DNA from: Myxococcus eversor
Lineage (GTDB): Bacteria; Myxococcota; Myxococcia; Myxococcales; Myxococcaceae
DNA: 64,000 bases
Assembly: GCF_010894455.1 (NCBI RefSeq)
Contig: NZ_JAAIXY010000024.1
Coordinates: 62,001 to 126,000, forward strand
Direction of reading: 5' to 3'
Both the position numbers and the translations under genes were made by a program. Each line of letters starts with the position of its first letter. The stretch's first letter is position 1. Positions 1 through 64,000 of the stretch are shown in pieces. The notes beneath the pieces are model-generated. The model saw nothing but the letters and a program-made list of their open reading frames with translations. It did not search any database and was not told where the DNA came from.

Positions 1-435
1 ACGCACCGCCTCATCGAGGGCGTACGCGACGAGCTGCGTGCGCTCGCCGAGCGAGTGGCGACTGCCGAGCAGGTCCGACGCCTTGAGGAGCATGTGCGCC
101 GGGTGGACGAGCGCGTGGACAGCGTCGACAGGCGCGTCACCGAGCAGAAGTCCGTCGTCGAGATGGTGCCCAAGCTCGTCGAGCGCATGGACGAGTTGGA
201 AGAGCGGCTCGGCGCCCAGGACTCGCTGGTGAAGTCCATCCCCGACCTGTCCGCGCGCATGACAGGTGGCGAGCACCGCGCCTCGCGCATAGCGGGCGCC
301 CTCTGGGTGGTGGGCGCTCTCGTCGCGGTGCTGGGGCTGGCGGGGCTGCGCGAGTTGGGGCGCTGGTTCGTCCAGGTCGCTCCGCCTGTCGTCCACGTCG
401 AGGAGCCCGCCATCCCGCCCCGGCGCCGTCAGTGA
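1..435 (+). CDS. Coiled-coil membrane protein of the phage lysis region (partial)
   Basis: The frame is open from base 1, so the N-terminus is missing. About 90 visible residues form charged heptads typical of a coiled coil. One transmembrane segment follows (IAGALWVVGALVAVLGLAGL), then a short proline- and arginine-rich tail. Coiled coil plus a C-terminal membrane anchor recalls XhlA-like proteins of phage lysis cassettes, and the endolysin and holin-like genes follow on the same strand. The XhlA comparison is inference; no catalytic motif is present. Confidence 0.7.
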   Translation, partial: THRLIEGVRDELRALAERVATAEQVRRLEEHVRRVDERVDSVDRRVTEQKSVVEMVPKLVERMDELEERLGAQDSLVKSIPDLSARMTGGEHRASRIAGALWVVGALVAVLGLAGLRELGRWFVQVAPPVVHVEEPAIPPRRRQ

Positions 436-463
436 GTTTCCCCGGTCCACTTTCGGAGTCCCC

Positions 464-916
464 ATGTCCGCCCAGCGCAATGCCTTCCTCGTCGCCGTCC
501 TCTCGCAGATGCATGCGCCCTACCGGTGGAACGGCAAGGGCGAGCGCGACAGCACCACCGGCCAGCGCGTCTTCGACTGTTCGGGGTTGGTCACCTGGGC
601 ATTCCGCGAAGCGGGCGGCCCAGACTGGCGCGCCCACGCCAACACCGACGTCCTGTGGGCGCGGTGTGCGGTCGTGCCGGAGGCGGAGCTGCTCCCCGGC
701 GACCTGGTGCTGTACCACCGCAAGGGCGACCCCACCGACGCGGAGCACGTCATGGTTCACGTGGGCGGAGGCGTGGTGGTGGGCGCCTCCGGAGGCGGGA
801 GCACGACGCTCACCCTGGCCGACGCCGCCAAGGCCAGGGCGTACGTGAAGACGTTCTCCAGTCTCGACTACCGCGCTCGTCGCATGGGTATCCGACGCCT
901 GCCGTTCCGGCCGTGA
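464..916 (+). CDS. NlpC/P60-family endolysin
   Basis: This 150-residue protein is one NlpC/P60 cysteine-peptidase domain of the type that cuts peptidoglycan stem peptides. The catalytic cysteine is in FDCSGLV (Cys39), and the paired histidine is probably His95 in HVMVHVGGG, at the usual spacing. There is no signal peptide, as expected for an endolysin released by a holin, and a holin-like gene follows 70 bases downstream. A GGAG ribosome site precedes the ATG. A structural or DNA-injection role is less likely given the stand-alone domain and location. Confidence 0.85.
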   Translation: MSAQRNAFLVAVLSQMHAPYRWNGKGERDSTTGQRVFDCSGLVTWAFREAGGPDWRAHANTDVLWARCAVVPEAELLPGDLVLYHRKGDPTDAEHVMVHVGGGVVVGASGGGSTTLTLADAAKARAYVKTFSSLDYRARRMGIRRLPFRP

Positions 917-986
917 GCGTCATGGCCTGGCGCGTGGCGCTCACTTTCACCCCCGCAGTCCCCTCGCAGTCGCATGGAGTTCCCTC

Positions 987-1607
987 ATGAAGAAGCTGTT
1001 CATCTTCGCCGCCCTCGCGGCCGTCCTCACCTCGCCCACGGCGCTGGCGGAGGCGGCCACCAGCCCGCCCGAGCCCTCGCTGTCGTCTGTTGTCTCATCC
1101 ATCCTCGTCAGCGTGGTGCCGGTGCTGGCGACCGCGCTGGCCGCTCTCATTGTCTCGGGGCTCACCGGGCTCACGAGGAAGTTCCAAGCCCAGGCCGGGG
1201 AGTCGAAGCTCGCGCTCGTCGCGGCCCGCGTCAGCATGCTGGCCGAGGGCATCGTCCGGGACATCGAAGTCACCATGAAGCCGAAGCTCGAGGCTGCGGC
1301 GGCGGACGGTGAGCTGACCCCGGCCGAGTTCCAGCAGCTCAAGGATGAAGCGCTGCAACGGCTGTTGAAGTCCCTGGGCGACCGTGGCCTCGCGGAGCTG
1401 CAGCAGGTCCTCCAGCTCTCGGCGGGCAGCGTGGGCTTGTTCCTGAGTGGCCTCATCGAGGCGGCCCTCGACAAGATGAAGGCCGGCCGTGGTGGTTCCA
1501 CCGTGGACGACGTGATGACGGCCGCGCTGTCGCTCGGTGCCATCGGCAGCTCGGCTGCGCTCGCCCCGGCGGTGGCGGCGGTCCCTCAGACGCCCCGCGG
1601 CTCGTAG
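987..1607 (+). CDS. Holin-like membrane protein
   Basis: 206 residues. An N-terminal hydrophobic stretch resembles a signal sequence (residues 1-22). A strong transmembrane segment follows (about 40-60, VVPVLATALAALIVSGL), then a long amphipathic region. This matches the layout of LL-H-type holins (holin superfamily 6): one membrane pass followed by a basic/acidic helical tail. Position directly after the endolysin supports a lysis role. Holins have few conserved residues, so the assignment rests on topology and context. Confidence 0.55.
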   Translation: MKKLFIFAALAAVLTSPTALAEAATSPPEPSLSSVVSSILVSVVPVLATALAALIVSGLTGLTRKFQAQAGESKLALVAARVSMLAEGIVRDIEVTMKPKLEAAAADGELTPAEFQQLKDEALQRLLKSLGDRGLAELQQVLQLSAGSVGLFLSGLIEAALDKMKAGRGGSTVDDVMTAALSLGAIGSSAALAPAVAAVPQTPRGS

Positions 1608-1639
1608 TCGCCGCGGGGCTCTCCCGTGTTCTCGCTGAC

Positions 1640-1819
1640 GTGCCGGTGAGGACGGGTTACCTGGAGGCGCAGGCCGGTGCTTCCTCCCTCACCGGCGCGT
1701 ACGCGCGGCTGGAAGCGGGCGCGAGGTTGAGTCCGGACCTGGGCCTCTTCGCGTTCGGGGAAGCGAACCAGCGCGAGCAGATGGCTGGCGCTGGCGTCCG
1801 GTGGACGTTCGGCTGGTAG
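1640..1819 (+). CDS. Small protein with a beta-barrel-like C-terminus
   Basis: A short frame starting GTG gives about 59 residues. Its end, AGAGVRWTFGW, has alternating aromatics as in the last strand of an outer-membrane barrel, and the middle is rich in Gly, Ala and short strands. It may be the surviving end of a larger barrel gene, since the frame also stays open upstream into the preceding gene. I do not recognise the family. Confidence 0.35.
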   Translation: MPVRTGYLEAQAGASSLTGAYARLEAGARLSPDLGLFAFGEANQREQMAGAGVRWTFGW

Positions 1820-1862
1820 GGCACACGGCCCGCTCCTGAGCACCGGGGCGGGCCGTCGCATG

Positions 1863-2312
1863 TCACGGTGAGGATGGCGGCGCGCAGAACAGAGGCTCGG
1901 AAGGTGGAGGCTGCGCTGGCGCAGGAGTTTCGGTCGAAGCACCCGCACCGCACTTCGGCACGAATAGCGGGAACAGCGTGGCTGCTAGGCTGACCACACT
2001 CAAAAGCAGTCCAACGATGGTTCCGACATGGGTCCAGATCTGGCCTCGCTTGTCCCGGCGGGAGGCTAGCTCCTGGTCGATTTGCTTAGCGACCTCGCCA
2101 ATCGCATCGACCACGCGGCGCCTCGTTTCCACGAGAACCTTGTCATACTCCCAGGGTCTGTATCCCTGGGCCGCGGTGCGGTCACGAGCAACTGATGCCG
2201 CCAGTGCGCTCAGATCTGCGTCGGTGATTGACGAAAGGTTTGCGCCCGGCGACGTCCCAAGGTACCGGCGCTTGATGTCCTCGTACCCAAGTTCGCTGTT
2301 CCTGTCGCTCAT
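1863..2312 (-). CDS. Hypothetical phage membrane protein
   Basis: 149 residues from the ATG at 2312; a longer frame upstream looks non-coding. A charged helical N-terminal half ends in a probable coiled coil. One transmembrane segment follows (about residues 108-130, IVGLLLSVVSLAATLFPLFV), then a proline-rich tail with two cysteines. It is the last gene of the leftward early transcript, next to the convergent lysis cassette. I do not recognise the family. Confidence 0.6.
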   Translation of the reverse strand: MSDRNSELGYEDIKRRYLGTSPGANLSSITDADLSALAASVARDRTAAQGYRPWEYDKVLVETRRRVVDAIGEVAKQIDQELASRRDKRGQIWTHVGTIVGLLLSVVSLAATLFPLFVPKCGAGASTETPAPAQPPPSEPLFCAPPSSP

Positions 2313-2457
2313 CAACAGGCGACCGTAACACTGACCACACCGATGTCTAGGCACGTCCTCCGCTGGCGGGCAGTGGGTTTTCAGCCGATGCGCTGAACGC
2401 CACGGAGCGCATGCCATCAGCCCCTGAGCACCAGTGCGGCCGTTAGAATTTCGGCCT

Positions 2458-2489
2458 GATTTGTGTACCGCGTTTCGATTTGTGTACCG
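2458..2489. repeat. Two 13-base direct repeats, 19 bases apart
   Basis: GATTTGTGTACCG occurs at 2458-2470 and again at 2477-2489. A related TTGTACAC lies at about 2501-2508. They sit in the 208-base non-coding gap between two leftward genes. A spacing of nearly two helical turns would suit a DNA-binding protein, but no function is proven. Confidence 0.55.
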
Positions 2490-2520
2490 GCCCGGAGTCT
2501 TTGTACACGATGCCGCCCCC

Positions 2521-3372
2521 CTACGCGGGCCGCACCCAGCGCCAGGCACCGTGCTGGGCGATGTACACCCACTTCACGAGCATTGCCTCCGGGCCGTAGC
2601 GCTGGCGGCGCAGGTGGCCACGCACGGACGTCTCCGACGGGATGAGCCCGGTGGCATGGGCAGACGCCGGCACAACTCCGGCCGCCTCCCCGAGCGCGCC
2701 GTCCAGGTAGACGTTGGAGACGGCGAGCCCCTTGGGATTGTCGCGCTGGCGCCCCGCCTCCACACGTAGCGGCGAGGCCTCCGCCTCGACGAGCAGCGCG
2801 TAAACGATTGCGAAACGAGCGGCTGCACGTGCCCAGTCTTGCCACTCCGCGACGTCTGCGGGCTCGACGAGGGGTGAGTAGTCCTGCCGGGTGCCCTCGG
2901 CGAGTTCGCCACCCGTCCAGGAGGGGCGCCACGTAGCGACGCGGGCGCCGCCGTCCAGCGTGAGCCCCACGAGGTACGTCGTCCCCTCCAGCGTGTATCC
3001 ACCCAGGGCGAGCGTCTCGCCGAACAGCGCTTCGCCAAGCTCGGGCCGACGCACCTCCAGGATCCACGGGGCGCGCAGCAACTGCGGACGCTCCTCGGGC
3101 AGGGAGTGCAGGTCCGTCACTGACGCATGCCGTGCTGCCGCCGGCCTCACCAGGTGAGTCCGGACCGGCGCGGGCGCGGCGATGCCCAGGGCAGCCATGT
3201 TGCCCACAACGAGGAGGTCCTCGAAGGTCTCACGCCCCCACGCGGTCACGGCAGTGCGCTCCGCCGCCTCACGCAGCGGCACGGTGGAGGCGAGGCCGAG
3301 ACGCGCATGTGCGGCTCGGGCCTTCTGGACCATTTCGGAGAGGGGGACGTAGTAGTCCAGCACGGGCCTCAT
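2521..3372 (-). CDS. Hypothetical phage protein
   Basis: 283 residues from the ATG at 3372, which has a GGAG ribosome site 7 bases upstream; an in-frame GTG lies at 3405. The protein is soluble-looking, with no signal peptide or membrane segment. Its C-terminus is basic and aromatic (VRGHLRRQRYGPEAM, then KWVYIAQHGAWRW). I do not recognise the family. It belongs to the leftward early gene set. Confidence 0.6.
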   Translation of the reverse strand: MRPVLDYYVPLSEMVQKARAAHARLGLASTVPLREAAERTAVTAWGRETFEDLLVVGNMAALGIAAPAPVRTHLVRPAAARHASVTDLHSLPEERPQLLRAPWILEVRRPELGEALFGETLALGGYTLEGTTYLVGLTLDGGARVATWRPSWTGGELAEGTRQDYSPLVEPADVAEWQDWARAAARFAIVYALLVEAEASPLRVEAGRQRDNPKGLAVSNVYLDGALGEAAGVVPASAHATGLIPSETSVRGHLRRQRYGPEAMLVKWVYIAQHGAWRWVRPA

Positions 3373-3465
3373 TGATTGCTCCAGCCCGTGCAGGACGGGC
3401 AGCACGTGGACTGCCTCATGACATTACGTCGGCGAGGATGCTCCCTCGCGAAAGTTTAGCGATTC

Positions 3466-4053
3466 CTAGAAGCCCAGCACGCGCCGGACGGACGCCTTGG
3501 GGATGCGCAGGCGCGTTCTCCGGCCGTCCGCCTCGTCCTTCTCGCGCAGCACCTCGAAGCCGTCTTCCTCGCGCTGGACGAGCCACGCCTGGGCGCCGCG
3601 CGGCTGCATGTTGAGGAGGGCGCTCAGCACGGCGGGCGTGCACCCGTCCTTGCGCGCCAGCCAGGCGATGGCACGGAGGTCCCGCCGGAGGCTCGACTCT
3701 CGCACCGTGTCGACGCCCTGGAGCCCCGAGCGGACGGTGTCGACGACGTAGCCGCCCTGTTTCGCCGACTCAACGAGCGCGAGCTGCGCCTCGGTGAGGA
3801 CGGCGTAGAGGTCGATGGTGTGCTCGTCGTCGCCCGACACGTACTCACCGCCCTCCAGGTACTCGCCGACGATGAGGCTCGCGGCGCCAGTGGGCGGGAT
3901 TTCGGTGCCGTCGTCGGAGATGAGGAGCGGCTTCCCGCGGGCGACGGTGAGCCACCCCTCCCGCCCGATGGAGTCCCACGTCTCCAGGAGACTCCTGCCC
4001 GAGGTGTCCTCGGCATCCCACGACGCTCGGACCCTTGTCTCTGAGGTCGTCAT
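3466..4053 (-). CDS. Hypothetical phage protein
   Basis: 195 residues, acidic and soluble-looking. The C-terminal third (about residues 120-195) is helical and basic, with a pattern that could be a winged-helix-like fold (REDGFEVLREKDEADGRRTR), but no helix-turn-helix can be called with confidence. It is separated by 6 bases from the next upstream gene. Family unknown. Confidence 0.6.
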   Translation of the reverse strand: MTTSETRVRASWDAEDTSGRSLLETWDSIGREGWLTVARGKPLLISDDGTEIPPTGAASLIVGEYLEGGEYVSGDDEHTIDLYAVLTEAQLALVESAKQGGYVVDTVRSGLQGVDTVRESSLRRDLRAIAWLARKDGCTPAVLSALLNMQPRGAQAWLVQREEDGFEVLREKDEADGRRTRLRIPKASVRRVLGF

Positions 4054-4059
4054 GTCGGT

Positions 4060-4509
4060 TTACTCGCGCCAGCCGTCGACGGACAGCCCAGCGGCTTTGC
4101 GAGCATGCGCGATTTCGGACTCGATGCGGCGGGCGCCGGCGAAGTCGCGTCGCTCACGCGCTGCGGTGAAGTCCTCCATGAGCCCGCCCAGTTTGGCGTC
4201 GAGCTTTTGGTCCGCGATGAGAGCCGCGTTGACCTCCTCGTGGTGGCGCCGGACAGCGGCTTTGATGGCGGCGGCCTCGACATCAGTGAGGCCGATAATG
4301 CGCGCGGGCGGATAGCCAGCGGCGTGCGTGAGTCCGTCCCGGTGAGACGCAGCGGGGAGGGGCCAGCCCACGGTGTTGCCGGCCGCGTGCCGCTTGCCGT
4401 CCAGGTAGGCCACCGGGATGACGGTGCCCGCATCCACCTCGACCGCAACGCGGAACGGCGTCCCATCCTTCGCCGTCCGCTCCAGCACCGTCTCAAGCAC
4501 TCGGTCCAC
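4060..4509 (-). CDS. Hypothetical phage protein, first gene behind an internal promoter
   Basis: 149 residues. A beta-rich N-terminal part (residues 1-60) is followed by a long charged helical part with many Arg and Glu residues, suggesting a two-domain protein. A good sigma-70-like promoter with an overlapping dyad lies 50-80 bases upstream. The gene therefore probably heads a sub-transcript of the early region. Family unknown. Confidence 0.6.
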   Translation of the reverse strand: MDRVLETVLERTAKDGTPFRVAVEVDAGTVIPVAYLDGKRHAAGNTVGWPLPAASHRDGLTHAAGYPPARIIGLTDVEAAAIKAAVRRHHEEVNAALIADQKLDAKLGGLMEDFTAARERRDFAGARRIESEIAHARKAAGLSVDGWRE

Positions 4510-4559
4510 AGCTTCCCCCGGTCGCGTCGCGCGGCAGAAGTGCCGCGTCGATGGGGTTA

Positions 4560-4588
4560 GATATACGCATGTGACGTGCGCATATCAA
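4560..4588 (-). promoter_or_regulatory. Leftward promoter with overlapping operator-like dyad
   Basis: On the minus strand TTGATA (4588-4583) and TATATC (4565-4560) are separated by exactly 17 bases. An imperfect inverted repeat, GATATACGC / GCGCATATC, spans 4560-4586 and covers both boxes. The predicted start is about 45 bases upstream of the ATG at 4509. The overlap suggests control by a dimeric repressor; this is inferred from sequence only. Confidence 0.5.
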
Positions 4589-4669
4589 GTCCATCAAATA
4601 GGTCTGTTGGTGAGGGGTGAGCGTTACCCAGGTCCCGAACACCTGCACTCCCCCCTGGGTGGTATGGCG

Positions 4670-4969
4670 TCACCAGTCGTTGATGAGTGTCCGGGACAGA
4701 GGCACGACTTCAACCTCCGGCATCTCGTCGAAGAGCACGGTGGGCAGGACGCCGATGGCGTCGGACTCATCCAGGTCCAGCCGTGTGAGCTGCCATCCTG
4801 TCGGATACAGCCCGAGCACCCAGCATGGCCCGTCGTCCGCCGGCTCCGCCGCCATCCACTCGCGTAGCGCGCCGGGGCCCAGGTCCTCGCCGAGCTGCTC
4901 ATCCCACGTCGTCCCCGGGCGCGGTGGCAGGGACAGGTACTCCGCCAACTCTTGCGTCAACGTCTCCAT
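4670..4969 (-). CDS. Small acidic hypothetical protein
   Basis: 99 residues from the ATG at 4969, chosen because GAGGAGG lies 6 bases upstream. The protein is strongly acidic (many Asp and Glu), Trp-containing and has no membrane segment. Small acidic phage proteins often act by binding host proteins, but nothing here identifies a target. Family unknown. Confidence 0.6.
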   Translation of the reverse strand: METLTQELAEYLSLPPRPGTTWDEQLGEDLGPGALREWMAAEPADDGPCWVLGLYPTGWQLTRLDLDESDAIGVLPTVLFDEMPEVEVVPLSRTLINDW

Positions 4970-5125
4970 GTGCAACCTCCTCTGCTGCCCATGGAGACGG
5001 GGGCCGCGCCGATTGTTACTTCGTGCATCGCGGGTGCGCGGATTCGCTGCGGCGGACGCGGGGATGGGGCACCCGCTTTGTCCTGGGCGGTACAGAGGCT
5101 CCCCACCACCGGTCGCGCGGCATGG

Positions 5126-5413
5126 CTATGTGGGTGGTACCCGCTCCTGCGCTGCCGGCATGTAGTACTTCCCCTCGTGGTGGAAGACGCCCTGTGCGTC
5201 GTCCTTGGGCTGCTGCAACTGCACCCAGCACCCCCCGCGCAGCTCCACCTGGGGCAACTCCGTGGTGCCGCGACAGGGCGGGTGGGCCTGTCCAGCGAGA
5301 GGGCCGTCCGGCATCGGCCGCGCCTTCGGAGCTTCCGCAGCGGCTCGGCACCCGGAGTCCGAGCACGACATGACGGCGATTGCTGCGGCGACGGATAACG
5401 CGAGGCGGGGCAT
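5126..5413 (-). CDS. Small lipoprotein with a kinase-tail-like GGCWV motif
   Basis: 95 residues. A hydrophobic N-terminus ends in a lipobox-like VMSC. The mature part has PPC, then LRGGCWV, then KYYMPA. The same ordered motif appears in the phage protein at 22452-23222 and, from memory, in the extracytoplasmic tails of many myxobacterial Ser/Thr kinases. An exported, disulfide-bearing surface protein is likely; its function is unknown. Confidence 0.55.
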   Translation of the reverse strand: MPRLALSVAAAIAVMSCSDSGCRAAAEAPKARPMPDGPLAGQAHPPCRGTTELPQVELRGGCWVQLQQPKDDAQGVFHHEGKYYMPAAQERVPPT

Positions 5414-5453
5414 GGTGGCGTTCCAAGGCTAGGAGGTTGCTCGTCGATTCTGC

Positions 5454-5735
5454 TCACCACCTGCATCGCCCCGGCAATACCCCTCGCGGGGGATGGGGTG
5501 AGACCTCCAGCCCGAGCTTGCGGTTGCAACGCTCACGCGCCGTCGGGCTCGCGGCCAGGGATACGGGGGCCAGCCGTCCACTGGCCGTCAGGCGGTAGAG
5601 GCGGGGCTGCAGGTCGCGCACGTCCATGGCGTGGGCGAGGCATGCGAGGACGTCGGGGAGAGGGTGGCGACCGATGTCACCGACGTCGGGCTGGAGAGGC
5701 GCACCGCATTCTGGGCAGCGGGGTTGTGTGGGCAT
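5454..5735 (-). CDS. Small zinc-ribbon protein (paralogue 1)
   Basis: 93 residues beginning with a CPECGAPLQP knuckle. The matching metal ligands further in are not clear (one Cys in LACLAHAMD and one in ERCNRK). It shares CPxCGAxLQP, a following L-x-CL and an LYRxxxxGRLxPxSxAA stretch with the gene directly upstream (5764-6000). The two are therefore tandem duplicates. Role unknown. Confidence 0.55.
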   Translation of the reverse strand: MPTQPRCPECGAPLQPDVGDIGRHPLPDVLACLAHAMDVRDLQPRLYRLTASGRLAPVSLAASPTARERCNRKLGLEVSPHPPRGVLPGRCRW

Positions 5736-5763
5736 GCCATGAAGACTCCCTGCACGCCATTTG

Positions 5764-6000
5764 TTACCTCACGCCCTCGCGCCAGCGCTCCTCTGGCGGC
5801 CACCGCGTCCGCGCGGCCGGGGATGCCGGTACGAGTCGCCCTCCGCGCCCGGGCCGGTAGAGACGCTCCCCGCCGTCGGTCGGTCGATGGCTGCGTTTGT
5901 TCAGGCAGGTGAGCAGGTCGGGACCCTGGAGTGCGGCCAACTCGAAGGGCTGCAGGACCGCTCCACACCCAGGGCACCGGTACGTCGTCTTGGAGTGCAT
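5764..6000 (-). CDS. Small zinc-ribbon protein (paralogue 2)
   Basis: 78 residues with an N-terminal CPGCGAVLQP knuckle, LTCLNKRSH, and LYRPGRGGRLVPASPAA. It aligns along most of its length with the downstream neighbour at 5454-5735, from which it is separated by 28 bases. A nucleic-acid- or protein-binding zinc finger is likely; no specific function can be given. Confidence 0.55.
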   Translation of the reverse strand: MHSKTTYRCPGCGAVLQPFELAALQGPDLLTCLNKRSHRPTDGGERLYRPGRGGRLVPASPAARTRWPPEERWREGVR

Positions 6001-6039
6001 GCCCTGAGGGATGCCAACGCCGGGCGAATCCCTCGCGGC

Positions 6040-6327
6040 CTATTCGCTCGCGGGTGTAAAGCGGGGCGGGGTGGCCTCGTCTTCATTGGCACGGATGAGG
6101 TAGCCCGTCAGCAGCAGCGAGGATATCTCCTCGAGGAGTGCCTTGCGGACGTCCGTCGGAAGCGTCGGTGCCAGCTCCGCGACGAGGCTGCGTGTGTAGC
6201 CCTCCAGCACCCTGGGCAGGGCAACGCCCGCCAGGCGCTCCACGATGGCGTCGGCGTCCTCTTCGGACATGGACTGAAACTGGGCCAGGAACTCGTCGGC
6301 GTGGTGCACGCGCTCGGCGTCGGTCAT
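6040..6327 (-). CDS. Hypothetical helical phage protein
   Basis: 95 residues, predicted almost all helical and acidic, with no membrane segment or signal. It starts at an ATG and ends 39 bases before the zinc-ribbon gene. Family unknown. Confidence 0.5.
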   Translation of the reverse strand: MTDAERVHHADEFLAQFQSMSEEDADAIVERLAGVALPRVLEGYTRSLVAELAPTLPTDVRKALLEEISSLLLTGYLIRANEDEATPPRFTPASE

Positions 6328-6416
6328 GGGCGGGATGCTACACGGGGAGTCCCGTCACGGCAGCACTCCCGCCTTGCGCGGTGCCTCGTAGTCGGGCTCG
6401 TAGCGAAGGTCTCGCC

Positions 6417-7103
6417 TCAGGTGGTGGCGGCTCCCAAGGACATCATCGTTTCGCCGTCGCCAAAGCGGAAGGACTCCCAGCCCTCACGCTCGATGCGTAG
6501 CGAATTGTCCAGCGCAGAAAGGTGCTCGTCGAAGTCACGCAGCGCGGACGTCTTCGACTCCACGCCAGGAAATGCCCCCGTCACGCTAGAATATGTGACG
6601 ACGGTCTCGCCAGCGGCTGCGGAAGCGCGAAGCATCGCTGCAAGCTCTGCCCAGCCCATGTTGGCACGGAGGACGCCTGATTCGCGGCCCCCGTCAATAA
6701 TGCCCGCTACCCACGCGCACTCGGGTGCCGGGATGTTCGCATGGATTTCGCACTGGCCATGCAGCCGTGCCATGAGCCGCACCACGTCACTGCCAAGCAC
6801 CAACGCGGTATTGAGGATGACCGTGGAGATGTCGAGCGGGGCCCCTGTGACGGGGTGTTGAAACTTCGTGAACAAGCCGCTGGCCAGCGCCACCCGCGCG
6901 CGCTCCTCGTAGGACATCCCTATTGGGTGGGTGCGAAGAGGATGCCCGACCGGGAAAAGCCTTCGCGTCCAATTTGGCGTGTCTAACTGGTCCCTCGTCT
7001 GGCCCGCGAGCGCGATGTCGGAAACGACGGACGCCATGTGGTGGCGCTCGCGGCCCAGTACATCCGACTCGGCTGACTTCGTGACGAAGGCGATTGTGCT
7101 CAT
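6417..7103 (-). CDS. Hypothetical phage protein
   Basis: 228 residues, soluble, mixed alpha/beta composition. Conserved-looking stretches include HPIGMSYEERARVALASGLF and VTGAPLDISTVILNT. Base composition is slightly less GC-rich than its neighbours. I do not recognise a family or catalytic motif. Confidence 0.55.
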   Translation of the reverse strand: MSTIAFVTKSAESDVLGRERHHMASVVSDIALAGQTRDQLDTPNWTRRLFPVGHPLRTHPIGMSYEERARVALASGLFTKFQHPVTGAPLDISTVILNTALVLGSDVVRLMARLHGQCEIHANIPAPECAWVAGIIDGGRESGVLRANMGWAELAAMLRASAAAGETVVTYSSVTGAFPGVESKTSALRDFDEHLSALDNSLRIEREGWESFRFGDGETMMSLGAATT

Positions 7104-7197
7104 GGCTCTCCAGTCTATGACGGACTTCAGGTGCCGCCATGGGTTTGGTGTCTCGTTGTTGGTGTTGAGGGATTGGCTACACGAGGTGCGCTACGTC

Positions 7198-7635
7198 TCA
7201 GCTTTCGTGGAGGCTCGGGAATAGCGGTCCGGCACTCACCTCAGGTGTCGCAGCGACGGTGCGAAGCGCGAGCGTCAGCAGGCCGAGCACTTCCAGCCTG
7301 GAGAGTCCACCCACGTCGCTCCACGCGGTGAGTCCGAGTCCGCCGGCCCGGGGCACCGCCATGTTCCGCCGTGCCGTGTCGCAGGCGTCCTTCCACGAGC
7401 GGAACTCCAGGAGCTGGCTCGGGGGCGGGCTCGCAGAGAATGGCTTCAGCAACTGCTCGCGGGAGGCGTCATAGCGGACGCCGTCCAGGAGCTTGTCGAG
7501 CTGCACGAGTGCCTTCTCGGACATGCGCTCCTTCCTCGCGACGAACCGACGTGCCGTCTGGAGATCCGGGTCCCCGGAAGCGACTCGGATACGGAGCTGC
7601 TCGAGCGCCTTGGTGAGGGTGTGCCGCAGCATCAT
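7198..7635 (-). CDS. Hypothetical phage protein
   Basis: 145 residues from the first of two adjacent ATG codons at 7635. The start overlaps the stop of the upstream helix-turn-helix gene, so the two are translationally coupled. The N-terminal half is charged and helical. The C-terminal part includes a short hydrophobic run (LSRLEVLGLLTLAL), probably a buried helix. Family unknown. Confidence 0.6.
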   Translation of the reverse strand: MMLRHTLTKALEQLRIRVASGDPDLQTARRFVARKERMSEKALVQLDKLLDGVRYDASREQLLKPFSASPPPSQLLEFRSWKDACDTARRNMAVPRAGGLGLTAWSDVGGLSRLEVLGLLTLALRTVAATPEVSAGPLFPSLHES

Positions 7636-7985
7636 CGGCGCGCCCTCCACCCTGGGGTGCCCAGGCTCCCGTACCCGTGCCGCTCGCACGCCCACGTGAA
7701 GAGCTGCTGGAGCGCGGCGTAGAGGTCGGCAGGCGAGGGGAACCGTCGCTTGCCCCGCTCCAGCTCGCCGAGCACCGTCTCCTCGACACCCCAGCCGGTG
7801 GCTACGTCGCGCAGGGACAGCCCCACCTCGACGCGGAACGCACGGAACACCTTGCCGTGCGTCTCGCGCTCGATGCGTGCCTGTGTGGCGCGGAGCTCGT
7901 CGATGGGCCCTGTGCCCGCCGGTGGCATGGGCGGGCACGTCTCCAGGAGCAGCCGGTACCGCCAGCCTCCAAGCGTCTGGCTCAT
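7632..7985 (-). CDS. Cro/C1-type helix-turn-helix protein
   Basis: 117 residues. The centre (VGLSLRDVATGWGVEETVLGELERGKRRFP is the region, about residues 49-80) has the Xre-family pattern: a short helix, a turn with Gly, a recognition helix, then an ExG-like ending before the fourth helix. Such proteins are DNA-binding regulators. Its place deep in the early operon rather than at the divergent control region argues against it being the main repressor. Start and stop overlap both neighbours by 4 bases. Confidence 0.65.
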   Translation of the reverse strand: MSQTLGGWRYRLLLETCPPMPPAGTGPIDELRATQARIERETHGKVFRAFRVEVGLSLRDVATGWGVEETVLGELERGKRRFPSPADLYAALQQLFTWACERHGYGSLGTPGWRARR

Positions 7986-9058
7986 GGGTGGGTCGCCTCC
8001 GCGTGGACATAAGCAGGCGTGCCCGGGGACGCGTACCAGCAGCCCCCCTGCCCATCCCCGCGCAGGATGACGGGCACCTGGTGGACGAGCAGAGTGGCGG
8101 CGCCGGCCGGGCACGTCACCCGGTAGAGCAGCGTCCGACCCGCCTCGTCCTGACCGGCCGCGCCAAGCAACGCCGTCATGTCGTGCCACGCGCCGTCCCC
8201 GAGTAGTGCGCGGATACGGGCAGCGCCCTCCTCGAGGCTACTGGGCCCGTCCGGCGGAGGCAGTGCTGGCGGGGGGGGCGCGGGTGTTGGGGCTGGGTTC
8301 TCCCTCGCGATGGCGTGCACCAGCCGGGGTGGTGGCTCGCCGAACAGGCCGAGCTGCTCGACGGCGCCCATGGGGGCCACGGGGCTGTTGTCGGCGGGGA
8401 GTTCCTGGCGAGGCGGTGGCGCTGCCGGGGTGGTGGGGAGAGGCACCGGGGCTGCCGGCGGTACCACCGGCTCTGGTGAGATGGCGGGCAGGGCGGCCGG
8501 CACGGCGTACGCCTCTGGGTGCCAGACGCCGTCCCGGGCCAGCCGTACCCGCTCGCGCAGCTCCGGTAGCAACTCGCGGTCAACGCGTGAGAGGCGCGGC
8601 GCGGGCGCGGCCACTAGCGGCTCGAACACCATCACCTCTTCGAGCCACCACGCGACGGTGCCGCGGCAGGGTGCGCCCCGGTGCCACCACCACGGGTCGG
8701 ACGCGCAGCGAGAATCGTTGCCGACGGTGGAGACCTCCGCCAGACGCGCCATGGCCACGTACGCGCCAGCGGGCAGGACGTCGCCGGCGGGTGCCTCCAG
8801 GTCATGGGCCTTGCGCAGCCACGCCACGGCCCCGGCGTCGTAGTCGCGGGTGGCGTAGATGGCGAGCCAGCTCCCCAGCACCTCCGGAGGAGGGTGCAGG
8901 GGATGACGGCGCTCGGGCACGCCCTGGCGCGCAGGCTCCACGTCGTGGACGAAGACGCTCCACATCCCGTGGTGCGTGAGTGCCCACGTCCAGGGGCGTG
9001 CGAGGGGGAGGTGGAACACCTCGGTGCCGGCGTGCGTGTAGCGGTAGGGTCCGGCCAT
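7982..9058 (-). CDS. ASCH-like domain protein with a proline-rich linker
   Basis: 358 residues from the ATG at 9058; an in-frame GTG lies 15 bases upstream. The first 150 residues match the ASCH fold pattern: a PLARPWTWAL opening, GSWLAIYAT strand, helix, then PAGAYVAMARL and a closing strand. ASCH domains bind RNA or modified nucleosides. A 70-residue Pro/Ala linker follows (about 205-275). A C-terminal domain of about 80 residues (AARIRALLGDGAWHDMTALL) resembles a winged helix. The ASCH call is inference from motif shape. Role in the phage unknown. Confidence 0.5.
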   Translation of the reverse strand: MAGPYRYTHAGTEVFHLPLARPWTWALTHHGMWSVFVHDVEPARQGVPERRHPLHPPPEVLGSWLAIYATRDYDAGAVAWLRKAHDLEAPAGDVLPAGAYVAMARLAEVSTVGNDSRCASDPWWWHRGAPCRGTVAWWLEEVMVFEPLVAAPAPRLSRVDRELLPELRERVRLARDGVWHPEAYAVPAALPAISPEPVVPPAAPVPLPTTPAAPPPRQELPADNSPVAPMGAVEQLGLFGEPPPRLVHAIARENPAPTPAPPPPALPPPDGPSSLEEGAARIRALLGDGAWHDMTALLGAAGQDEAGRTLLYRVTCPAGAATLLVHQVPVILRGDGQGGCWYASPGTPAYVHAEATHP

Positions 9059-9069
9059 TGGGATGACAT

Positions 9070-9204
9070 TCACGGTCGGAAGTCCTCCGGACGGACCGGG
9101 CAGGGTGCTTCGACGGAGGGCTTGGGCGCGAGCCAGCGTTGGACCGCCACTGCCAGGACGCAGGCAGCGGCACCCGCCAGGGCTGCCAGGAGAAGGCGCC
9201 TCAT
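9070..9204 (-). CDS. 44-residue single-pass membrane peptide
   Basis: The short frame begins ATG at 9204 and overlaps the upstream stop by 4 bases. It encodes a leader of MRRLLLAALAGAAACVLAVA type followed by a short polar tail with one Cys. Topology and tight packing support a real gene, similar in size to small phage membrane or superinfection-exclusion peptides. The last idea is speculation. Confidence 0.5.
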   Translation of the reverse strand: MRRLLLAALAGAAACVLAVAVQRWLAPKPSVEAPCPVRPEDFRP

Positions 9205-9413
9205 CGGATGGCCCCGGGTGGACGCTCGCCTTCACGCAGCCGGAGGGCCCAGCCGTCGCCATACCGCTCGCACTCGCGCGTGCCCCCCGACATGAAGAGC
9301 TTGGGGGCTTCCTTCCTGGCCCTCCACAGGGCGTTGCTGGGCTTGGCGCTCATGCTGCCGAGGACGTCGCCCGTGGAGGACAGGACGGTGACCTCGATGG
9401 GCTTGGCGATCAT
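9201..9413 (-). CDS. Small hypothetical phage protein
   Basis: 70 residues, starting at an ATG that overlaps the upstream stop by 4 bases. A short beta-rich N-terminus (PIEVTVLSSTGDVLGS) is followed by a basic tail. The gene is coupled on both sides. No family recognised. Confidence 0.5.
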   Translation of the reverse strand: MIAKPIEVTVLSSTGDVLGSMSAKPSNALWRARKEAPKLFMSGGTRECERYGDGWALRLREGERPPGAIR

Positions 9414-9886
9414 CGCGACGCTCCCGCCGGCCCAGGAGGAAGCAGGGGAGGCATGGCCCCCGTTCGATACGCCTCGGCCACCGCGGGCAACGCGAGCTGC
9501 CCCACCGTCTGCCCGGTGGGCGTGACGATATGGGCCAGGAAGGCCTCCTCGAAGGTCTCCACCTGGCTTTCCACGGACACGAACTTGGCCTTGATGGTGA
9601 GGAGCAAGCACCGCCACTTCTCTCGGCAGGCCTGCTCCCACGCTCGGGTGACCTCGTCGTTCTTCCGAGTCTTCCATGGGCGGCGCGGGTCCTTGAGGAA
9701 GGACTCCCGGGCGGGCAGGGGCATGCGGAAGCACACCCTCCGGCCCTTCACCTCGAAGACGACAACGGCGAGGCCTGGCTCTTCACCCACGATTCTCCGC
9801 AGGGCGCCATGGGCTCCGAGCAGCGTATCGATTTCCATCTTCGACCTGGTGACGGGAACCTTCGTGCCGGCGGCGTGACTACCCAC
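9410..9886 (-). CDS. Conserved phage protein of unknown function
   Basis: Up to 158 residues; an internal ATG (residue 17, MEIDTLLG) is an alternative start. The protein has an alpha/beta N-terminal part with the sequence FEVKGRRVCFRMPLPARE. It ends in a conserved-looking helical part with KAKFVSVESQVETFEEAFL and TGQTVGQLALP. I recall this tail from many siphophage early proteins with no assigned function. It is translationally coupled to the downstream 70-residue gene. Confidence 0.6.
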   Translation of the reverse strand: MGSHAAGTKVPVTRSKMEIDTLLGAHGALRRIVGEEPGLAVVVFEVKGRRVCFRMPLPARESFLKDPRRPWKTRKNDEVTRAWEQACREKWRCLLLTIKAKFVSVESQVETFEEAFLAHIVTPTGQTVGQLALPAVAEAYRTGAMPPLLPPGPAGASR

Positions 9887-11405
9887 GGGGCTCTCCCCCC
9901 AGCGCCTGGCTCAACTCGGCGATGGCGTCGCCCACCCGGTCGGTGTGTCCGTCGCGCAGGTGCCCGAGGGCCCGGCGCACCGCGTCCACCAGGCTGGGGT
10001 AGGCGCGCAGCTCCGACTCGGGCGTGGCCGGCGCTGCTCCGTCGTCCGGCACGATGGCGTTGAGGATGGCCGTCTGGCGCGGGCTGAGATCAAACCCGAG
10101 GTCGCCGAACGCGTGCAGGACACGCTCACGCATCCGCGTGGCAGCCCGGTGCCGCTCAGCCACGCGGCAGTGGTAGGCGCGCGGGTCGTCGACGTCGAGC
10201 ACTCGGTTCCCGCACCCGCAGCCGCACCACAGCTCCGCGCGCTTCAGCGTCGCTCTGGCCTGCGTCAGCTGAGCCTGAATGCTGTAGGCCGCGCCGCGCC
10301 ACATCTCCGTGTTGCTCATGTCGCTGGGATGGAGGGTGCTCTGCGCTGGCAGGTCGCCCTCGGCAGCGGCCTTGAGGACGGCGGTCTCCCCCACCGCCTC
10401 CACCAGCGCGGGCGGGGTGGGGGCGGGCGCCCGCGACTCGCACCGCGAGCAGCGCTTCTCGCTGGCAAGTGGCGGCTGCCAAACCTCATTATCCCACACA
10501 AGCAGTCCGCACAGCGCCTGACGTCCCACGATGGCATGGACCTTCCCCGTGCGGGTGTTCGTCAGCCACTCCACCCCCTGCGCCGGGGCGGGCGCGGGCT
10601 GGGACTTGAGAGCGCGTATGGCCGAGACGACGTTGGCGAACACGTCGCGGACGCGGTCGCTCTCGTCGCCGTGGTCGAACTCGCTCTGCGCCATCTTCGC
10701 GGCCTCCTCCAGCGCAGTGGTGCGCGCGGTCGCGAGCAGCCCCTCCAACTCCTTCACGCGCGCCTCGGCGGTGTCGCGAGCCCGGACAAGGGACTCCATC
10801 GCGTCCCGAAGTCCGTCGTCAACGGAGACGCCGGCCGTCGTCATGTCGCACTCAATCGAGAGGCGCTCCTCATCCTGCGCTCGCACCTCGCGCTCCAGCG
10901 TGGCGACGCGCTCGGCGAGCCGGTCCCTCTCTTCCGCCGCGAGCCGCATGGCGCCGCGCGCGTCGTCGCGCTCATGCTCGGCAGTGTTGAGCCGCGCCGC
11001 GAAGTGGTTGCGCTCGGCGGCGCGGGCCTCATTGAACTTCGCGGATTCCTCCGCGCGCAGTGCTCGCTCCGCTTGCTGGGCACGAGCGGAGTCCATCTCG
11101 TCCACCTCCTGCCGGGCGGCGTCGCGCTCAGACTCGACATCTACGATGCGCTGCTCGGCGACCTCCGCCTCCGTGATGATGCCGCTCAGTCGCGTCGCGG
11201 CCTCCTCGGCCTTCGGCTCGTAGTCGAGCCCACGGGCCAGGGTGTGGAGCATCTCCTCGCGCCACGCCTCCAGCCCCGGCACCTTGGCGGCCTCGGCCGT
11301 CAGCGCCTCGATGTGGCCAGCCACGAGCGTCTCGGCATCCGCGCTCAGCGGCTCCATTGCCTCGTTCAGCTCATCTTGCGTCAGCAACCGCGCTTCACAC
11401 GTCAT
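9879..11405 (-). CDS. Long coiled-coil protein with a zinc-knuckle segment
   Basis: 508 residues. Residues about 60-240 are an almost unbroken charged coiled coil with heptads. A short domain with Cys pairs follows (ALCGLLVWDN and KRCSRCESR, about residues 300-335), a likely zinc ribbon. A second Cys-rich patch is CGCGCGN near residue 400, and the end is helical. Proteins of this layout are often scaffolds or nuclease accessory subunits. Without a catalytic motif no function is claimed. It overlaps the next upstream gene by 4 bases. Confidence 0.6.
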   Translation of the reverse strand: MTCEARLLTQDELNEAMEPLSADAETLVAGHIEALTAEAAKVPGLEAWREEMLHTLARGLDYEPKAEEAATRLSGIITEAEVAEQRIVDVESERDAARQEVDEMDSARAQQAERALRAEESAKFNEARAAERNHFAARLNTAEHERDDARGAMRLAAEERDRLAERVATLEREVRAQDEERLSIECDMTTAGVSVDDGLRDAMESLVRARDTAEARVKELEGLLATARTTALEEAAKMAQSEFDHGDESDRVRDVFANVVSAIRALKSQPAPAPAQGVEWLTNTRTGKVHAIVGRQALCGLLVWDNEVWQPPLASEKRCSRCESRAPAPTPPALVEAVGETAVLKAAAEGDLPAQSTLHPSDMSNTEMWRGAAYSIQAQLTQARATLKRAELWCGCGCGNRVLDVDDPRAYHCRVAERHRAATRMRERVLHAFGDLGFDLSPRQTAILNAIVPDDGAAPATPESELRAYPSLVDAVRRALGHLRDGHTDRVGDAIAELSQALGGEPRG

Positions 11406-11806
11406 GACGTCACCTTGGGTGTTCCGGAAGGAGAAGGACTGGCCAGCAACTCAAGCCGGGCCTGGAGGGCTGCGAGGTCGGCGGCAGCCACGCCGGGGGC
11501 GTGCGGGTCGAACGCGCGCGCGCCATCGACAAGAATCGACTCGTCCAGCTCATGCAGGATGAAACTGCGCAGCACTTCACGCAGGGCGCACAGCAGCGTC
11601 TGGCGGTCCATGCCCTGGTACGCCAGGCGCTTCGTGAAGCGGGCGCGCCGCACATCTCCGGACTCCCGCTCGGCGAAGGCGGCGCTGACGCGGACGTAGG
11701 CGAATGCGCCGTCGTCGTGCTGCACCTCCACCTGGAAGTCCAAGGCGGATAACGGCGGGCCAAACTTGAATGACTCCACGGCCCTGCGCATCTCGTGCTG
11801 CGTCAC
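11402..11806 (-). CDS. Hypothetical phage protein
   Basis: 134 residues, with an N-terminal alpha/beta half (FQVEVQHDDGAFAYVRVSAAF) and a helical C-terminal half. It has no membrane segment and is coupled to the coiled-coil gene by an ATGA overlap. Family unknown. Confidence 0.55.
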   Translation of the reverse strand: MTQHEMRRAVESFKFGPPLSALDFQVEVQHDDGAFAYVRVSAAFAERESGDVRRARFTKRLAYQGMDRQTLLCALREVLRSFILHELDESILVDGARAFDPHAPGVAAADLAALQARLELLASPSPSGTPKVTS

Positions 11807-11879
11807 GTTGCACCTCGGAGATACAGCGAGAGAGGCGCGGGCGGCCCGTGCTGCACCGCCCGCGAGGAGTCAGGGGACG

Positions 11880-12149
11880 TCAGTCCTTTTTGTCCGCCTT
11901 GGCCCGGGCCTCCGCGGCTTCCCTCGCGGCGCCAGCGCAGGCGCCAACGGCGGAACCACCGGCTTTGCACGGGGCCTCACAGAGGGAGGTGCACACGGAC
12001 TCCTCGCCGTGTTCCGCGAGCGCATCCAGGCAGTCGATGCAGGCCCCGTAGCTGCGGCCGTACTCCGTCCGGAGCGCGCTGCACTTAGCCTGCGCGGGCG
12101 TCTTGCATCCGGCCACGCCGAGCAGGACCACCAAAGCCAGGCGCCTCAC
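11880..12149 (-). CDS. Cys-rich lipoprotein
   Basis: About 89 residues from a GTG at 12149 that overlaps the upstream stop (GTGA). The signal peptide ends in a clear lipobox, LGVAGC. The mature part has eight further cysteines (for example GACIDC and CTSLCEAPCKAGG), suggesting a disulfide-rich periplasmic or surface protein. It belongs to a run of exported proteins (11880-14953) inside the prophage, likely lysogenic-conversion cargo. Function unknown. Confidence 0.6.
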   Translation of the reverse strand: MRRLALVVLLGVAGCKTPAQAKCSALRTEYGRSYGACIDCLDALAEHGEESVCTSLCEAPCKAGGSAVGACAGAAREAAEARAKADKKD

Positions 12150-12799
12150 AGCGAGCACTCCACGCCCTGGCACTCGCGGCGAAGGAACAGGTAGGGGTTC
12201 AGGATGGGGACGGAACCGGACCCGGCCTGGATCGCCGTCCCGGCGCGTGCCGGGAGCGACATCACCAACTCCTCAATAGAGCCCGCGAGGCGGGTCAGCG
12301 AGCCGAGGAGGTCCGCGTCCTGCACCAGCTCTGCACGGGAGGGCTTGGACTTCGCCAGCTCCTCCATGTACCGGCGCCCGAGGTTGGGCTGCTTGTCTCC
12401 GTATCCGTCCGTCGGGTCCTCGCACTCCTTTTTGGCGCGCTCGGCGGTACGTGACACTGCGGTCGCCGGCCACGTCGGAGGCGTGCGTCCCTGCTCTTTC
12501 GCCCGAGCGCCAAGCGACTTCTCAGTGTCCCGCGCGAACTCCGCCACCTTCGTCCACAGGATGCACAACGCCCCCTGTCGGTCCAACGGCTTGCCCACCT
12601 TCTTCTGCACCTCCTCGTTGGCCCCGAGGAGTTCGGTGTAGCGCGCTGCGCCCTCGCGCCACTCCACCCAGAAAATCTTGGAGTCGCTCGGCACTCCGGC
12701 GCCATTTGGCGTGGTCGGCAACATGGTGGAGTAGTTGAGGTCCGCCGCGCTGGAGGGCAGCGCGAGCACCAGGAGGACGAGCATGAAGAGGCGGCTCAC
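12146..12799 (-). CDS. Exported hypothetical protein
   Basis: 217 residues from a GTG at 12799, overlapping the amidohydrolase stop as GTGA. A classical signal peptide (MLVLLVLALPSSAA, cleavage after about residue 18) precedes a soluble, charged, mainly helical mature domain with four cysteines. I do not recognise the family. It is co-transcribed with the lipoprotein amidohydrolase and probably acts in the envelope. Confidence 0.6.
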   Translation of the reverse strand: MSRLFMLVLLVLALPSSAADLNYSTMLPTTPNGAGVPSDSKIFWVEWREGAARYTELLGANEEVQKKVGKPLDRQGALCILWTKVAEFARDTEKSLGARAKEQGRTPPTWPATAVSRTAERAKKECEDPTDGYGDKQPNLGRRYMEELAKSKPSRAELVQDADLLGSLTRLAGSIEELVMSLPARAGTAIQAGSGSVPILNPYLFLRRECQGVECSL

Positions 12800-14589
12800 T
12801 GGGCACCTCCAGTCGCGCCGAAGCAGGAGCGATCCAGCCACTCGCGGGCGCCGCTCACCACCGTGAGACACGAGGTGATGCCGGGCAGGACGTCGGGCGT
12901 CGCTGCGAACGGGTCAGAGCTGGGCAGGAAGAACGTGGCGTCCTTCCCGGGAGCCAACGTGCCCTGGCGTGGCAGGAGTCGCGAGCGCGCGGCCTCTCTC
13001 GTGTACGCGCCCAGCGCCTGCCCCACGGCGATGGCCTCGTGGGGAAAGTACGGGTGGACGGCCGTCAGCATGATGTCCAGCCAGGGGTTGGGCGACACCG
13101 CGACGGATGTGTCCGTCGGGTCGCTGCCGAAGGCGTCCGTCCCCAGGGCGAGCCGCACGCCAGCGTCCAGCAGCGAGCGCATGGGCTCGGCGTGGGCGTA
13201 GAGCGCCGGCTCGTTGGCGGCGACCATCATCGGCGGGAGCAACGCCAGGTGCGTCCCGTTCTGGACCCACCGGATGCCCAGCGCCGCCGCGCGCGCCACC
13301 TGGCCGGGGTTGGCCATGTCCCCGTGCTCGATGGTGACACGCTCGCTCCAGTCGACGTCCGGACGCTCCTCCAGCAGCCGCAGCGTCTGCTCAACACCAG
13401 CGTCGCCGATGGCATGGACCGCGAGGAGCCCGTTGCGCGTCAGCGTGTCGTCGAGCGCCCAGCGGAACTGGGCGTCCGTCAGGTTGCGGATGCCCAGCCC
13501 GGTGTTGGTGGGGAAGCCGTCCGGCATGGCCGACGGGTTGAGGTAGGGGAGAGACACGAGCGCCGAGCTGGCCACGTGCGTCCCGTCGGCGAACACCTTG
13601 CGGCGGACCACGCCGTCCGGCCCCGGCGCGCAGAGCTTGCCGGCGCTCGTGATGATGCACACCGGCACCATGGCGGCAGGCCTGCTCATCCGCTCGTGGA
13701 TGTACTCGCCACGGATGTCCCTGTAGACGAACACGAAATCGGCGGTGGTGGTGATGCCCTTCGAGAGTCCGCCCACGTCATAGGCGTCGTGCTGCTGGAT
13801 GTACTCGTCGTTGCTGATGCGGGAGGACAAGGACTCCACTGCGGCGAGCACGGCGAACTCCTGGAGGATGCCGTTGTGGCGTCCCAGCGAGTCCCGGCCC
13901 GTCCAGCCTCCGTACGGGTCCGGCTGGAAGTCTCGGAGCCCGGACTCGAGGAGCGCCGTCGAGTTGACGGCCTGCGCGTGGCCGCTCCACTCCAACCCGT
14001 AGACGGGGTTGCTCGTGGTGAGCCCGTCCAGGTAGGCCCTGGCGGTGAGCCCCGCGGCGCGGAGCTGGGAGTAGAGCCCCGCGCCGTAGAAGAAGACGAT
14101 GGGCTCACCCGGGGGCGCCGTCGCGGCGCGCGTCCCGACGAGCACGGTGATGTCCGCCAGCGTCGGCCCCGGACCAGGTGCCCACGTCGACGGGTGCGCG
14201 CCCACCGTCCAATCCTTCTTCGCGAGCATGGCGACGTGGCTGTGCGCGTCCACCAACCCAGGCAGCACCACGCGGCCCCAGAGCCTGACGTTGTGGCGCA
14301 GCGGCCCGGCAGCCGCCTCCACCTGGGCGATGGTCCCGACGGTGACGACCTTGCCGTCTCGGACCAGCATGGCGCCGTGGAACACGGGCGCGTCCGTCTC
14401 GCCCGTCCAGATGCGGCCGTCGTAATACACGACGTCGCGGTTGTGGCAGTACCCGGGCGCATCAGCTCCAGTGCAGAGGGGGATGCTCGGGCCGAGCTGG
14501 CTGCTCTCGGACTCCAGCGCCTCGGGCGCGTCCTGCACAGGGCCGCAGGCAACAGCGGCAGCAAACAACAGACACAGCAGTCTCATCAT
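12796..14589 (-). CDS. Lipoprotein amidohydrolase (YtcJ-like, amidohydrolase family 3)
   Basis: 597 residues. The signal peptide has a lipobox ending AAVAC (Cys15), so the enzyme is an anchored, exported protein. Metal-dependent amidohydrolase motifs are in order: VLPGLVDAHSHV (about 105-117), HAIGDAG, a metal-ligand-type EHGD, and LGTDAFGSDP near residue 485. It ends in the usual GTLAPGKDATF strand. The family hydrolyses amide or ester bonds of varied small molecules; the substrate cannot be told. It is unexpected in a phage early operon and is flanked by other exported proteins, so I read it as cargo. Confidence 0.8.
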   Translation of the reverse strand: MMRLLCLLFAAAVACGPVQDAPEALESESSQLGPSIPLCTGADAPGYCHNRDVVYYDGRIWTGETDAPVFHGAMLVRDGKVVTVGTIAQVEAAAGPLRHNVRLWGRVVLPGLVDAHSHVAMLAKKDWTVGAHPSTWAPGPGPTLADITVLVGTRAATAPPGEPIVFFYGAGLYSQLRAAGLTARAYLDGLTTSNPVYGLEWSGHAQAVNSTALLESGLRDFQPDPYGGWTGRDSLGRHNGILQEFAVLAAVESLSSRISNDEYIQQHDAYDVGGLSKGITTTADFVFVYRDIRGEYIHERMSRPAAMVPVCIITSAGKLCAPGPDGVVRRKVFADGTHVASSALVSLPYLNPSAMPDGFPTNTGLGIRNLTDAQFRWALDDTLTRNGLLAVHAIGDAGVEQTLRLLEERPDVDWSERVTIEHGDMANPGQVARAAALGIRWVQNGTHLALLPPMMVAANEPALYAHAEPMRSLLDAGVRLALGTDAFGSDPTDTSVAVSPNPWLDIMLTAVHPYFPHEAIAVGQALGAYTREAARSRLLPRQGTLAPGKDATFFLPSSDPFAATPDVLPGITSCLTVVSGAREWLDRSCFGATGGAQ

Positions 14590-14686
14590 TTCGGGGGGAC
14601 CTCTGGGCGTAGGGGTAGTGGGCCCGCTGTCCGAGACATTCGGACCGGGCCGGTGTGCGTGCGTGTTGTGGGGGGAATCGGTGGTG

Positions 14687-14953
14687 CTACGGCTGGGCCC
14701 TGCACTCCGTGAGCGCCTTCACCGCAGCGCTCTGCTCAGCGAAGGCCGCCATGACTGCGGCATGGGCGCGCTCGGCGTCCGCGCTCGCGGGGTCCGCCGC
14801 GTGCGCCTTGGTGCTCTGCTCAGTGGCCTTGCGGACCTTCGCCTTCGCCTCCTGCTCGCGGGTGGTCTCCGCGGCGCAGGACGTTTCGGCGCCGATGGCG
14901 CTGTCCGAGCACGCGGCCAACAGGGACAGCGACAACAACAGACACAACTTCAT
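14687..14953 (-). CDS. Small lipoprotein
   Basis: 88 residues. The signal peptide has a strong lipobox, LSLLAAC. The mature part is about 70 charged, Ala-rich helical residues with three further cysteines. Size and layout resemble an outer-membrane spanin subunit, but it lies far from the lysis genes, so cargo or immunity functions are as likely. Confidence 0.6.
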   Translation of the reverse strand: MKLCLLLSLSLLAACSDSAIGAETSCAAETTREQEAKAKVRKATEQSTKAHAADPASADAERAHAAVMAAFAEQSAAVKALTECRAQP

Positions 14954-15063
14954 GGGGACACCTCGGGCATGACGGGGGTGTGCTCGCCACCTGGGGAATT
15001 CCAGGTCAAGCTGGTGCTCGTGCTGGTTGGAGAGGGGTTGCTACGGCTGCGACAGCGTGTGCT

Positions 15064-15597
15064 TCAGGGGTCGGTGCGCCCGCCGGCGCCAGGCACCCGC
15101 GGCGTGGCCATCTTGCAGCTCAGGCGCTGGTAGGCCATGGCCACGTAGTTGGCGGCGTCGGCAAGCGCGGCGCCGACGACGGCCTCGTCAGCGCCGTGCG
15201 AAACGAAGTCAAAGGCCTTGTCGAGCTTCCGCCCGGCCTGGTGAATCAGCTCGACACCGCCGGCCTGCATCCAGGTCTCCCCGGGACCGCGTTCGGCCAC
15301 CTTGGCATCGAGCCGCGCCTGCATGTGGTCGACGAACGGTTGCAGGTGCTGCCACTTCATCGGGTCTCGCGCGTCCCCGCTCACCGGCCCGAGGCGCACG
15401 CGCTCCAGTGAGTAGCCGCCGCTGATGCCCTCCACCATGATGACGGCGCTGTGCCCACCGAGTACCCACGGCTCACTGCGCGTCTTCGTTCTCACCTCTT
15501 CGCCGTTGTCGCGCGTGACGACCACCTGCGTGCCAATGGGGTGCTTCCACGCGGCGACTTCTTCCTCGGCCTTCTTCTTCTGCGCCTCCAACGACAT
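15064..15597 (-). CDS. Hypothetical phage protein
   Basis: 177 residues from the ATG at 15597, which has a perfect AAGGAGG ribosome site. The N-terminal 70 residues are beta-rich (PIGTQVVVTRDNGEEVRTKT). The rest is helical. It lies directly after the SSB-like gene on the same transcript and could belong to DNA metabolism, but no motif proves it. Expression is probably high because of the strong ribosome site. Confidence 0.6.
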   Translation of the reverse strand: MSLEAQKKKAEEEVAAWKHPIGTQVVVTRDNGEEVRTKTRSEPWVLGGHSAVIMVEGISGGYSLERVRLGPVSGDARDPMKWQHLQPFVDHMQARLDAKVAERGPGETWMQAGGVELIHQAGRKLDKAFDFVSHGADEAVVGAALADAANYVAMAYQRLSCKMATPRVPGAGGRTDP

Positions 15598-15767
15598 GAT
15601 TCCTCCTTGGTGATGCTGCTGGTGCTGCGGAAAGGCGCGCCGCTCGGGAGCACGGGGGGAAGACTCCCGAGCGGCACGTGGCGCGGTGTCGAGCGCCGTG
15701 AAAGGCCCCGTCGACTGCACGGGGTGCGCGGGGAGGCTGGGCCGAGCCTCAGCGCCGCGCGTGCTGC

Positions 15768-16370
15768 TCAGAACGGGATGTTGTCGTCGTCACCCGGGGG
15801 CGGGACGTCGTCCTGGTACGCGCCGCCCCGGCTGCCGGATGGCGCGGACCGGTTGCCGCCGCGCTGCTGGGACGGAGGGGGAGCCCCCCGGTGCGGCTGC
15901 GTGCCGCGCTGTTGCTGCGGGGCCGGCGTGCTGCGCGGGCCAGTACCCTGTTCCAGCGCGAGGATGCGCCTCCGCATCTGCTGGGCGAAGGTGCGCGCCT
16001 GGGTCGGCTCCATCTGCTGCTTGAGTGCGACGCCGCTGCCCATCGAGTTGACCCACTTGACCTTCGGCCGCGTCTCATTCCGGTAGGTCTCGTTCTCGAT
16101 GACGAGGATGACTTCGTAGGTGTCGACGCCCGTCAGGTCCGACACGTCATCGCCCTGCCACCCGCACGCGCGGAGTCCCTTGATTGTGTGTTCGAGGGAC
16201 GCATCGCCGAAGAACCCGAACCAGGTGATGGACTGCCCCACGTAGTGCTCGCTGCCGTCGTTTCCGAGCAGTTGGAACTCAACCGCCACCTGCTCAGCTC
16301 CGGTGCCTGCCACACCCAGCGCGCCCTGCACACCGCGAGCGCGGTACTTCCCATTGGCCAATTCCAGCAT
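15768..16370 (-). CDS. Phage SSB-like ssDNA-binding protein
   Basis: 200 residues. The first 120 are beta-rich and resemble phage single-strand binding proteins of the DUF669 type. A Gln/Gly/Pro-rich disordered linker follows (about 140-190), then the C-terminal tip DDDNIPF. That acidic-hydrophobic tip is the hallmark by which bacterial SSB recruits partner enzymes. It sits immediately downstream of the Sak4/RecA-like ATPase and Cas4-like nuclease, as in known phage recombination modules. Confidence comes from the tip plus context rather than from a clear OB-fold match. Confidence 0.7.
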   Translation of the reverse strand: MLELANGKYRARGVQGALGVAGTGAEQVAVEFQLLGNDGSEHYVGQSITWFGFFGDASLEHTIKGLRACGWQGDDVSDLTGVDTYEVILVIENETYRNETRPKVKWVNSMGSGVALKQQMEPTQARTFAQQMRRRILALEQGTGPRSTPAPQQQRGTQPHRGAPPPSQQRGGNRSAPSGSRGGAYQDDVPPPGDDDNIPF

Positions 16371-16371
16371 G

Positions 16372-17358
16372 TCAGTTCTCCACCTCGCCCAGGCGGGCGT
16401 TGCACCAGTCGTTGAGCTTCGCCAACTTCACCGCGTCACCCCCCGCCCGCTCGATGGCGGACAGGGCGTTGCGCTTGTGCTCCTCGGGGAGCCGCTCCGC
16501 CTTCTCGCGGATGGCCGCCTCCAGCGCCTTCGGGTCCGCAGGCCGCTGTGCCTCCAGCGCCGCCGCGAAGTCCTCCCACGAGAGGGGCATGGATTCCGGG
16601 AGATTCCCCCGGTTCTTCGCGTCGTAGGCCGCCGTGCGCGTCGTGTAGACGAGGCGGGCACCCGTCGAGACACCGCGCACTCGCTTCGTCTTCGAGTCCT
16701 TCGCGGCGAAGGTTTCGTAGTTGGAGAAGAGGACGTGTTCGCTCCACTCCTTGATGAGCCCCGCCGCCTTGGCGTGGAGCTTCATCTCGTAGCGGTCGAA
16801 GTCCTCCCCCTCGGGATTTTTGAAGGGGCGAATCTGTGAGTGCGCGAGCAGGATGATGTTCATCCCCTTCGCGCGGCGGAGCCTGTCGAGGGCCGCCAGG
16901 AAGACGCGCCACTCGTCGAGTGCCGCCGTGTAGCCCTTCCCGTACCCATACGCTTCGATGTCAGTGACGCCGTCCCGCTGGCAGATGTGGGCCCAGAGCA
17001 GCGGCTCCGCCCAGTCGAGCGTGTCCACGACGAGGGTGCGGTACTCGTGGCTGTCTGTCGTCAGCACGCGCACCGCGTCCAGAATCTCCTGCCACGTCTT
17101 CGGAGACGGGAAGCGCGCCACGTCAATGTGATTCGTCCCGTCCTCCGCTTCCAGGAAGATGGGGGCCGGGGCGTTTGCTCCGAAGGTGGACTTGCCGATG
17201 CCTTCCACGCCGTACAGGACGATGCGGCTCGGGGTCTCCCTCTTGCCGCGCACCACCGCGCCCAACGTCATGCGCGACGGCTCCACCGGAGCCGGCGGAC
17301 GGTGCGGAGGGCCACTGCCGCGGGGTGGGGGACTGCTACCTCTAGGTGCATTCATCAT
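16372..17358 (-). CDS. Sak4/RecA-like AAA ATPase (phage recombinase)
   Basis: 328 residues from the double ATG at 17358, preceded by GGAGA. The Walker A motif is GVEGIGKST (50-58), the Walker B is LVVDTLDW (about 109-116), and a sensor-like IILLAHSQ lies near residue 160. This is the AAA_24/Sak4 group: single-core RecA-like ATPases that help anneal ssDNA with SSB. Neighbours are an SSB-like protein downstream and a PD-(D/E)XK nuclease upstream, matching the expected exonuclease-recombinase-SSB trio. A prolonged Pro-rich N-terminus (1-30) is likely disordered. Confidence 0.75.
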   Translation of the reverse strand: MMNAPRGSSPPPRGSGPPHRPPAPVEPSRMTLGAVVRGKRETPSRIVLYGVEGIGKSTFGANAPAPIFLEAEDGTNHIDVARFPSPKTWQEILDAVRVLTTDSHEYRTLVVDTLDWAEPLLWAHICQRDGVTDIEAYGYGKGYTAALDEWRVFLAALDRLRRAKGMNIILLAHSQIRPFKNPEGEDFDRYEMKLHAKAAGLIKEWSEHVLFSNYETFAAKDSKTKRVRGVSTGARLVYTTRTAAYDAKNRGNLPESMPLSWEDFAAALEAQRPADPKALEAAIREKAERLPEEHKRNALSAIERAGGDAVKLAKLNDWCNARLGEVEN

Positions 17359-17390
17359 CGGTCTCCTCTTTCGACCGTGGGTGGGACAGC

Positions 17391-18374
17391 TCAGGGGTGC
17401 TGCAGCTCCGGATGGACGACGTCGGAGCGGGTGAAGCGGGTGGCGTCGTCGAGGCTGGCCTCGCCAGAGCAGACGCCGAAGAAGGCGCACGTCCGGCCGT
17501 AGCGGAGGCACGCGTCGGGGTTGCGCGGCGCCCGGCCCGTCAACTCCGCCTCGCGGAGCTGCTGGCCCAGCTGCCACACGTCGCTGAGGGCCTCGTCTAC
17601 CTCGCCCTCAAGGCGCACCACCTCTCCGCGCTGGTAGTAGCGGTGCGGCTCGCTGGCGATGGCCTCCACCAGCCGGGCTCGGTACTCCTCGGACGTCTCG
17701 TCCGCCTCGCGCTGGCCGGCGTAGAGCGCCCCGTCCTTGCGGTACTTCCGCGCGTCGGGCGGCGTGGCCTTCGCGGGCCGAAGTCCGGGCTTGGACAGGA
17801 CGTCGTAGAGGCAGCCGTCCACCTCGTAGCCCAGAGCATTCGCGCCCTCGAAGTAGACGGACACCTGGCCGTCCATGCGCAGCCGCTTCCAGTAGTCGCT
17901 GCCCGGCCCGACGTCCTCGCTGCTCGTCTTGTGCTCCACCAACAGGGTGCGTCCGTCGCGCATGTCGCGCACGACGGCGTCCAGCTTCCCCGCGAGCCGC
18001 CACGTCCGGGATGTCTGTCCGGTGGTGGGGTTGCGGAGCGGCGCCTCGAAGGCTGCCTCCACCGCCAGCACCTCGTACTGCTCGGACTGCCACCTGTAGT
18101 GGTAGCCGCGGAGCATCTCCGCGGCGCGCACCTGCTCGAAGCCGTCCGCGTCGCTCTGCATGGCTTCAAGCGCCGCCGTCAGCCTGTCCTCGCCCGTGGC
18201 GCGCCACCATGCCTCCAGGCCGAAGTGCACCATGGTGCCGAAGCGCAGCACCCCGGCGTCCTCGAGCGGCCGATACCCCTCGCCGTAGCGCAGGCGGTGC
18301 AGCCGCTGGCACGCCCGCGCGTCCTTGAGACGGCTGGCGGTAAGGAGATTGGACATCCGGGCACAGGAACTCAT
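17391..18374 (-). CDS. PD-(D/E)XK exonuclease, Cas4/RecB-like with four-Cys cluster
   Basis: 327 residues from the ATG at 18374, with AGAGGT upstream. The nuclease core reads GKLDAVV (Asp132) and LLVEHKT (Glu147, Lys149), the PD-(D/E)XK signature. Cys22 near the N-terminus plus Cys289, Cys295 and Cys302 at the C-terminus match the split arrangement that holds a 4Fe-4S cluster in Cas4 and AddB nucleases. It probably resects DNA ends for the Sak4-like annealing ATPase encoded next. No CRISPR genes are nearby, so it is not a CRISPR Cas4. Confidence 0.8.
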   Translation of the reverse strand: MSSCARMSNLLTASRLKDARACQRLHRLRYGEGYRPLEDAGVLRFGTMVHFGLEAWWRATGEDRLTAALEAMQSDADGFEQVRAAEMLRGYHYRWQSEQYEVLAVEAAFEAPLRNPTTGQTSRTWRLAGKLDAVVRDMRDGRTLLVEHKTSSEDVGPGSDYWKRLRMDGQVSVYFEGANALGYEVDGCLYDVLSKPGLRPAKATPPDARKYRKDGALYAGQREADETSEEYRARLVEAIASEPHRYYQRGEVVRLEGEVDEALSDVWQLGQQLREAELTGRAPRNPDACLRYGRTCAFFGVCSGEASLDDATRFTRSDVVHPELQHP

Positions 18375-18451
18375 GGTGGACCTCTGAGGTACTGAATCGA
18401 AGGACACGACCTCTGACGTAGATGACTATGAACTAGACGTCTGACATTGAG

Positions 18452-18799
18452 TTACGCGTGCGGGCCCGTCACCGCTTGCACCTGCTGCTCTCGCGCGTAC
18501 CGCTCCTCGCGCTCAATCTCCGCCGCGAGGAACACTTGCTCGACGGCGAGCTGCGCGCGCTTGAGCCGCAGGCTCGTCAACGTGCCGTGGCACTCGCGCC
18601 ACGTGGCCCGCGTCTCGTCACTGCCGTCCGGCGCGAGCAGCGCCACCGCGCGCTCGGCCTGCACCAGCGCTGCGTCTACCACCGCCTCCGCCTTGGCCAG
18701 CCGCTCCACCTCGTTGGCCAGGTGCTCCGTGTCCGTCTCCTCGCGGGCGTACCGCGCCAACGAGAGGAGGGAGGTGGTGACGTCGCCCAGGCAGGTCAC
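18452..18799 (-). CDS. Hypothetical helical phage protein
   Basis: 115 residues, almost wholly helical with charged repeats, suggesting a coiled-coil dimer. It is coupled to the upstream gene by an ATGA overlap. No family recognised. Confidence 0.55.
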   Translation of the reverse strand: MTCLGDVTTSLLSLARYAREETDTEHLANEVERLAKAEAVVDAALVQAERAVALLAPDGSDETRATWRECHGTLTSLRLKRAQLAVEQVFLAAEIEREERYAREQQVQAVTGPHA

Positions 18800-19086
18800 G
18801 AAATCACCCCTGCCTTGCGGAGCGCGGCCGCGATGTCGCCAGCCACATCGGAGCCAGGGCGAACAGGCGTGCCGTTTTCAAGGAACGCGCGCACCGCCAG
18901 CAGCGCCCGCGCCATGTCCGGGGCGGCGGCGATGAGAGTCGCCGCGGAATCCGCCTCGGCTGGCGTCTGGTCGTCCGTGTAGAGCTGGGCGACTAGAGCA
19001 CCGTCCGCGCGACGAATCGTCCAGTTGGACGCCTTCGGCATCACGCCCTGCGACCACGGCTGTTCGTGCGCCTTCGGCCTGCTCAT
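18796..19086 (-). CDS. Small phage protein with AAPDMARAL motif
   Basis: 96 residues. The core TIRRADGALVAQLYTDDQTP, then ATLIAAAPDMARALLAVRAFL, resembles a very common class of small tailed-phage early proteins with an LIAAAPDLLEAL-type motif, of unknown function. It overlaps both neighbours by 4 bases. Confidence 0.65.
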   Translation of the reverse strand: MSRPKAHEQPWSQGVMPKASNWTIRRADGALVAQLYTDDQTPAEADSAATLIAAAPDMARALLAVRAFLENGTPVRPGSDVAGDIAAALRKAGVIS

Positions 19087-19397
19087 GATTTCACCGTGTC
19101 CAGCAACGCGCGGATGCCCTCGGCCCGCTTCGCAAGCGCCCTCTGGATGCCAGAGGGGACGCTGGGGATGGCGGCCCAGAGCTTGAGGTCCTGCGCGGCG
19201 TCGGAGAGCGCCTCCTCCAGCGTGCGCAGCCGCTCCAGCAGCGCGGTGCCGGGGTGGGGCTGGGCGAGCAGCTGGTCCAGGGACTCCGCAACGTCCTTGT
19301 GGTGGTAGCGGTTGGCCCAGCGCAGCACCTGCCGCAGCTCGGCCAGCAACGCCGCGTTGTCGGCCTCGGCGGCCTTGAGGTTTCGCGCGGTGGCCAT
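19083..19397 (-). CDS. Hypothetical helical phage protein
   Basis: 104 residues with an N-terminal coiled coil (KAAEADNAALLAELRQVL) and a helical C-terminus. The start is ATG, and the stop overlaps the next gene. Family unknown. Confidence 0.55.
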   Translation of the reverse strand: MATARNLKAAEADNAALLAELRQVLRWANRYHHKDVAESLDQLLAQPHPGTALLERLRTLEEALSDAAQDLKLWAAIPSVPSGIQRALAKRAEGIRALLDTVKS

Positions 19398-19799
19398 CTA
19401 CGCGGCTTCCTGCGCCAGTGACTCCTGCTCCATCGCCTCGGCCAGGTCGCCGTTGGGCTCGTCGTCACGGGCCGGGCGCAGGCGCTCCATGTTGGACAAG
19501 GAGCGCTCCCACTTCGCCTTCGCGACCCGAGAGCCACACGCGCTCGCCTCCGTGCCGACCCAGTGCCACTGGGCGATGTTGCCCACGGTGATGAGCCACA
19601 GGTAGCGGGCCGTGTCCTCCGCCTTGGCCAGGAACTGGGTCTCGCGCTCCCGCGCCTCACGGGCAGCCTTCGACGTGCGACCCCGCGAGTCCCGTCCCTC
19701 GGCGACAGCGGCTTCCTTCGCACGCGCCTCACTGGCCGCCTGTCCGGCCCACATCCGGTACATGTTCGCGCCGTAGAGCTCCGCTTCCTCGTACGTCAT
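19398..19799 (-). CDS. Hypothetical phage protein
   Basis: 133 residues from the ATG at 19799, overlapping the upstream stop by 4 bases. It is highly charged and helical, with a central Arg/Glu-rich stretch and a Trp-rich patch (YLWLITVGNIAQWHWVG). No catalytic or membrane feature is evident. Confidence 0.55.
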   Translation of the reverse strand: MTYEEAELYGANMYRMWAGQAASEARAKEAAVAEGRDSRGRTSKAAREARERETQFLAKAEDTARYLWLITVGNIAQWHWVGTEASACGSRVAKAKWERSLSNMERLRPARDDEPNGDLAEAMEQESLAQEAA

Positions 19800-20314
19800 G
19801 ACGACACCTCTTCGGACTGCGTGGTGGTGGACTTCGAGACACAGCTGCGACGGCTGCCGTCGCACTGCGAGAGACGGCGACCGCAGGCGCAAAACGGCTC
19901 CAGCCAGGTGACATCTCCCTCCACCAGCGATGCCCGGTCCGTCAGCGCGGAGGCGCAGCACCAGCCCCCGTAGGCCGCGACGGGAGTGCACCCGCAGCCG
20001 AGTGGGCAGATAGCGACGGCGGACGGCTGGACCTGCTTGGTGGCGCGGAGCCACGCCCACACCTCGTCGGCCGCGCCGGTGAAGGCGACCTCGCCCGACT
20101 TGGCGACGACGTCGTGCTTCCCGTGCTCGGCAGGGCAGTGCTGGTAGCCCAGCACCTCGAGCAGCTCCGTCAGCGAGCACTCGCCCTCGGCGCGGGCCAG
20201 GGCGCGGCGGAGAGCCGGCGCGTCCGCCGCGCGGTGCGGACGGGACTCGACAGACGCCACGAGGGCACGGCAGGCGATGAGGGACTCTCTCCGCGTGAGG
20301 ACCAGGTGGCTCAT
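19796..20314 (-). CDS. Cys-rich hypothetical phage protein
   Basis: 172 residues. The C-terminal half has many cysteines (CPLGCGCTP, WCCASA, FCACGRRLSQCDGS), consistent with one or two zinc-binding folds. The FCACGRRLSQCDGSRR stretch resembles a CDGSH-like or SEC-C-like metal motif but is too short to call. It is coupled on both sides. Confidence 0.55.
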   Translation of the reverse strand: MSHLVLTRRESLIACRALVASVESRPHRAADAPALRRALARAEGECSLTELLEVLGYQHCPAEHGKHDVVAKSGEVAFTGAADEVWAWLRATKQVQPSAVAICPLGCGCTPVAAYGGWCCASALTDRASLVEGDVTWLEPFCACGRRLSQCDGSRRSCVSKSTTTQSEEVSS

Positions 20315-20643
20315 GGCGCAACCACGCGGGCGCATCCGATGCGATGGAGCACCTCCGCATCCAGTTCGTGCCACTCCAACGGATACGCGGGCAGACGGAG
20401 GCGCAACTCTCCCCCGACCCTCGCGTAGCCGCGCACCTCGCCACCGGCCGGCCTGGAGATGACGTGCACCCACGTCACCATGCCGTCAGCGTCGGCGGCG
20501 TTGCCACCGCAGACGCCGGAGTCGCGATGCCCGCTCGACCTCACCGGCGTATCCACCAGGAGATAGAGGCGCCCGTCATCGAACGCCCTGGGGACCTCGC
20601 TCGCCTCGTCGCTCAACTCGAGGACCATCTGGGTCTGAGTCAT
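20311..20643 (-). CDS. Hypothetical phage protein
   Basis: 110 residues from the ATG at 20643, coupled by 4-base overlaps on both sides. It is predicted mostly beta (GRLYLLVDTPVR, MVTWVHVISRP, ELRLRLPAYP), a small sheet protein without catalytic motifs. Family unknown. Confidence 0.55.
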   Translation of the reverse strand: MTQTQMVLELSDEASEVPRAFDDGRLYLLVDTPVRSSGHRDSGVCGGNAADADGMVTWVHVISRPAGGEVRGYARVGGELRLRLPAYPLEWHELDAEVLHRIGCARVVAP

Positions 20644-21152
20644 CGCGCCACCCCGCGGCCGAGCGGGCGGTGGGCGCGGTACCAGCGGCGCCACGCGGGG
20701 TAGGCCGAACGCCAGCCGAAGGCAACGAGGCCCACGGCGCCGAAGGCCAGCGACAGGCCGGCGAGCCCGAGCCAGGGAAGCAGCGTCCGGAGCTGCGCCG
20801 CCCTGGGCGAGCACTCGACACGCACGGGCTCGCGGCCCTCGGCGGCGGCCTTCTCGGCCTCGCGGGTAGAAATGGAGTCCAGCTCCGCGCCCACCAGGAG
20901 CGTGCCGATGGACACCGAGAGCCCGCCCACCTGCACGAGCGTCTCCACCAGCGGCGCAGCGCCCAGCGTGGGCCCGTGCTGCGCCGCGACGGCGCCGAGC
21001 AGCAGCGCGGCGTAGACGGCTCTCTCCACCATCCAGGTGCGCACGCCCGCCTGGGAGGCGCGCGCCTCCAGGGCGAGCAGCGCGCGCCGGAGCCAGGGCC
21101 CCGGGTCCTGCCGCTCGTCGACAACAAGGTGCAGCTCCGCCAACAGGCTCAT
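20640..21152 (-). CDS. Phage membrane protein
   Basis: 170 residues with two or three membrane segments (about 46-60, 75-90 and 125-146, LPWLGLAGLSLAFGAVGLVA). The N-terminus is charged and helical, and the C-terminus is basic. Such early membrane proteins are often exclusion factors, but no family is recognised. Confidence 0.55.
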   Translation of the reverse strand: MSLLAELHLVVDERQDPGPWLRRALLALEARASQAGVRTWMVERAVYAALLLGAVAAQHGPTLGAAPLVETLVQVGGLSVSIGTLLVGAELDSISTREAEKAAAEGREPVRVECSPRAAQLRTLLPWLGLAGLSLAFGAVGLVAFGWRSAYPAWRRWYRAHRPLGRGVAR

Positions 21153-21209
21153 GTTGAGCCTCCGTCAAAGGTGAGAGGGTTTGGCCGGGATGCGCTCCCG
21201 GTGGTGGGG

Positions 21210-21368
21210 CTACTTCGGCGGAGCGGCGCGGAACCGCTCGCACTGACACCCCGTCACGGCGCACTGCCGCAGCGAGGTTGCTCGGTGGTCTCCCAGCTCA
21301 TGGGAGCAGCGGCACGGCGTCTCTGACAACATGTCTTCGGGGCGGGGTGTCTTGCGGTCGCGCGGCAT
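21210..21368 (-). CDS. 52-residue Cys-rich (zinc-finger-like) protein
   Basis: A short frame starting ATG. The motif CRCSHELGDH, then RQCAVTGCQCERF, matches the C-x-C-x-H ... C-x4-C-x-C-x2-F layout common among tiny phage and actinobacterial metal-binding proteins. The otherwise empty 300-base gap and the ordered Cys/His pattern support coding. Role unknown. Confidence 0.5.
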   Translation of the reverse strand: MPRDRKTPRPEDMLSETPCRCSHELGDHRATSLRQCAVTGCQCERFRAAPPK

Positions 21369-21460
21369 GCCGGCTCCTGAGAGAGGGGTTGGCCGGGATG
21401 GCTCCCGGCAGGCGTCTGCGCAGCGACGGCGGTCAGTGGGCCAATTCGCTACTGCCGCTG

Positions 21461-21862
21461 CTAGCTCGCGTCGTGACCGCCGTCGGGCGGCGGGGTGGAC
21501 TCCGCGTCGGCGTCATCCACCGTCCACATCGGAAGCGAGGCGCGGGGAACGAAGACCCATGCGCTCACGTAGGCCCCGTCATCCCCGACGGACACCGTGG
21601 GCTCCTTGTCGAAGTCGACGTCGTCGCTTCCGTACAAGTCCCTCGCGGCGTCCCGCGCTGCCTCGACGATTTCTTCGTCGTTGCCCGATTCCTCTTCGCC
21701 CTGGCGCAACGCGGCCAGCTGCGCTTGCTCGTAGAGGCCAGCCGGCCATGTAGCTGGAGTGCCGTGGTGCTCCAAGGACGCCAGCAGTGCCTCAAGCGCC
21801 GCCTTCGGCTCCGGGGGCGACTGCTTCGCCACATTGTTCGTCTCCACTGCGTCATTCGACAT
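21461..21862 (-). CDS. Acidic hypothetical protein, first gene of the leftward early operon
   Basis: 133 residues from the ATG at 21862, preceded by GGGGGAAG. Strongly acidic with Asp/Glu clusters and no membrane segment. As the promoter-proximal gene it would be made first after infection or induction. Small acidic first-early proteins are often host-takeover or anti-defence factors; that is only a guess here. Confidence 0.6.
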   Translation of the reverse strand: MSNDAVETNNVAKQSPPEPKAALEALLASLEHHGTPATWPAGLYEQAQLAALRQGEEESGNDEEIVEAARDAARDLYGSDDVDFDKEPTVSVGDDGAYVSAWVFVPRASLPMWTVDDADAESTPPPDGGHDAS

Positions 21863-21982
21863 TGCTTCCCCCGTGTTTGTCCTGCGTCCTGCCCTGCTCG
21901 ACGTCCTCGGCACTCGTGTGCCTCGCTCCCGCCCGTCCGCCGTCCCTTCAGGGGCCCATGCCGCCGTCGCCCTACAAAGCGG

Positions 21983-22011
21983 ACAGTATCGACATGGTAA
22001 TACTGAGTCAA
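21983..22011 (-). promoter_or_regulatory. Main leftward early promoter
   Basis: On the minus strand TTGACT (22011-22006) and TACTGT (21988-21983) are exactly 17 bases apart. The spacer contains one copy of the CGACATGGTAATAC repeat, so a bound repressor would block RNA polymerase. The transcript would start near 21976, 114 bases upstream of the first gene. Confidence 0.55.
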
Positions 22012-22045
22012 GCTTAAGTATTTCTTTAAGCGACGTGGTAATACC
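21990..22045. promoter_or_regulatory. Phage control region: direct repeats flanking a dyad
   Basis: CGACATGGTAATAC (21990-22003) and CGACGTGGTAATAC (22031-22044) are direct repeats 41 bases apart, about four helical turns. Between them GCTTAA / TTAAGC form an inverted repeat at 22012-22031. The second copy contains an extended -10-like TGGTAATAC that could serve the rightward operon. The region is AT-rich against the surroundings and lies between divergent operons. Confidence 0.55.
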
Positions 22046-22101
22046 TTGTCGAAGTGCGTGTGGGTCTTGGCACACCGCCTGCGGGCGAGATAGGAGGCAC
22101 C

Positions 22102-22455
22102 TTGAGGAAGAGAACTGGGACTGGGAGGGCCACTGTGATTCCGGGGAAGCGGTCGCCGAAGCCATCCGGCGCGAAGAAGCGAGTCGTGACGTTCAAGCCG
22201 GACGAGGACGTCGCCGAGTACATCGACGCGATGGTCGCCTCTGAGGACAGTCAGACCGAGGTCATCCAGACATCCATCCGCATCGTCCGGGACTTGGCGG
22301 CGGGGCTTGGAGTTGAGAGATGGGCCGAGTTGGTGAAGCGCGCCACCGTCGGAGCTGTGACGGAAGGCGTCATCGCTGCGGAGCTCTTGGCGCTAGCCCT
22401 CGACGCCGACCGGCTGACGGGGCACGAGCCGCCGAAGAAAGGTTCGAAGAAATGA
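22102..22455 (+). CDS. Ribbon-helix-helix-like regulator (probable phage repressor)
   Basis: 117 residues. The start is TTG at 22102, chosen because a perfect AGGAGG lies 4 bases upstream. After a basic leader, KKRVVTFKPDEDVAEYID gives the beta strand and first helix of a ribbon-helix-helix fold. QTEVIQTSIRIVRDL gives the second helix. Location beside paired operators makes it the best candidate to control the divergent promoters. It is the first gene of a three-gene rightward operon coupled by ATGA overlaps. Confidence 0.6.
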   Translation: MRKRTGTGRATVIPGKRSPKPSGAKKRVVTFKPDEDVAEYIDAMVASEDSQTEVIQTSIRIVRDLAAGLGVERWAELVKRATVGAVTEGVIAAELLALALDADRLTGHEPPKKGSKK

Positions 22456-23222
22456 CGGCGCGCCCCTACCACTTCGGCCCAAGGCTGCGCGGCGCCGCCG
22501 CCAAGGCGCTGGGGCTATTGCACCTGACCTGGGACAAGTGCCACGGCTGGCCAGCGTTGCTGCTGCGCGGCCCGAAGGACAGGCCCCTGCCTGGTGCGGT
22601 GCAAGTCTTGGTGACGGGCTACCCGGACTACGTGGTTGCCGAGCACAGGGCGGGCCGTGCCGATCTCGTCCCTGGGTTTCTCGACATGGCCGCCTCTGCC
22701 TATGAGGCAGCGCTCGATGAGGAGCAGGGCCGTGCCCACCTCGAGTCCGGCAAGCAGGACACCAGGCCCGTCATGAGTATGACGATGGTCCCGTGGCGCT
22801 CGCCTGCGGAGCGCGCGCGCCCATGGCTGCCGCGCGCTTTCGCTGCGGCAACCCTGCTGGCGCTAGTGTGGCCAGCGGCAGTGCAGCACGCCCCCAATAC
22901 TCGGGCCGCCATTTTCATCCCTGCGACAGCGACTGACCCCGTGTGGGCGTCGACGCTTGATGTCTGGAGCGAGAAGCCGATTGGCGAAATACCACGGCGT
23001 TTGGTCCTGCCCGACAAACCACTTAAGGGGCAGGACACCCCGCCGTGCTGGGATGAGGATGCCGTGCGCATCAACAACGGGTGCTGGGTCCCCCTGCGCA
23101 AGACCCCGCCGTGCTCCCGCATGTCGGCCGAGTACAAGGGCGGTTGCTACAAGGCATCGCCAGAGGAAGAGGGCGGCCCCCAGCCGGACCCGGCAGGGAA
23201 CTCCATCCGGAGGACGCGATGA
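22452..23222 (+). CDS. Membrane protein resembling a Ser/Thr-kinase extracytoplasmic tail without kinase domain
   Basis: 256 residues starting at an ATG that overlaps the regulator's stop. Residues 1-115 are cytoplasmic-looking, with no kinase motifs. One transmembrane segment follows (about 122-140, AFAAATLLALVWPAAV), then an exported domain. This ends with TPPCWDEDAVRINNGCWV, PPCSRM and EYKGGCYKA. This Cys motif closely resembles, from memory, the C-terminal sensor tails of myxobacterial Ser/Thr kinases. It may be a phage mimic that competes with a host kinase; that is inference. Confidence 0.5.
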   Translation: MTARPYHFGPRLRGAAAKALGLLHLTWDKCHGWPALLLRGPKDRPLPGAVQVLVTGYPDYVVAEHRAGRADLVPGFLDMAASAYEAALDEEQGRAHLESGKQDTRPVMSMTMVPWRSPAERARPWLPRAFAAATLLALVWPAAVQHAPNTRAAIFIPATATDPVWASTLDVWSEKPIGEIPRRLVLPDKPLKGQDTPPCWDEDAVRINNGCWVPLRKTPPCSRMSAEYKGGCYKASPEEEGGPQPDPAGNSIRRTR

Positions 23223-23401
23223 CGCCGGCCACTGCAGCTCGGCGCCGCCCACGTCACCCGCGCACCATCACCCTCGTTGCCGTCCGGCGCGACACGAAGC
23301 TGTGCTGTCGCCGCGCGCGGCCAGTGGCCTGTGACTGCAGTTGCGCCACGGAGTGCCCGCTGCACGGCGAGAGTCACTCCGCGCACGCTGATGAGGTATA
23401 G
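23219..23401 (+). CDS. Small basic Cys-rich protein
   Basis: 60 residues, coupled to the previous gene by an ATGA overlap. A very basic N-terminus leads to KLCCRRARPVACDCSCATECPLH, with seven cysteines and a His, suggesting zinc binding. Function unknown; it is the last gene of the rightward operon. Confidence 0.5.
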   Translation: MTPATAARRRPRHPRTITLVAVRRDTKLCCRRARPVACDCSCATECPLHGESHSAHADEV

Positions 23402-23973
23402 CGAAGCACCTCGGACTTGACAGAGCCCGCGCCCCGGGCTCATCTTGTCCGTGCAGCACCCTCGCTGGGTTTTACGGATAGCCGGCGAGCCACACGACAA
23501 CTTTAGAGTGGAAGTCCGGCCGCTTCGGCATGCCGGTAACCGCTCCGGTGCGCAGACGGTGCTCTATCCGTCATCGTCTGCCTCCGTCTTTTTCGGGTGC
23601 GTCGTGTCCATCGACCTCAGACAGCTCCGTGCCGTGACACTGGATGTTTCAGCGTCTCATTTCGAGCCGGGAGTCTCGTGTTTCGGACGGACGCGCGACC
23701 TAATCTCAGCCAGCCCGAAAGCTCGGAGGGACGCCGAAAACTCGGGTTCCCCGCGTACGGCAAAGGCGGTCAAGTTATTTCGACCGTCACATTTGCTTGC
23801 GGGTCTGGCGATTGGTATTAGGACTGAGTGGTTGCCGCAAGGCCCGTCTGTGTTTCACGTGACGGCCGGGAGTGAGCAACGAGCGACCACAGTCCAAGAC
23901 GGGCGGCCCCCTGTCTTTGCATCGGCACGAATACTGCTAAAGTGTTCAGGCGCTCATGGTCTGGTGGGGGAGT
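23402..23973 (+). other. Long non-coding stretch before the excisionase gene
   Basis: This stretch of 572 bases has lower GC than its surroundings. One frame stays open for 178 codons but has no ribosome site and an unnatural composition, so I do not call it. The stretch holds candidate promoter boxes (TTGCTT at 23791 with TATTAG 17 bases later) and repeated TGTTTC words near 23645, 23680 and 23852. It could hold integrase regulation or a small RNA; nothing firmer can be said. Confidence 0.4.
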
Positions 23974-24270
23974 ATGAGTAACGAGAATCAGGATGCGGGG
24001 CCGGCAAACGAGACGGGGCCGAAGGACGAGCGAAAACGCGCCAAGAGGACGCCTGTCCCTCGAAGTGAACTGCCTGCAGACGTGTGGCTGGTGGAGCACG
24101 TTGCGAAGTTCGCGGGGAAGTCGGATGGGTGGGTGTATTCCCTTGTGGCGGCCGGCGAGATTCCCTTCACCAAGAGGGGTGGTGCTCTCTACTTTGACCC
24201 GGAGACCATTGCCCGCTGGCTCGTGGGTAAACCTGTTGCCGTCACCCCGCCCAAGGGACGAGGCCACTGA
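23974..24270 (+). CDS. Excisionase-like helix-turn-helix protein
   Basis: 98 residues from the ATG at 23974, with GGGGGAG upstream; an in-frame ATG lies 18 bases earlier. A charged tail (1-35) leads to WLVEHVAKFAGKSDGWVYSL and a basic wing ending LYFDPETIARWL. That is the MerR-type winged helix of excisionase (HTH_17) proteins, which bind arm sites and turn integrase toward excision. The stop overlaps the integrase start as TGATG, so both are made together. Confidence 0.75.
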   Translation: MSNENQDAGPANETGPKDERKRAKRTPVPRSELPADVWLVEHVAKFAGKSDGWVYSLVAAGEIPFTKRGGALYFDPETIARWLVGKPVAVTPPKGRGH

Positions 24271-25487
24271 TGGCCTACGTCCGCAAGAAGGCCGGGCGCA
24301 AAGGATTCACCGCGACGATTAAGTCGGCGAGCGGTGAGTTCCGGGAGGTCGCCGTCCCTGGGCGGACCAAGACGGAAGCGCGAAAGAATGCGCGCGACCT
24401 CGAGACCAAGGCATGGCGCGTCCGGCACAACCTCGAGGTCGAACCGGGACTGCTGCTGCTGGTGACGGCCAGCGCTGACTACCTCAAGGCCATCAGGCAT
24501 CACGAAGGCTGGAAGTCCACCGAGTCCCGCTGGCGGCTCCACATCCTGCCCGGGTTGGGTCGCAAGGCTGTCGCGCAGATTCTGCCCACGGACATTGAGG
24601 CGTTCCTTGCGACGAAGCAGGACGAGGGCTACTCCCAGCAGTCGCGCCGCCATCTACGAATGACGCTGTCCGCATTCTACCGGTGGGCCATCAAGGCGGA
24701 GCTTGCGATTCGGAACCCCGTCTCCGAGACGGAGACCATTGCTGTCCCGGTGGCTACGCCAGCAGCGCTCAAGTTCGAGCAGGTCGAGGTGTTGCGCGAC
24801 GCCGCTGGCGTCCAGTGGCTTGCCGACCTTATCTGGGTCGCCGCCCACCTCGGACTTCGATACGCCGAGCTGCGCCAGGTCGAATGGACGCACATCGATT
24901 GGCGCAATCGGCGCATCGCCACCAAGCGCGCCAAGCGCATCGCCGGTCGCGAGCGCCGGACTCCGCCCAGGCCGGCGTCCATCCCGGAGTCGTTGATTCC
25001 CTACCTCCGGGAGATGCACAAGCGGCGGCGCGGCAACTTTCTCTTCTGCTACGAGGACGGCGGCCAGCTGCCGACGAGCAGTCCGGATGCTCGATTCAAG
25101 AGTGCCCTCAAGGCCGCAGGCATCGTCTCTGGCTACCGGCGCATCTGCAGGCGGCAGACGTGCCGGTACGAGGAGAAGTCCAAGGTGGGGCGCAGCGTCG
25201 AGTGCCCCAAGTGCGGCTTCCTCCTGTGGGTGAGCCCCATTCATGGCGGCTACAGCTTCAAAAGCCTCAGGAGTACCCTGATTACGCACATCATCGACAC
25301 GACGGGGAACCCGCGGGCGGCGCAGCTCCAGGCTGACCAGGCCGATATTCGAACGACGCTCAACCACTACCATGCGGCCGACCTTGACGTTCAAGGTGCG
25401 GCCATCGACAAGGCGTTCGCCGGTAGCGGCACTAATACCCCGCCGCGTGCCATGGCGGCTGCCGGGCGCCCGCGTTCGCCCGAATAG
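24270..25487 (+). CDS. int: Tyrosine-type phage integrase with zinc-ribbon insertion
   Basis: 405 residues. Residues 1-50 form the arm-binding start, 65-150 the core-binding (SAM-like) domain and 165-380 the catalytic domain. Arg197 is in LGLRYAEL, box II reads FKSLRST (Arg334), and the nucleophile is probably Tyr367 in LNHYHAAD. The usual His three residues before Arg334 is Lys, and the LGH-type His before the tyrosine is also changed. A four-Cys insertion (Cys293, Cys298, Cys312, Cys315) looks like a zinc ribbon within the catalytic domain. The attachment site lies 140 bases downstream. Confidence 0.88.
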   Translation: MAYVRKKAGRKGFTATIKSASGEFREVAVPGRTKTEARKNARDLETKAWRVRHNLEVEPGLLLLVTASADYLKAIRHHEGWKSTESRWRLHILPGLGRKAVAQILPTDIEAFLATKQDEGYSQQSRRHLRMTLSAFYRWAIKAELAIRNPVSETETIAVPVATPAALKFEQVEVLRDAAGVQWLADLIWVAAHLGLRYAELRQVEWTHIDWRNRRIATKRAKRIAGRERRTPPRPASIPESLIPYLREMHKRRRGNFLFCYEDGGQLPTSSPDARFKSALKAAGIVSGYRRICRRQTCRYEEKSKVGRSVECPKCGFLLWVSPIHGGYSFKSLRSTLITHIIDTTGNPRAAQLQADQADIRTTLNHYHAADLDVQGAAIDKAFAGSGTNTPPRAMAAAGRPRSPE

Positions 25488-25510
25488 TGCCCGAAGAATT
25501 TTGATGAAAG

Positions 25511-25528
25511 CTCACGAACGAACGTGAG
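25511..25528. terminator. Hairpin downstream of the integrase
   Basis: CTCACG, a six-base loop AACGAA, then CGTGAG, 24 bases after the integrase stop. The stem is short and lacks a T tract, so it may be a weak terminator or a protein-binding site near the attachment site. Confidence 0.35.
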
Positions 25529-25628
25529 TGAACGGGAAGAAGTGGCACCCGGACGAAAGACAAACAGCAGAAAACAGGAAGGAAAGCGAATGTTCAGCGC
25601 CGCGACGGAAACTTCGACACCGAAGACG

Positions 25629-25675
25629 TTGGCCTCCGGAGCCAAAGGCCACAGGTTCGAATCCTGTATCGCGCG
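25629..25675 (+). tRNA. 3' half of a tRNA-Arg(CCG): prophage attachment site
   Basis: The anticodon arm is TTGGC / CTCCGGA / GCCAA with anticodon CCG. A five-base variable loop, a T arm of ACAGG / TTCGAAT / CCTGT, and the acceptor 3' strand ATCGCGC with discriminator G follow. The expected 5' acceptor strand GCGCGAT and a D arm are absent upstream, so this is a partial tRNA. That is what is left at one end when a phage integrates into a tRNA 3' end. The full gene should lie at the other prophage end. Confidence 0.85.
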
Positions 25676-25686
25676 CAGAGGAACGT

Positions 25687-25725
25687 GCCCGGGATACTTG
25701 GGGTTTTTCCCCGAGCATCCCGGGC
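25687..25725. terminator. Strong hairpin after the tRNA fragment
   Basis: GCCCGGGAT and ATCCCGGGC form a perfect outer stem, with CTTGGGG/CCCCGAG continuing inside around a TTTTT loop (one mismatch between the two parts). It lies 12 bases after the tRNA end and is probably the transcription stop of the original tRNA gene. Confidence 0.6.
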
Positions 25726-25787
25726 GCTGACTCCCGCTCCGGCACCTCCACCCAGCGATTTCCCACCTGGCCGCGAAGCCGGAAGAG

Positions 25788-26050
25788 CGTCCTCGTGTCG
25801 GAGGACGTCAGCGGGCTGCCGTGCGAGGAGTTGGGCCTGCTCCTTGGCGAACTCCTTGTGGAGTTGGGGGACAGGCCCGGCGTGGTGGCGGCCTCCACCA
25901 TCGGCCTCTCGGTGCAGCGGAGGGAAGGTGGGTCCTTCGGGCTTCTCCGCCCACGTTGGAGCCCTCGTCGCCCCCCGCATGTGTCGCCAGTGGACGTTCC
26001 GTCTGGTCGACTGCGGGAACCGGGACCTGCGCCGGAGCGCGAGGCCGCGA
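25788..26050 (+). pseudogene. Remnant of a DnaC-like helicase-loader ATPase (C-terminal part, frameshifted)
   Basis: The DNA and translated sequence match the last third of the intact gene at 29990-30811. One frame reads EDVSGLPCEELG and LSVQRREGGS, corresponding to DDVSGPPGEEVG and LSVQRRDGGS. After about 25935 the match moves to another frame (VDCGNRDLRR). The Walker A half is missing. An indel and loss of the front half make it a clear pseudogene, left beside the attachment site. Confidence 0.75.
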
Positions 26051-26103
26051 CACCGTCTCCGTGTGCTGGTGGCCGTGGTGCTGAGGTGAGGTTGTTTCGT
26101 GCC

Positions 26104-26454
26104 TCAGGCTGCGCGCCTGGCTTCGCGGTGCGTCCGCTGCAGCTCTCCCGTCATGGTGAAGATGGCGGAGAGCCCGCATGCCGGACACGTCACCTGGATT
26201 GTTGGCGGAGGTGGTGGTGGCGGCTTGTACCCAGGAGCCGGGTTCACGAGAGGCCGCAACTCTGGCGGACGAGAGTCAGGCTCAATGTCACCATAACTTG
26301 CCTGGCATTCGGGGCAGTGGAGACGCCGAAGCAGTGGACGGATGACGGTCCGGTTGTATCGCCACACGACGAGCATCAAGACCATCACCACGAGCGCGAC
26401 GCACGCGACCACGCCGGCGCAGAACACCAGAAAATCGGCAGGCTCCAAGGGCAC
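26104..26454 (-). CDS. Membrane-anchored zinc-ribbon protein
   Basis: 116 residues. An N-terminal transmembrane segment (about 8-32, FLVFCAGVVACVALVVMVLM) is followed by CPEC, a proline run and CPACG, giving a four-Cys zinc ribbon. The protein at 31652-32005 has the same layout on the same strand and also lies after a DnaC-like gene. Membrane-tethered zinc ribbon of unknown role. Confidence 0.6.
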   Translation of the reverse strand: MPLEPADFLVFCAGVVACVALVVMVLMLVVWRYNRTVIRPLLRRLHCPECQASYGDIEPDSRPPELRPLVNPAPGYKPPPPPPPTIQVTCPACGLSAIFTMTGELQRTHREARRAA

Positions 26455-26510
26455 CCCCTGACGCTACGAGTGTACCAGGGCACGTGTGCAGGGTGGCTCC
26501 GGGGGCAGGG

Positions 26511-27083
26511 ATGACGCGCTCGCGCATCGAGTTCGTGCTGCCCGTGGGCACGAAGAACACGAGCAAGGTCCGTGACCGCCACCAGGTGCGAGCGAAGCGG
26601 GAGAAGGGGCCGCGCCAGGCCACGGAGCTGCTTTGGCCAGGGTGGACGGGCCCGGTGCTGCTGGTCGTGCGGCTGACACGTGTGTCGCCGCGGCTCCTGG
26701 CGGGCGGGGACTCCCTGCCCATCGTGCTGAAGAGCGTCCGCGACGAGGTGGCCCGGCAGCTCCGTGTCGACGACTCGTCACCTTTGGTTCGGTGGGTCTA
26801 CGCACAATCGCGGGGAGAGTCCTCCGTGTTGGTGGAGCTGTCCTGGGGTGAGGATGCGCTCGCGGCGGCGGTCCGTGCACGGGACCGCTCACCCCACCCG
26901 CCAGCCGCGTTTCTTCCAACTGTCCCTGGGGTGTGCGGACCGCCTTCCCGACTGCTCCGACTCGCGGTCCGCCTGGCCGCCCCCGTTACGAACAGCTTGG
27001 GTGACCCGCCTGCGATCCATTACCCCGGTCCGTCACACCAGCCTGATGGCGTCCTCTACAACGGCATCAAGCGGCAGCGGTGA
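26511..27083 (+). pseudogene. RusA-like Holliday-junction resolvase, probably degenerate
   Basis: The first 115 residues resemble RusA-type phage proteins: VLPVGTKNTSKVRDRHQ, then GGDSLPIVLKSVRDEVARQL, RVDDSSPLVRW and YAQ. RusA enzymes need a DxDN pair; here the matching site reads GGDS. The last 75 residues have unnatural Pro/Arg-rich composition, as after a frameshift. I read it as an inactivated prophage gene; a functional, divergent protein is possible. Confidence 0.45.
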
Positions 27084-27253
27084 GGGGGCATCGCTTGTGA
27101 CGCAGGACTTCGCTTTCCTGCGAGGCGAGGGCCACTTAGTGCTTCGTGCGAGCGGTGGCGGGGGGGTATCAGCTTCCGGCACGCCGGACGGCGCGGCCGC
27201 CCGGGGCTGGGTGGATGGGCGGAAGAAGCCCAGGTTCCTACGAGGAGGAGTTG

Positions 27254-27604
27254 ATGAAGTGGTTGATTCTATTCTGTAACTTCATCGTCGCGTTCGGAAC
27301 CGTAGGGGTCGTCACGCTTGTCCTCCGGCTGGTTGTGAAGCGCCATTTCTTCGCGGCCACCCTCGCGTGGGGAATCTCCTGCGCTCTGGTCGCCGCTGGA
27401 TTGGGTGACAGCGCGGATCAGGGGCCGGCTTGGCCTGACGGCCTGACACCGACCGTCGTCGTCCTCCATGCCCTGGCGTCCCTCACGGTGGCCTCCATCC
27501 CTATTATCCGGCAGTGGTACATCGAGAGACAGCGGAAGGCTGGATTGTACTGGACGGCGGATGATGAGGAGCCGAAGCCCCCCGGACGCCGAAACCTGCT
27601 CTGA
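27254..27604 (+). CDS. Small membrane protein
   Basis: 116 residues from the ATG at 27254, with a perfect GGAGG ribosome site. Three or four membrane segments are visible (about 2-26, 33-50, 62-82), then a basic cytoplasmic tail. Its stop is 5 bases before the IS end. No family recognised. Confidence 0.6.
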   Translation: MKWLILFCNFIVAFGTVGVVTLVLRLVVKRHFFAATLAWGISCALVAAGLGDSADQGPAWPDGLTPTVVVLHALASLTVASIPIIRQWYIERQRKAGLYWTADDEEPKPPGRRNLL

Positions 27605-27608
27605 GGGG

Positions 27609-28635
27609 CATCCCTTTAAACCTCTTGCTTGACGCAATAGACGGTGCCGGCAGCAAGGATGCGTGATGTCGCGACCTGCCGGCGCACCTCGCTGCCCGGG
27701 GCGTAGCCGTTCTTCTTCCGTGGCTTCGGCCCGCGAGGGTGTTTGAGGAGCATCGCCGGGTCGACGTGTGTTGCCATTTTCACGAGCGTCCGGGCCAACT
27801 GCTTCGACGTCTGTCTTTCGTGCGGCACCCATACCTCTTCCGGAACGGCGACCTTCATTCCGCCGTAGTCCTCGCGCAATTCGGCCGCGATGTAGAAAGA
27901 GGAGATGGGCTTCTGCTCGCATACCGGATGGGCGGTCTGCACCGCCTGCAAGTGGGCCAACACGTCGTAGGCCGCCAGTGCGACGCAGAAGCCAAGCAGG
28001 GCGCCTCGAGGCGAGCCAAGGCTTCGCACCTCACTTTCAAGGCCTGACTCCAGGCGGCCAAAGAGGCATTCAATCCGCCAGCGTGTGCGGTACAGCCGTG
28101 CGAGCGTTGTCGCCCGCTTGCGCTCCGCCGGGACATTCGTCAGCAACCGGATGACGGTGTCGCCGTCGTCGGTGGGCGTATCGAGTTCAATCTCGATGCG
28201 CCGCAGTCGCATCGCGCCGCCTGCTCCGTCGGGAATGGACACCGGTTGCTCGAAGACCGTCCCGTCTCGACGTGCCCCACCTCGCGTCGCGGGCGTTCCT
28301 CGGTCGGCGAGGGATTGCGAGCATGCTCCCGCACGAGCAGGAAGGCGCCGCACGACTTCCTGCTCGACCATCGACTCCTCCGCTGTCGCGCGGAGGGCTA
28401 CTACCGCCATCTCTCCCATTGCTGACTGCCTCCCTCGGTTGTCGGCCCGGGGAGGGGGTCGGTTTTAGTGTCGCGAGGGGGGCAATTTTGCTGTCGCTCT
28501 ACACCCCAGGCCAACAGTGGCCAGGGAGCGACCGTCCGCACAGGGCCCAGGGCGTGCCGACGGGGCTGTCCCTTCGCACGCCTGCTCACCTTCCTCCCTC
28601 ACGGGGAGCCGATGCCGAAGATGTTTAAAGGGATG
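27609..28635 (-). mobile_element. IS4-type insertion sequence, internally deleted
   Basis: Perfect 13-base terminal inverted repeats, CATCCCTTTAAAC (27609-27621) and GTTTAAAGGGATG (28623-28635), bound a 1,027-base element; the match continues with 4 of the next 5 bases. Inside is only the C-terminal part of an IS4-family transposase. About 0.4 kb seems to be missing compared with a full element. A clear target duplication is not visible. Confidence 0.75.
27616..28419 (-). pseudogene. IS4-family transposase, N-terminal half lost
   Basis: 267 residues remain. The C-terminal catalytic region has LYRTRWRIECLFGRLESGLE, the Y-(2)-R-(3)-E signature with the catalytic glutamate. The two upstream aspartates of the DDE triad are absent, and the first 100 residues have unnatural composition. 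The stop codon lies within the terminal repeat. The protein should be inactive. Confidence 0.75.
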
Positions 28636-28705
28636 GGGCCAAGGACCTGGATGAGACGCGCGGCGCCGTGGAAACCCGGGTGAGGCAGTCGCATGTCGAC
28701 ATGGG

Positions 28706-29115
28706 CTAATACGACCTGGTCACTTCAAGAATGCGTGAGGGTGGGCGAAGTGTTCCGACTGCATGGCGCCGAGGCAGTTGAAGCGACTGGAGGGAGAGCT
28801 GGCGAGCTTCCTTGAGTCGAGTTTCTCGGGCCTGGGCCGGGTAGAACGGCGACGGGCGATGGACTGGTACGTGAAGGGCCTTCTGCTTGAGGGCGAGCGC
28901 AAGAGCATCGACCCGGTGGCAGGTCGGCTGATGGAGGAGGCTGGCGAGCAGGAGGCCATGCGCCAGCGTCTCCAACAATGCGTCAGCGGCAGCGCCTGGG
29001 CGGACGAGGAAGTCAGGCGCCGACTGGCACTGAAGCTGGAGGCGGACCTGCCTGGAATTGAAGCCCTGGTGCCTCCGCCTGAGCAGCCCTCGCAGATGTG
29101 ACCAAGTCGTATTAG
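28706..29115 (+). mobile_element. 410-base IS701 mini-element
   Basis: CTAATACGACCTGGTCAC (28706-28723) and GTGACCAAGTCGTATTAG (29098-29115) are inverted repeats matching at 17 of 18 positions. They enclose only the first part of an IS701-type transposase gene. With both ends intact it could move if a full-length transposase is supplied in trans. Confidence 0.75.
28763..29101 (+). pseudogene. IS701-family transposase, N-terminal fragment
   Basis: 112 residues. VERRRAMDWYVKGLLLEGERKS and AGRLMEE match the N-terminal domain of IS701 (DDE_5) transposases. The frame stops before any of the catalytic DDE residues; a full protein has about 400. It lies within matching inverted repeats. Confidence 0.75.
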
Positions 29116-29173
29116 AAGCAGAAGGGAGGTCGGCCAATCCTATTGCAGATGCATTCACCAGGGGGTCGTGTCC

Positions 29174-29695
29174 CTATAAGTGTGTAGATGGCGAGGAGGG
29201 ACGGGCGGGAAAGAGGCCCGCGGAGATGAACGCCGGACCCGCGCACCCACTTTGCTCAAAGTAGATCGATACCTGATAGGCGTAGACCGTTGCCTTGTCG
29301 GCGTCGATGAGCCAGAGCCGCCCGTTCGAGTCCGGCCAATAGCCAGTCCCGCTGTTCGCAACCTCCTTCCCATCGGCATCGACATAGATGAATCCTGTTC
29401 CCGGGGCCGCCCCTGGCCCTGCTGGCCCCTCGGGCCCGGTGAGTCCTACCGGGCCCTGGGAACCTGCCGGACCTTGTGCTCCTGCGAGTCCCTGCGACCC
29501 CGCCGGACCTTGTGGACCCGTGAGTCCTACCAGCCCCTGCGGACCTGCTGGACCTTGCAGGCCCGTGAGTCCAGCCGGGCCAGGTGGGCCCTGCGGACCC
29601 TGTTTCCCTTCGGCACCGTCTTTCCCATTTGAGCCATCCGACGACTTCGAGCAAGCCACTGCGGTCACAATCGTAAGGATGAGAGCCATTCGCAT
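29174..29695 (-). CDS. Collagen-like repeat lipoprotein
   Basis: 173 residues. The signal peptide ends in TAVACS, lipobox-like. Residues about 24-100 are uninterrupted G-x-y triplets ([20 protein letters not shown]), giving a collagen-type triple helix. A small C-terminal domain with YVDADGKEV and [10 protein letters not shown] follows. Its end may be truncated by nearby insertions. The triplets are near-identical DNA repeats, so copy number may vary. Likely surface-displayed. Confidence 0.75.
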
Positions 29696-29829
29696 GCTCC
29701 ATCTATATCAAGGAGGCTCGTCAGGTAGAGATGGGTTCCTGCCATGGGTGCCGCCGGTCAGTCCATCTCGGGGCTCATCACATTCACTGCCGCCTGAAGG
29801 GTTTCCACTCCCACGACGTCAGCGCCGAG

Positions 29830-29993
29830 TTCCAGGAGGTGATGGGGTAGGGCGCAGCCTGCCGCGGGAGCCCGCGGCCTGCCTCGCCTACTCCGTGGAT
29901 GGCGCATGTGAGAGGCTGCACCGAGTCCTGTGGGCTCCGGGCCATCGCCTCAGGGCCGATGACGCTCAGGAAGGAGTGTTGGGCAGTCCATGA
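29830..29993 (+). pseudogene. Tail of a gene upstream of the DnaC-like ATPase
   Basis: The last about 50 codons of a frame read ACLAYSVDGACERLHRVLW and RADDAQEGVLGSP. They end in a TGA that overlaps the next ATG as ATGA. The natural composition and coupling suggest the remaining end of a replication gene whose front was lost when the collagen-like segment became adjacent. The remaining 134 bases up to 29696 hold nothing I can identify. Confidence 0.3.
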
Positions 29994-30811
29994 GTCGAGA
30001 CGACGAGAAGGCGCCGCCAGCCGATCCCCAGCGGCAAGGGCCCCAGCGACTGGCGGACCTGATGCGGAAGGGAATGTCCCAGGCGCGTGAGCGGCCTTCG
30101 GCGGGGCTGGCCCAGCTCGAGGCCGACTGGAAGCAGCGAGAGGTGGAGTCACAGCAGGCGAAAGCGACGGAGCGGGCCCGGCACGAGGCCGCCCATGCCG
30201 AAGCGTGGCCGCTGCACCTGAAGCGGTGCCACGCCCCTCCTGAAGCGGTGGAAGCCCTCGCCGGGGACAAGGTGCTGGAGACGGCTGCGCTGCGCGCCGC
30301 GAAGCACGTCTTGCATGAGGGGCTGCGCACGCTGTTGCTGTCCGGCGGCACCGGAGTGGGGAAGACGGTGGGGGCGTGCCACCTCTTCCGCCTCGCGGTG
30401 CGCTCCGAGACGCACGGCGGCCAGCGTCTGCCCGAGTGGGACGCGTCCGCCGGGGTCTACGTGAGCTGGTCGCAGTTGAAGCGCGCCAGCGACCACGAGG
30501 CGGAGGACATGCTTCTTCTCCAGCGAGCTGTCCAGGTGCGCGTCCTGGTCGTGGACGACGTCAGCGGGCCACCGGGCGAGGAGGTGGGTCCTCGCCAGCG
30601 GGAACTCCTCGAGGAACTGGTGGACAGGCGGGACAGGCCGGGCCTGGTGACGGCGTACACCACTCGCCTGTCAGTGCAGCGGAGGGACGGTGGGTCCTCG
30701 GATTTCGCCACCCGCGTTGGCGCCCGCGTCGTCTCTCGAATGAGCCGCCAGGGCACGTTCCACCTGGCCGACTGCGGAAACCGGGACCTGCGCCGGGGAG
30801 CGACGCCGTGA
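29990..30811 (+). CDS. DnaC/IstB-like AAA ATPase (phage helicase loader)
   Basis: 273 residues. Walker A GGTGVGKT (119-126) and Walker B VRVLVVDDVSG (183-193) are both present. A zinc-free charged N-terminal part (1-90) is followed by the AAA core ending in FATRVGARVVSRM and CGNRDLRR. DnaC-type proteins load the replicative helicase; IstB transposition proteins share this fold, but no IS21 partner is near. The degraded copy at 25788-26050 shows that this module was once duplicated. Confidence 0.75.
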   Translation: MSRDDEKAPPADPQRQGPQRLADLMRKGMSQARERPSAGLAQLEADWKQREVESQQAKATERARHEAAHAEAWPLHLKRCHAPPEAVEALAGDKVLETAALRAAKHVLHEGLRTLLLSGGTGVGKTVGACHLFRLAVRSETHGGQRLPEWDASAGVYVSWSQLKRASDHEAEDMLLLQRAVQVRVLVVDDVSGPPGEEVGPRQRELLEELVDRRDRPGLVTAYTTRLSVQRRDGGSSDFATRVGARVVSRMSRQGTFHLADCGNRDLRRGATP

Positions 30812-30924
30812 CGCAGGTACTGGCGAGCGGGAGGTGCTCTGGAGGCACCTGCGCAGCCGGAGGGGAACTCAGTGCCGTCGAGGCCTGGAACGTCCGGCAC
30901 CGCTCGGCCTATGAGGAGGCCTGA
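30808..30924 (+). CDS. 38-residue peptide coupled to the DnaC-like gene
   Basis: It begins at a GTG that overlaps the upstream stop (GTGA). The sequence has two cysteines and an acidic end, AWNVRHRSAYEEA. It is supported only by the coupling and natural composition. Confidence 0.35.
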   Translation: MTQVLASGRCSGGTCAAGGELSAVEAWNVRHRSAYEEA

Positions 30925-31006
30925 CGTTCAGCGTCGATCCGCGGAACGAGTTCCTCTGGCTGCGATTCGGTGAACGGTATCGGCTACGTCGTAAGGGAGA
31001 TCATCA

Positions 31007-31627
31007 GTGACGACCATGCACATCAAGACGCTGCGGGTGCACGAAGCCATTCGGGCTCGTCCGGGAATGTATCTGGGAGGGGAAGACCGGCGCGCACAGG
31101 CCGCTATATTGCTCAAACTGACGGTCGAATCCGTGGCCTCGACGAGTGATGGACCCGAGAGGATTCCGGTAGAGCTTCGGATATGGCCTGGGCCTGTATT
31201 CGAGTTGTCCTGCCCATGGGCGGACGCTCCGTTCCAATTGGTCAGCGAGCGCGGGGCTTCACTCAGCGTCATCGACCGGCACATGATGACCCTCTACGCT
31301 GGTGGCCCTCCCTTGTGGGGCTTGATTGATGGGCACGGCATCATCCTCAATGCACTGTCGTCGCGAGTTCTCCTGCAGACCTCAAACGGCGAGACGCGGC
31401 GAGAGGCAATGTACTCACGAGGGGGCATCATCACTCCAATGATGGACTTGCTGAACTCCTCATTGAACGGCACGCGCGTCGTCTTTGAACTCGACCCGCT
31501 ATTCTTCGATGCCGATGCGCGGGCCCATGCTCATTCGGATGCTGTGATTGAGGACCTGCGTACCCGATTCCCGTGGCTGACGGTTTCGCAACGTGCGGCC
31601 GATGTCACTGCTGGGGACCCGTGGTGA
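31007..31627 (+). CDS. GyrB/GHKL-like domain protein lacking the ATP site
   Basis: 206 residues from a GTG with GGGAGA 8 bases upstream; ATG at 31016 is an alternative. The start HEAIRARPGMYLGG matches the GyrB N-terminus (VRKRPGMYIG). GHGIILNALSSRVLLQTS matches the GyrB GVSVVNALS strand-helix, followed by NGTRVVFELDP like GTMVRFWP. The Asn/Asp residues that bind ATP in GyrB (VVDNAIDE, DGRGIP) are replaced by TVESVAST and CPWADAPF. It has no transducer or toprim domain. A decoy or structural role is inferred. Confidence 0.6.
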   Translation: MTTMHIKTLRVHEAIRARPGMYLGGEDRRAQAAILLKLTVESVASTSDGPERIPVELRIWPGPVFELSCPWADAPFQLVSERGASLSVIDRHMMTLYAGGPPLWGLIDGHGIILNALSSRVLLQTSNGETRREAMYSRGGIITPMMDLLNSSLNGTRVVFELDPLFFDADARAHAHSDAVIEDLRTRFPWLTVSQRAADVTAGDPW

Positions 31628-31651
31628 CACGCTCGTGTTCGCATTGTCCCC

Positions 31652-32005
31652 TCATCTGGGGCGAGGAGGAGGCAGGTGGGTCGCCGGGAATTGTTGTCCA
31701 TCCACGGGGACCTGGGTCACCTCGCCACAAGAGTCGCACGTGGCTTCGAAGTGGGTAGACGTCAGGTTGGGGCGGTTCTTCTTCCCAGGCGAGGGGAGCG
31801 TCGTGTGCGTGAACGTCACCACATTGCTCTTGTACTTGCCGCCACACTTGGGGCAGCGGAGCACCTCGATGAACTCATGCGCGACCTTCAGTGCGCTCCG
31901 CGGGCGGAAGAAGTGCCGCTTCACTCCGAGGACCATCAGGTAGAGCCAGACACACAGGAAAAGGCCCACTGCGAGCCACGTCAGCGCGGATGGGGATTCG
32001 TCCAT
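31652..32005 (-). CDS. Membrane-anchored zinc-ribbon protein (second copy)
   Basis: 117 residues. An N-terminal transmembrane segment (about 8-30) is followed by CPKCGG and CDSCGE, a four-Cys ribbon. The layout equals that of the protein at 26104-26454, though sequence identity is low. It is convergent with the GyrB-like gene. Confidence 0.6.
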   Translation of the reverse strand: MDESPSALTWLAVGLFLCVWLYLMVLGVKRHFFRPRSALKVAHEFIEVLRCPKCGGKYKSNVVTFTHTTLPSPGKKNRPNLTSTHFEATCDSCGEVTQVPVDGQQFPATHLPPPRPR

Positions 32006-32117
32006 GGAGTTCTCCTGGGGCTACCATAGTGCGCGCGCCTGAAGAGATCTCTGGAGGACGAACCGGCTGGTGCGACGGGGCTGACTCCCCCTGTACCTTC
32101 GCGAGTACTCTCAGCCC

Positions 32118-32444
32118 ATGTTGCCGCGCGCCTTCGGACTCTTCGTACTCACGGCCCTGGCCGAGGTGCTCGGCTGCTACCTGCCCTATCTCTGGCTGCG
32201 CGAGGGCAGGTCGGCCCTGCTGCTCCTCCCGGCGGGCCTGTGTCTCGCCGCCTTCGCGTGGTTGCTGACGCTGCATCCCACGGGCGCCGCCCGCACCTAT
32301 GCCGCCTATGGCGGGGTGTACATCGCCGTGGCGCTCGTCTGGCTCTGGCTCGTCGAGGGGGAGCGGCCCACGGTGTGGGACCTCGTCGGCGCCCTCGTCG
32401 CCATCGCTGGCATGGCCATCATCGTGCTCGGGCCTCGGCGGTAA
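32118..32444 (+). CDS. ynfA: YnfA-family (UPF0060) small membrane protein
   Basis: 108 residues with four membrane segments. The family signature is clear: [18 protein letters not shown] at the start and GRAYAAYGG-like [19 protein letters not shown] in the middle. The C-terminus reads [16 protein letters not shown]. The family resembles small drug/metal transporters, but substrates are uncertain. It marks the return to ordinary chromosome. Confidence 0.9.
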
Positions 32445-32499
32445 CGACAAGCAGGCCCGCCCAGAGTCCTTCCCCGGGCGAGCCCTCACGACGTGCGTG

Positions 32500-33660
32500 C
32501 TACGGCAGCGGGAGCAGCGAGCAGAGCAGCCCGCGCCCCGTCGTCCCCGCCGGGCAGCCCGCGCCCTGGCAGTACGTCACGCCCGAGTCCACCGCCGGAT
32601 TTCCCAGGAGCGCCGGCACTCGGACCTGACAGGTCCCCGAGGCCTCATTGCCCGAAGCGTCCTTCACCCCGTAGGTGAACGTGTAGACACGCCCGTTGCC
32701 CAGCAGCGCCGACTCGGCGCGGACCAGCGCGGACTTGCCGTCCGGCGACAGCTTGATGTCGTCACACGCCAGCAGTCGCAGCAGCGACAGCGCATCGTTC
32801 GGCTCGTCGGAGCTGACGCGCAGGAGCGTGCCCGTCTGCGCCAGCGATACCTCTCCACCGCAGTTGTCCGTCGCGGGCAGCGCGCAGTCCGCCAGGGACA
32901 CCAGCACGTAGTCCGAGCCCGCAGACGGCGTCAGGACCAGCCCGCGGCTTGCCCCCAGCGCCGGCGCCGTGGTGTCGACGACCGTCACCGTCGCGGCGCA
33001 GCTGTTCGCGCTCGCTCCATCCGTGACGTCCAGTTGAACCGGCGTCGTCCCCAACGAGAACGGCCCCGAGGGAAGCTGCGTCACACTGAACGGCCCCGGG
33101 AAACCATCCGGGTCGTACGAGCCATTGTCCACCGAAGCGACACCCTTGCAGGTCGCGTCCGCCGCCACCGTGACGTTCTTGCAGAGCGCCGCCGGCCCGT
33201 GATTCGTCGCACAGGGCGTCGGGAAGTCGAACGCGGCGACGTTGTTGGCTTCATCGCCCTCCTCGAAGACTCCGTCATCGTCCGCGACCACCACCACCCG
33301 CTGGGTGCCCTCGGGCACCGTGAACGAGAGCTGGAAGGGGAAGCTCTCGCCACCCACCAGGAAGGGCACGCTGATGGTGCCCAGACGCGTTCCGCCCGCC
33401 CCGGTGCCTCCGGCATAGACAGCCGCCGTGGAGCCTCCAATGCCCGACGTCCAGTTGTTCTTGATGGAACCCGACAGCGTCAACGCCGTGGCCTGGCAGG
33501 ACGCCACGAGGGCATCGACGCTCAAGTCCAGCTCACCCACCGCTCCTTCATGGATGCCCAGCTCGCCCAGGGACCCCATGGCCTCCTCGGGATTCACCCC
33601 GTCACAACCTCCCAACAACAGCAGCGCCGCGAGCGCGGGAACTCCCAATGCACGTGTCAT
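32500..33660 (-). CDS. Lipoprotein with CARDB- and HYR-like beta domains
   Basis: 386 residues. The signal peptide ends in LLLLGGC. Residues about 45-150 resemble a CARDB-type beta-sandwich (EGDEANNVAAFDFP ending). Residues 160-240 contain a HYR-like domain (DGSYDPDGFPG type, VTDGASANSCAATVTVVDTTAP). A further beta domain follows at the C-terminus. These are cell-surface adhesion-type folds common in myxobacteria. No partner gene is evident. Confidence 0.7.
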   Translation of the reverse strand: MTRALGVPALAALLLLGGCDGVNPEEAMGSLGELGIHEGAVGELDLSVDALVASCQATALTLSGSIKNNWTSGIGGSTAAVYAGGTGAGGTRLGTISVPFLVGGESFPFQLSFTVPEGTQRVVVVADDDGVFEEGDEANNVAAFDFPTPCATNHGPAALCKNVTVAADATCKGVASVDNGSYDPDGFPGPFSVTQLPSGPFSLGTTPVQLDVTDGASANSCAATVTVVDTTAPALGASRGLVLTPSAGSDYVLVSLADCALPATDNCGGEVSLAQTGTLLRVSSDEPNDALSLLRLLACDDIKLSPDGKSALVRAESALLGNGRVYTFTYGVKDASGNEASGTCQVRVPALLGNPAVDSGVTYCQGAGCPAGTTGRGLLCSLLPLP

Positions 33661-33936
33661 GTCTGGCTCCGGTCAAGGCCTCTCATCGAGGCGGATTCCA
33701 GGTTAATCCATGAGCGCGTGTCTGTTGAGATGGGTCATTGACAGAAGCAAGGGTCCTCGGGGCCTCTGGGTAATGCATGACGCGTTCGAGGCGATTTGCA
33801 TGCCTGCTTGTCCTCGCCCTTTCTTGAAAAGCGAGGCGCGCATGAGGTCCACGAGTGCCAGCGCGCTGTTGGCAGACAGCCATCAAGAGAGTGATTGATG
33901 GCACCCGTCGCCCGTGGCGGTGCGGGCCAGGGGAGC

Positions 33937-34359
33937 TCAGGTCGCGTTGATGCCCGCGATGATGAGTCCCACGCCGGCCGTGAGCAGGCCGAGCGTGAGA
34001 CTGGCCGCTCCAATCCACAGCAGGGCCAGGAGCCGGTTGGGTCGCTGGGGGTCCTTGCCCAGCACGGAGAGGAAGAAGCCCGCGGGCATCAGGAGCGCGG
34101 CCACCGGCACCCCGAAGCGAGCCACCAGGTCGAAGCCGCGTGGCATCCGGGCCGCGTCGAGCACCACCAGGATGACCAGACTGAGCATCAGCAACACGGC
34201 GGCGTGCGCATGGCCCGCGCGGAAGAAGTTCTTCTGCAGCGTGTTCGCGGGAATGCTGCCCCGTCCGACACGCGTCAGGAACCAGCCGCCCGACTCCACG
34301 GTGATGAGCGAGAGAAGCAGGGCACCAAAGAGGATGAGGGTGTAGGGTTGGATACTCAT
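33937..34359 (-). CDS. Four-helix membrane protein, divergent target of the MerR regulator
   Basis: 140 residues with four membrane segments (about 6-24, 50-70, 78-98, 112-134). The -10 box of its promoter lies only 8 bases before the ATG, so the message is probably leaderless. The control region with two MerR-type dyads makes it the likely regulated gene. The family is not recognised. Confidence 0.7.
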   Translation of the reverse strand: MSIQPYTLILFGALLLSLITVESGGWFLTRVGRGSIPANTLQKNFFRAGHAHAAVLLMLSLVILVVLDAARMPRGFDLVARFGVPVAALLMPAGFFLSVLGKDPQRPNRLLALLWIGAASLTLGLLTAGVGLIIAGINAT

Positions 34360-34396
34360 GGTATCCAATACTAGATACCTGGAGTATCCAATGCAA
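34348..34396. promoter_or_regulatory. Overlapping divergent promoters with two MerR-type dyads
   Basis: GGATAC-N5-GTATCC (34350-34366) and AGATAC-N5-GTATCC (34373-34389) are two near-identical dyads. The leftward promoter is TTGCAT (34396-34391), a 17-base spacer holding the second dyad, and TAGTAT (34373-34368). A rightward promoter TTGGAT (34348), an 18-base spacer with the first dyad, and TAGATA (34372) may drive the regulator. MerR proteins bind dyads between -35 and -10. Confidence 0.7.
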
Positions 34397-34406
34397 GGGG
34401 CTGTGC

Positions 34407-35093
34407 ATGCGCATCTCTGAACTCGTGGAGCGGACGGGCGTTCCGCTCGCGACGCTCAAGTTCTACCTGCGGGAGGGGCTCCTGCCGGCGGGGGAGGCCA
34501 CGTCGGCGACGCGGGCCGAGTACGGCGAGGCCCATGTGCGGCGCATCTTGGTGATTCGCGCGCTCACGGAGACGGTGGGCCTCAGTGTGCAGAAGGCGCG
34601 GGAGGTGCTCGCGCTCATCGACCGCCCGGAGGACGACCTCTTCACGACGCTGGGCCGGGCGATTGCCGCGCTGCCACCCGACGTGACGCCCGTGGCCACC
34701 CAGGAGTATCCCCGGGCTCGCGCGGTGCTGGAGAAGCTGGGCCAGGTCTATGACCCTGGGTTCGCCGCGGTCGCCCAACTGGAGCAGGCGCTCGCCGCGG
34801 CCGAGTCCGCGGGCATTCCGTTGGATGACGCGCGCCTGGCCGTCTACGGGCCCCACATCCGCGCCATCGCCGAGTTCGATGTCGCCAGCATCCCCCGGGA
34901 GGCCGCCGCCGCCATCGAGTACGCCGTGCTGGGAACGGCGGTCCACGAGCCCGTGCTCATCGCGCTGCGCCGGCTCGCGCATCAGGATGTCGCCGCGCGG
35001 CGGCTGCGACAGGCGGGCGCGGGCCCGCGCGCCTCGAAACGCCCGCCCGCGCGCGGTGGGTCCTCCGGACGCTCCAGGCCCAAACGGACCTGA
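34407..35093 (+). CDS. MerR-family transcriptional regulator
   Basis: 228 residues. MRISELVERTGVPLATLKFY gives the MerR helix-turn-helix. LREGLLPAGE is the wing, and YGEAHVRRILVIRAL leads to the dimer helix. The long C-terminal part (110-205) has no metal-binding cysteines, so the inducer is not a soft metal; an organic ligand is possible. The gene is divergent from the membrane protein at 33937-34359, with operators between them. Confidence 0.88.
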   Translation: MRISELVERTGVPLATLKFYLREGLLPAGEATSATRAEYGEAHVRRILVIRALTETVGLSVQKAREVLALIDRPEDDLFTTLGRAIAALPPDVTPVATQEYPRARAVLEKLGQVYDPGFAAVAQLEQALAAAESAGIPLDDARLAVYGPHIRAIAEFDVASIPREAAAAIEYAVLGTAVHEPVLIALRRLAHQDVAARRLRQAGAGPRASKRPPARGGSSGRSRPKRT

Positions 35094-35097
35094 GGGC

Positions 35098-36381
35098 TCA
35101 GCTCTCCTCGGGCTTGGGTTCTGGCAGGTGGATGCGCACCGAGCGCACTCGCCGGGGCGAGGCCTCCAGGACCTCCAGCTCCAGCCCGTCCTTGGTTTGA
35201 AGCCGGGTGCCGGGCTCCGGAATCGCACCGCCCGCCAGCGCGATGCTCAGGCCCGCCACCGTGGAGTAGTCCTCGTCCTCGTCCAGGTCCAGGCCCAGCT
35301 CGCGGTTGATGTCCCGGATGGCGGCGCTGCCCTGCACCACCGCTGCCACGGGGCTCTCGCGCAGCACCAGCTCCTCGGGCAGCTCCGACTCGCTGAGGAT
35401 GTCACCCACCAGCTCCTCGACCATGTCCTCCACCGTCACCAGGCCCACCACGCCGCCGCGCTCGTCCACGATGATGGCCAGCTGCATGCGCCGCCGCTGA
35501 AGCTCCTTCAGCGCGTCCATGGCCCGCATCGTCTCCACGAGGAAGAAGGCCGGCCGCACCACGTCCTCCAGGACGATGAGGTGCCCCTCCCAGGCCACGC
35601 CGAGCAAATCCTTGGCGATGACGTAGCCGACGATGTTGTCCATCGTCCCCTCGAACACCGGCATCCGAGAGTGCCCGTGCTCCAGCAGCGTCTGACGAAT
35701 CTCCTCCGCGTTCGCGTGGCGGCGCAGCGCGACGATGCTCTCGCGCGTCACCATCAGCTCGCCCACCGTCAGGTCGCCCATCTCGAACGCCCGCGAGGCG
35801 ATCTCCCCCGCGCGAGGGTCCAACGAGCCCTGCTTCGTGGCCTCCTCCACCAACGACTGCAGCTCCTCCGCCGACAGGCGGCTCTCGCTGAAGTTCGTCC
35901 TGTCGCCGAACAGCCGCAGCACCACGTTGGAGCTGGCGGTGAGGAACCACACCACCGGCCGCATCAGCCACGACAGCCCGTTCAGCGGACGGCCGATGAG
36001 CAGCGCGTAGCGCTCCCCGGCCCTCAGCGCGAGGGACTTGGGCACCAGCTCGCCCAGCACCAGGGAGAGGTACGACACGATGATGACGACGCCCGCCAGG
36101 GCGACTTCGTCCGCCGTCTCCGCCGGCAAGCCGAAGCCCGCGAGGAGCGGCGCCAGCCGGGTCGCGATGCTCGCGCCGCCGAAGGCCGCCGCCGTGGCGC
36201 CAATCACGGTGATTCCAATCTGCACCGTCGCGAGGAATCGCTCCGGGTCCTTGCGCAGCGCCTCCACCGCCTTCGCGGAGCCGCTGCCTTGCTCCACCAA
36301 TTCCTTCAGCCGCGTGCGGCGCAGGGAGATGACCGCGAGCTCCGCCCCGGCGAACACGCCATTGGCCAGGACGAGCAACAA
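35098..36381 (-). CDS. CNNM/CorC-type membrane protein with CBS pair
   Basis: At least 427 residues. The DUF21 (CNNM) membrane domain comes first (about 1-185; FAGAELAVISLRRTRLKEL, LGELVPKSLAL). A pair of CBS domains follows (about 205-325) and a CorC_HlyC domain closes the protein (about 340-420). The family exports or regulates magnesium and cobalt. The first in-frame usual start is TTG at 36381, but coding similarity seems to extend 8-10 residues further (SELLIIL), where no ATG or GTG occurs; the true start is uncertain. Confidence 0.88.
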   Translation of the reverse strand: MLLVLANGVFAGAELAVISLRRTRLKELVEQGSGSAKAVEALRKDPERFLATVQIGITVIGATAAAFGGASIATRLAPLLAGFGLPAETADEVALAGVVIIVSYLSLVLGELVPKSLALRAGERYALLIGRPLNGLSWLMRPVVWFLTASSNVVLRLFGDRTNFSESRLSAEELQSLVEEATKQGSLDPRAGEIASRAFEMGDLTVGELMVTRESIVALRRHANAEEIRQTLLEHGHSRMPVFEGTMDNIVGYVIAKDLLGVAWEGHLIVLEDVVRPAFFLVETMRAMDALKELQRRRMQLAIIVDERGGVVGLVTVEDMVEELVGDILSESELPEELVLRESPVAAVVQGSAAIRDINRELGLDLDEDEDYSTVAGLSIALAGGAIPEPGTRLQTKDGLELEVLEASPRRVRSVRIHLPEPKPEES

Positions 36382-36456
36382 GATGATGAGCAGCTCTGAG
36401 ACGATGATGGCCCTCCGGTCAGGAGCCCTCTACCGTAACCTCGGATGCCCGGCCGC

Positions 36457-36840
36457 TCACTCACCAAGTGACTGCAAGAGCAGAGACAGTTGATCCTGAC
36501 TGGCGCCCTTCGGCAGGTAGTAGTGGGGACCGGACAGCAGGGCGTCGCCCACGTCCTGGGCCGCCGCCGACGTGAGGAACACGACGCGGGGCAGGGGACC
36601 CCGGGGCAGTTTCGCCACCACCTCCAGGCCGCTCATGCCCGGCATGTTGAGGTCCAGGAGCATGACCTCGTAGCGCTCTCCACGCCGGAGGCTCGCCAGG
36701 GCCTCGTGTCCGTCAGCCGCCTCGGTGGCTTCATAGCCCAGATCCTCCAGGCTGAGCCGAAGGAACTCCCTCCAGTCCGCGTCGTCATCGACGACGAGCA
36801 CCCGTCTCGCGCTTTCTTCATCCGTGTCCAGTCGCGCCAA
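36457..36840 (-). CDS. Stand-alone response-regulator receiver
   Basis: 127 residues from a TTG at 36840, chosen because GGGGAGG lies just upstream and no ATG fits the frame. The receiver domain is complete: VLVVDDDAD (acidic pocket), LLDLNMPGMSG (phospho-Asp, about residue 65), FLTSAA (Thr/Ser switch) and LPKGA (Lys). There is no output domain. It may pass phosphoryl groups or act through protein contact; no kinase is adjacent. Confidence 0.85.
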   Translation of the reverse strand: MARLDTDEESARRVLVVDDDADWREFLRLSLEDLGYEATEAADGHEALASLRRGERYEVMLLDLNMPGMSGLEVVAKLPRGPLPRVVFLTSAAAQDVGDALLSGPHYYLPKGASQDQLSLLLQSLGE

Positions 36841-36935
36841 GCATCCTCCCCGACACGGGAAGAACCTCCCTGCGCACCCTCGACATTCGCTTCCTCGGGA
36901 GAAATGGCCCCCGCCTGGAGAGCAGGGGAGTGAGC

Positions 36936-37787
36936 TCAGAACAGGGCCATGCCCAACTGGGTCACCAGATACTGCAAGGCGGGCCGCACGTTGTGGCTGG
37001 CCGTCCGGGGCCGCTCGGGCTCCGTCGACTGACACCACTGGGGCTCACCGAGCAGGCGGCCGTCCGAGTGTTGGAACAGCCGGAAGCGCCCCAGGTCCGT
37101 GGAGCTGCCCGCGTTGAAGACGCGCAAGGGGCGCCCGTGCGCCGTGTCCAGCACCGTCTCGCAGGGGTGGTGACGGTGGCCGTGCAGCACCAGGTCACAC
37201 CGTCCCTGCACGCGCGTCACCAGCTCCGCGCCCAAGGACAGCTCGGAGGCGTGGGGCCAGCCCATGCGCGTGGCCAGGCGCTCCGGGAAGCTCTCCTCGG
37301 GCAGCGGCAGCACGTGGTGATGCACCAGCACCGCCACCAGCGCGTCGCGCGGCGCGGCGTCGAGCGCGGCCTCCACCTGCTCCACGGTTTCGAGCGACAG
37401 CTCACCGTGGCTCGCGAAGTAGTTGCGGTTGTGCTCGCCCGTGGAGTCCACGCACACGAAGTACACCCCGGGGCGCTCCACCGTGCGGACCTTGAGGCCG
37501 TCCATCCACGTGCCGCCCACGTCCTCGCCAGGGCGGTCGTGGTTGCCGGGGATGAAGGTGAGCCGTCCGCTGTCCAACAGCGGCGCGAAGATGTCGACGA
37601 ACCGACGGTACTCCTCGCGCGAGCCCTGGTGCGTCAGGTCCCCCGTCACCACCACGTGGTCGGCGCGGCTGGCCTGGACGGCGTGGAGCAGCGCTCGCGC
37701 GGAGGCATCACTGGCGGGGCTCAGGTCCAGATGGAGATCCGAAAGATGCGCCAACGTCCGGAGGGGCATGCGAAACAAGGTAGGCAT
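36936..37787 (-). CDS. Calcineurin-type metallophosphoesterase (3',5'-cNMP phosphodiesterase-like)
   Basis: 283 residues. Metal-binding motifs are in family order: SDLHLD, VVVTGDLTHQG, IPGNHDRP, VLVHHHVLP and LHGHRHHP. This is the class III cyclic-nucleotide phosphodiesterase/CpdA-like group, which hydrolyses cAMP or other phosphodiesters with a two-metal centre. Two starts 18 bases apart are possible. Substrate not proven. Confidence 0.82.
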   Translation of the reverse strand: MPTLFRMPLRTLAHLSDLHLDLSPASDASARALLHAVQASRADHVVVTGDLTHQGSREEYRRFVDIFAPLLDSGRLTFIPGNHDRPGEDVGGTWMDGLKVRTVERPGVYFVCVDSTGEHNRNYFASHGELSLETVEQVEAALDAAPRDALVAVLVHHHVLPLPEESFPERLATRMGWPHASELSLGAELVTRVQGRCDLVLHGHRHHPCETVLDTAHGRPLRVFNAGSSTDLGRFRLFQHSDGRLLGEPQWCQSTEPERPRTASHNVRPALQYLVTQLGMALF

Positions 37788-37850
37788 CGCTCGCGGCGGC
37801 TTCACGTCCGTGCGGTGAATCCGCTGCAAGCGCGGTGAAACAGATGTGCA

Positions 37851-39059
37851 TCACCCGGCGACCCACTCGTCCCGCGGGGGGAGGGTGTTGTTCACCGCCG
37901 ACACCGTCGCGCGCGGAGGCAACAGCCGGGTGCCGGGGCCCACGCGCAGGCGCGTGCCGCGCCAGTCCACCGTGCGGAAGAACGCGCCGTGCCACCACGC
38001 GGCGAAGAGCAGCACGTCCTTGGCGAGCACCGCTGGCGCGGCGCGCCACGACACCGACTGCGGTCGCAGCGCGCGAAACACCGCCAGGTCCACCAGCACC
38101 TTGCCGAGGATGACGCCCGTCGCCACACTCACCGCCTCGGGGGTGGGGCTGGCGAGCATGCCCAGGAGCGCCAGCGGCATCGGGTTGAGCAGGGCCTGCG
38201 CGAGATAGGTGGGCGGCGTGACGGCCGTCCGGTGGATGACGCTCCAGCGCAGGTAGCGCTGGAAGAAGGCGCGCACGCTCTTGCCGAGCGACACGTTGTA
38301 GACAGGCGCGCACGCGACGACGACGCGCCGGCCCAGCTTGCGCGTCACCCACTGGCCGATGACGTAGTCCTCGGCGAGCACGTCCCGCACCGAGTAGAAG
38401 CCACCCAGCGCCTGCACGTCCTCGCGGCGCAGCGCCATGGACTTGCCCACGACGATGTCCTGGTCCGCGCAGCGCTTGGCGCCGATCATCCCCGCCGCCG
38501 CGCTGGACGTCAGGTAGAGGTTGTCCAGCAGCGAACCGAAGCTCCGCTCCCCGACGCCCGCCACCGGGTGCGTCACGCAGCCCACCGTGGGGTCCGCGAA
38601 GTTGGCGGCAATCTCCTCCAGGTAGCCAGGGCCCACGCGCGTGTTGCTGTCGCTGATGACGAAGAGGTCGAACCGGGCCCGGTCCGCCAGGGTGATGAGC
38701 TGGTTCACTTTCGGATTGAGCCCCGGGGCGCCCTCCTGCAGCTCCAGCCGCATGACGCCGGGCCAGCGGCGCACCGCCTCCACCGCCACCGCATAGGCGG
38801 CGTCCCGGGTGTCCTTCACGCCCAGCACCACCTCGTACTCGCCGGGGTAGTCCAGGTGGGCGAAGTGCTTGAGGTTGGTCTCCAGGTCGTCATCCGCGCC
38901 GCACAGCGGCTTGAGGATGGAGAGGCCCGGCCACGCGGCGCCCGGAGGCAGGGCCTTGGGGCGTTGCCGGCGGTGGCCGAGCACGAGCACGTACTGGACG
39001 ACGAGCGCGGTGAGGCCGAAGCAGGCGGCGAAGAGCAGGAGGGCGGAAGCGAGCGACAT
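37851..39059 (-). CDS. Family 21 glycosyltransferase (ceramide glucosyltransferase-like)
   Basis: 402 residues. An N-terminal membrane anchor (5-27) precedes a GT-A domain with LSILKPLCGAD, FVISDSNTRVGP (the D-x-D-like site), VLAEDYVIG (catalytic Asp) and a QRYLRW motif (the Q/RxxRW of processive enzymes). Two or three hydrophobic segments close the protein. The GT21 family includes ceramide glucosyltransferases and hopanoid HpnI. Myxobacteria make sphingolipids, so a lipid acceptor is plausible. Confidence 0.82.
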   Translation of the reverse strand: MSLASALLLFAACFGLTALVVQYVLVLGHRRQRPKALPPGAAWPGLSILKPLCGADDDLETNLKHFAHLDYPGEYEVVLGVKDTRDAAYAVAVEAVRRWPGVMRLELQEGAPGLNPKVNQLITLADRARFDLFVISDSNTRVGPGYLEEIAANFADPTVGCVTHPVAGVGERSFGSLLDNLYLTSSAAAGMIGAKRCADQDIVVGKSMALRREDVQALGGFYSVRDVLAEDYVIGQWVTRKLGRRVVVACAPVYNVSLGKSVRAFFQRYLRWSVIHRTAVTPPTYLAQALLNPMPLALLGMLASPTPEAVSVATGVILGKVLVDLAVFRALRPQSVSWRAAPAVLAKDVLLFAAWWHGAFFRTVDWRGTRLRVGPGTRLLPPRATVSAVNNTLPPRDEWVAG

Positions 39060-39195
39060 GCGCGGGCAGTCCCAGGGGGAGGCGCGCGGTCATCGCGCGA
39101 CCTGGGTTCCACGCTAGGGGGCTCGCGCGTCAGGCCCGCGGAGCGCTCGCGGCGCCGGGGCCAATTCGACGTGACAGGGCAGTGAAGCGGGCTGC

Positions 39196-39882
39196 CTAGT
39201 CGCCCAGGTTGCGGCTGCGCGGGTGGCGGATGTCCTTGCCCCGCACCATGTAGACGACCATCTCCGCCACGTTCATCGCGTGGTCGCCAATGCGCTCCAG
39301 GTGCTTGGCGATGAACATCAGCGCGGTGGCCCGGCGGATGTTCTTCGAGTCCTCCATCATGTACGCCAGCAGCTCGTTGAAGATCTTGAGGAAGAGCGCA
39401 TCCAGCAGGTCATCGCCCTGGAGCACCTCCTCGGCCTTCGTCACGTCGCCGGAGACGAACGCATCCAGGGAGCGCTTCACCTGGCGCTGGGCCAGCTCCG
39501 CCAGCCGGGGCGTGTCCACGTAGGGCGCCAGCGGGGGGGCCTGGTTGAGGTCCATGGAGCGCTCGGCGATGTTGACCGTCAGGTCTCCGATGCGCTCCAA
39601 ATCGGTGACGATCTTCAGCGCCGTGGTGATGAGGCGCAAGTCACTGGCGGCGGGCTGGCGCAGCGCGAGGATGCGGCGGCACAGCTCGTCGATTTCGACT
39701 TCCAGCCGGTTGACGTCCTTGTCCGCGGCGACGACCTTCTCCGCCAGCGCGCTGTCGCGGTCCGTGAGGGCCCGCATGCTCTGGGCGATGAGGCCCTCCA
39801 CCTTGGCGCCCATCGCGAGCAGCTTCTCGCGCAAGTCCCTCAGGTCCTGCTCGAACGCCTTGTCCGTGTGAGTCAACGCCAT
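39196..39882 (-). CDS. phoU: Phosphate transport regulator PhoU
   Basis: 228 residues from the ATG at 39882; a GTG at 39909 overlapping the pstB stop is an alternative. Two PhoU three-helix repeats are present: LREKLLAMGAKVEGLI and TDLERIGDLTVNIAE in the first, LDAFVSGD and HLERIGDHAMNVAEMVVYMV in the second. PhoU damps the PstSCAB transporter and the PhoR kinase in phosphate excess. It is the last gene of the pst operon. Confidence 0.95.
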   Translation of the reverse strand: MALTHTDKAFEQDLRDLREKLLAMGAKVEGLIAQSMRALTDRDSALAEKVVAADKDVNRLEVEIDELCRRILALRQPAASDLRLITTALKIVTDLERIGDLTVNIAERSMDLNQAPPLAPYVDTPRLAELAQRQVKRSLDAFVSGDVTKAEEVLQGDDLLDALFLKIFNELLAYMMEDSKNIRRATALMFIAKHLERIGDHAMNVAEMVVYMVRGKDIRHPRSRNLGD

Positions 39883-39905
39883 CGCCGCCAATCCCTTCTC
39901 TTCGC

Positions 39906-40682
39906 TCACCCGAACTTCCCGGTGACGTAGTCCTCGGTGCGCTTCTCTCGCGGGTTGGTGAAGATCTGCTCCGTGGCCCCACATTCCACCAGCTCACCCA
40001 TGTAGAAGAAAGCCGTCCTGTCACTTACCCGCGCGGCCTGCTGCATGTTGTGGGTGACGATGGCGATGGTGTACGTCGCCTTCAGCTCGTGGATGAGCTC
40101 CTCGATTTTCGCCGTGGCGATGGGGTCCAGCGCGCTGGCGGGCTCGTCCATCAGCAGGACCTGCGGCTCCACCGCCATCGCCCGAGCGATGCACAAACGC
40201 TGCTGTTGGCCGCCGGACAGGCCCAGGGCGCTCTCGTGCAGCCGGTCCTTCACCTCGTCCCAGAGGGCGGCGCCGCGCAGGGACTTCTCCACCCGCTGCT
40301 CCAGCGCTGACTTGTCCTTCATGCCGCCCACGCGCAGGCCGTAGGCGACGTTCTCGAAGATGCTCTTGGGGAACGGGTTGGACTTCTGGAAGACCATGCC
40401 CACGCGGCGGCGCAGGTCCACCACGTCCACGCTGCGGTCGTGGATGTCCGTGTCGTCCAGGAGGATGCTGCCCGTGTGGTTGGCGCCCGGAATCAAGTCG
40501 TTCATCCGGTTGAGCGCGCGCAGGAAGGTGGACTTGCCGCAGCCGGAGGGGCCGATGAGGGCGGTGACGCGCCGGTCCAGGATGGCCAGGGAGACCTTCT
40601 GGATGGCCGCCTTCGTGCCGTAGCGCAGGGTCAGCTCGCGCGCCTCCATCTTCGGGCGCGGGGCGTTGGGATTGAGGGACAT
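39906..40682 (-). CDS. pstB: Phosphate ABC transporter ATP-binding protein
   Basis: 258 residues. Walker [10 protein letters not shown]-loop [10 protein letters not shown], signature LSGGQQQR, Walker [14 protein letters not shown] and the switch THNMQQA all fit PstB. It powers high-affinity phosphate import through PstA and PstC in the inner membrane. It lies 20 bases after pstA. Confidence 0.97.
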
Positions 40683-40702
40683 GGAGGGCGTGTACCGTGG
40701 GG

Positions 40703-41614
40703 TCAGTGGGCGCCCGCGGCCTTGCGGCGCGTGCGGGTCCGGATGATGACCGCGACGAGGTTGAGGGCGAACGTCAACAGCAGCAGCACCAGCACCGTCG
40801 AGTAGAGCAGCGGGCGCGTGGCCTCCACGTCCGGTGACTGGGTGGCCATCACATACGTGTGGTAGCCCAGGTGCATGAACTGGGAGTTGAGGTGGGTGGG
40901 CAGGTCCGGCAGGAAGTAGGCCGCGCCGGTGAAGAGGATGGGCGCGACTTCGCCCGCGCCTCGGGAGATGGCGAGCACCGCGCCGGTGAGGATGCCCGGC
41001 AGCGCGCCCGGGAGCACCACCCGCCCCAGTGTCTGGGACTGGGTGGCCCCCAGCGCCAGGCTCGCGGTGCGGTGGTCCATGGGAACCGCGCGCAGCGCCT
41101 CCTCGGTGGAGACGATGACGACGGGCAGGGTCAGCACGGCCAAGGTCAGCGCGGCCCAGAGGATGCCGGGCTGCGCCCAGTACATCTCCTCGTGGCCCAG
41201 CGCCCGGTCCATGCCCTGGCCCACGAAGAGGATGAAGAAGCCCAGGCCGAACAGGCCGAAGACGATGGAGGGCACGCCCGCCAGATTGACGACCGCCACG
41301 CGGACGAAGCGGGCGAAGAGCGAGTTCGGAGGCGCGTACTCGTGGAGGTACACCGCCGTCAGCACGCCCACCGGCATCACCGCCACGGTCATCAGCAGGG
41401 TGAGGGCGGCGGTGCCGAAGATGGCGGGGAAGATGCCGCCCCCCATCATCCCGTCCTCGGGCGGCTTGGAGAGGAACGTCCAGGTGACGCCGCCAGCTCC
41501 GTGCTCCGCGACGTTGAAGAGGATGATGGCCAGCATCGCGATGATGATGAAGGCGGCGAGGCCGGTGAGCGACGTGAGCGCGAGCCCCACGGCGCGGCGG
41601 GTGTTGGGCGTCAC
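40703..41614 (-). CDS. pstA: Phosphate ABC transporter permease PstA
   Basis: 303 residues from a GTG that overlaps the pstC stop (GTGA). Six membrane segments are seen, plus the coupling loop [22 protein letters not shown]. That loop is the EAA-like motif that contacts Pst[18 protein letters not shown] is typical of PstA. Translationally coupled to pstC. Confidence 0.95.
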
Positions 41615-42618
41615 GAGGCACCTCCCGTCAGCTTGCGGACGACCCGCCGGGTCCACGTGGACGCGATGAGGTTGAGCACGAAGGTGAAGATGAAGAGCTG
41701 CACGCCGATGAAGAACAGGAGCGAGTAGTGGGGGCTGCCCACCACGACTTCGCCCATCTCCGCGGCGATGGTCGCCGACAAGGAGCGCGCCGAATCTCCG
41801 AGGCTCCAGGAGATGACGTCCGCGTTGCCGGAGGCCATGAGGACAATCATCGTCTCGCCGATGGCGCGGCCGAACCCGAGCACACACGCGGCGAGGATGC
41901 CGGGCGCGGCCGCGGGGAGAACCACCTTCCACGCGGTCTCCCAGGGCGTGGCGCCCAGGGCCAGGGACGCCTCGCGGTAGCTGCGTGGCACCGCGGTGAG
42001 CGCGTCTTCCGACACGGTGAAGATGACGGGGACGATGGCGAGCGCCAGTCCCAGGCCCGCCAGCATGGCGTTGAGCGGCCGGTCGAAGCCGAGCGCCTCC
42101 TTCACCACCGTGGACATGACCATGAGGGCGAAGAAGCCCAGGACGACGGAGGGGATGCCCGCGAGCAGTTCGATGACGGGCTTGAGCAGTTCGCGCAGGC
42201 GGCGGGGCGCGAACTCCGCGGCGAACAGCGCGCCGAAGACGCCCAGGGGGACGGCCACCAGCATGGAGACCACCGTCGTCTTCAGCGTGCCGACGAACAG
42301 CGGAATCATGCTGACCTTGGGAATCTTCGACACCGGCTGCCAGCGGAAGGGCGGCCTGCCCGGTGCCACGTCCTGGGCCAGGAACATCTTGGAGAGGCTG
42401 GCCTCGTGGCGGGCCTCCGGCTCCGTGAAGAGCGCGAGGGCCTCCTTCGCCACGAAGATGATGATGAGGATGAGCGCCGCGATGCCGGTGAAGGCCATCA
42501 GGGTGATGAACCCCGCGATGACCTTCTCCCGGAGCTGACGCCGCCGCGCGGCCGGAGACAGCAACGGTGCGACGAGCGGCTGAGTGAGACCCTGCTCCAT
42601 GATGGCCTGTCTATCCAT
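41611..42618 (-). CDS. pstC: Phosphate ABC transporter permease PstC
   Basis: 335 residues with six membrane segments and an extended cytoplasmic N-terminus. The EAA-like loop is [22 protein letters not shown], followed by [19 protein letters not shown], as in PstC. A large periplasmic loop (about residues 65-110) precedes [16 protein letters not shown]. Confidence 0.95.
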
Positions 42619-42636
42619 AGTGGCTCGGGTCCTCTC

Positions 42637-42652
42637 GTGACATTCGTGTGAC
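42637..42652 (-). promoter_or_regulatory. Pho-box-like repeat between pstS and pstC
   Basis: On the minus strand GTCAC-N6-GTCAC gives two half-sites with an 11-base period, the spacing of PhoB boxes. It sits in the 42-base gap between pstS and pstC. It may act as an internal PhoB site for the permease genes. Confidence 0.45.
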
Positions 42653-42660
42653 GGGAGACT

Positions 42661-43482
42661 TCACTTCACCGGGAAGTAGCCGACCTTCGTGACGACGGCC
42701 TGTCCTTCGGGGGACAGCGCGTAGTCGATGAACGTCTTGGCATCCCCGGAGGGCTTGTTGCGCAGGTAGAAGTACAAGTCACGTGACAAGGGGTACTTGC
42801 CCGTCTTGATGTTCTCGGCCGTGGGGGCGATGTCCTCGTTGCCCTTCTTGATCTTCAGCTCCTTGATGCCCTTGGCGTACGCGGCGCCGCCGTAGCCGAT
42901 GCTGTTCTTCTCCTTGGCGACGGCGTTCACCACCGCGGCGGTGCCGGGCAGCGTCTGCGCGGAGGCCGCGTAGTCGTCGCCGTCCAGGACGTGGTCCTTG
43001 ACGAAGACGTAGGTGCCGGAGGAGTTCTCGCGCGAGTAGATGATGATGGGCGCGTCGGGGCCGCCGAGCTGCTTCCAGTTGGTGATGTCCCCCACGTAGA
43101 TGCCCTTGAGCTGCTCCACGGTGAGCGCCGTCACGGGGTTGCCCTCGTTGACGTAGAAGGTGACGCCGTCCTTGGCCACGGGGATTTCCACGCCGGTGGT
43201 GTTGTAGCGGGCGCGCAGCTTCTGCTTCTCCGCGTCCTTGATTTCACGGCTGGACATGGCGATCTCCGTGGTGCCGTTCTGGAGCGCCGCGAGGCCCACG
43301 CCGGAGCCGCCACCGGTGACTTGTACCTTGGTGGCGGGTGTCTTCTTCATGAACTCCTCGGCCCATCGCTGCCCGAGGATGACCATCGTGTCCGAGCCCT
43401 TCACGGTGACGTTGCCCGCATGGGCGGAGAGCGGGAGGGCGAGCAGCAACCCGATGACCAGTGAACCGAAAATTGCCTTCAT
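42661..43482 (-). CDS. pstS: Phosphate-binding protein PstS
   Basis: 273 residues with a clear signal peptide (LVIGLLLALPLSAHA). Mature motifs GSDTMVILGQRWAEEF, GGGSGVGLAAL, SSREIKDAE and RENSSGTY correspond to the phosphate-contact loops of PstS. It is the periplasmic receptor for the PstCAB transporter and is the first gene of the operon after the porin. Confidence 0.95.
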   Translation of the reverse strand: MKAIFGSLVIGLLLALPLSAHAGNVTVKGSDTMVILGQRWAEEFMKKTPATKVQVTGGGSGVGLAALQNGTTEIAMSSREIKDAEKQKLRARYNTTGVEIPVAKDGVTFYVNEGNPVTALTVEQLKGIYVGDITNWKQLGGPDAPIIIYSRENSSGTYVFVKDHVLDGDDYAASAQTLPGTAAVVNAVAKEKNSIGYGGAAYAKGIKELKIKKGNEDIAPTAENIKTGKYPLSRDLYFYLRNKPSGDAKTFIDYALSPEGQAVVTKVGYFPVK

Positions 43483-43530
43483 GGCGGATTCAGCTCCAGC
43501 GAAGTGGTGAAGTTGGAAGGAAGGTAGGGC

Positions 43531-44802
43531 CTAGTAGCGGGCCTGCATCTGGAAGGTGAAGAGGTTGTCGTGCGGGTCCTTGGCATCGTCCGGATGGGCC
43601 GTCATGGGCATCTCGTACGCCGCGGTGACCTTGAGGTTCTCTCCGAAGTAGTGGAGGACGGCGACGGCCAGGGTGCCCACGGAGTTGTTGCTCGCGGGAC
43701 GTCCCTCTGACGCGCTGTTCTTGCGTCCATTCTCCGGGTCGAAGAAGTCGTAGCGCACGGCCACCGCGTCCGACAGGCCCACGTTCTGGACAATCAGGCC
43801 GTACCAGCCGCTGGCGGGCACGCCGGGCTGCTCCACCTTCACGTCCCCGGAGCTCTTCCAGTACGACTTGCCGGTGATGTACTCGCCCTTGATGGCCGTC
43901 GCGCCCAGGGGGAGGACATCCAGGTAGAGCTGCGCGTCCAGCGCCACGCGGTCTCTCGTGTGTGCCTTGCGGAAGGTGTCCGAGGGGCCCTTGGTGATGG
44001 TGTGGCCGTACCAGCCGGAGACGCCGCCGGACAGCCAGCCCAGGTCGAAGCCCGCGCGGCCGATGACGTCCTTCTCCTTGTCGTTGTCCACGCCGACGGA
44101 GCCCTGGTTGAAGATGCCGTCGCCGTCGAAGAGGCCCGCGGCGACGTTGACCTTCCCCTCGAGGAAGGTGCCGGCGAACTTGACGCCGCGGTCCCGCTCG
44201 TCGGGCAGGAAGGCGCGCACGACGCGGGTGCGCTCGGGAATCTCGCGGTCGGCGGAGGACTGCACGGCCTCGTAGCCGAAGGGCCACTTCATCTGGCCCA
44301 GGGTGAGGCCGGCCTGCTGGTGGGTGCCGGGGATGAAGAGGGTGGCCTCGGCGTCGCGCACGGTGACGAACGGAGCGGTGGGCACCGCGTCGATCTGGAG
44401 CATCATCTGCGCCCAGTCCGTGGTGTAGGTCGTCTTGATGCGGCCCCGGCGCACGGCGAAGCGGCTGAAGCCGCCCACGCCCGTCTCGTCCAGGCTCTGC
44501 TGGTACTGGTAGCGCGCCTGGACGTAGCCGGAGATCTTCAGCTTCTTGAGGGAGATGAGGTCGTTCTTCGTCTCGACGTTCTGCTCCTCGAGGGCGGCGA
44601 CCTTGCCCTCGGCGTTCGTCATGCGCTCGTCCAGGTCCGCGTCGGCGGGCGCGGCGTCGGCGGGGGGCACCTGCGTGGTCGCGCCTTCATCGGACGTGGG
44701 GACCTGGGGGGCGGGCTGCTCGACGGGCGCGGTGGGTTCCTGGGCCCGGGCGAGGGCCGGGCTCAGGGAGAGGGTGACGACCGCGGTGACGAGTGGACGC
44801 AT
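43531..44802 (-). CDS. Phosphate-selective porin (OprO/OprP family)
   Basis: 423 residues from the ATG at 44802. The signal peptide ends ALARA. A linker with a coiled coil (about 60-85, ERMTNAEGKVAALEEQNVE) leads to the barrel, starting KISGYVQARYQYQ. Barrel strands end in FQMQARY, with the aromatic C-terminal residue needed for outer-membrane assembly. FAVRRGRIK and PFGYEAVQSS are typical of OprO/OprP. The place upstream of pstS makes phosphate uptake its likely job. Confidence 0.85.
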   Translation of the reverse strand: MRPLVTAVVTLSLSPALARAQEPTAPVEQPAPQVPTSDEGATTQVPPADAAPADADLDERMTNAEGKVAALEEQNVETKNDLISLKKLKISGYVQARYQYQQSLDETGVGGFSRFAVRRGRIKTTYTTDWAQMMLQIDAVPTAPFVTVRDAEATLFIPGTHQQAGLTLGQMKWPFGYEAVQSSADREIPERTRVVRAFLPDERDRGVKFAGTFLEGKVNVAAGLFDGDGIFNQGSVGVDNDKEKDVIGRAGFDLGWLSGGVSGWYGHTITKGPSDTFRKAHTRDRVALDAQLYLDVLPLGATAIKGEYITGKSYWKSSGDVKVEQPGVPASGWYGLIVQNVGLSDAVAVRYDFFDPENGRKNSASEGRPASNNSVGTLAVAVLHYFGENLKVTAAYEMPMTAHPDDAKDPHDNLFTFQMQARY

Positions 44803-44873
44803 CAAGGAGGGTTTCGGGAGGGTCACGAAACTGGCTTCTAGGTAACGACCGTGGCCGTTTCAGGTCCGTTGTG

Positions 44874-44895
44874 TGACATCCGCGTCACGATGTCA
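44874..44895. promoter_or_regulatory. TGACATC-N8-GATGTCA dyad before the porin gene
   Basis: A perfect 7-base inverted repeat with TGTCA/TGACA cores lies between the stop of the PhoB-like gene and the porin start. It could be a PhoB-type operator for the porin-pst operon or a weak hairpin. The 11-base direct-repeat spacing of a classic Pho box is not seen here. Confidence 0.4.
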
Positions 44896-45582
44896 GTGGG
44901 TGGGGTCCACGATGCGGTAGCCGACGCCGCGCACCGTCTCCAGCAGGTTGCGCGCGGGGCCCAGCTTGTCGCGCAGGCGCATGACGTGGGTGTCGATGGT
45001 GCGCGTCTCCAGCGAGGAGGACAGCCCCCAGACCTCTTCGAGGAGCTGCTCGCGCGTCTGGACGCGGCCCGTGCGCGTCATGAGGTGCCCCAGCAGGCGG
45101 AACTCCAGCGCGGTGAGGGGGATCTCCTTCTCCTCGACGTAGAAGCGGTGCGCGGCCAGATCCAGCTTGAGGGCGCCCAGGGCGAGGGGCGCGGCCTGGG
45201 GGGACTGGGGCGCGGCCCCTCGACGGAGGATGGCCTTGAGGCGCAGCACCAGCTCCCGGACGCTGAAGGGTTTGACGACATAGTCGTCAGCGCCGACCTC
45301 GAAGCCTCGGACGCGGTCCGCCTCCTCGCCCTTGGCGGTGAGCATGACGATGAGGGTTTCGCGGGAATGGGTTCCAGCGCGAAGCTGCCGGCAGACATCG
45401 ATGCCGGACATGTCGGGGAGCATCAGGTCCAACAGGACCAGCTCCGGCGGGCGCTCGCGAGCGGCGACGAGCGCCGTTTCACCTGTTGCCGCGAGCTGGG
45501 TGGAGAAGCCCGCGTCGCGCAGGTTGAAGTCGATGAGGTGAGCGAGGTCGGGTTCGTCGTCGACGATGAGGACGTGGGCCAT
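44893..45582 (-). CDS. phoB: PhoB-like OmpR-family response regulator next to pst
   Basis: 229 residues from the ATG at 45582. The receiver has VLIVDDEPD, LLDLMLPD (Asp52), MLTAKG and YVVKPFS. The winged-helix DNA-binding domain (about 130-227) has LTALEFRLLGHLM and RTIDTHVMRLRDKLG. No kinase gene is adjacent; the closest PhoR is at 56069-57424, which has its own PhoB paralogue. Location directly upstream of porin-pst makes phosphate control the likely role. Confidence 0.85.
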   Translation of the reverse strand: MAHVLIVDDEPDLAHLIDFNLRDAGFSTQLAATGETALVAARERPPELVLLDLMLPDMSGIDVCRQLRAGTHSRETLIVMLTAKGEEADRVRGFEVGADDYVVKPFSVRELVLRLKAILRRGAAPQSPQAAPLALGALKLDLAAHRFYVEEKEIPLTALEFRLLGHLMTRTGRVQTREQLLEEVWGLSSSLETRTIDTHVMRLRDKLGPARNLLETVRGVGYRIVDPTH

Positions 45583-46099
45583 GGCGGGCCGGAGTCTGCG
45601 CGTCTCGATTTCCATGCACGTGACGCGTTTGCAACGATTGTGTGATGAAGGCCCAGGGCGGACAGGCTGGCGTGCGCGTGCACCCCGCGCGCGCTCCCAG
45701 GAGAAGGTGACCGTCCACTTCCGTCATGAGGCACCACCAGATGGCGAGGGAGGAGGCCCGCGGCCCGGGTGTCCCTTGCGGGCGAGACGTCGCTGAGACA
45801 TTTATGAAAACCAGACGTGTCGGGGTGCTGCGGGCTCGGGGTGCGGGCTTGTCTGGTGTTTGGTCGATGAATCGGGCTGTTTCGATGTCTGGAAAGAGAG
45901 GGGCCGGGGGAGGACGCGCCAGGTACCCGGGGACGACGCGCCTTGTGCCTGGGTACGAGTCCTCTGTGGGGTGACGGACTCCGGCCCTCCTGAAGTGTTC
46001 AGGGGGTAACAGCAGCCATGGGGGGATGGGGATGTGTCATATTGCTCACGGGTTGCCAGTGACTCATTTGAGAGGGATTGTGTCGATGTGAGGTGATTG
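45583..46099. other. Intergenic region with one hairpin
   Basis: A stretch of 517 bases between divergent genes holds no convincing gene. A hairpin, CCCTCCTGAA / gtg / TTCAGGGGG, lies at 45985-46006 about 95 bases before the HMG-CoA reductase start. It may be an upstream terminator or leader structure. GTACCC and GGGTAC also pair around 45923-45956. Confidence 0.4.
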
Positions 46100-47494
46100 A
46101 TGGCTGAGGAGCGGGTGGATACCCAAGGTGCTCGTGGCAATGAGTCGAATCAGTCGGTATTTTCCGGCTTTCATCGGCTGTCGTTGGAGGAGCGGCGCGA
46201 GCGCCTGGGCGTCGGGCTGGGGCTCGATACGGAAGCGCTGGAAGGGCTCACCGGGGAGCAGGGGCTGTCCATGGAGGCGGCCCTATCGATGGTGGAGAAC
46301 GCGGTGGGGCTCTTCAGCCTGCCACTGGGGCTGGGGCTGCACCTGAAGGTCAACGGGCGGGAGTACGCGGTGCCCATGGTGGTGGAGGAGCCGTCGGTCA
46401 TCGCGGCGGCCTCCTTCGCGTCGAAGCTGGTGGGCGCGGCGGGAGGCTTCATCGCGGACGCGGACCCGTCGATGATGATTGGTCAGATTCAAGTCGCCCG
46501 CTTCGGTCCGCCGAGCTTCGCCATGGCGCGCATCCTGGAGGCGCGCACGGAGCTGCTGGCGCTGGCCAATGGCCTGCACCCGAGCCTGGAGCGCCGTGGG
46601 GGCGGTGCCCGGGACGTGGAGGTCCGGCTGCTGCCGCCACCCGAGGGGCCCGGCATGGAGCCGCTGCTGGTGGTGCACGTGCACGTCGACACGCAGGAGG
46701 CCATGGGCGCCAACCTGGTGAACACGATGATGGAGGGGCTGGCGCCCCGCATCGAGCAGCTCACCGGGGGCAAGGTCTACCTGCGCATCCTCTCCAACCT
46801 GTCGGACCGGCGGCTGGCCCGGGCGCGCTGCTCGATTCCCGAGCGGGCGCTGGCGGACTTCGGCTTGAGCGGCGGTGAGGTCGCCGAGGGCGTCGTCCAG
46901 GCGAGCCGCTTCGCGCTGGCGGACCCGTACCGCGCCGCGACGCACAACAAGGGCATCATGAACGGCATCGACGCGGTGGCGCTCGCCACCGGGCAGGACT
47001 GGCGCGCCATCGAGGCGGGCGCGCATGCCTATGCGGCTCGTGGGGGACGGTATGGCCCGCTGTCGGTGTGGCGCCGGGAGGCGGGCCACCTCGTGGGCGA
47101 AATCCAGTTGCCGCTGGCGCTGGGCACGGTGGGGGGCTCGCTGCTGCTGCATCCTGGCGTGCAGGCCGCGTTCAAGGCGCTGGGACATCCCTCCGTGCGG
47201 GAGCTGGCGTGCATCTTCGCGTCGGTGGGGCTCGCGCAGAACCTGGCGGCGATTCGCGCGCTGGGCTCGGTGGGCATCCAGCGCGGCCACATGGCGCTGC
47301 ACGCGCGCACGGTGGCGTCGAGCGTCGGCGCGCCGCCGGAGTGGGTGGAGGCCATCGCCGCGCTGCTCGTCCAGGAGGGCGAGGTGAAGGTGGACCGGGC
47401 GAGGCAGGTGTTGGACCGGATGCGCGGTGGCGGAGAGACGGTGACGCTGACGCCGTCCGCGCTGCGCACGGGGCTCCAGGACGAAATCGAGTAG
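46100..47494 (+). CDS. mvaA: Hydroxymethylglutaryl-CoA reductase, class II (degradative type)
   Basis: 464 residues from the ATG at 46100. The class II pattern is clear: an early LSLEERRERLG segment, MVENAVGLFSLPLGLGLHL (catalytic Glu), IADADPSMMIGQIQ, HNKGIMNGIDAVALATGQDWRAIEAG (catalytic Lys and Asp) and GHMALHART (catalytic His). It interconverts HMG-CoA and mevalonate. In bacteria the class II enzyme may serve mevalonate synthesis or breakdown; myxobacteria use mevalonate for isoprenoids. It is not clustered with other pathway genes here. Confidence 0.92.
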   Translation: MAEERVDTQGARGNESNQSVFSGFHRLSLEERRERLGVGLGLDTEALEGLTGEQGLSMEAALSMVENAVGLFSLPLGLGLHLKVNGREYAVPMVVEEPSVIAAASFASKLVGAAGGFIADADPSMMIGQIQVARFGPPSFAMARILEARTELLALANGLHPSLERRGGGARDVEVRLLPPPEGPGMEPLLVVHVHVDTQEAMGANLVNTMMEGLAPRIEQLTGGKVYLRILSNLSDRRLARARCSIPERALADFGLSGGEVAEGVVQASRFALADPYRAATHNKGIMNGIDAVALATGQDWRAIEAGAHAYAARGGRYGPLSVWRREAGHLVGEIQLPLALGTVGGSLLLHPGVQAAFKALGHPSVRELACIFASVGLAQNLAAIRALGSVGIQRGHMALHARTVASSVGAPPEWVEAIAALLVQEGEVKVDRARQVLDRMRGGGETVTLTPSALRTGLQDEIE

Positions 47495-47609
47495 GCCGCT
47501 CGTCCGGGGGAAGGGGAGGGGCACCCGCGCGCGGAGGATCCCGGCGCCGCCGCGTGTTCTGGTTCCCACCCGCCTTGGGGCTGTGCCACAACGGCGGGGT
47601 GAGCACCCC

Positions 47610-49282
47610 ATGACTCCGCCTGACCCGCACTCCCCGCCGCCCTCGTCCTCACCCCTGCGCACCCTGCCGGTGCCCACGCTGACCCCCACGCCGGGCGAGC
47701 TGGCGCAGACGCAGCGGCGCGGTGGCCGCTCGGCGCTGCTCGGCCTGGGGTTGGTGGGCGTCGTGGCGCTGACGAGCCCCGTGCTCGGCTACCTGGAGGA
47801 CGTGGGCAACGCGCGCGAGGAGCTCTTGGGGCACCTGTCCAACCAGGCGCGAGTGCAGGCCGACGCCCTGGGAGTCCACCTGCTGCTGCTGGAGGCGGAG
47901 CTGGCGCGCGTGGCGGGACACCCCACGCTCTTTCCGGAGGACGGGGCGTCCCCCGCGGAGCAGGCGCTGCTCGACAGTGCCTTCTATCACTCGTCCCTCT
48001 TCTCGGAGGGCGTGGCGCTGCTCGGTCCTCGAGGCGAGCGCGTGTGGAGCGACCCGCCCGGCATGTCGCTGGGGGCCTCCCCCATCACCCGGCGCCCGTG
48101 GTTCCAGCGGATGGTGGAGCGCAAGGCGCCGACCATCGACCTCCTGGAGGGCGAGGGCGGGCCGCTGGTCGTCGCCGTGCCGATGATGAAGGAGGGCCAG
48201 CTCAAGGGCGTGCTGCTCGGCGAGGTGCGCACGGAGGCGCTGCCCACGCGCTCCACGGAGGAGACGGCGCTGTTCCTGATGGATGCGCGCGGCCGGCTGC
48301 TCCTGCCGTCGTCGCCCTTCTCCCACCAGGAGGACTTCTCCGGGGCGCTGCGCTCACTGGCGCGGGCGCCGGGGCCGCTGGTGCTGGAGGGAAACCGGCT
48401 GATGGGCGCGGCGGCGTGGGTGGGCCGCAGCGAGCTGTTGCTCGTGGTGCTCGAGGACGAGGAGTCCGCCACGGCCGGGCTGCGCTCGCGCTTCCTGCGC
48501 CAGCTCGCCTTCCACATCGCGCTGCTCACCTGTACGCTCGGCCTGTTCCTCGTCCTGCTGCGGCATTCCTACCGCTCGCTGCTGGCCGCGGAGGAGCGGC
48601 TGCGCCGGCAGGAGACGATGGCCGCGCTGGGCACCGCCGCGGCGCTCATCGCCCATGAGGTGAAGAACGCGCTCAACGGCATCCAGGCCGCGCTGTCCGT
48701 GCTGCGCACGACGCCCGCGGGCAGCGAACTTCCCGTGAGGGGCCTGCGCTCCCAGGTGGAGCGGCTGGGGCACCTGGCCCGCTCGCTGCTCTCGTTCGGC
48801 GCGCCTCGTGCCGCGATGCGCCGTAGCTGCGAGCTGCACCTGCTGGTGGAGGAGGCGCTCCAGGCGGTGCGCATGCTGCCGGAGTCGGAGGAGGTGGAGC
48901 TGCGCACGTCGCTGGAGGAGAACCTGGCCGTCCAGGGTGACGCGGCGCTCCTCGTGTCGGCCATCGACAACCTGGTGCGCAACGCGGTGGAGGCGGGCGC
49001 CGTCGCGAAGGACACGGGCCTCAGGCCCGCTCCCTGGGTGGCGGTGAACCTGTCGCGGGACGGCGAGGAGGCGCTGCTGGTGGTGGAGGACAACGCGGGA
49101 GGCGTGGACCCCCGGCTGGAGCCCCGGCTGTGGGAGCCTTTCGCCACCGGACGCGCGAAAGGCGTGGGCCTGGGGTTGCCCATGGCGCGCACGTCCGTGG
49201 AGGCGCATGGTGGAAGCCTGACCTATACCCGCCGTCCACAGGGCAGCCTCTTCACGCTGCGGCTGCCGCTGGAGCGCATCTC

Positions 49283-49286
<4 letters not shown>
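47610..49286 (+). CDS. Sensor histidine kinase with periplasmic Cache-like domain
   Basis: 558 residues. Membrane segments at about 41-60 and 300-318 flank a periplasmic domain of 240 residues. This domain has Cache-type features (SPITRRPWFQRMVERKAPTI, LVVAVPM). The kinase core has phospho-His349 in ALIAHEVKNALNGI, DNLVRNAVEAG (N box), VEDNAGGVD and GVGLGLPM. The short HisKA is of the NtrB type, which pairs with sigma-54 regulators. It overlaps the NtrC-type gene by ATGA. Confidence 0.88.
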
Positions 49287-50626
<1,340 letters not shown>

Positions 50627-50651
50627 GGCGTCGGACGGCCCCGGCCGACGC
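50627..50651 (+). terminator. Hairpin after the NtrC-type gene
   Basis: GCGTCGG (50628-50634) pairs with CCGACGC (50645-50651) around a GC-rich loop, directly after the stop. No T tract follows, so it is a weak candidate. Confidence 0.35.
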
Positions 50652-50663
50652 GCCAGGCGGGGG

Positions 50664-50713
50664 CTTCAAGTTCCTTGCTCAAATTTCTTGAAGTCCCGCG
50701 CGGCCACTTGAAG
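50664..50713. promoter_or_regulatory. Upstream activator sites for the sigma-54 promoter
   Basis: CTTCAAG (50664), CTTGAAG (50687) and CTTGAAG (50707) form an inverted pair and a direct pair. AAGTTCCTT also repeats at 50668 and 50711. They lie 65-115 bases before the -24 box, the usual distance for enhancer-binding proteins. They are the likely sites of the NtrC-type regulator encoded just upstream. Confidence 0.6.
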
Positions 50714-50777
50714 TTCCTTTCATTGGCTGGCCGCCTCCGGGCGCCACATCTCTCCGTAAAATCATGCACTTAGGTCG

Positions 50778-50793
50778 TGGCACGGTCGTTGCC
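50778..50793 (+). promoter_or_regulatory. Sigma-54 (-24/-12) promoter of the SulP-carbonic anhydrase operon
   Basis: TGGCACGGTCGTTGCC matches the sigma-54 consensus (TGGCAC-N5-TTGC) without a mismatch in the conserved bases. Transcription would start near 50804, 54 bases upstream of the SulP ATG. The enhancer-type repeats and an enhancer-binding-protein gene lie immediately upstream. Confidence 0.85.
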
Positions 50794-50857
50794 ATGACGC
50801 ACCGCGAGACTCAGCGTGCGCCACCGTCGGTGGCGTCTTCTCGTGGAGGTGTGTGGC

Positions 50858-52402
50858 ATGACGACGAGCGATGGGAACGCTGGCTCGGCCTGGAAGAACC
50901 TGGCCGCTGACCTGCCTGCTTCCCTGGTGGTTTTCCTGGTGGCGCTGCCCCTCTGCATGGGCATCGCGTTGGCGTCGGGTGCGCCCATTGTTTCGGGCCT
51001 CATCGCCGGCGTGGTGGGTGGCGTGGTGGTGGGCCTCTTGGGCGGCGCGCCGCTTCAAGTCAGTGGCCCCGCGGCCGGCCTGGCGGTGATGGTGTTCGGG
51101 TTCATCCAGACCATGGGTCTGGCGATGACGTGCGCGGCGGTGGCCGTGGCGGGCGTGCTGCAGATGATTTTCGGCGGGCTCAAGGTGGCTCGCGCGGCGC
51201 TGGCCATCTCGCCAGCGGTGATTCACGGGATGCTGGCGGGTATCGGCATCCTCATCGTGCTGGGGCAGGTGCACATCGTCCTGGGTGGCAGTCCCCAGTC
51301 GAGCGCCTTCCAGAACATCAAGGAACTGCCGGAGCAGATTCTCGGCCTGCATGGCCCGGCCGCGGTGCTGGGCCTGGTCACCATCGGGTTGATGGTGGTG
51401 TGGCCGGTCCTGGCCAAGGGCAAGCTGAAGCTCGTGCCGGCACCGCTGGTGGCGGTGGTGGGCGCGACGGCGGCGTCGGTGTTCTGGGGCGCGGACGTGG
51501 CGCGCGTGGTGCTGCCGGACAACGTGTTCAGCAGCATGCAGCTTCCGACGATTCCCACCGGCAACTGGGGTGCATTCGTAGCGGCGGTGCTGTCGCTGGC
51601 GCTGGTGGCGAGCGCGGAGTCGCTCCTGTCGGCGGTGGCCACGGACAAGATGCACACGGGGCCCCGGGCCAACCTGGACAAGGAGCTGTTCGCGCAGGGC
51701 GTGGCGAACACGGTGTCCGGGCTCGTGGGCGGCCTGCCGATCACGGGCGTCATCGTGCGCAGCGCGGCGAACATCTCGGCGGGCGCGAAGTCGCGCTGGT
51801 CCGCCATCATCCACGGCGTGTTGCTGCTCGTCTTCGTCACGACGCTCGGCTCGGTGGCGGGCCTGGTGCCGCTGACGGTGCTGGCGGGTCTGCTCGTCGT
51901 CGTCGGCACCAAGCTGGTGAACCTGCACCACATCCGCGAGCTGCAGAAGCGCGGCGAGGTGCTCGTCTACGCGGTGACGGTGGCGGGCGTCGTCGGCATC
52001 AACCTGCTGGCGGGCATTGGCCTGGGATTGATGGTGGCCATCCTCCGGTTGTTGTGGCGGCTGGGCAGCGTGAAGGTGGACGTCAAGCAGGCGCACGGGG
52101 AGTTCCTCGTGCGCGTGACGGGCTCGCTCACCTTCGTCGGCGTGCCGCGGCTGTCCATGGCGCTGGCGCAGATTCCCTCGGGCTCCAAGGTGAAGGTCGA
52201 CCTGGCCGTGGAGACGTTGGACCACTCGGGCTTCGAGGCCATCGAAAGCTGGAGTGACACGCATCGCAAGACGGGCGGCTCGGTCGTCATGGAGTCGCTC
52301 GAGGAGGTCTGGGTCCGCAGCGGGACCTCCAAGAACTCGAATCCTGTCCTGGGTCCCCAGGTTTCCTCCAACAACACTCTCGCCTCAGAAGGTGCCCGAT
52401 GA
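50858..52402 (+). CDS. SulP-family anion (probably bicarbonate) transporter
   Basis: 514 residues from the ATG at 50858, with GGAGGTG upstream. SulP transmembrane domain with LPASLVVFLVALPLCMGIAL, LLGGAPLQVSGPAAGLAVMV and SAESLLSAVATDKM. NTVSGLVGGLPITGVIVRSAANI is the family signature. A short degenerate STAS domain closes the protein (VDLAVETLDHSGFEAI). Coupling by ATGA to a beta-carbonic anhydrase argues for bicarbonate rather than sulfate. Confidence 0.88.
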   Translation: MTTSDGNAGSAWKNLAADLPASLVVFLVALPLCMGIALASGAPIVSGLIAGVVGGVVVGLLGGAPLQVSGPAAGLAVMVFGFIQTMGLAMTCAAVAVAGVLQMIFGGLKVARAALAISPAVIHGMLAGIGILIVLGQVHIVLGGSPQSSAFQNIKELPEQILGLHGPAAVLGLVTIGLMVVWPVLAKGKLKLVPAPLVAVVGATAASVFWGADVARVVLPDNVFSSMQLPTIPTGNWGAFVAAVLSLALVASAESLLSAVATDKMHTGPRANLDKELFAQGVANTVSGLVGGLPITGVIVRSAANISAGAKSRWSAIIHGVLLLVFVTTLGSVAGLVPLTVLAGLLVVVGTKLVNLHHIRELQKRGEVLVYAVTVAGVVGINLLAGIGLGLMVAILRLLWRLGSVKVDVKQAHGEFLVRVTGSLTFVGVPRLSMALAQIPSGSKVKVDLAVETLDHSGFEAIESWSDTHRKTGGSVVMESLEEVWVRSGTSKNSNPVLGPQVSSNNTLASEGAR

Positions 52403-53148
52403 AGAAGCTCATTCGCGGTCTGCTGGACTTCCAGCTCAAGAGCCGGCCCGCCTACCGAGACGTGTTCGCGCGACTGGCCAATGGTCAGTCTCCCGATTGT
52501 CTCTTCATCTCCTGCTCGGACAGCCGGTTGGTGCCCAACCTCATGGTGTCCACGGACCCCGGCGACCTCTTCGTGGTGCGCAACGTGGGCAACCTGGTGC
52601 CGCCGTCGGACAAGCACGGCGTCTCCATGGGTGACCAGTCCGAGGCCGCGGCACTGGAGTTCTCCATCGCCAACCTGGAGGTCGAGGACCTGGTCATCTG
52701 CGGCCACTCGAGCTGCGGCGCGATGAAGGCGGTGCTGGGGGGCGGCGAGGTGGCCGGTGCCCCCAACCTCTCCGCGTGGCTGGCGCATGGCAAGCAGTCC
52801 CTGGCGACGCTCAAGGCGGGGACGACGGTGGGCGAGGGCCTGCCCGAGTACGACAGGCTGTCGCAGCTCAACGTGCTGCAGCAGCTGGAGCACGTGGCCA
52901 GCTACCCGCTGGTGAAGGAGCGCGTGGCCGCGGGCAAGCTGCGGCTGCACGGGTGGTGGTTCGACATCGCCAGCGCCCAGGTGCACGTGTGGCGTCCGGC
53001 CCACGGCCGCTTCATCCCCATGACGGAGCTGGTGGGAGAGGCGCTTCTGCGCGAGCTCGGCGGGGACCCGCTCTACGCCAGCGAGGGCCAGGCGGCGAAC
53101 CAGGAGGGTGTCGCCCGCATCCACTCCGTGGCCGCCAACGGCCACTGA
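52399..53148 (+). CDS. Beta-class carbonic anhydrase
   Basis: 249 residues. Zinc ligands Cys39 (SCSDSRLVP, with Asp41/Arg43), His103 and Cys106 (CGHSSCGAM) are all present. The enzyme interconverts CO2 and bicarbonate. The start overlaps the SulP stop, so the two are made together under the sigma-54 promoter. The pair would take up and convert inorganic carbon. Confidence 0.95.
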   Translation: MKKLIRGLLDFQLKSRPAYRDVFARLANGQSPDCLFISCSDSRLVPNLMVSTDPGDLFVVRNVGNLVPPSDKHGVSMGDQSEAAALEFSIANLEVEDLVICGHSSCGAMKAVLGGGEVAGAPNLSAWLAHGKQSLATLKAGTTVGEGLPEYDRLSQLNVLQQLEHVASYPLVKERVAAGKLRLHGWWFDIASAQVHVWRPAHGRFIPMTELVGEALLRELGGDPLYASEGQAANQEGVARIHSVAANGH

Positions 53149-53248
53149 GCCACGCGGAGCAGGCAGGCAAGGGGGCATGGCCCGCACGAGGCCGTGACTC
53201 CTGATTGGAAATCCGGCGCTGGAGAGGAAGGATGCGGCCCGGCGCCGC

Positions 53249-54091
53249 ATGACTCCCTTCCTCTTCACGTTCGTCGTCCTGCTCTTCTCCGTGGGGGCGG
53301 GACTCTTGGGCTCGCTCCTGGGCATCGGCGGCGGGCTCATCCTCATCCCCGTGCTCACGCTGCTCCTGAAGGTGGACATCCACTACGCGGTGGGTGCCTC
53401 CATCGTCTCCGTCATCGCCACGTCGAGCGGCGCCGCGGCGGCGTACGTGCGCGAGCGCATGGCGAACCTGCGCGTGGCCATGTTCCTGGAGCTGGCGACG
53501 ACGGCGGGCGCGCTCACCGGGGCCTTCCTGTCGGGCCGGGTGGGCGGGCGCGGGGTGTACCTCGTCTTCGGCGCCGTCATGGCCTACTCGGCGCTGGTGA
53601 TGCTGCGGCGGATGAATTCGACGGAAGTCGCGCCGGTGCCCGAGGACGCGCTGGCGGACCGGCTGGGGCTGCACGGCAGCTACTGGGACGAGTCCATGGG
53701 CCGCGAGGTGGACTACCGCGTCACCCGGCCGTTGGCGGGCCTGGGGTTGATGTACGTGGCGGGCACGGTGAGCGGCATGCTGGGCATCGGCTCGGGCGCG
53801 CTGAAGGTGCCCGCCATGGACCTGACCATGCGGCTGCCGCTGAAGGTCTCCACGGCCACCAGCAACTTCATGATTGGCGTGACGGCGGCGGCCAGCGCGG
53901 GCGTCTACTTCGCGCGAGGGCACATCGACCCATTCATCGCCGGCCCCGTGTGCGTGGGCGTCACGCTGGGCGCGTGGCTGGGCTCGCGGCACCTGATGGC
54001 GAAGGTGAATGCGTCGTGGCTGCGCGCCCTCTTCGTCTGCGTGCTGCTGTGGGTGGCCTTCGAGATGCTGCGCAAGGGGTGGTCGTCATGA
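53249..54091 (+). CDS. TSUP-family (TauE/SafE) membrane exporter
   Basis: 280 residues with about eight membrane segments. The two family repeats start GLLGSLLGIGGGLILIPVL and VSGMLGIGSGALKVPAM. TSUP proteins move sulfite, sulfoacetate or other organic anions. It follows the carbonic anhydrase by 100 bases and is coupled to a DUF1634 gene. Whether it shares the sigma-54 transcript is open. Confidence 0.88.
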   Translation: MTPFLFTFVVLLFSVGAGLLGSLLGIGGGLILIPVLTLLLKVDIHYAVGASIVSVIATSSGAAAAYVRERMANLRVAMFLELATTAGALTGAFLSGRVGGRGVYLVFGAVMAYSALVMLRRMNSTEVAPVPEDALADRLGLHGSYWDESMGREVDYRVTRPLAGLGLMYVAGTVSGMLGIGSGALKVPAMDLTMRLPLKVSTATSNFMIGVTAAASAGVYFARGHIDPFIAGPVCVGVTLGAWLGSRHLMAKVNASWLRALFVCVLLWVAFEMLRKGWSS

Positions 54092-54543
54092 GCGAAGCGC
54101 CGTCGTCCGAGCCTCGTCCCCCGCCGCCCGCCAGCGTCACGCTGCCCGCGGCGCCCGAGGCGGTGCCCCTGGTGCCGGAGCTGCTCATCAGCGACTTGTT
54201 GCGCTACGGCGTCCTCGTCAGCCTGTCGCTGGTGACGCTGGGCACGACGGTGACGTTCTTCCGCCACCCCGACTATCTGGTGTCGTCCGAGGCGCTGGAG
54301 CGTCTCACCGCGCCGCACCCCGTGCCGCACGGGCTGGCGGACGTGGTGGCGGGCGCCATGGCCGCGCGCGGACAGTCCTTCGTCATGGCGGGGCTGTTGG
54401 TGATGATGGCCGTGCCGGTGATGCGCGTGGCGCTGTCGCTGCTCATCTTCCGGCAGCAGAAGGACCGGCTCTACGTGGCCATCACCACCGTGGTGCTGAC
54501 GCTGCTCCTGGTGTCCTTCCTCGTGGGCGCGGCGGAGGGCTGA
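54088..54543 (+). CDS. DUF1634-family membrane protein
   Basis: 151 residues with three membrane segments after a Pro-rich start. ISDLLRYGVLVSLSLVTLGT and RGQSFVMAGLLVMMAVPVMRVALSL carry the DUF1634 pattern. DUF1634 proteins are usually encoded next to a TSUP transporter, as here (ATGA overlap), and may be its subunit. Confidence 0.82.
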   Translation: MSEAPSSEPRPPPPASVTLPAAPEAVPLVPELLISDLLRYGVLVSLSLVTLGTTVTFFRHPDYLVSSEALERLTAPHPVPHGLADVVAGAMAARGQSFVMAGLLVMMAVPVMRVALSLLIFRQQKDRLYVAITTVVLTLLLVSFLVGAAEG

Positions 54544-54548
54544 GCCCT

Positions 54549-55052
54549 TCACTCGTCCGTGTCGTAGCGCTTGAGCGCGCGGCCCGGCGCGGCCCACCAG
54601 ACGAGCTGGAAGCCCGCGTCGTCCCCGGTGGACCGGAGCGCCACGGCGGTGCCCTTGCGCAGCTTCTCCGGCGCCTGCGTGTCGTCGCCCAGCGCGAGCG
54701 CGAGCGCCTGCTCCAGGGACGGGTTGTGGCCCACCAGCGCGAAGCCCGGCCCCAGCTCCCGCGCCAGGTCGACGATGCGCCGCGCGCCGCTCCTGCGCGG
54801 CACCAGCGCGGGGTGGACCTCCACGCGCGACAGGCCCAGGGCCTCGGCGAACAGCTCCGCCGTCTGGACGGCGCGGACCAGGGGGCTGGTGACGATTCCC
54901 CGCAGCGGGGTGAGGCGGGCCAGCTTGCGCGCGTGCTGGCGGAAGAGGGCGCGGCCCTCCGGGGTGAGGGCGCGGGCCTCGTCACCCAGGACGTGGGTGT
55001 CTTCGGCCTTGGCGTGGCGGACGAGCAGCAGCGGCAATTCGCGAGCGGACAT
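54549..55052 (-). CDS. SixA-like phosphohistidine phosphatase
   Basis: 167 residues. Histidine-phosphatase motifs: LLVRHAKAED (catalytic His), SPLVRAVQTAEL and LVGHNPSLE (second His). The lack of the longer phosphoglycerate-mutase loops fits the SixA group, which removes phosphate from phosphohistidine proteins. It is convergent with the TSUP/DUF1634 pair. Confidence 0.82.
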   Translation of the reverse strand: MSARELPLLLVRHAKAEDTHVLGDEARALTPEGRALFRQHARKLARLTPLRGIVTSPLVRAVQTAELFAEALGLSRVEVHPALVPRRSGARRIVDLARELGPGFALVGHNPSLEQALALALGDDTQAPEKLRKGTAVALRSTGDDAGFQLVWWAAPGRALKRYDTDE

Positions 55053-55111
55053 GGTGGCCTGCCTCAACCACCGGCCACCCGTCCGGGCAAGCAACGTCCT
55101 GGCGACAAACC

Positions 55112-56056
55112 TCAGCCGTCCAGGTCGTTCAACACATCCAGGGGCAGCGGCGTCGCGTCCGTCACCGTGCCGTCCATGTCCGTGGGCAGCGAGGTGGGGT
55201 CCATGTCCGGAGGCGCGCGGCCCTCCATGGGCACCGCCGCGTTGCGGATGGGGGCGCCCGGCGGTGGCCGCAGCACGGGGCCCGGAGGCGGCAGGCCGGA
55301 GTGGCGGCGCGCGGCCTCCATCAGCGCGTTGTGGTGGCGGTAGCGCGCCTCCACCAGCTTGTGGATGAGCAGCGGTCCCCCCGGCACCCGGCGCGCGGTG
55401 AGGGCCTGGGTGGCCTTGCGCACGGGGTAGCGCACCCGGCGAATCTGCACGCGCCAGCCCTTGGGCGTGTACGTGAAGACGCCGTAGGCGGGGCGCAGGT
55501 CTCCGTCGCGCGGAATGCCCGCGCTGGCCACGTCGGCGATGAGCATGCGGCCCACGCGGCGGCGGTAGGGGAAGTGCAGGTGGCCGAAGGCGCATGCCGC
55601 CGCGTCCAGGTGCGCGAAGTAGCGGCGCACCGCGACGTCATCCAGCGTGGGGTCCAGCGACTCCTCGAGGTTGCGCGGGTTGGCGTGGCAGACGAAGAGG
55701 TCCTGCCCCTTGCGCGGCGTGTAGCGCACGGAGAAGGGCAGGGCGCCCAGTTGACGCAGGTGCGCCTCGCCGAGTTGATCTCTCGTCCAGCGCAGGAGCT
55801 CCGTCTTCCAGTGGTCTCGCTCGCGGTACGCACCGCCCAGGTAGTTCCCGGCGAGGTAGCAGTCGGTGTTCCCCATCAGCACCGAGTCGCAGCGGTCGAA
55901 CAGCAGGTCCACCGTCTCGCGAGGGTGCGCTCCGCGCAGCGCGAGGTCGCCGGCGGCGACGATGTAGTCGGGCGCCACGGAGCGCGCGATGTCCTCCAGG
56001 ACGGCCTCGCAGGCGGGGAGGTTGCCGTGAATGTCCGCGAGGATGGCGACCCGCAT
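55112..56056 (-). CDS. YfcE-like metallophosphoesterase
   Basis: 314 residues. LADIHGN, VAAGDLALRG, LMGNTDCY, VCHANPR and FGHLHFPY are the ordered metal motifs of the calcineurin superfamily (diadenosine-polyphosphatase/YfcE type). The last 60 residues are a Pro-rich, low-complexity tail not typical of the family. It lies 12 bases after the PhoR-like gene and may share its transcript. Confidence 0.8.
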   Translation of the reverse strand: MRVAILADIHGNLPACEAVLEDIARSVAPDYIVAAGDLALRGAHPRETVDLLFDRCDSVLMGNTDCYLAGNYLGGAYRERDHWKTELLRWTRDQLGEAHLRQLGALPFSVRYTPRKGQDLFVCHANPRNLEESLDPTLDDVAVRRYFAHLDAAACAFGHLHFPYRRRVGRMLIADVASAGIPRDGDLRPAYGVFTYTPKGWRVQIRRVRYPVRKATQALTARRVPGGPLLIHKLVEARYRHHNALMEAARRHSGLPPPGPVLRPPPGAPIRNAAVPMEGRAPPDMDPTSLPTDMDGTVTDATPLPLDVLNDLDG

Positions 56057-56068
56057 GGTCGTGCCATC

Positions 56069-57424
56069 CTACCCCGTCGCAGACCGAGCGGGAGCCGCCT
56101 GGGGCAGAAAAATGGTGAAGGTGCTGCCCTCGTTCGGTTGGCTCTCGACCTTGACCTCGCCGTCCATGGCCTGGAGCAGGTGTTTGACGATGGAAAGACC
56201 CAACCCGGTGCCTCCCATGTCCCGGCTCCGGCCCTTGTCCACCCGGTAGAAGCGCTCGAAGATGCGCGACAGGTGGCGCGGTTCAATCCCCACCCCGGTG
56301 TCCCGCACCCGCACCACGCACCGCCCGTCCTCACACGCTCCGTCCACGTCCACCCGCCCCCCGGCGGTCGTGTACTTCACCGCGTTGTCCAGGAGGTTGA
56401 GCAGCACCTGCTCCACCGCCCGCGGGTCTCCCACCGCCACCAGCCCCGCTGGGACGTGGAGTGAAACCACCTGTCCCTTGCCCTCGGCCTTGGGGCGCAC
56501 CGTGTCGGCGGCCCGGGCGGCGGCCTCCGCCAGCGGGACGTCGGTGAGCTTCAGGCTCACCTGCTGCGACTCCAGGCGCGAAAGCTCCAGCAGGTCCTCC
56601 ACCAGCTCGGACAGGCGCTCGGACTGACGGTGGATGATTTCCACCATCCGTGGAGCCACCTGCGCGTCACCGAGCGCTCCACCCTGGAGCGTCTCCGCGT
56701 AGCCGCGGATGGCGGTAATCGGCGTGCGCAGCTCGTGGGAGACGTTGGCGACGAAGTCCTTGCGCACCTTCTCCAGCCGGCGCAGCTCGGTGACGTCGTG
56801 GAAGACGGCGGCGCTGCCCGGCAAGTCCCGGCCCAGCGGCGTCACGCGCACGGACAGGGTGCGGGGGAACAGGCCTTCCAGGTCCAGCTCCAGGTGGGTG
56901 GAGGCCCCCTCCAGGCAGCCGCGCATGACGGCGTCGTGGAGCTGGTCATCGCGCAGGACGGCCAGGGGGCGCTGCCCGACGATGGGGGCGCCCGTCTGGA
57001 GGATGTTCCGGAGCGCGTCGTTGTGGCGGACGACGGTGCCCTCCGCGTCCGTCACCCAGATGCCCTCGGCCATGCTGTCCAGCACGGCGGTGAGGGTGCG
57101 GGACTCCTGGGTCAGCTCCGTGTTGCGCGCGGACAGGCGGGTGTGGAGCGTGTCGATGGCGCCCTCGAGGCTGGCCACCTCCTCCAGCCGGTCCGGGTCC
57201 GGCGCCGAACCGCCGCTGCCCTCGGCGCGGCCGCGCGTGCTGCGCGCCAGCCTGTCCAACTGCCGTTGCAGCGCGCCGCGGCTCAGGCCCAGCGCCATGA
57301 GGGAGCCCGCGAGGGTGATGAGCGCCACGGGCACCGCGGCGCCCGGCGTGCCCAGCATGGCCACGAGCAGCCCGACGAGGGTGGCCGGCAGGAGCAGCGG
57401 CAGGAGCGTGTAGCGCAGGGGCAT
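56069..57424 (-). CDS. phoR: PhoR-like sensor histidine kinase
   Basis: 451 residues. Two N-terminal membrane segments (about 5-24 and 30-48) have almost no periplasmic loop. A HAMP-like linker (about 50-105) and a PAS domain (about 108-215) follow. The core has FVANVSHELRTP (phospho-His230), LLNLLDNAVKY, DTGVGIE and GTGLGLSIVKHL. The architecture is that of PhoR, which senses the Pst transporter state through PhoU rather than directly. The cognate regulator is 12 bases upstream. Confidence 0.87.
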   Translation of the reverse strand: MPLRYTLLPLLLPATLVGLLVAMLGTPGAAVPVALITLAGSLMALGLSRGALQRQLDRLARSTRGRAEGSGGSAPDPDRLEEVASLEGAIDTLHTRLSARNTELTQESRTLTAVLDSMAEGIWVTDAEGTVVRHNDALRNILQTGAPIVGQRPLAVLRDDQLHDAVMRGCLEGASTHLELDLEGLFPRTLSVRVTPLGRDLPGSAAVFHDVTELRRLEKVRKDFVANVSHELRTPITAIRGYAETLQGGALGDAQVAPRMVEIIHRQSERLSELVEDLLELSRLESQQVSLKLTDVPLAEAAARAADTVRPKAEGKGQVVSLHVPAGLVAVGDPRAVEQVLLNLLDNAVKYTTAGGRVDVDGACEDGRCVVRVRDTGVGIEPRHLSRIFERFYRVDKGRSRDMGGTGLGLSIVKHLLQAMDGEVKVESQPNEGSTFTIFLPQAAPARSATG

Positions 57425-57436
57425 GAGGCGGAACGC

Positions 57437-58117
57437 CTAGGGAGGACTGAGCTTGTAGCCGACGCCGCGCACCGTCTCGATGATGTCGCCCGCCGGGCCC
57501 AGCTTCTCCCTCAGGCGCTTGATGTGCGTGTCCACCGTGCGGGTGTGGATCTCCGCCTGGATGCCCCAGACGTCGGAGAGGAGGATTTCTCGCGTCTGCA
57601 CCCGGTCACTGCGCTCCAAGAGCGTGCGCAGCAGGCGGAACTCCAGCGCGGTGAGGACCACCTCCACGTCCTTCACGCGCACCTGGTGGCGCGAGGTGTC
57701 CAGGAGGATGTCCCCGGCGGCGAGCACCTGTGCGGGCCCCTCGTCGGCGTCGCCCCGGCGCAGCACCGCCTTGACGCGCAGGAGCAGTTCGCGGACGGAG
57801 AAGGGCTTCACCACGTAGTCGTCAGCGCCCAGCTCCAGGCCCTGCACGCGGTCCGACTCCTGGCCCTTGGCGCTGACGATGATGACGGACGTCTTTCGCA
57901 GCTCCGGGTCCTGCTTGAGCATGCGCAGCACTTCGCCGCCCGCGATGTCCGGCAGCATCATGTCCAGGAGCAGCAGGTCGGGGGGATTCGCCCGGGCGCG
58001 GGCCAGGCCTCCGGCGCCGGTGTTCGCCGACTCCGTCTCGAAGCCCGCGGCCCGGAGGTTGTATTCGACGAGCCCGGCGAGGTCCTGCTCGTCCTCGATG
58101 ATCAGGATGCGCGTCAT
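57437..58117 (-). CDS. phoB: PhoB-like OmpR-family response regulator
   Basis: 226 residues. Receiver with ILIIEDEQD, LLDMMLPD (Asp52), IVSAKG and YVVKPFS. The winged helix has LTALEFRLLRTLL and RTVDTHIKRLREKLG. It is close in sequence to the regulator at 44893-45582 and encoded with the PhoR-like kinase. Two similar regulators in one locus raise the question of shared or split targets. Confidence 0.88.
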   Translation of the reverse strand: MTRILIIEDEQDLAGLVEYNLRAAGFETESANTGAGGLARARANPPDLLLLDMMLPDIAGGEVLRMLKQDPELRKTSVIIVSAKGQESDRVQGLELGADDYVVKPFSVRELLLRVKAVLRRGDADEGPAQVLAAGDILLDTSRHQVRVKDVEVVLTALEFRLLRTLLERSDRVQTREILLSDVWGIQAEIHTRTVDTHIKRLREKLGPAGDIIETVRGVGYKLSPP

Positions 58118-58225
58118 AGGGTCCTCTGGGATGTCCTCTGGTGGCTCGACGGAAGGAGGTGTAGCGGAAAAGGGGCCGTGAGCGTGGGTGGCATGGGCAC
58201 CCCGAGGGCGAGGGCGCCGGCTCGC

Positions 58226-58735
58226 TCAGGGAGAGATGGACGGGTCGCAGGACTGCTCGGTCAGCACGAGAGGCGCGGCGACCACCGGCACGTTGTCGCC
58301 GGAGTTGACGACCTTGAGGTAGTTGCAGGAGCTGCCGAGGAAGCGCGACGGCGAGCCCACGGCGATGGCCTCGATGACGAGCGCGTAGTCGCGGCCCACC
58401 GGCACGTCCACCGCGAGCGTCTGGCCCGCGCCGTTCTGCATCGCCGTCAGGTCCACGGTGAAGCGCAGCGCGCGCCCCTCGTTGCCGCGCGGATCCTCCA
58501 GCACCACCAGGTCCTCTCGCTTCACCTGCGTGTTGAGGCAGGTGCGCTGCAGCTCGGTGCAGCTGCGGCGCGAGCCGTCCTTCAGCACGCTCACCTGGAG
58601 CGCATGGACCTCGCTGGCCACCGCGCGCGACATCGTCACGTCCAGGCCGAAGCGGCCGACTGTCTCGGAGTCATCGGGGCCGCACGCACAGAGGATGGCG
58701 GCGAGCGGCAGGCACTTCAGGAGGCGGAGGCTCAT
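58226..58735 (-). CDS. Lipoprotein of unknown function
   Basis: 169 residues. The signal peptide ends in LAAILCAC. The mature part is predicted beta-rich, with four cysteines (RRSCTELQRTC, SSCNYLKV, EQSCDPS). It overlaps the upstream gene by ATGA, so the two products probably work together at the envelope. Family not recognised. Confidence 0.7.
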   Translation of the reverse strand: MSLRLLKCLPLAAILCACGPDDSETVGRFGLDVTMSRAVASEVHALQVSVLKDGSRRSCTELQRTCLNTQVKREDLVVLEDPRGNEGRALRFTVDLTAMQNGAGQTLAVDVPVGRDYALVIEAIAVGSPSRFLGSSCNYLKVVNSGDNVPVVAAPLVLTEQSCDPSISP

Positions 58736-59655
58736 GGCTGGGCGGGGTCCACGCGGATGGTGATGGGGACGCGGCCGCGGTCCTCGGAGGAGGAGAGGGC
58801 CACCACGCCGGCGGTGCCACCGATGGCCACCGCGCCCACGGCCACCCAGAGCCAGGGGCTCTTGTACCAGGGGCGTCCCTCGGAGGCCTCGGCGGCGGCC
58901 GCCGTCGAGCGCTGCGGTGCCACCTGGAAGAGCAGCGGCTGGAAGGAGTCACCCCGGCCGGCGAGACGGCGCTGCGCGGCGTCCACGACTTCGAAGTAGT
59001 ACTCCACCTGGTAGGGCTCCGGCTCCACGGGCACGTCGTAGGCGGGGACGACGGCGCGGAAGCGCTCCTTCTCGCCACGGTCCTTCACGAAGTCCACGGA
59101 GTTGTAGGCCTGGTCTCCGGCGCGCCGGTAGAACAGCCGCGCGCGAGCACCCAGCGCCAGCTCCTGGATGGTGGCCTCCACGACGATGGGCTCGCCGCCG
59201 GGCGGGTCCGGAATCGGGTCCACGTCCAGCGTGACGGGACGCACGCGCCGGCTGCGGATGTCCTCCTTGATTCGAGCGTAGAGCGCGCGCAGCTTGGGCG
59301 GCGCGGTGCGGGGCAGCTCGTAGTCGGGCCGGGCCTGGAGCAGCTTTTCGTAGGCCTCGCGCGCCTGGTCCTCGTCGCCCAGGTACAGGGCGGTGAGGCC
59401 GAGCAGGCGGTAGAGCTCCACCAACTGGTCGTCGGTGACGTCCGGGGCGTCCAGGCCCGCCTGGAGCGTGCGGCGGGCCTCTTCGAACTCGCCGTCGTCA
59501 ATTTGCTCGCGGGCGCGGGTGATTTCTGGGCTTGCTGGCCCGAGCTGGGAGAGGGCGGGCGCGGGGAAGAGGGGACGGGCCAGCCCCGGTGGAGCCAGGA
59601 GGCCCACGACGAGGATGAGTGCCCCCACGCGCAACGGCAAATCGTGCCTGTGCAT
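58732..59655 (-). CDS. Exported TPR-like protein with C-terminal membrane segment
   Basis: 307 residues from the ATG at 59655. A signal sequence (about 10-27) is followed by two or three TPR-like helical pairs (REQIDDGEFEEARRTLQAGL, GLTALYLGDEDQAREAYEKL). A beta-sandwich of about 110 residues and a membrane segment near the end (LWVAVGAVAIGGTAGVVAL) follow. The layout recalls myxobacterial envelope assembly proteins. It is paired with the lipoprotein gene downstream. Confidence 0.7.
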   Translation of the reverse strand: MHRHDLPLRVGALILVVGLLAPPGLARPLFPAPALSQLGPASPEITRAREQIDDGEFEEARRTLQAGLDAPDVTDDQLVELYRLLGLTALYLGDEDQAREAYEKLLQARPDYELPRTAPPKLRALYARIKEDIRSRRVRPVTLDVDPIPDPPGGEPIVVEATIQELALGARARLFYRRAGDQAYNSVDFVKDRGEKERFRAVVPAYDVPVEPEPYQVEYYFEVVDAAQRRLAGRGDSFQPLLFQVAPQRSTAAAAEASEGRPWYKSPWLWVAVGAVAIGGTAGVVALSSSEDRGRVPITIRVDPAQP

Positions 59656-59818
59656 CAAACCGACCCTAGCAAAGCGTTGTCTGGAGGATCCACGAAGGCC
59701 ACCCCACCGGTGGTGACGGCGCAGTGACATCTTCGCGGTGCTGTTGAACCCGGGCGTGTTGACGGTGGAGGGGCCGCCCTCTATGTTGCCCGCCCAATTT
59801 TACCTGGATGTCGCGTAA

Positions 59819-60421
59819 ATGCTCGTAAAGGTTGAACAAATTCATGAGTCGGGGCTGAAGCTGGACGAGCCCATCTCGCCGGAGCTGCTGGGCGCCGCGC
59901 TGGAAGGGACGGCGTCCGGGTTGGACACCGGCTTCCGGGCCACGCAGCCATCCCAGCTCAAGGCCACGCTGCGCAGGGTGAGCGGCGGGGTGCTGCTGAA
60001 CGGCAACTTCACCGTGCACGTCACCAGTCCCTGCAAGCGCTGCCTGAAGGACGTGGAGCTGGCGCTGCCCGTGGTCTTCTCGCTGAACCTGGTGCCCGAG
60101 TCGATGGTCCGGGGCGACGACTTCAAGGACGACGACGAGAAGTCCATGGAGAAGAAGGAGCGTCAGCAGGGGGAGACGGGCGGCTCGTTCGAAATCGATG
60201 GCGTGGACCAGGAGGTCTTCAATGGGAAGACCATCGACCTGGACCCCATCGTCCGAGAGCAGCTGCTGTTGGCCCTGCCGATGAACCTGGTCTGCAAGGA
60301 CGACTGCAAGGGCCTGTGCTCGCAGTGCGGCACGAACTTCAACGAGGCCCAGTGCCAGTGTGACACGAAGCCGGTGGACCCCCGGCTGGCGGCGCTGAAG
60401 AACATCAAGCTCGGCAACTGA
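59819..60421 (+). CDS. yceD: YceD-family (DUF177) protein
   Basis: 200 residues. A beta-rich N-terminus with CKRCL and a C-terminal CKGLCSQCGTNFNEAQCQC are the YceD/DUF177 features. In most bacteria yceD sits directly before rpmF and has been linked to rRNA or ribosome metabolism. Here rpmF follows but on the opposite strand. Confidence 0.88.
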   Translation: MLVKVEQIHESGLKLDEPISPELLGAALEGTASGLDTGFRATQPSQLKATLRRVSGGVLLNGNFTVHVTSPCKRCLKDVELALPVVFSLNLVPESMVRGDDFKDDDEKSMEKKERQQGETGGSFEIDGVDQEVFNGKTIDLDPIVREQLLLALPMNLVCKDDCKGLCSQCGTNFNEAQCQCDTKPVDPRLAALKNIKLGN

Positions 60422-60436
60422 CGTCCGGAGAGGACG

Positions 60437-60462
60437 CCGGCCCCGCCGGGATTCGGGGCCGG
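60437..60462. terminator. Hairpin after yceD
   Basis: CCGGCCCCG / CGGGGCCGG, a perfect 9-base stem with an 8-base loop, 16 bases after the yceD stop. Confidence 0.55.
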
Positions 60463-60472
60463 AAAAGAGCAA

Positions 60473-60505
60473 GGGCCGCGACCTCCGATTGGAGAGGCGC
60501 GGCCC
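60473..60505. terminator. Bidirectional terminator between yceD and rpmF
   Basis: GGGCCGCG / CGCGGCCC with an inner CCTC/GAGG pairing. On the minus strand a T-rich run (TTGCTCTTTT) follows the stem, so it probably ends the rpmF message; on the plus strand it backs up yceD termination. Confidence 0.65.
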
Positions 60506-60551
60506 TTCGTGCTGCTCGACGCCCCTCTTCAGGAGCGTCACTGGCAAGGCC

Positions 60552-60740
60552 TCAGGCCCCGGCTTGGGGCAGCAGCTCCCGCCCCTTGTACTGGCCACAA
60601 GACGTGCAGGCGCGGTGAGGCATCACCGGCTCCTTGCAGTTGGGGCACTTGGTCACCTGCACGGCGGTGCGCAGGTTGTTGTTGCCAGCGCGACGAGTGT
60701 CACGACGCATCTTCGAAGTACGCTTCTTGGGGACGCCCAC
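60552..60740 (-). CDS. rpmF: Ribosomal protein L32
   Basis: 62 residues from a GTG. MGVPKKRTSKMRRDTRRA is the L32 start. The zinc ribbon CPNCKEP and CTSCGQYKGRELL follow, with four cysteines, so this is the zinc-binding form. The canonical order yceD-rpmF-plsX-fabH-fabD is kept, but rpmF alone is on the other strand. Confidence 0.95.
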   Translation of the reverse strand: MGVPKKRTSKMRRDTRRAGNNNLRTAVQVTKCPNCKEPVMPHRACTSCGQYKGRELLPQAGA

Positions 60741-61191
60741 GGCTCACCTCTGTCTCACGCGCTGTGCCGGGGTCCCCGGCTGCCTGCGCAACATGTCGGT
60801 CAACACCGGCCTGGAAGCAGTCGCGACGAGCTCGCGTACTCCCGGTCCGGCTTGAAAGGCGGCGGACCCTAGCGGCTCATCAGGCCCGAGTCAATGCGCG
60901 TGTACTGCCCAGTCACACCACGACGTGTCTCGGGGCCGCCCGACCGCCAGATACCTCACGCGGTCCGCCGGGACAACGCTGGTGATGGGCTCTTTTCTGC
61001 CCGCCCCCGTGGATCATCCGAACCCGGGAGCCTCCCACCCGAGTCACCCCGGCGCCGCCCACCTGGACCCACCCCACGTGGCGAGGCAAGCGAGTCGTTG
61101 CCCCCCTGGGAGGTTCCTGGTGTGCTGCGCGCCGCCCGGCGGGCCGGGTGGGTTTCTAGATGACACGCACGCAGGCATGGAAAGGGCGCGG
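60741..61191. other. Divergent intergenic region between rpmF and plsX
   Basis: A stretch of 451 bases with no convincing gene. It must hold the rpmF promoter (leftward) and the plsX-fabH-fabD promoter (rightward). No clear -35/-10 pair or fatty-acid regulator site was found by eye. Confidence 0.4.
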
Positions 61192-62253
61192 ATGAGGCTG
61201 GTCCTGGACGCGATGGGGGGAGACTACGCGCCGGGGGCGCCGGTGGAGGGCGGGGTGCTCTTCGCCAAGGCCCACCCCGAGCACCAGGTGGTCCTCGTGG
61301 GGGACACGGCCCGGGTGACGCCCCTGTTGGGGCGCGGGCTGCCTCCGCCCAACCTCCGCGTGCACCACGCATCCGAAGTGGTGGAGATGGATGACCACGC
61401 CGCCACCGCCTTCCGCCGCAAGCGGGACTCGTCGCTGCGCGTGGGCTTCGACCTGGTGAAGGACGGGCACGGGGACGCGCTGGTGTCCGCAGGCAACTCG
61501 GGCGCGGTCATGGCCGGCGGGTTGATGACACTGGGCCGGCTGCCGGGCGTGGAGCGCCCCGCCATCGCCGCGCTCTTCCCCGCGCTCAAGGGCGGCGGGC
61601 GCTGCCTGCTGCTGGACGCGGGCGCCAACGTGGACTGCCGCCCGTCGCACCTGGCGCAGTTCGCCGTGCTGGGCGAGGCCTATGTCCGACTGCTGCTGGG
61701 CGTGGCCCGTCCCCGCGTCGCCGTGCTGTCCAACGGTGAGGAGGCCTCCAAGGGCACGCTCCTGACTCGCGAGGCGAGCGACTTGCTGCGCCAGTCGGAC
61801 CTGGACTTCGTCGGCTACGTGGAGGGCAAGGACCTCTTCTCGGGTGACGTGCAGGTGGTGGTGACGGATGGCTTCACCGGGAATGTCGTCCTCAAGACAT
61901 CCGAGGGCGTGGGCATGGGCGTCATCGGCATGCTGCGCCAGGCCATCGAGAAGCGGGGCGGCCTGTCGGAGAAGCTGGGCGCGCTCCTGCTCCAGCCGGC
62001 GCTGAAGGGGCTGCGGAAGATGGTGGACTACGCCGAGTACGGAGGCGCTCCACTGCTGGGCCTGCGCGGCGTGGGAATCGTGGCCCACGGGCGCTCCTCT
62101 CCTCGAGCCATCTACAACGCGCTGGGCGCCGCGCTGGCCACCGCGCAGGGCGGACTCCAGGAGGAACTGACGCAATGCATCGCCAGGGCCGCCGCCTGGC
62201 TCCCTACCCACCCGAGGGGAAAAAGAGGGACAGAGGAAGCCGTTTCCGATTAG
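61192..62253 (+). CDS. plsX: Phosphate acyltransferase PlsX
   Basis: 353 residues from the ATG at 61192 (GGAAAGGG upstream); an in-frame ATG lies 15 bases earlier. LVLDAMGGDYAPGAPVEG, LVSAGNSGAVMAGG, VVTDGFTGNVVLKTSEG and YGGAPLLGLRGVGIVAHG are PlsX signatures. It makes acyl-phosphate from acyl-ACP for phospholipid synthesis. The C-terminal 25 residues are an unconserved basic tail. Confidence 0.96.
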   Translation: MRLVLDAMGGDYAPGAPVEGGVLFAKAHPEHQVVLVGDTARVTPLLGRGLPPPNLRVHHASEVVEMDDHAATAFRRKRDSSLRVGFDLVKDGHGDALVSAGNSGAVMAGGLMTLGRLPGVERPAIAALFPALKGGGRCLLLDAGANVDCRPSHLAQFAVLGEAYVRLLLGVARPRVAVLSNGEEASKGTLLTREASDLLRQSDLDFVGYVEGKDLFSGDVQVVVTDGFTGNVVLKTSEGVGMGVIGMLRQAIEKRGGLSEKLGALLLQPALKGLRKMVDYAEYGGAPLLGLRGVGIVAHGRSSPRAIYNALGAALATAQGGLQEELTQCIARAAAWLPTHPRGKRGTEEAVSD

Positions 62254-62307
62254 AGACCGGCGCCTGGGCGTTGGGTTCGATGAAGCTCCTTTTCGCGGAG
62301 AACCCTC

Positions 62308-63291
62308 GTGGCATGCACGCAGATCATCGGCACCGGCTCCTACGCTCCCTCCCGGGTCATCACCAACCAGGAGCTGGAGGCGTGCGTGGACACGTCCGAT
62401 GACTGGATTCGTGAGCGCACGGGCATCCACGCGCGGCGGCGCGCCGCGGACGACGAGGCCACCAGCGACCTGGCCGTCGCCGCCTCGCTGAAGGCCCTGC
62501 AGATGGCGGGCGTGGCGCCGGAAGAGCTGGACCTCATCGTGGTGGGGACCATCACCGCGGACATGCCCATGCCCTCGTGCGCGGCCTTCGTGCAGGCGAA
62601 GCTGGGCGCGCGCCGGGCCTTCGCCTTCGACGTGGCGGCCGCGTGCGCGGGCTCGCTGTACGCGATGAGCATCGCGGATCAATTCCTGCGCTCCGGGCAG
62701 GTGAAGCGGGCGCTGGTGGTGGGCGCGGAGCTGCTCACGCGGGTGGTGGACTGGACGGACCGCGACACCTGCGTGCTCTTCGGGGACGGGGCGGGGGCCA
62801 TGGTGTTGGCGCCCTCGGAGGCGGAGGGGCGGGGCATCCTCTCCACCCACCTGTTCACGGACGGGACGCTCGCGGACGTGCTCACCATTCCGGGCGGTGG
62901 CTCGCGCACGCCGATGACGGAGGAGGGCATCCGGGCGCACCTCCACAAATTGAAGATGAAGGGGCGCGAGGTGTTCCGCTTCGCGGTGCGCGCGCTCGTG
63001 GATTCCACGCGGGGTGCGCTCGCCTCTCACGGGTTGACGGCGCGGGGCGTGGATCACGTGATTGCCCATCAGGCCAATGTCCGCATCCTGGACGCCGCGC
63101 TGGAGCGGCTGGAGATTCCCCGCGACAAGTGCTGGCTGAACCTGCACAAGTACGGCAACACGTCGTCCGCGTCCCTGCCCATGACGCTGGACGAGGCCCA
63201 CCGCGCCGGAAGGCTCCGGCCCGGAGACGTCATCGCGATGATGGCGATTGGCGCGGGCATGACGTGGGGCAGCGCGGTGGTGCGCTGGTAG
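62308..63291 (+). CDS. fabH: 3-oxoacyl-ACP synthase III
   Basis: 327 residues from a GTG with GGAG upstream. The catalytic triad is Cys113 (VAAACAGSLYA), His254 (VIAHQAN) and Asn284 (KYGNTSS). FabH starts fatty-acid chains from acyl-CoA and malonyl-ACP; in myxobacteria it helps set branched-chain content. It follows plsX by 54 bases. Confidence 0.96.
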   Translation: MACTQIIGTGSYAPSRVITNQELEACVDTSDDWIRERTGIHARRRAADDEATSDLAVAASLKALQMAGVAPEELDLIVVGTITADMPMPSCAAFVQAKLGARRAFAFDVAAACAGSLYAMSIADQFLRSGQVKRALVVGAELLTRVVDWTDRDTCVLFGDGAGAMVLAPSEAEGRGILSTHLFTDGTLADVLTIPGGGSRTPMTEEGIRAHLHKLKMKGREVFRFAVRALVDSTRGALASHGLTARGVDHVIAHQANVRILDAALERLEIPRDKCWLNLHKYGNTSSASLPMTLDEAHRAGRLRPGDVIAMMAIGAGMTWGSAVVRW

Positions 63292-63331
63292 TCGGGCACG
63301 GACTGGACGTTTCAGGAGGCAGAGACCGCAC

Positions 63332-64000
63332 ATGGCGAAGGTCGCATTCGTGTTTCCCGGGCAGGGCAGTCAGGCCGTGGGGATGGGCAAGGACCTCTTC
63401 GAGAAGTTCCCCGAGGCCCGCGCCGTCTTCGAGGCCGCGGACGACGCGCTCGCCGACAGCCTCTCCAAGCTCTGCTTCGAGGGGCCAGAAGATGCGCTGA
63501 AGCTCACGGCCAACACGCAGCCGGCCATCCTCACGGTGTCGGTGGCGGCGCACGCCGTGTTCTCGAAGCGGGGCCCGGCGGCGTCATTCGTCGCGGGCCA
63601 CTCGCTGGGTGAGTACTCCGCGCTGGTGGCCGCGGGCGCCATGTCGCTGGGCGACGCGGCGAGGTCGGTGCGGGCGCGCGGCGGCTTCATGCAGGAGGCG
63701 GTGCCCGCGGGCGTGGGCGCCATGGCCGCGATTCTCGGCCTGGAGCCGGCGAAGGTGAAGGAGGCGTGTGAGGCCGCGGCCGAGGGCCAGGTGGTGTCTC
63801 CGGCCAACTACAACTCGCCTGAGCAGACGGTGATTGCCGGCGACGCGGCGGCGGTGGAGCGCGCGGGCGTGAAGTGCAAGGAGGCCGGGGCCAAGCGGGT
63901 GATGCCGTTGCCGGTGTCCGCGCCCTTCCACTGCGCGCTGATGGAGCCGGTGAAGCCGAAGCTGGCGGCGGTGCTGGGCGGCGTGAAGCTGGTGGCGCCG
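63332..64000 (+). CDS. fabD: Malonyl-CoA:ACP transacylase (partial)
   Basis: The first 223 residues are present; the window ends inside the gene. FVFPGQGSQAVGMG, the nucleophile in VAGHSLGEYSALV (Ser91) and the His in VSAPFHCALM identify FabD. AGGAGG lies upstream of the ATG. It supplies malonyl-ACP for the fatty-acid cycle and is the third gene of plsX-fabH-fabD. Confidence 0.95.
   Translation, partial: MAKVAFVFPGQGSQAVGMGKDLFEKFPEARAVFEAADDALADSLSKLCFEGPEDALKLTANTQPAILTVSVAAHAVFSKRGPAASFVAGHSLGEYSALVAAGAMSLGDAARSVRARGGFMQEAVPAGVGAMAAILGLEPAKVKEACEAAAEGQVVSPANYNSPEQTVIAGDAAAVERAGVKCKEAGAKRVMPLPVSAPFHCALMEPVKPKLAAVLGGVKLVAP

Follow-up and report, generated by a model that had tools for sequence, protein, structure and literature searches.

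Directly behind the probable repressor gene of a prophage in Myxococcus eversor lies a gene whose product, here called P0001, ends in an exported cysteine-rich domain, and the question that this locus raises is from what such a protein descends and what it does for the phage. The gene was studied in a 64,000-nucleotide stretch of the genome (contig NZ_JAAIXY010000024.1, positions 62,001 to 126,000), referred to throughout as the window. Sequence comparison identifies P0001 as a prophage member of a family in which an N-terminal domain (N-domain), a membrane segment and a twin Cys-hairpin tail are combined, with a gene that overlaps a repressor-type gene by 4 nt. The new element is that the N-domain likely resembles a decayed kinase N-lobe, which lacks the catalytic lysine and the C-lobe and yet evolves at a dN/dS below 1.

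The reading frame with a membrane segment and an exported Cys domain that the original prediction placed here was recovered on the plus strand as a protein of 256 aa (Table 1). Its architecture comprises the N-domain, one predicted membrane segment and an exported tail with four cysteines. The predicted segment is marginal, being the most hydrophobic 19-residue stretch of P0001 with a mean Kyte-Doolittle value of 1.56 (next separate segment, 0.91), and the distribution of arginine and lysine around it, three in the preceding 15 residues and one after, suggests an N-in/C-out topology. Searches with P0001 gave no Pfam family above the cut-off, not a single PHROG family at E up to 1, and nothing in the PDB by sequence.

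The ATG of the P0001 gene overlaps the stop of the upstream reading frame by 4 nt (ATGA), as expected for translational coupling, and phage Mx8 has the same arrangement; this agrees with the earlier claim that the gene is coupled to a probable repressor. The upstream product looks ribbon-helix-helix-like in sequence and carries a basic KKGSKK end, with no Pfam family above the cut-off and no PHROG below E 0.1. Its hhalign comparison with Mx8 Imm gave an E value of 0.0036 at a probability of 9% over 15 columns, and only the basic KKG end is common to both. To the left, on the opposite strand, are genes for a Sak4-like annealing protein and an exonuclease, and farther left on the plus strand a tail-type protein (PHROG matches in 3 of 10 genes scanned). 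These genes, the excisionase-like and integrase genes to the right and the presence of the region on a 92.8-kb viral contig in IMG/VR (L063/L117) establish that the P0001 gene is part of a prophage. Operator-like sites between the divergent operons match three times in the 64-kb window (at most 2 mismatches), compared with a mean of 0.05 in 100 shuffles, and an inverted copy on the minus strand (22037-22051; 2 mismatches) overlaps the site at 22031. The sites are repeated and partly palindromic. Scans for tRNA genes in the window and for a sigma-70-type promoter were both negative.

Table 1. Features of the P0001 locus and its prophage, in window coordinates
Feature	Position	Strand	Basis or remark
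Second tail-domain gene of the prophage, short lipoprotein-like protein	5126..5413	-	C1 and C2 kept; C3 and C4 lost
Operator-like sites between divergent operons	21990..22051	.	CGACATGGTAATAC at 21990, CGACGTGGTAATACC at 22031
Probable repressor (imm-like) gene	22054..22455	+	Position like imm in Mx8; alternative start 22135
P0001 gene, counterpart of Mx8 p2	22452..23222	+	256 aa; ORF call, family alignment and tree
N-domain, aa 1-99	22452..22748	+	Predicted cytoplasmic; kinase N-lobe-like, no VAIK lysine
Membrane segment, aa 126-144 (prediction)	22827..22883	+	Kyte-Doolittle
Exported twin Cys-hairpin tail (C199, C211, C221, C232)	23001..23186	+	Profile match; two hairpins in model
Next ORF, about 60 aa	23219..23401	+	4-nt overlap with P0001 gene (ATGA, 23219-23222); sequence
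HTH_17/excisionase-like gene	23956..24270	+	Pfam and PHROG scans
Tyrosine integrase gene of the prophage	24270..25487	+	Pfam and PHROG scans

The original prediction likened the Cys tail to the tails of myxobacterial kinases, and profile comparison with such kinases did find a homologous tail domain. An alignment of 23 kinase-less tail proteins (A1) matched the tail of a Ser/Thr kinase (L034) with an hhalign probability of 99.2 and an E value of 2e-19 over 66 columns, and Pfam found Pkinase in all eight of the aligned tail kinases. The P0001 tail and the C-terminus of genuine Ser/Thr kinases are thus homologous domains, with a best identity of 44% to any kinase tail. In these kinases (for example L034, and L076 of Hyalangium versicolor) a hydrophobic segment precedes the tail as in P0001, but the kinase domain is complete, whereas P0001 has none. 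Of 145 genomes in the order, 46 contain relatives of P0001, some of which are full Ser/Thr kinases ending in the same tail domain. The four cysteines are present in 108 of 110 distinct tails, including that of the window; one of the two exceptions is a cut-short sequence and the other is the second tail protein of this prophage. The two halves of the tail represent a tandem duplication of one Cys hairpin (E 4.7e-10; score 30.3 compared with a maximum of 14.2 in 100 shuffles), two hairpins appear in both AlphaFold models (P0001 and an Archangium relative), and we infer disulfides C1-C2 and C3-C4. A generic short disulfide pattern was considered and rejected, as the tail profile was confined within the phylum to one family (f1), all of the 54 matched genomes among 195 belonging to it (E <= 0.001; at most 31 candidates scored per genome). 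One genome of another family (f2) had a whole-protein match at E 8.5e-4 and was absent from the tail-profile matches.

The absence of a kinase domain, also part of the original prediction, stands for the catalytic domain, but the N-domain probably derives from a kinase N-lobe. Pkinase (PF00069) matched neither P0001 nor any of the 23 members of A1, and an overlooked catalytic kinase is rejected on these grounds; HRD and DFG motifs are absent from P0001, and no room for a C-lobe exists between the N-domain and the membrane segment. Read by eye, the N-domain is kinase N-lobe-like (GPY..G.R......LGRVYEA...TG.PALL....PPYLALEVE), and in the predicted model strands come first and helices after. A profile of 56 N-domains aligned with one of 51 kinase domains at a score of 33.5 (E 8.8e-5) over 97 columns, an alignment that starts in the first strand and runs into the helix that follows the fifth. 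Restricted to match columns, the score was 35.1 over 37 columns around the glycine loop, compared with maxima of 23.9 in 300 column shuffles and 31.6 in 300 block shuffles and with 12.8 for the reversed profile. When the set was split, the 19 phage N-domains scored 30.2 against the kinases and the 37 chromosomal N-domains 28.3; the one top-scoring block shuffle of the joint set exceeds both values. The comparison with tail kinases alone was weak (17.7 and 22.9), compared with 35.3 for 31 tail-less kinases.

When 17 neighbor families were scored against the N-domain profile, the kinase family came first (20.4; next family, 14.6). Among 281 single neighbor genes, the top two matches (21.8 and 21.7) were kinases of one family from two species, confirmed by Pfam and aligned at their N-lobe; the third (21.0), a kinase aligned outside its own N-lobe, lends no support to the likeness, and the fourth, an unrelated gene, scored 19.8. 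None of the 56 N-domains has a lysine in the aligned beta-3 columns 53-56, where the VAIK lysine would fall in the register given by the profile alignment. Both structural models (P0001 and the Archangium relative) were weak, with mean pLDDT values of 61 and 63, and Foldseek returned no match at E <= 0.001 for either, an absence from which we draw no conclusion. The model of the Archangium relative has five strands and a helix, and protein kinases, which are very common in the PDB, made up 35 of the 50 listed VIA-align rows with Z up to 3.4, under two unrelated rows (4.0 and 4.4). For P0001's own model other folds were preferred (Z about 4). Over both models Z reached at most 4.4, tied with unrelated folds.

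On balance, descent of the N-domain from a kinase N-lobe appears likely from the profile comparisons but is unproven, a grading held down by the split-set scores. The domain would then likely be a kinase N-lobe minus ATP anchoring and C-lobe, and P0001 a non-catalytic relative of the receptor kinases. Bare Nei-Gojobori dN/dS ratios, some from pairs with a shared member, were 0.14-0.29 for the whole gene and 0.12-0.23 for the N-domain in six phage pairs. The pair formed by the window and genome G101 was less constrained (0.50 for the gene, 0.34 for the N-domain and 0.78 for the tail). The N-domain values of 0.12-0.34 indicate that this domain is probably functional.

The closest known counterparts are encoded by phages. 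Mx8 p2 (orf 2; AAK94337.1 / AAC48897.1), Mx4 p02 and Mx9 p38 are family members with a homologous N-domain and tail arranged around a membrane segment as in P0001, to which p2 is 33% identical in alignment A1. All three occupy the imm position with the integrase downstream, and the 4-nt overlap with the imm-type gene is seen in Mx8 and Mx4; in Mx9 one gene lies between p38 and p36, the latter annotated 'immunity protein'. Mx8 p2 directly follows a gene annotated 'imm, necessary for superinfection immunity', whose product is annotated as the primary repressor. The three relatives are annotated as unknown (p2), uridylyltransferase (p02) and hypothetical (p38), and the consulted portions of the literature searched, including PMC6070905, PMC10281127, PMC2887360 and PMC3952083, describe no function for p2. 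The conserved gene that immediately follows the repressor gene of Mx8, a classical transducing phage, encodes an exported domain shared with myxobacterial kinases and probably retains a decayed kinase N-lobe, so that a role for p2 can now be put to the test. Should p2 act in phage exclusion or in the tuning of lysogeny, its assay would also offer an entry point to the binding partners of the kinase tails.

The imm group has 12 members. The exact 4-nt overlap with an imm-like gene is present in seven (the window, Mx8, Mx4, L039, L042, L043 and L045), and four others (L041, L044, L049 and L069) begin within about 75 nt after such a gene. A KKG-type basic end was found in 10 of the 11 upstream proteins read, and Pfam placed RHH_1 just under its cut-off in one of ten. 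An integrase gene was recognized downstream in the window and in all seven imm-group relatives scanned by Pfam, and is annotated in Mx8 and Mx9; no integrase was recognized within the 9 kb read at L039, and of eight loci scanned L047, outside the imm group, was negative for a neighboring integrase. Seven prophage-type loci that were read (L046, L047, L048, L050, L064, L065 and L116) have no imm-like partner. Further copies occur near antirepressor genes: in Mx4 at 42212-42895, inside annotated p71 and beside the putative antirepressor p72; in Mx9 as p06, about 1.3 kb from antirepressor p11, with another copy at p94; and in Mx8 as p60, which lacks the N-domain and lies in a minus-strand region about 1.1 kb from the potential antirepressor p63. 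A second copy in G101 is near a KilA-N gene. In a tree of 60 rows, with group labels assigned from the gene contexts read, one branch (77/89) has the 36 chromosomal copies together on the same side, and 19 phage-type rows form a well-supported branch (99/97) that contains all 12 imm copies. The remaining 5 rows, of mixed or unknown context and including L064 of a viral contig, lie outside both groups. The imm copies require 3 changes on this tree, a value reached in 0 of 500 label shuffles.

Chromosomal relatives show a wider range of architectures. Distinct sequences, taken from a chosen sample of loci and not a census, comprised 56 with N-domain and tail, 20 with kinase and tail, 18 with the tail alone and 1 with the N-domain alone; laxer limits revealed a diverged N-domain in some of the 18 (L023 and L160, there as L193 and L192). 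Judging by frame lengths among the matches listed, genera g8 and g9 and part of g1 appear to have mostly kinase forms, and g3 (Archangium) and g7 mostly kinase-less ones. Ten genomes (G043-G048 and G073-G076) have from at least 13 to at least 42 tail matches each, lower bounds from 42 or 31 candidates scored per genome, largely in kinase-less frames of 250-300 aa. The copies read in these genomes are found among ordinary genes, some in close pairs (L057 and L058). The Archangium-type proteins (for example L078 of Archangium lansinium) share the two-domain architecture of P0001 without a kinase, but differ from it in their many copies per genome, in their separate tree group and in having no imm-like partner in the copies read; ten chromosomal copies read at eight loci were without one. 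They indicate that some myxobacterial genomes encode a large group of membrane proteins that are related to kinases but non-catalytic. In the kinase-rich genomes G081 (L164) and G077 (L159 and L165), the kinase domain of tail proteins is missing or represented by a C-lobe piece only, the latter in L159, which is counted among the 20 kinase and tail sequences; these three are probable cases of natural decay of tail kinases.

We consider the best explanation to be that P0001 is a membrane protein of the lysogeny operon that serves superinfection exclusion and is built from parts of the myxobacterial receptor-kinase family, with a probability of about 0.4 since the argument is one from position only. 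Exclusion is proposed because P0001 is a predicted membrane protein encoded in the lysogeny region, in the interval between a repressor-type gene and the integrase, and because family copies lie near antirepressors in Mx4 and Mx9. P0001 would be made in the lysogen and reside in the inner membrane with its tail in the periplasm, where it would exclude related superinfecting phages at the DNA-entry step and so protect the lysogen, while the N-domain would anchor it or couple it to a cytoplasmic partner. In phage P22, sieA lies beside the antirepressor gene in immI. The positions of the P0001 family recall, by analogy, both this address and that of ltp next to int. In the parts of the TP-J34 literature consulted, the superinfection exclusion gene ltp adjoins int in the lysogeny module and is transcribed in the prophage, and its product acts on DNA injection from the membrane (PMC3952083). 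A membrane protein encoded in the lysogeny module is what would be expected of an exclusion protein, and P0001, as predicted, resembles Ltp and P22 SieA in location and position, but no likeness in sequence to these or any known exclusion protein was found among the PHROGs (0 families at E up to 1). We know of no counterpart of the kinase-type tail or N-domain in Ltp-type proteins or SieA.

Several findings count against exclusion. The N-domain is conserved, and simple exclusion would not need it. The tens of chromosomal copies per genome, with no imm-like partner in those read, suggest a general host role of the family. The seven prophage-type loci without an imm-like partner, the less constrained G101 pair, the weak models and the putative nature of the repressor weigh on the same side.

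A sensor function is rather unlikely as an alternative to exclusion. The tail would read the envelope or developmental signal of the tail kinases and the N-lobe-like domain would relay it to the repressor or antirepressor, coupling lysogeny to the state of the host. The sharing of the tail with kinases, the overlap with the imm-like gene, the further Mx4 copy adjoining an antirepressor gene and dN/dS below 1 for N-domain and tail alike all fit such a role. However, a link from N-domain to repressor finds no support, Mx8 p60 consists of membrane segment and tail only, the second tail protein of the window likewise has no N-domain, and no tail kinase was found in the present host. A fuller version, in which the phage took over the receptor-kinase architecture as an N-lobe-only pseudokinase with a periplasmic sensor, tuned to the extracytoplasmic signal that host kinases read, and the repressor/antirepressor switch follows host physiology, would amount to a prophage eavesdropping on host kinase signaling; we regard it as unlikely.

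The extensive multiplication of this architecture in the chromosomes of Archangium-type genomes would also be consistent with a host-derived membrane gene carried as lysogenic-conversion cargo, unrelated to phage infection and acting, for example, in envelope stress or kin interactions. Most phage copies form a group of their own, however, and the imm group occupies a fixed place beside the imm-like gene, so we consider this doubtful.

The original prediction suggested that P0001 might be a decoy that occupies or blocks a host signaling receptor. Its tail would capture what host tail kinases bind, be it ligand or partner, and silence these kinases in lysogens in a dominant-negative manner, which is consistent with the same tail domain being present without catalysis. 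In the host genome (G000), Pkinase was matched 125 times at E <= 1e-10, with some frames counted as two halves, but the only three tail matches, whose frames measure 301, 100 and 131 aa (150 of 392 and 150 of 403 candidates scored), included no kinase. Two host profile matches were discarded by eye, L084 as a spurious-looking frame and L085 as no kinase. In G101, another genome with an imm-linked copy, the tail frames are 261, 405, 298 and 143 aa long, and the 405-aa frame when read was not a kinase; in neither genome did a kinase-sized tail frame prove to be a kinase. In favor of a decoy, the five kinase-sized tail frames read from five genomes of the genus (G103, G106, G107, G118 and G119) all represent one conserved kinase of about 490 aa, with Pkinase confirmed in both of the two copies scanned. 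Against it, the prophage tails are not especially near those of kinases (median nearest identity 0.45, compared with 0.50 to chromosomal N-domain proteins), and with the tail no closer to kinase tails than to others, nothing in the sequence comparison points to mimicry of one particular host kinase. Decoy action is therefore possible in some hosts, where a shared ligand could be its target, but not favored here, and we judge it less probable still than cargo. A toxin-antitoxin-like pair, in which the upstream ribbon-helix-helix-like protein controls or neutralizes a toxic membrane protein, would fit the near match to RHH_1 and the gene order and short overlap that are similar to those of type II pairs, but is highly improbable given that the ten chromosomal copies read have no such partner and that Mx8 Imm is annotated as a primary repressor needed for superinfection immunity.

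The second tail protein of the prophage is comparable to Mx8 p60, and Pfam matched an antirepressor in none of seven genes near it (six around and one beyond). Its joint loss of C3 and C4 is what would be expected if the disulfides are C1-C2 and C3-C4. Mx8 p60 itself (L073, 2765-3094), annotated 'similar to Mx8 p2', has a membrane segment and tail of the P0001 kind that are close to those of the second Mx4 copy (L167), and looks like a natural N-domain deletion. Nothing seen here supports the GenBank annotation of Mx4 p02 (L036, 343-1125) as a uridylyltransferase. One sequence titled Comamonas sp. KCTC 72670 (L074, BNCN01000005.1) carries a Myxococcus-type prophage and is probably mislabeled.
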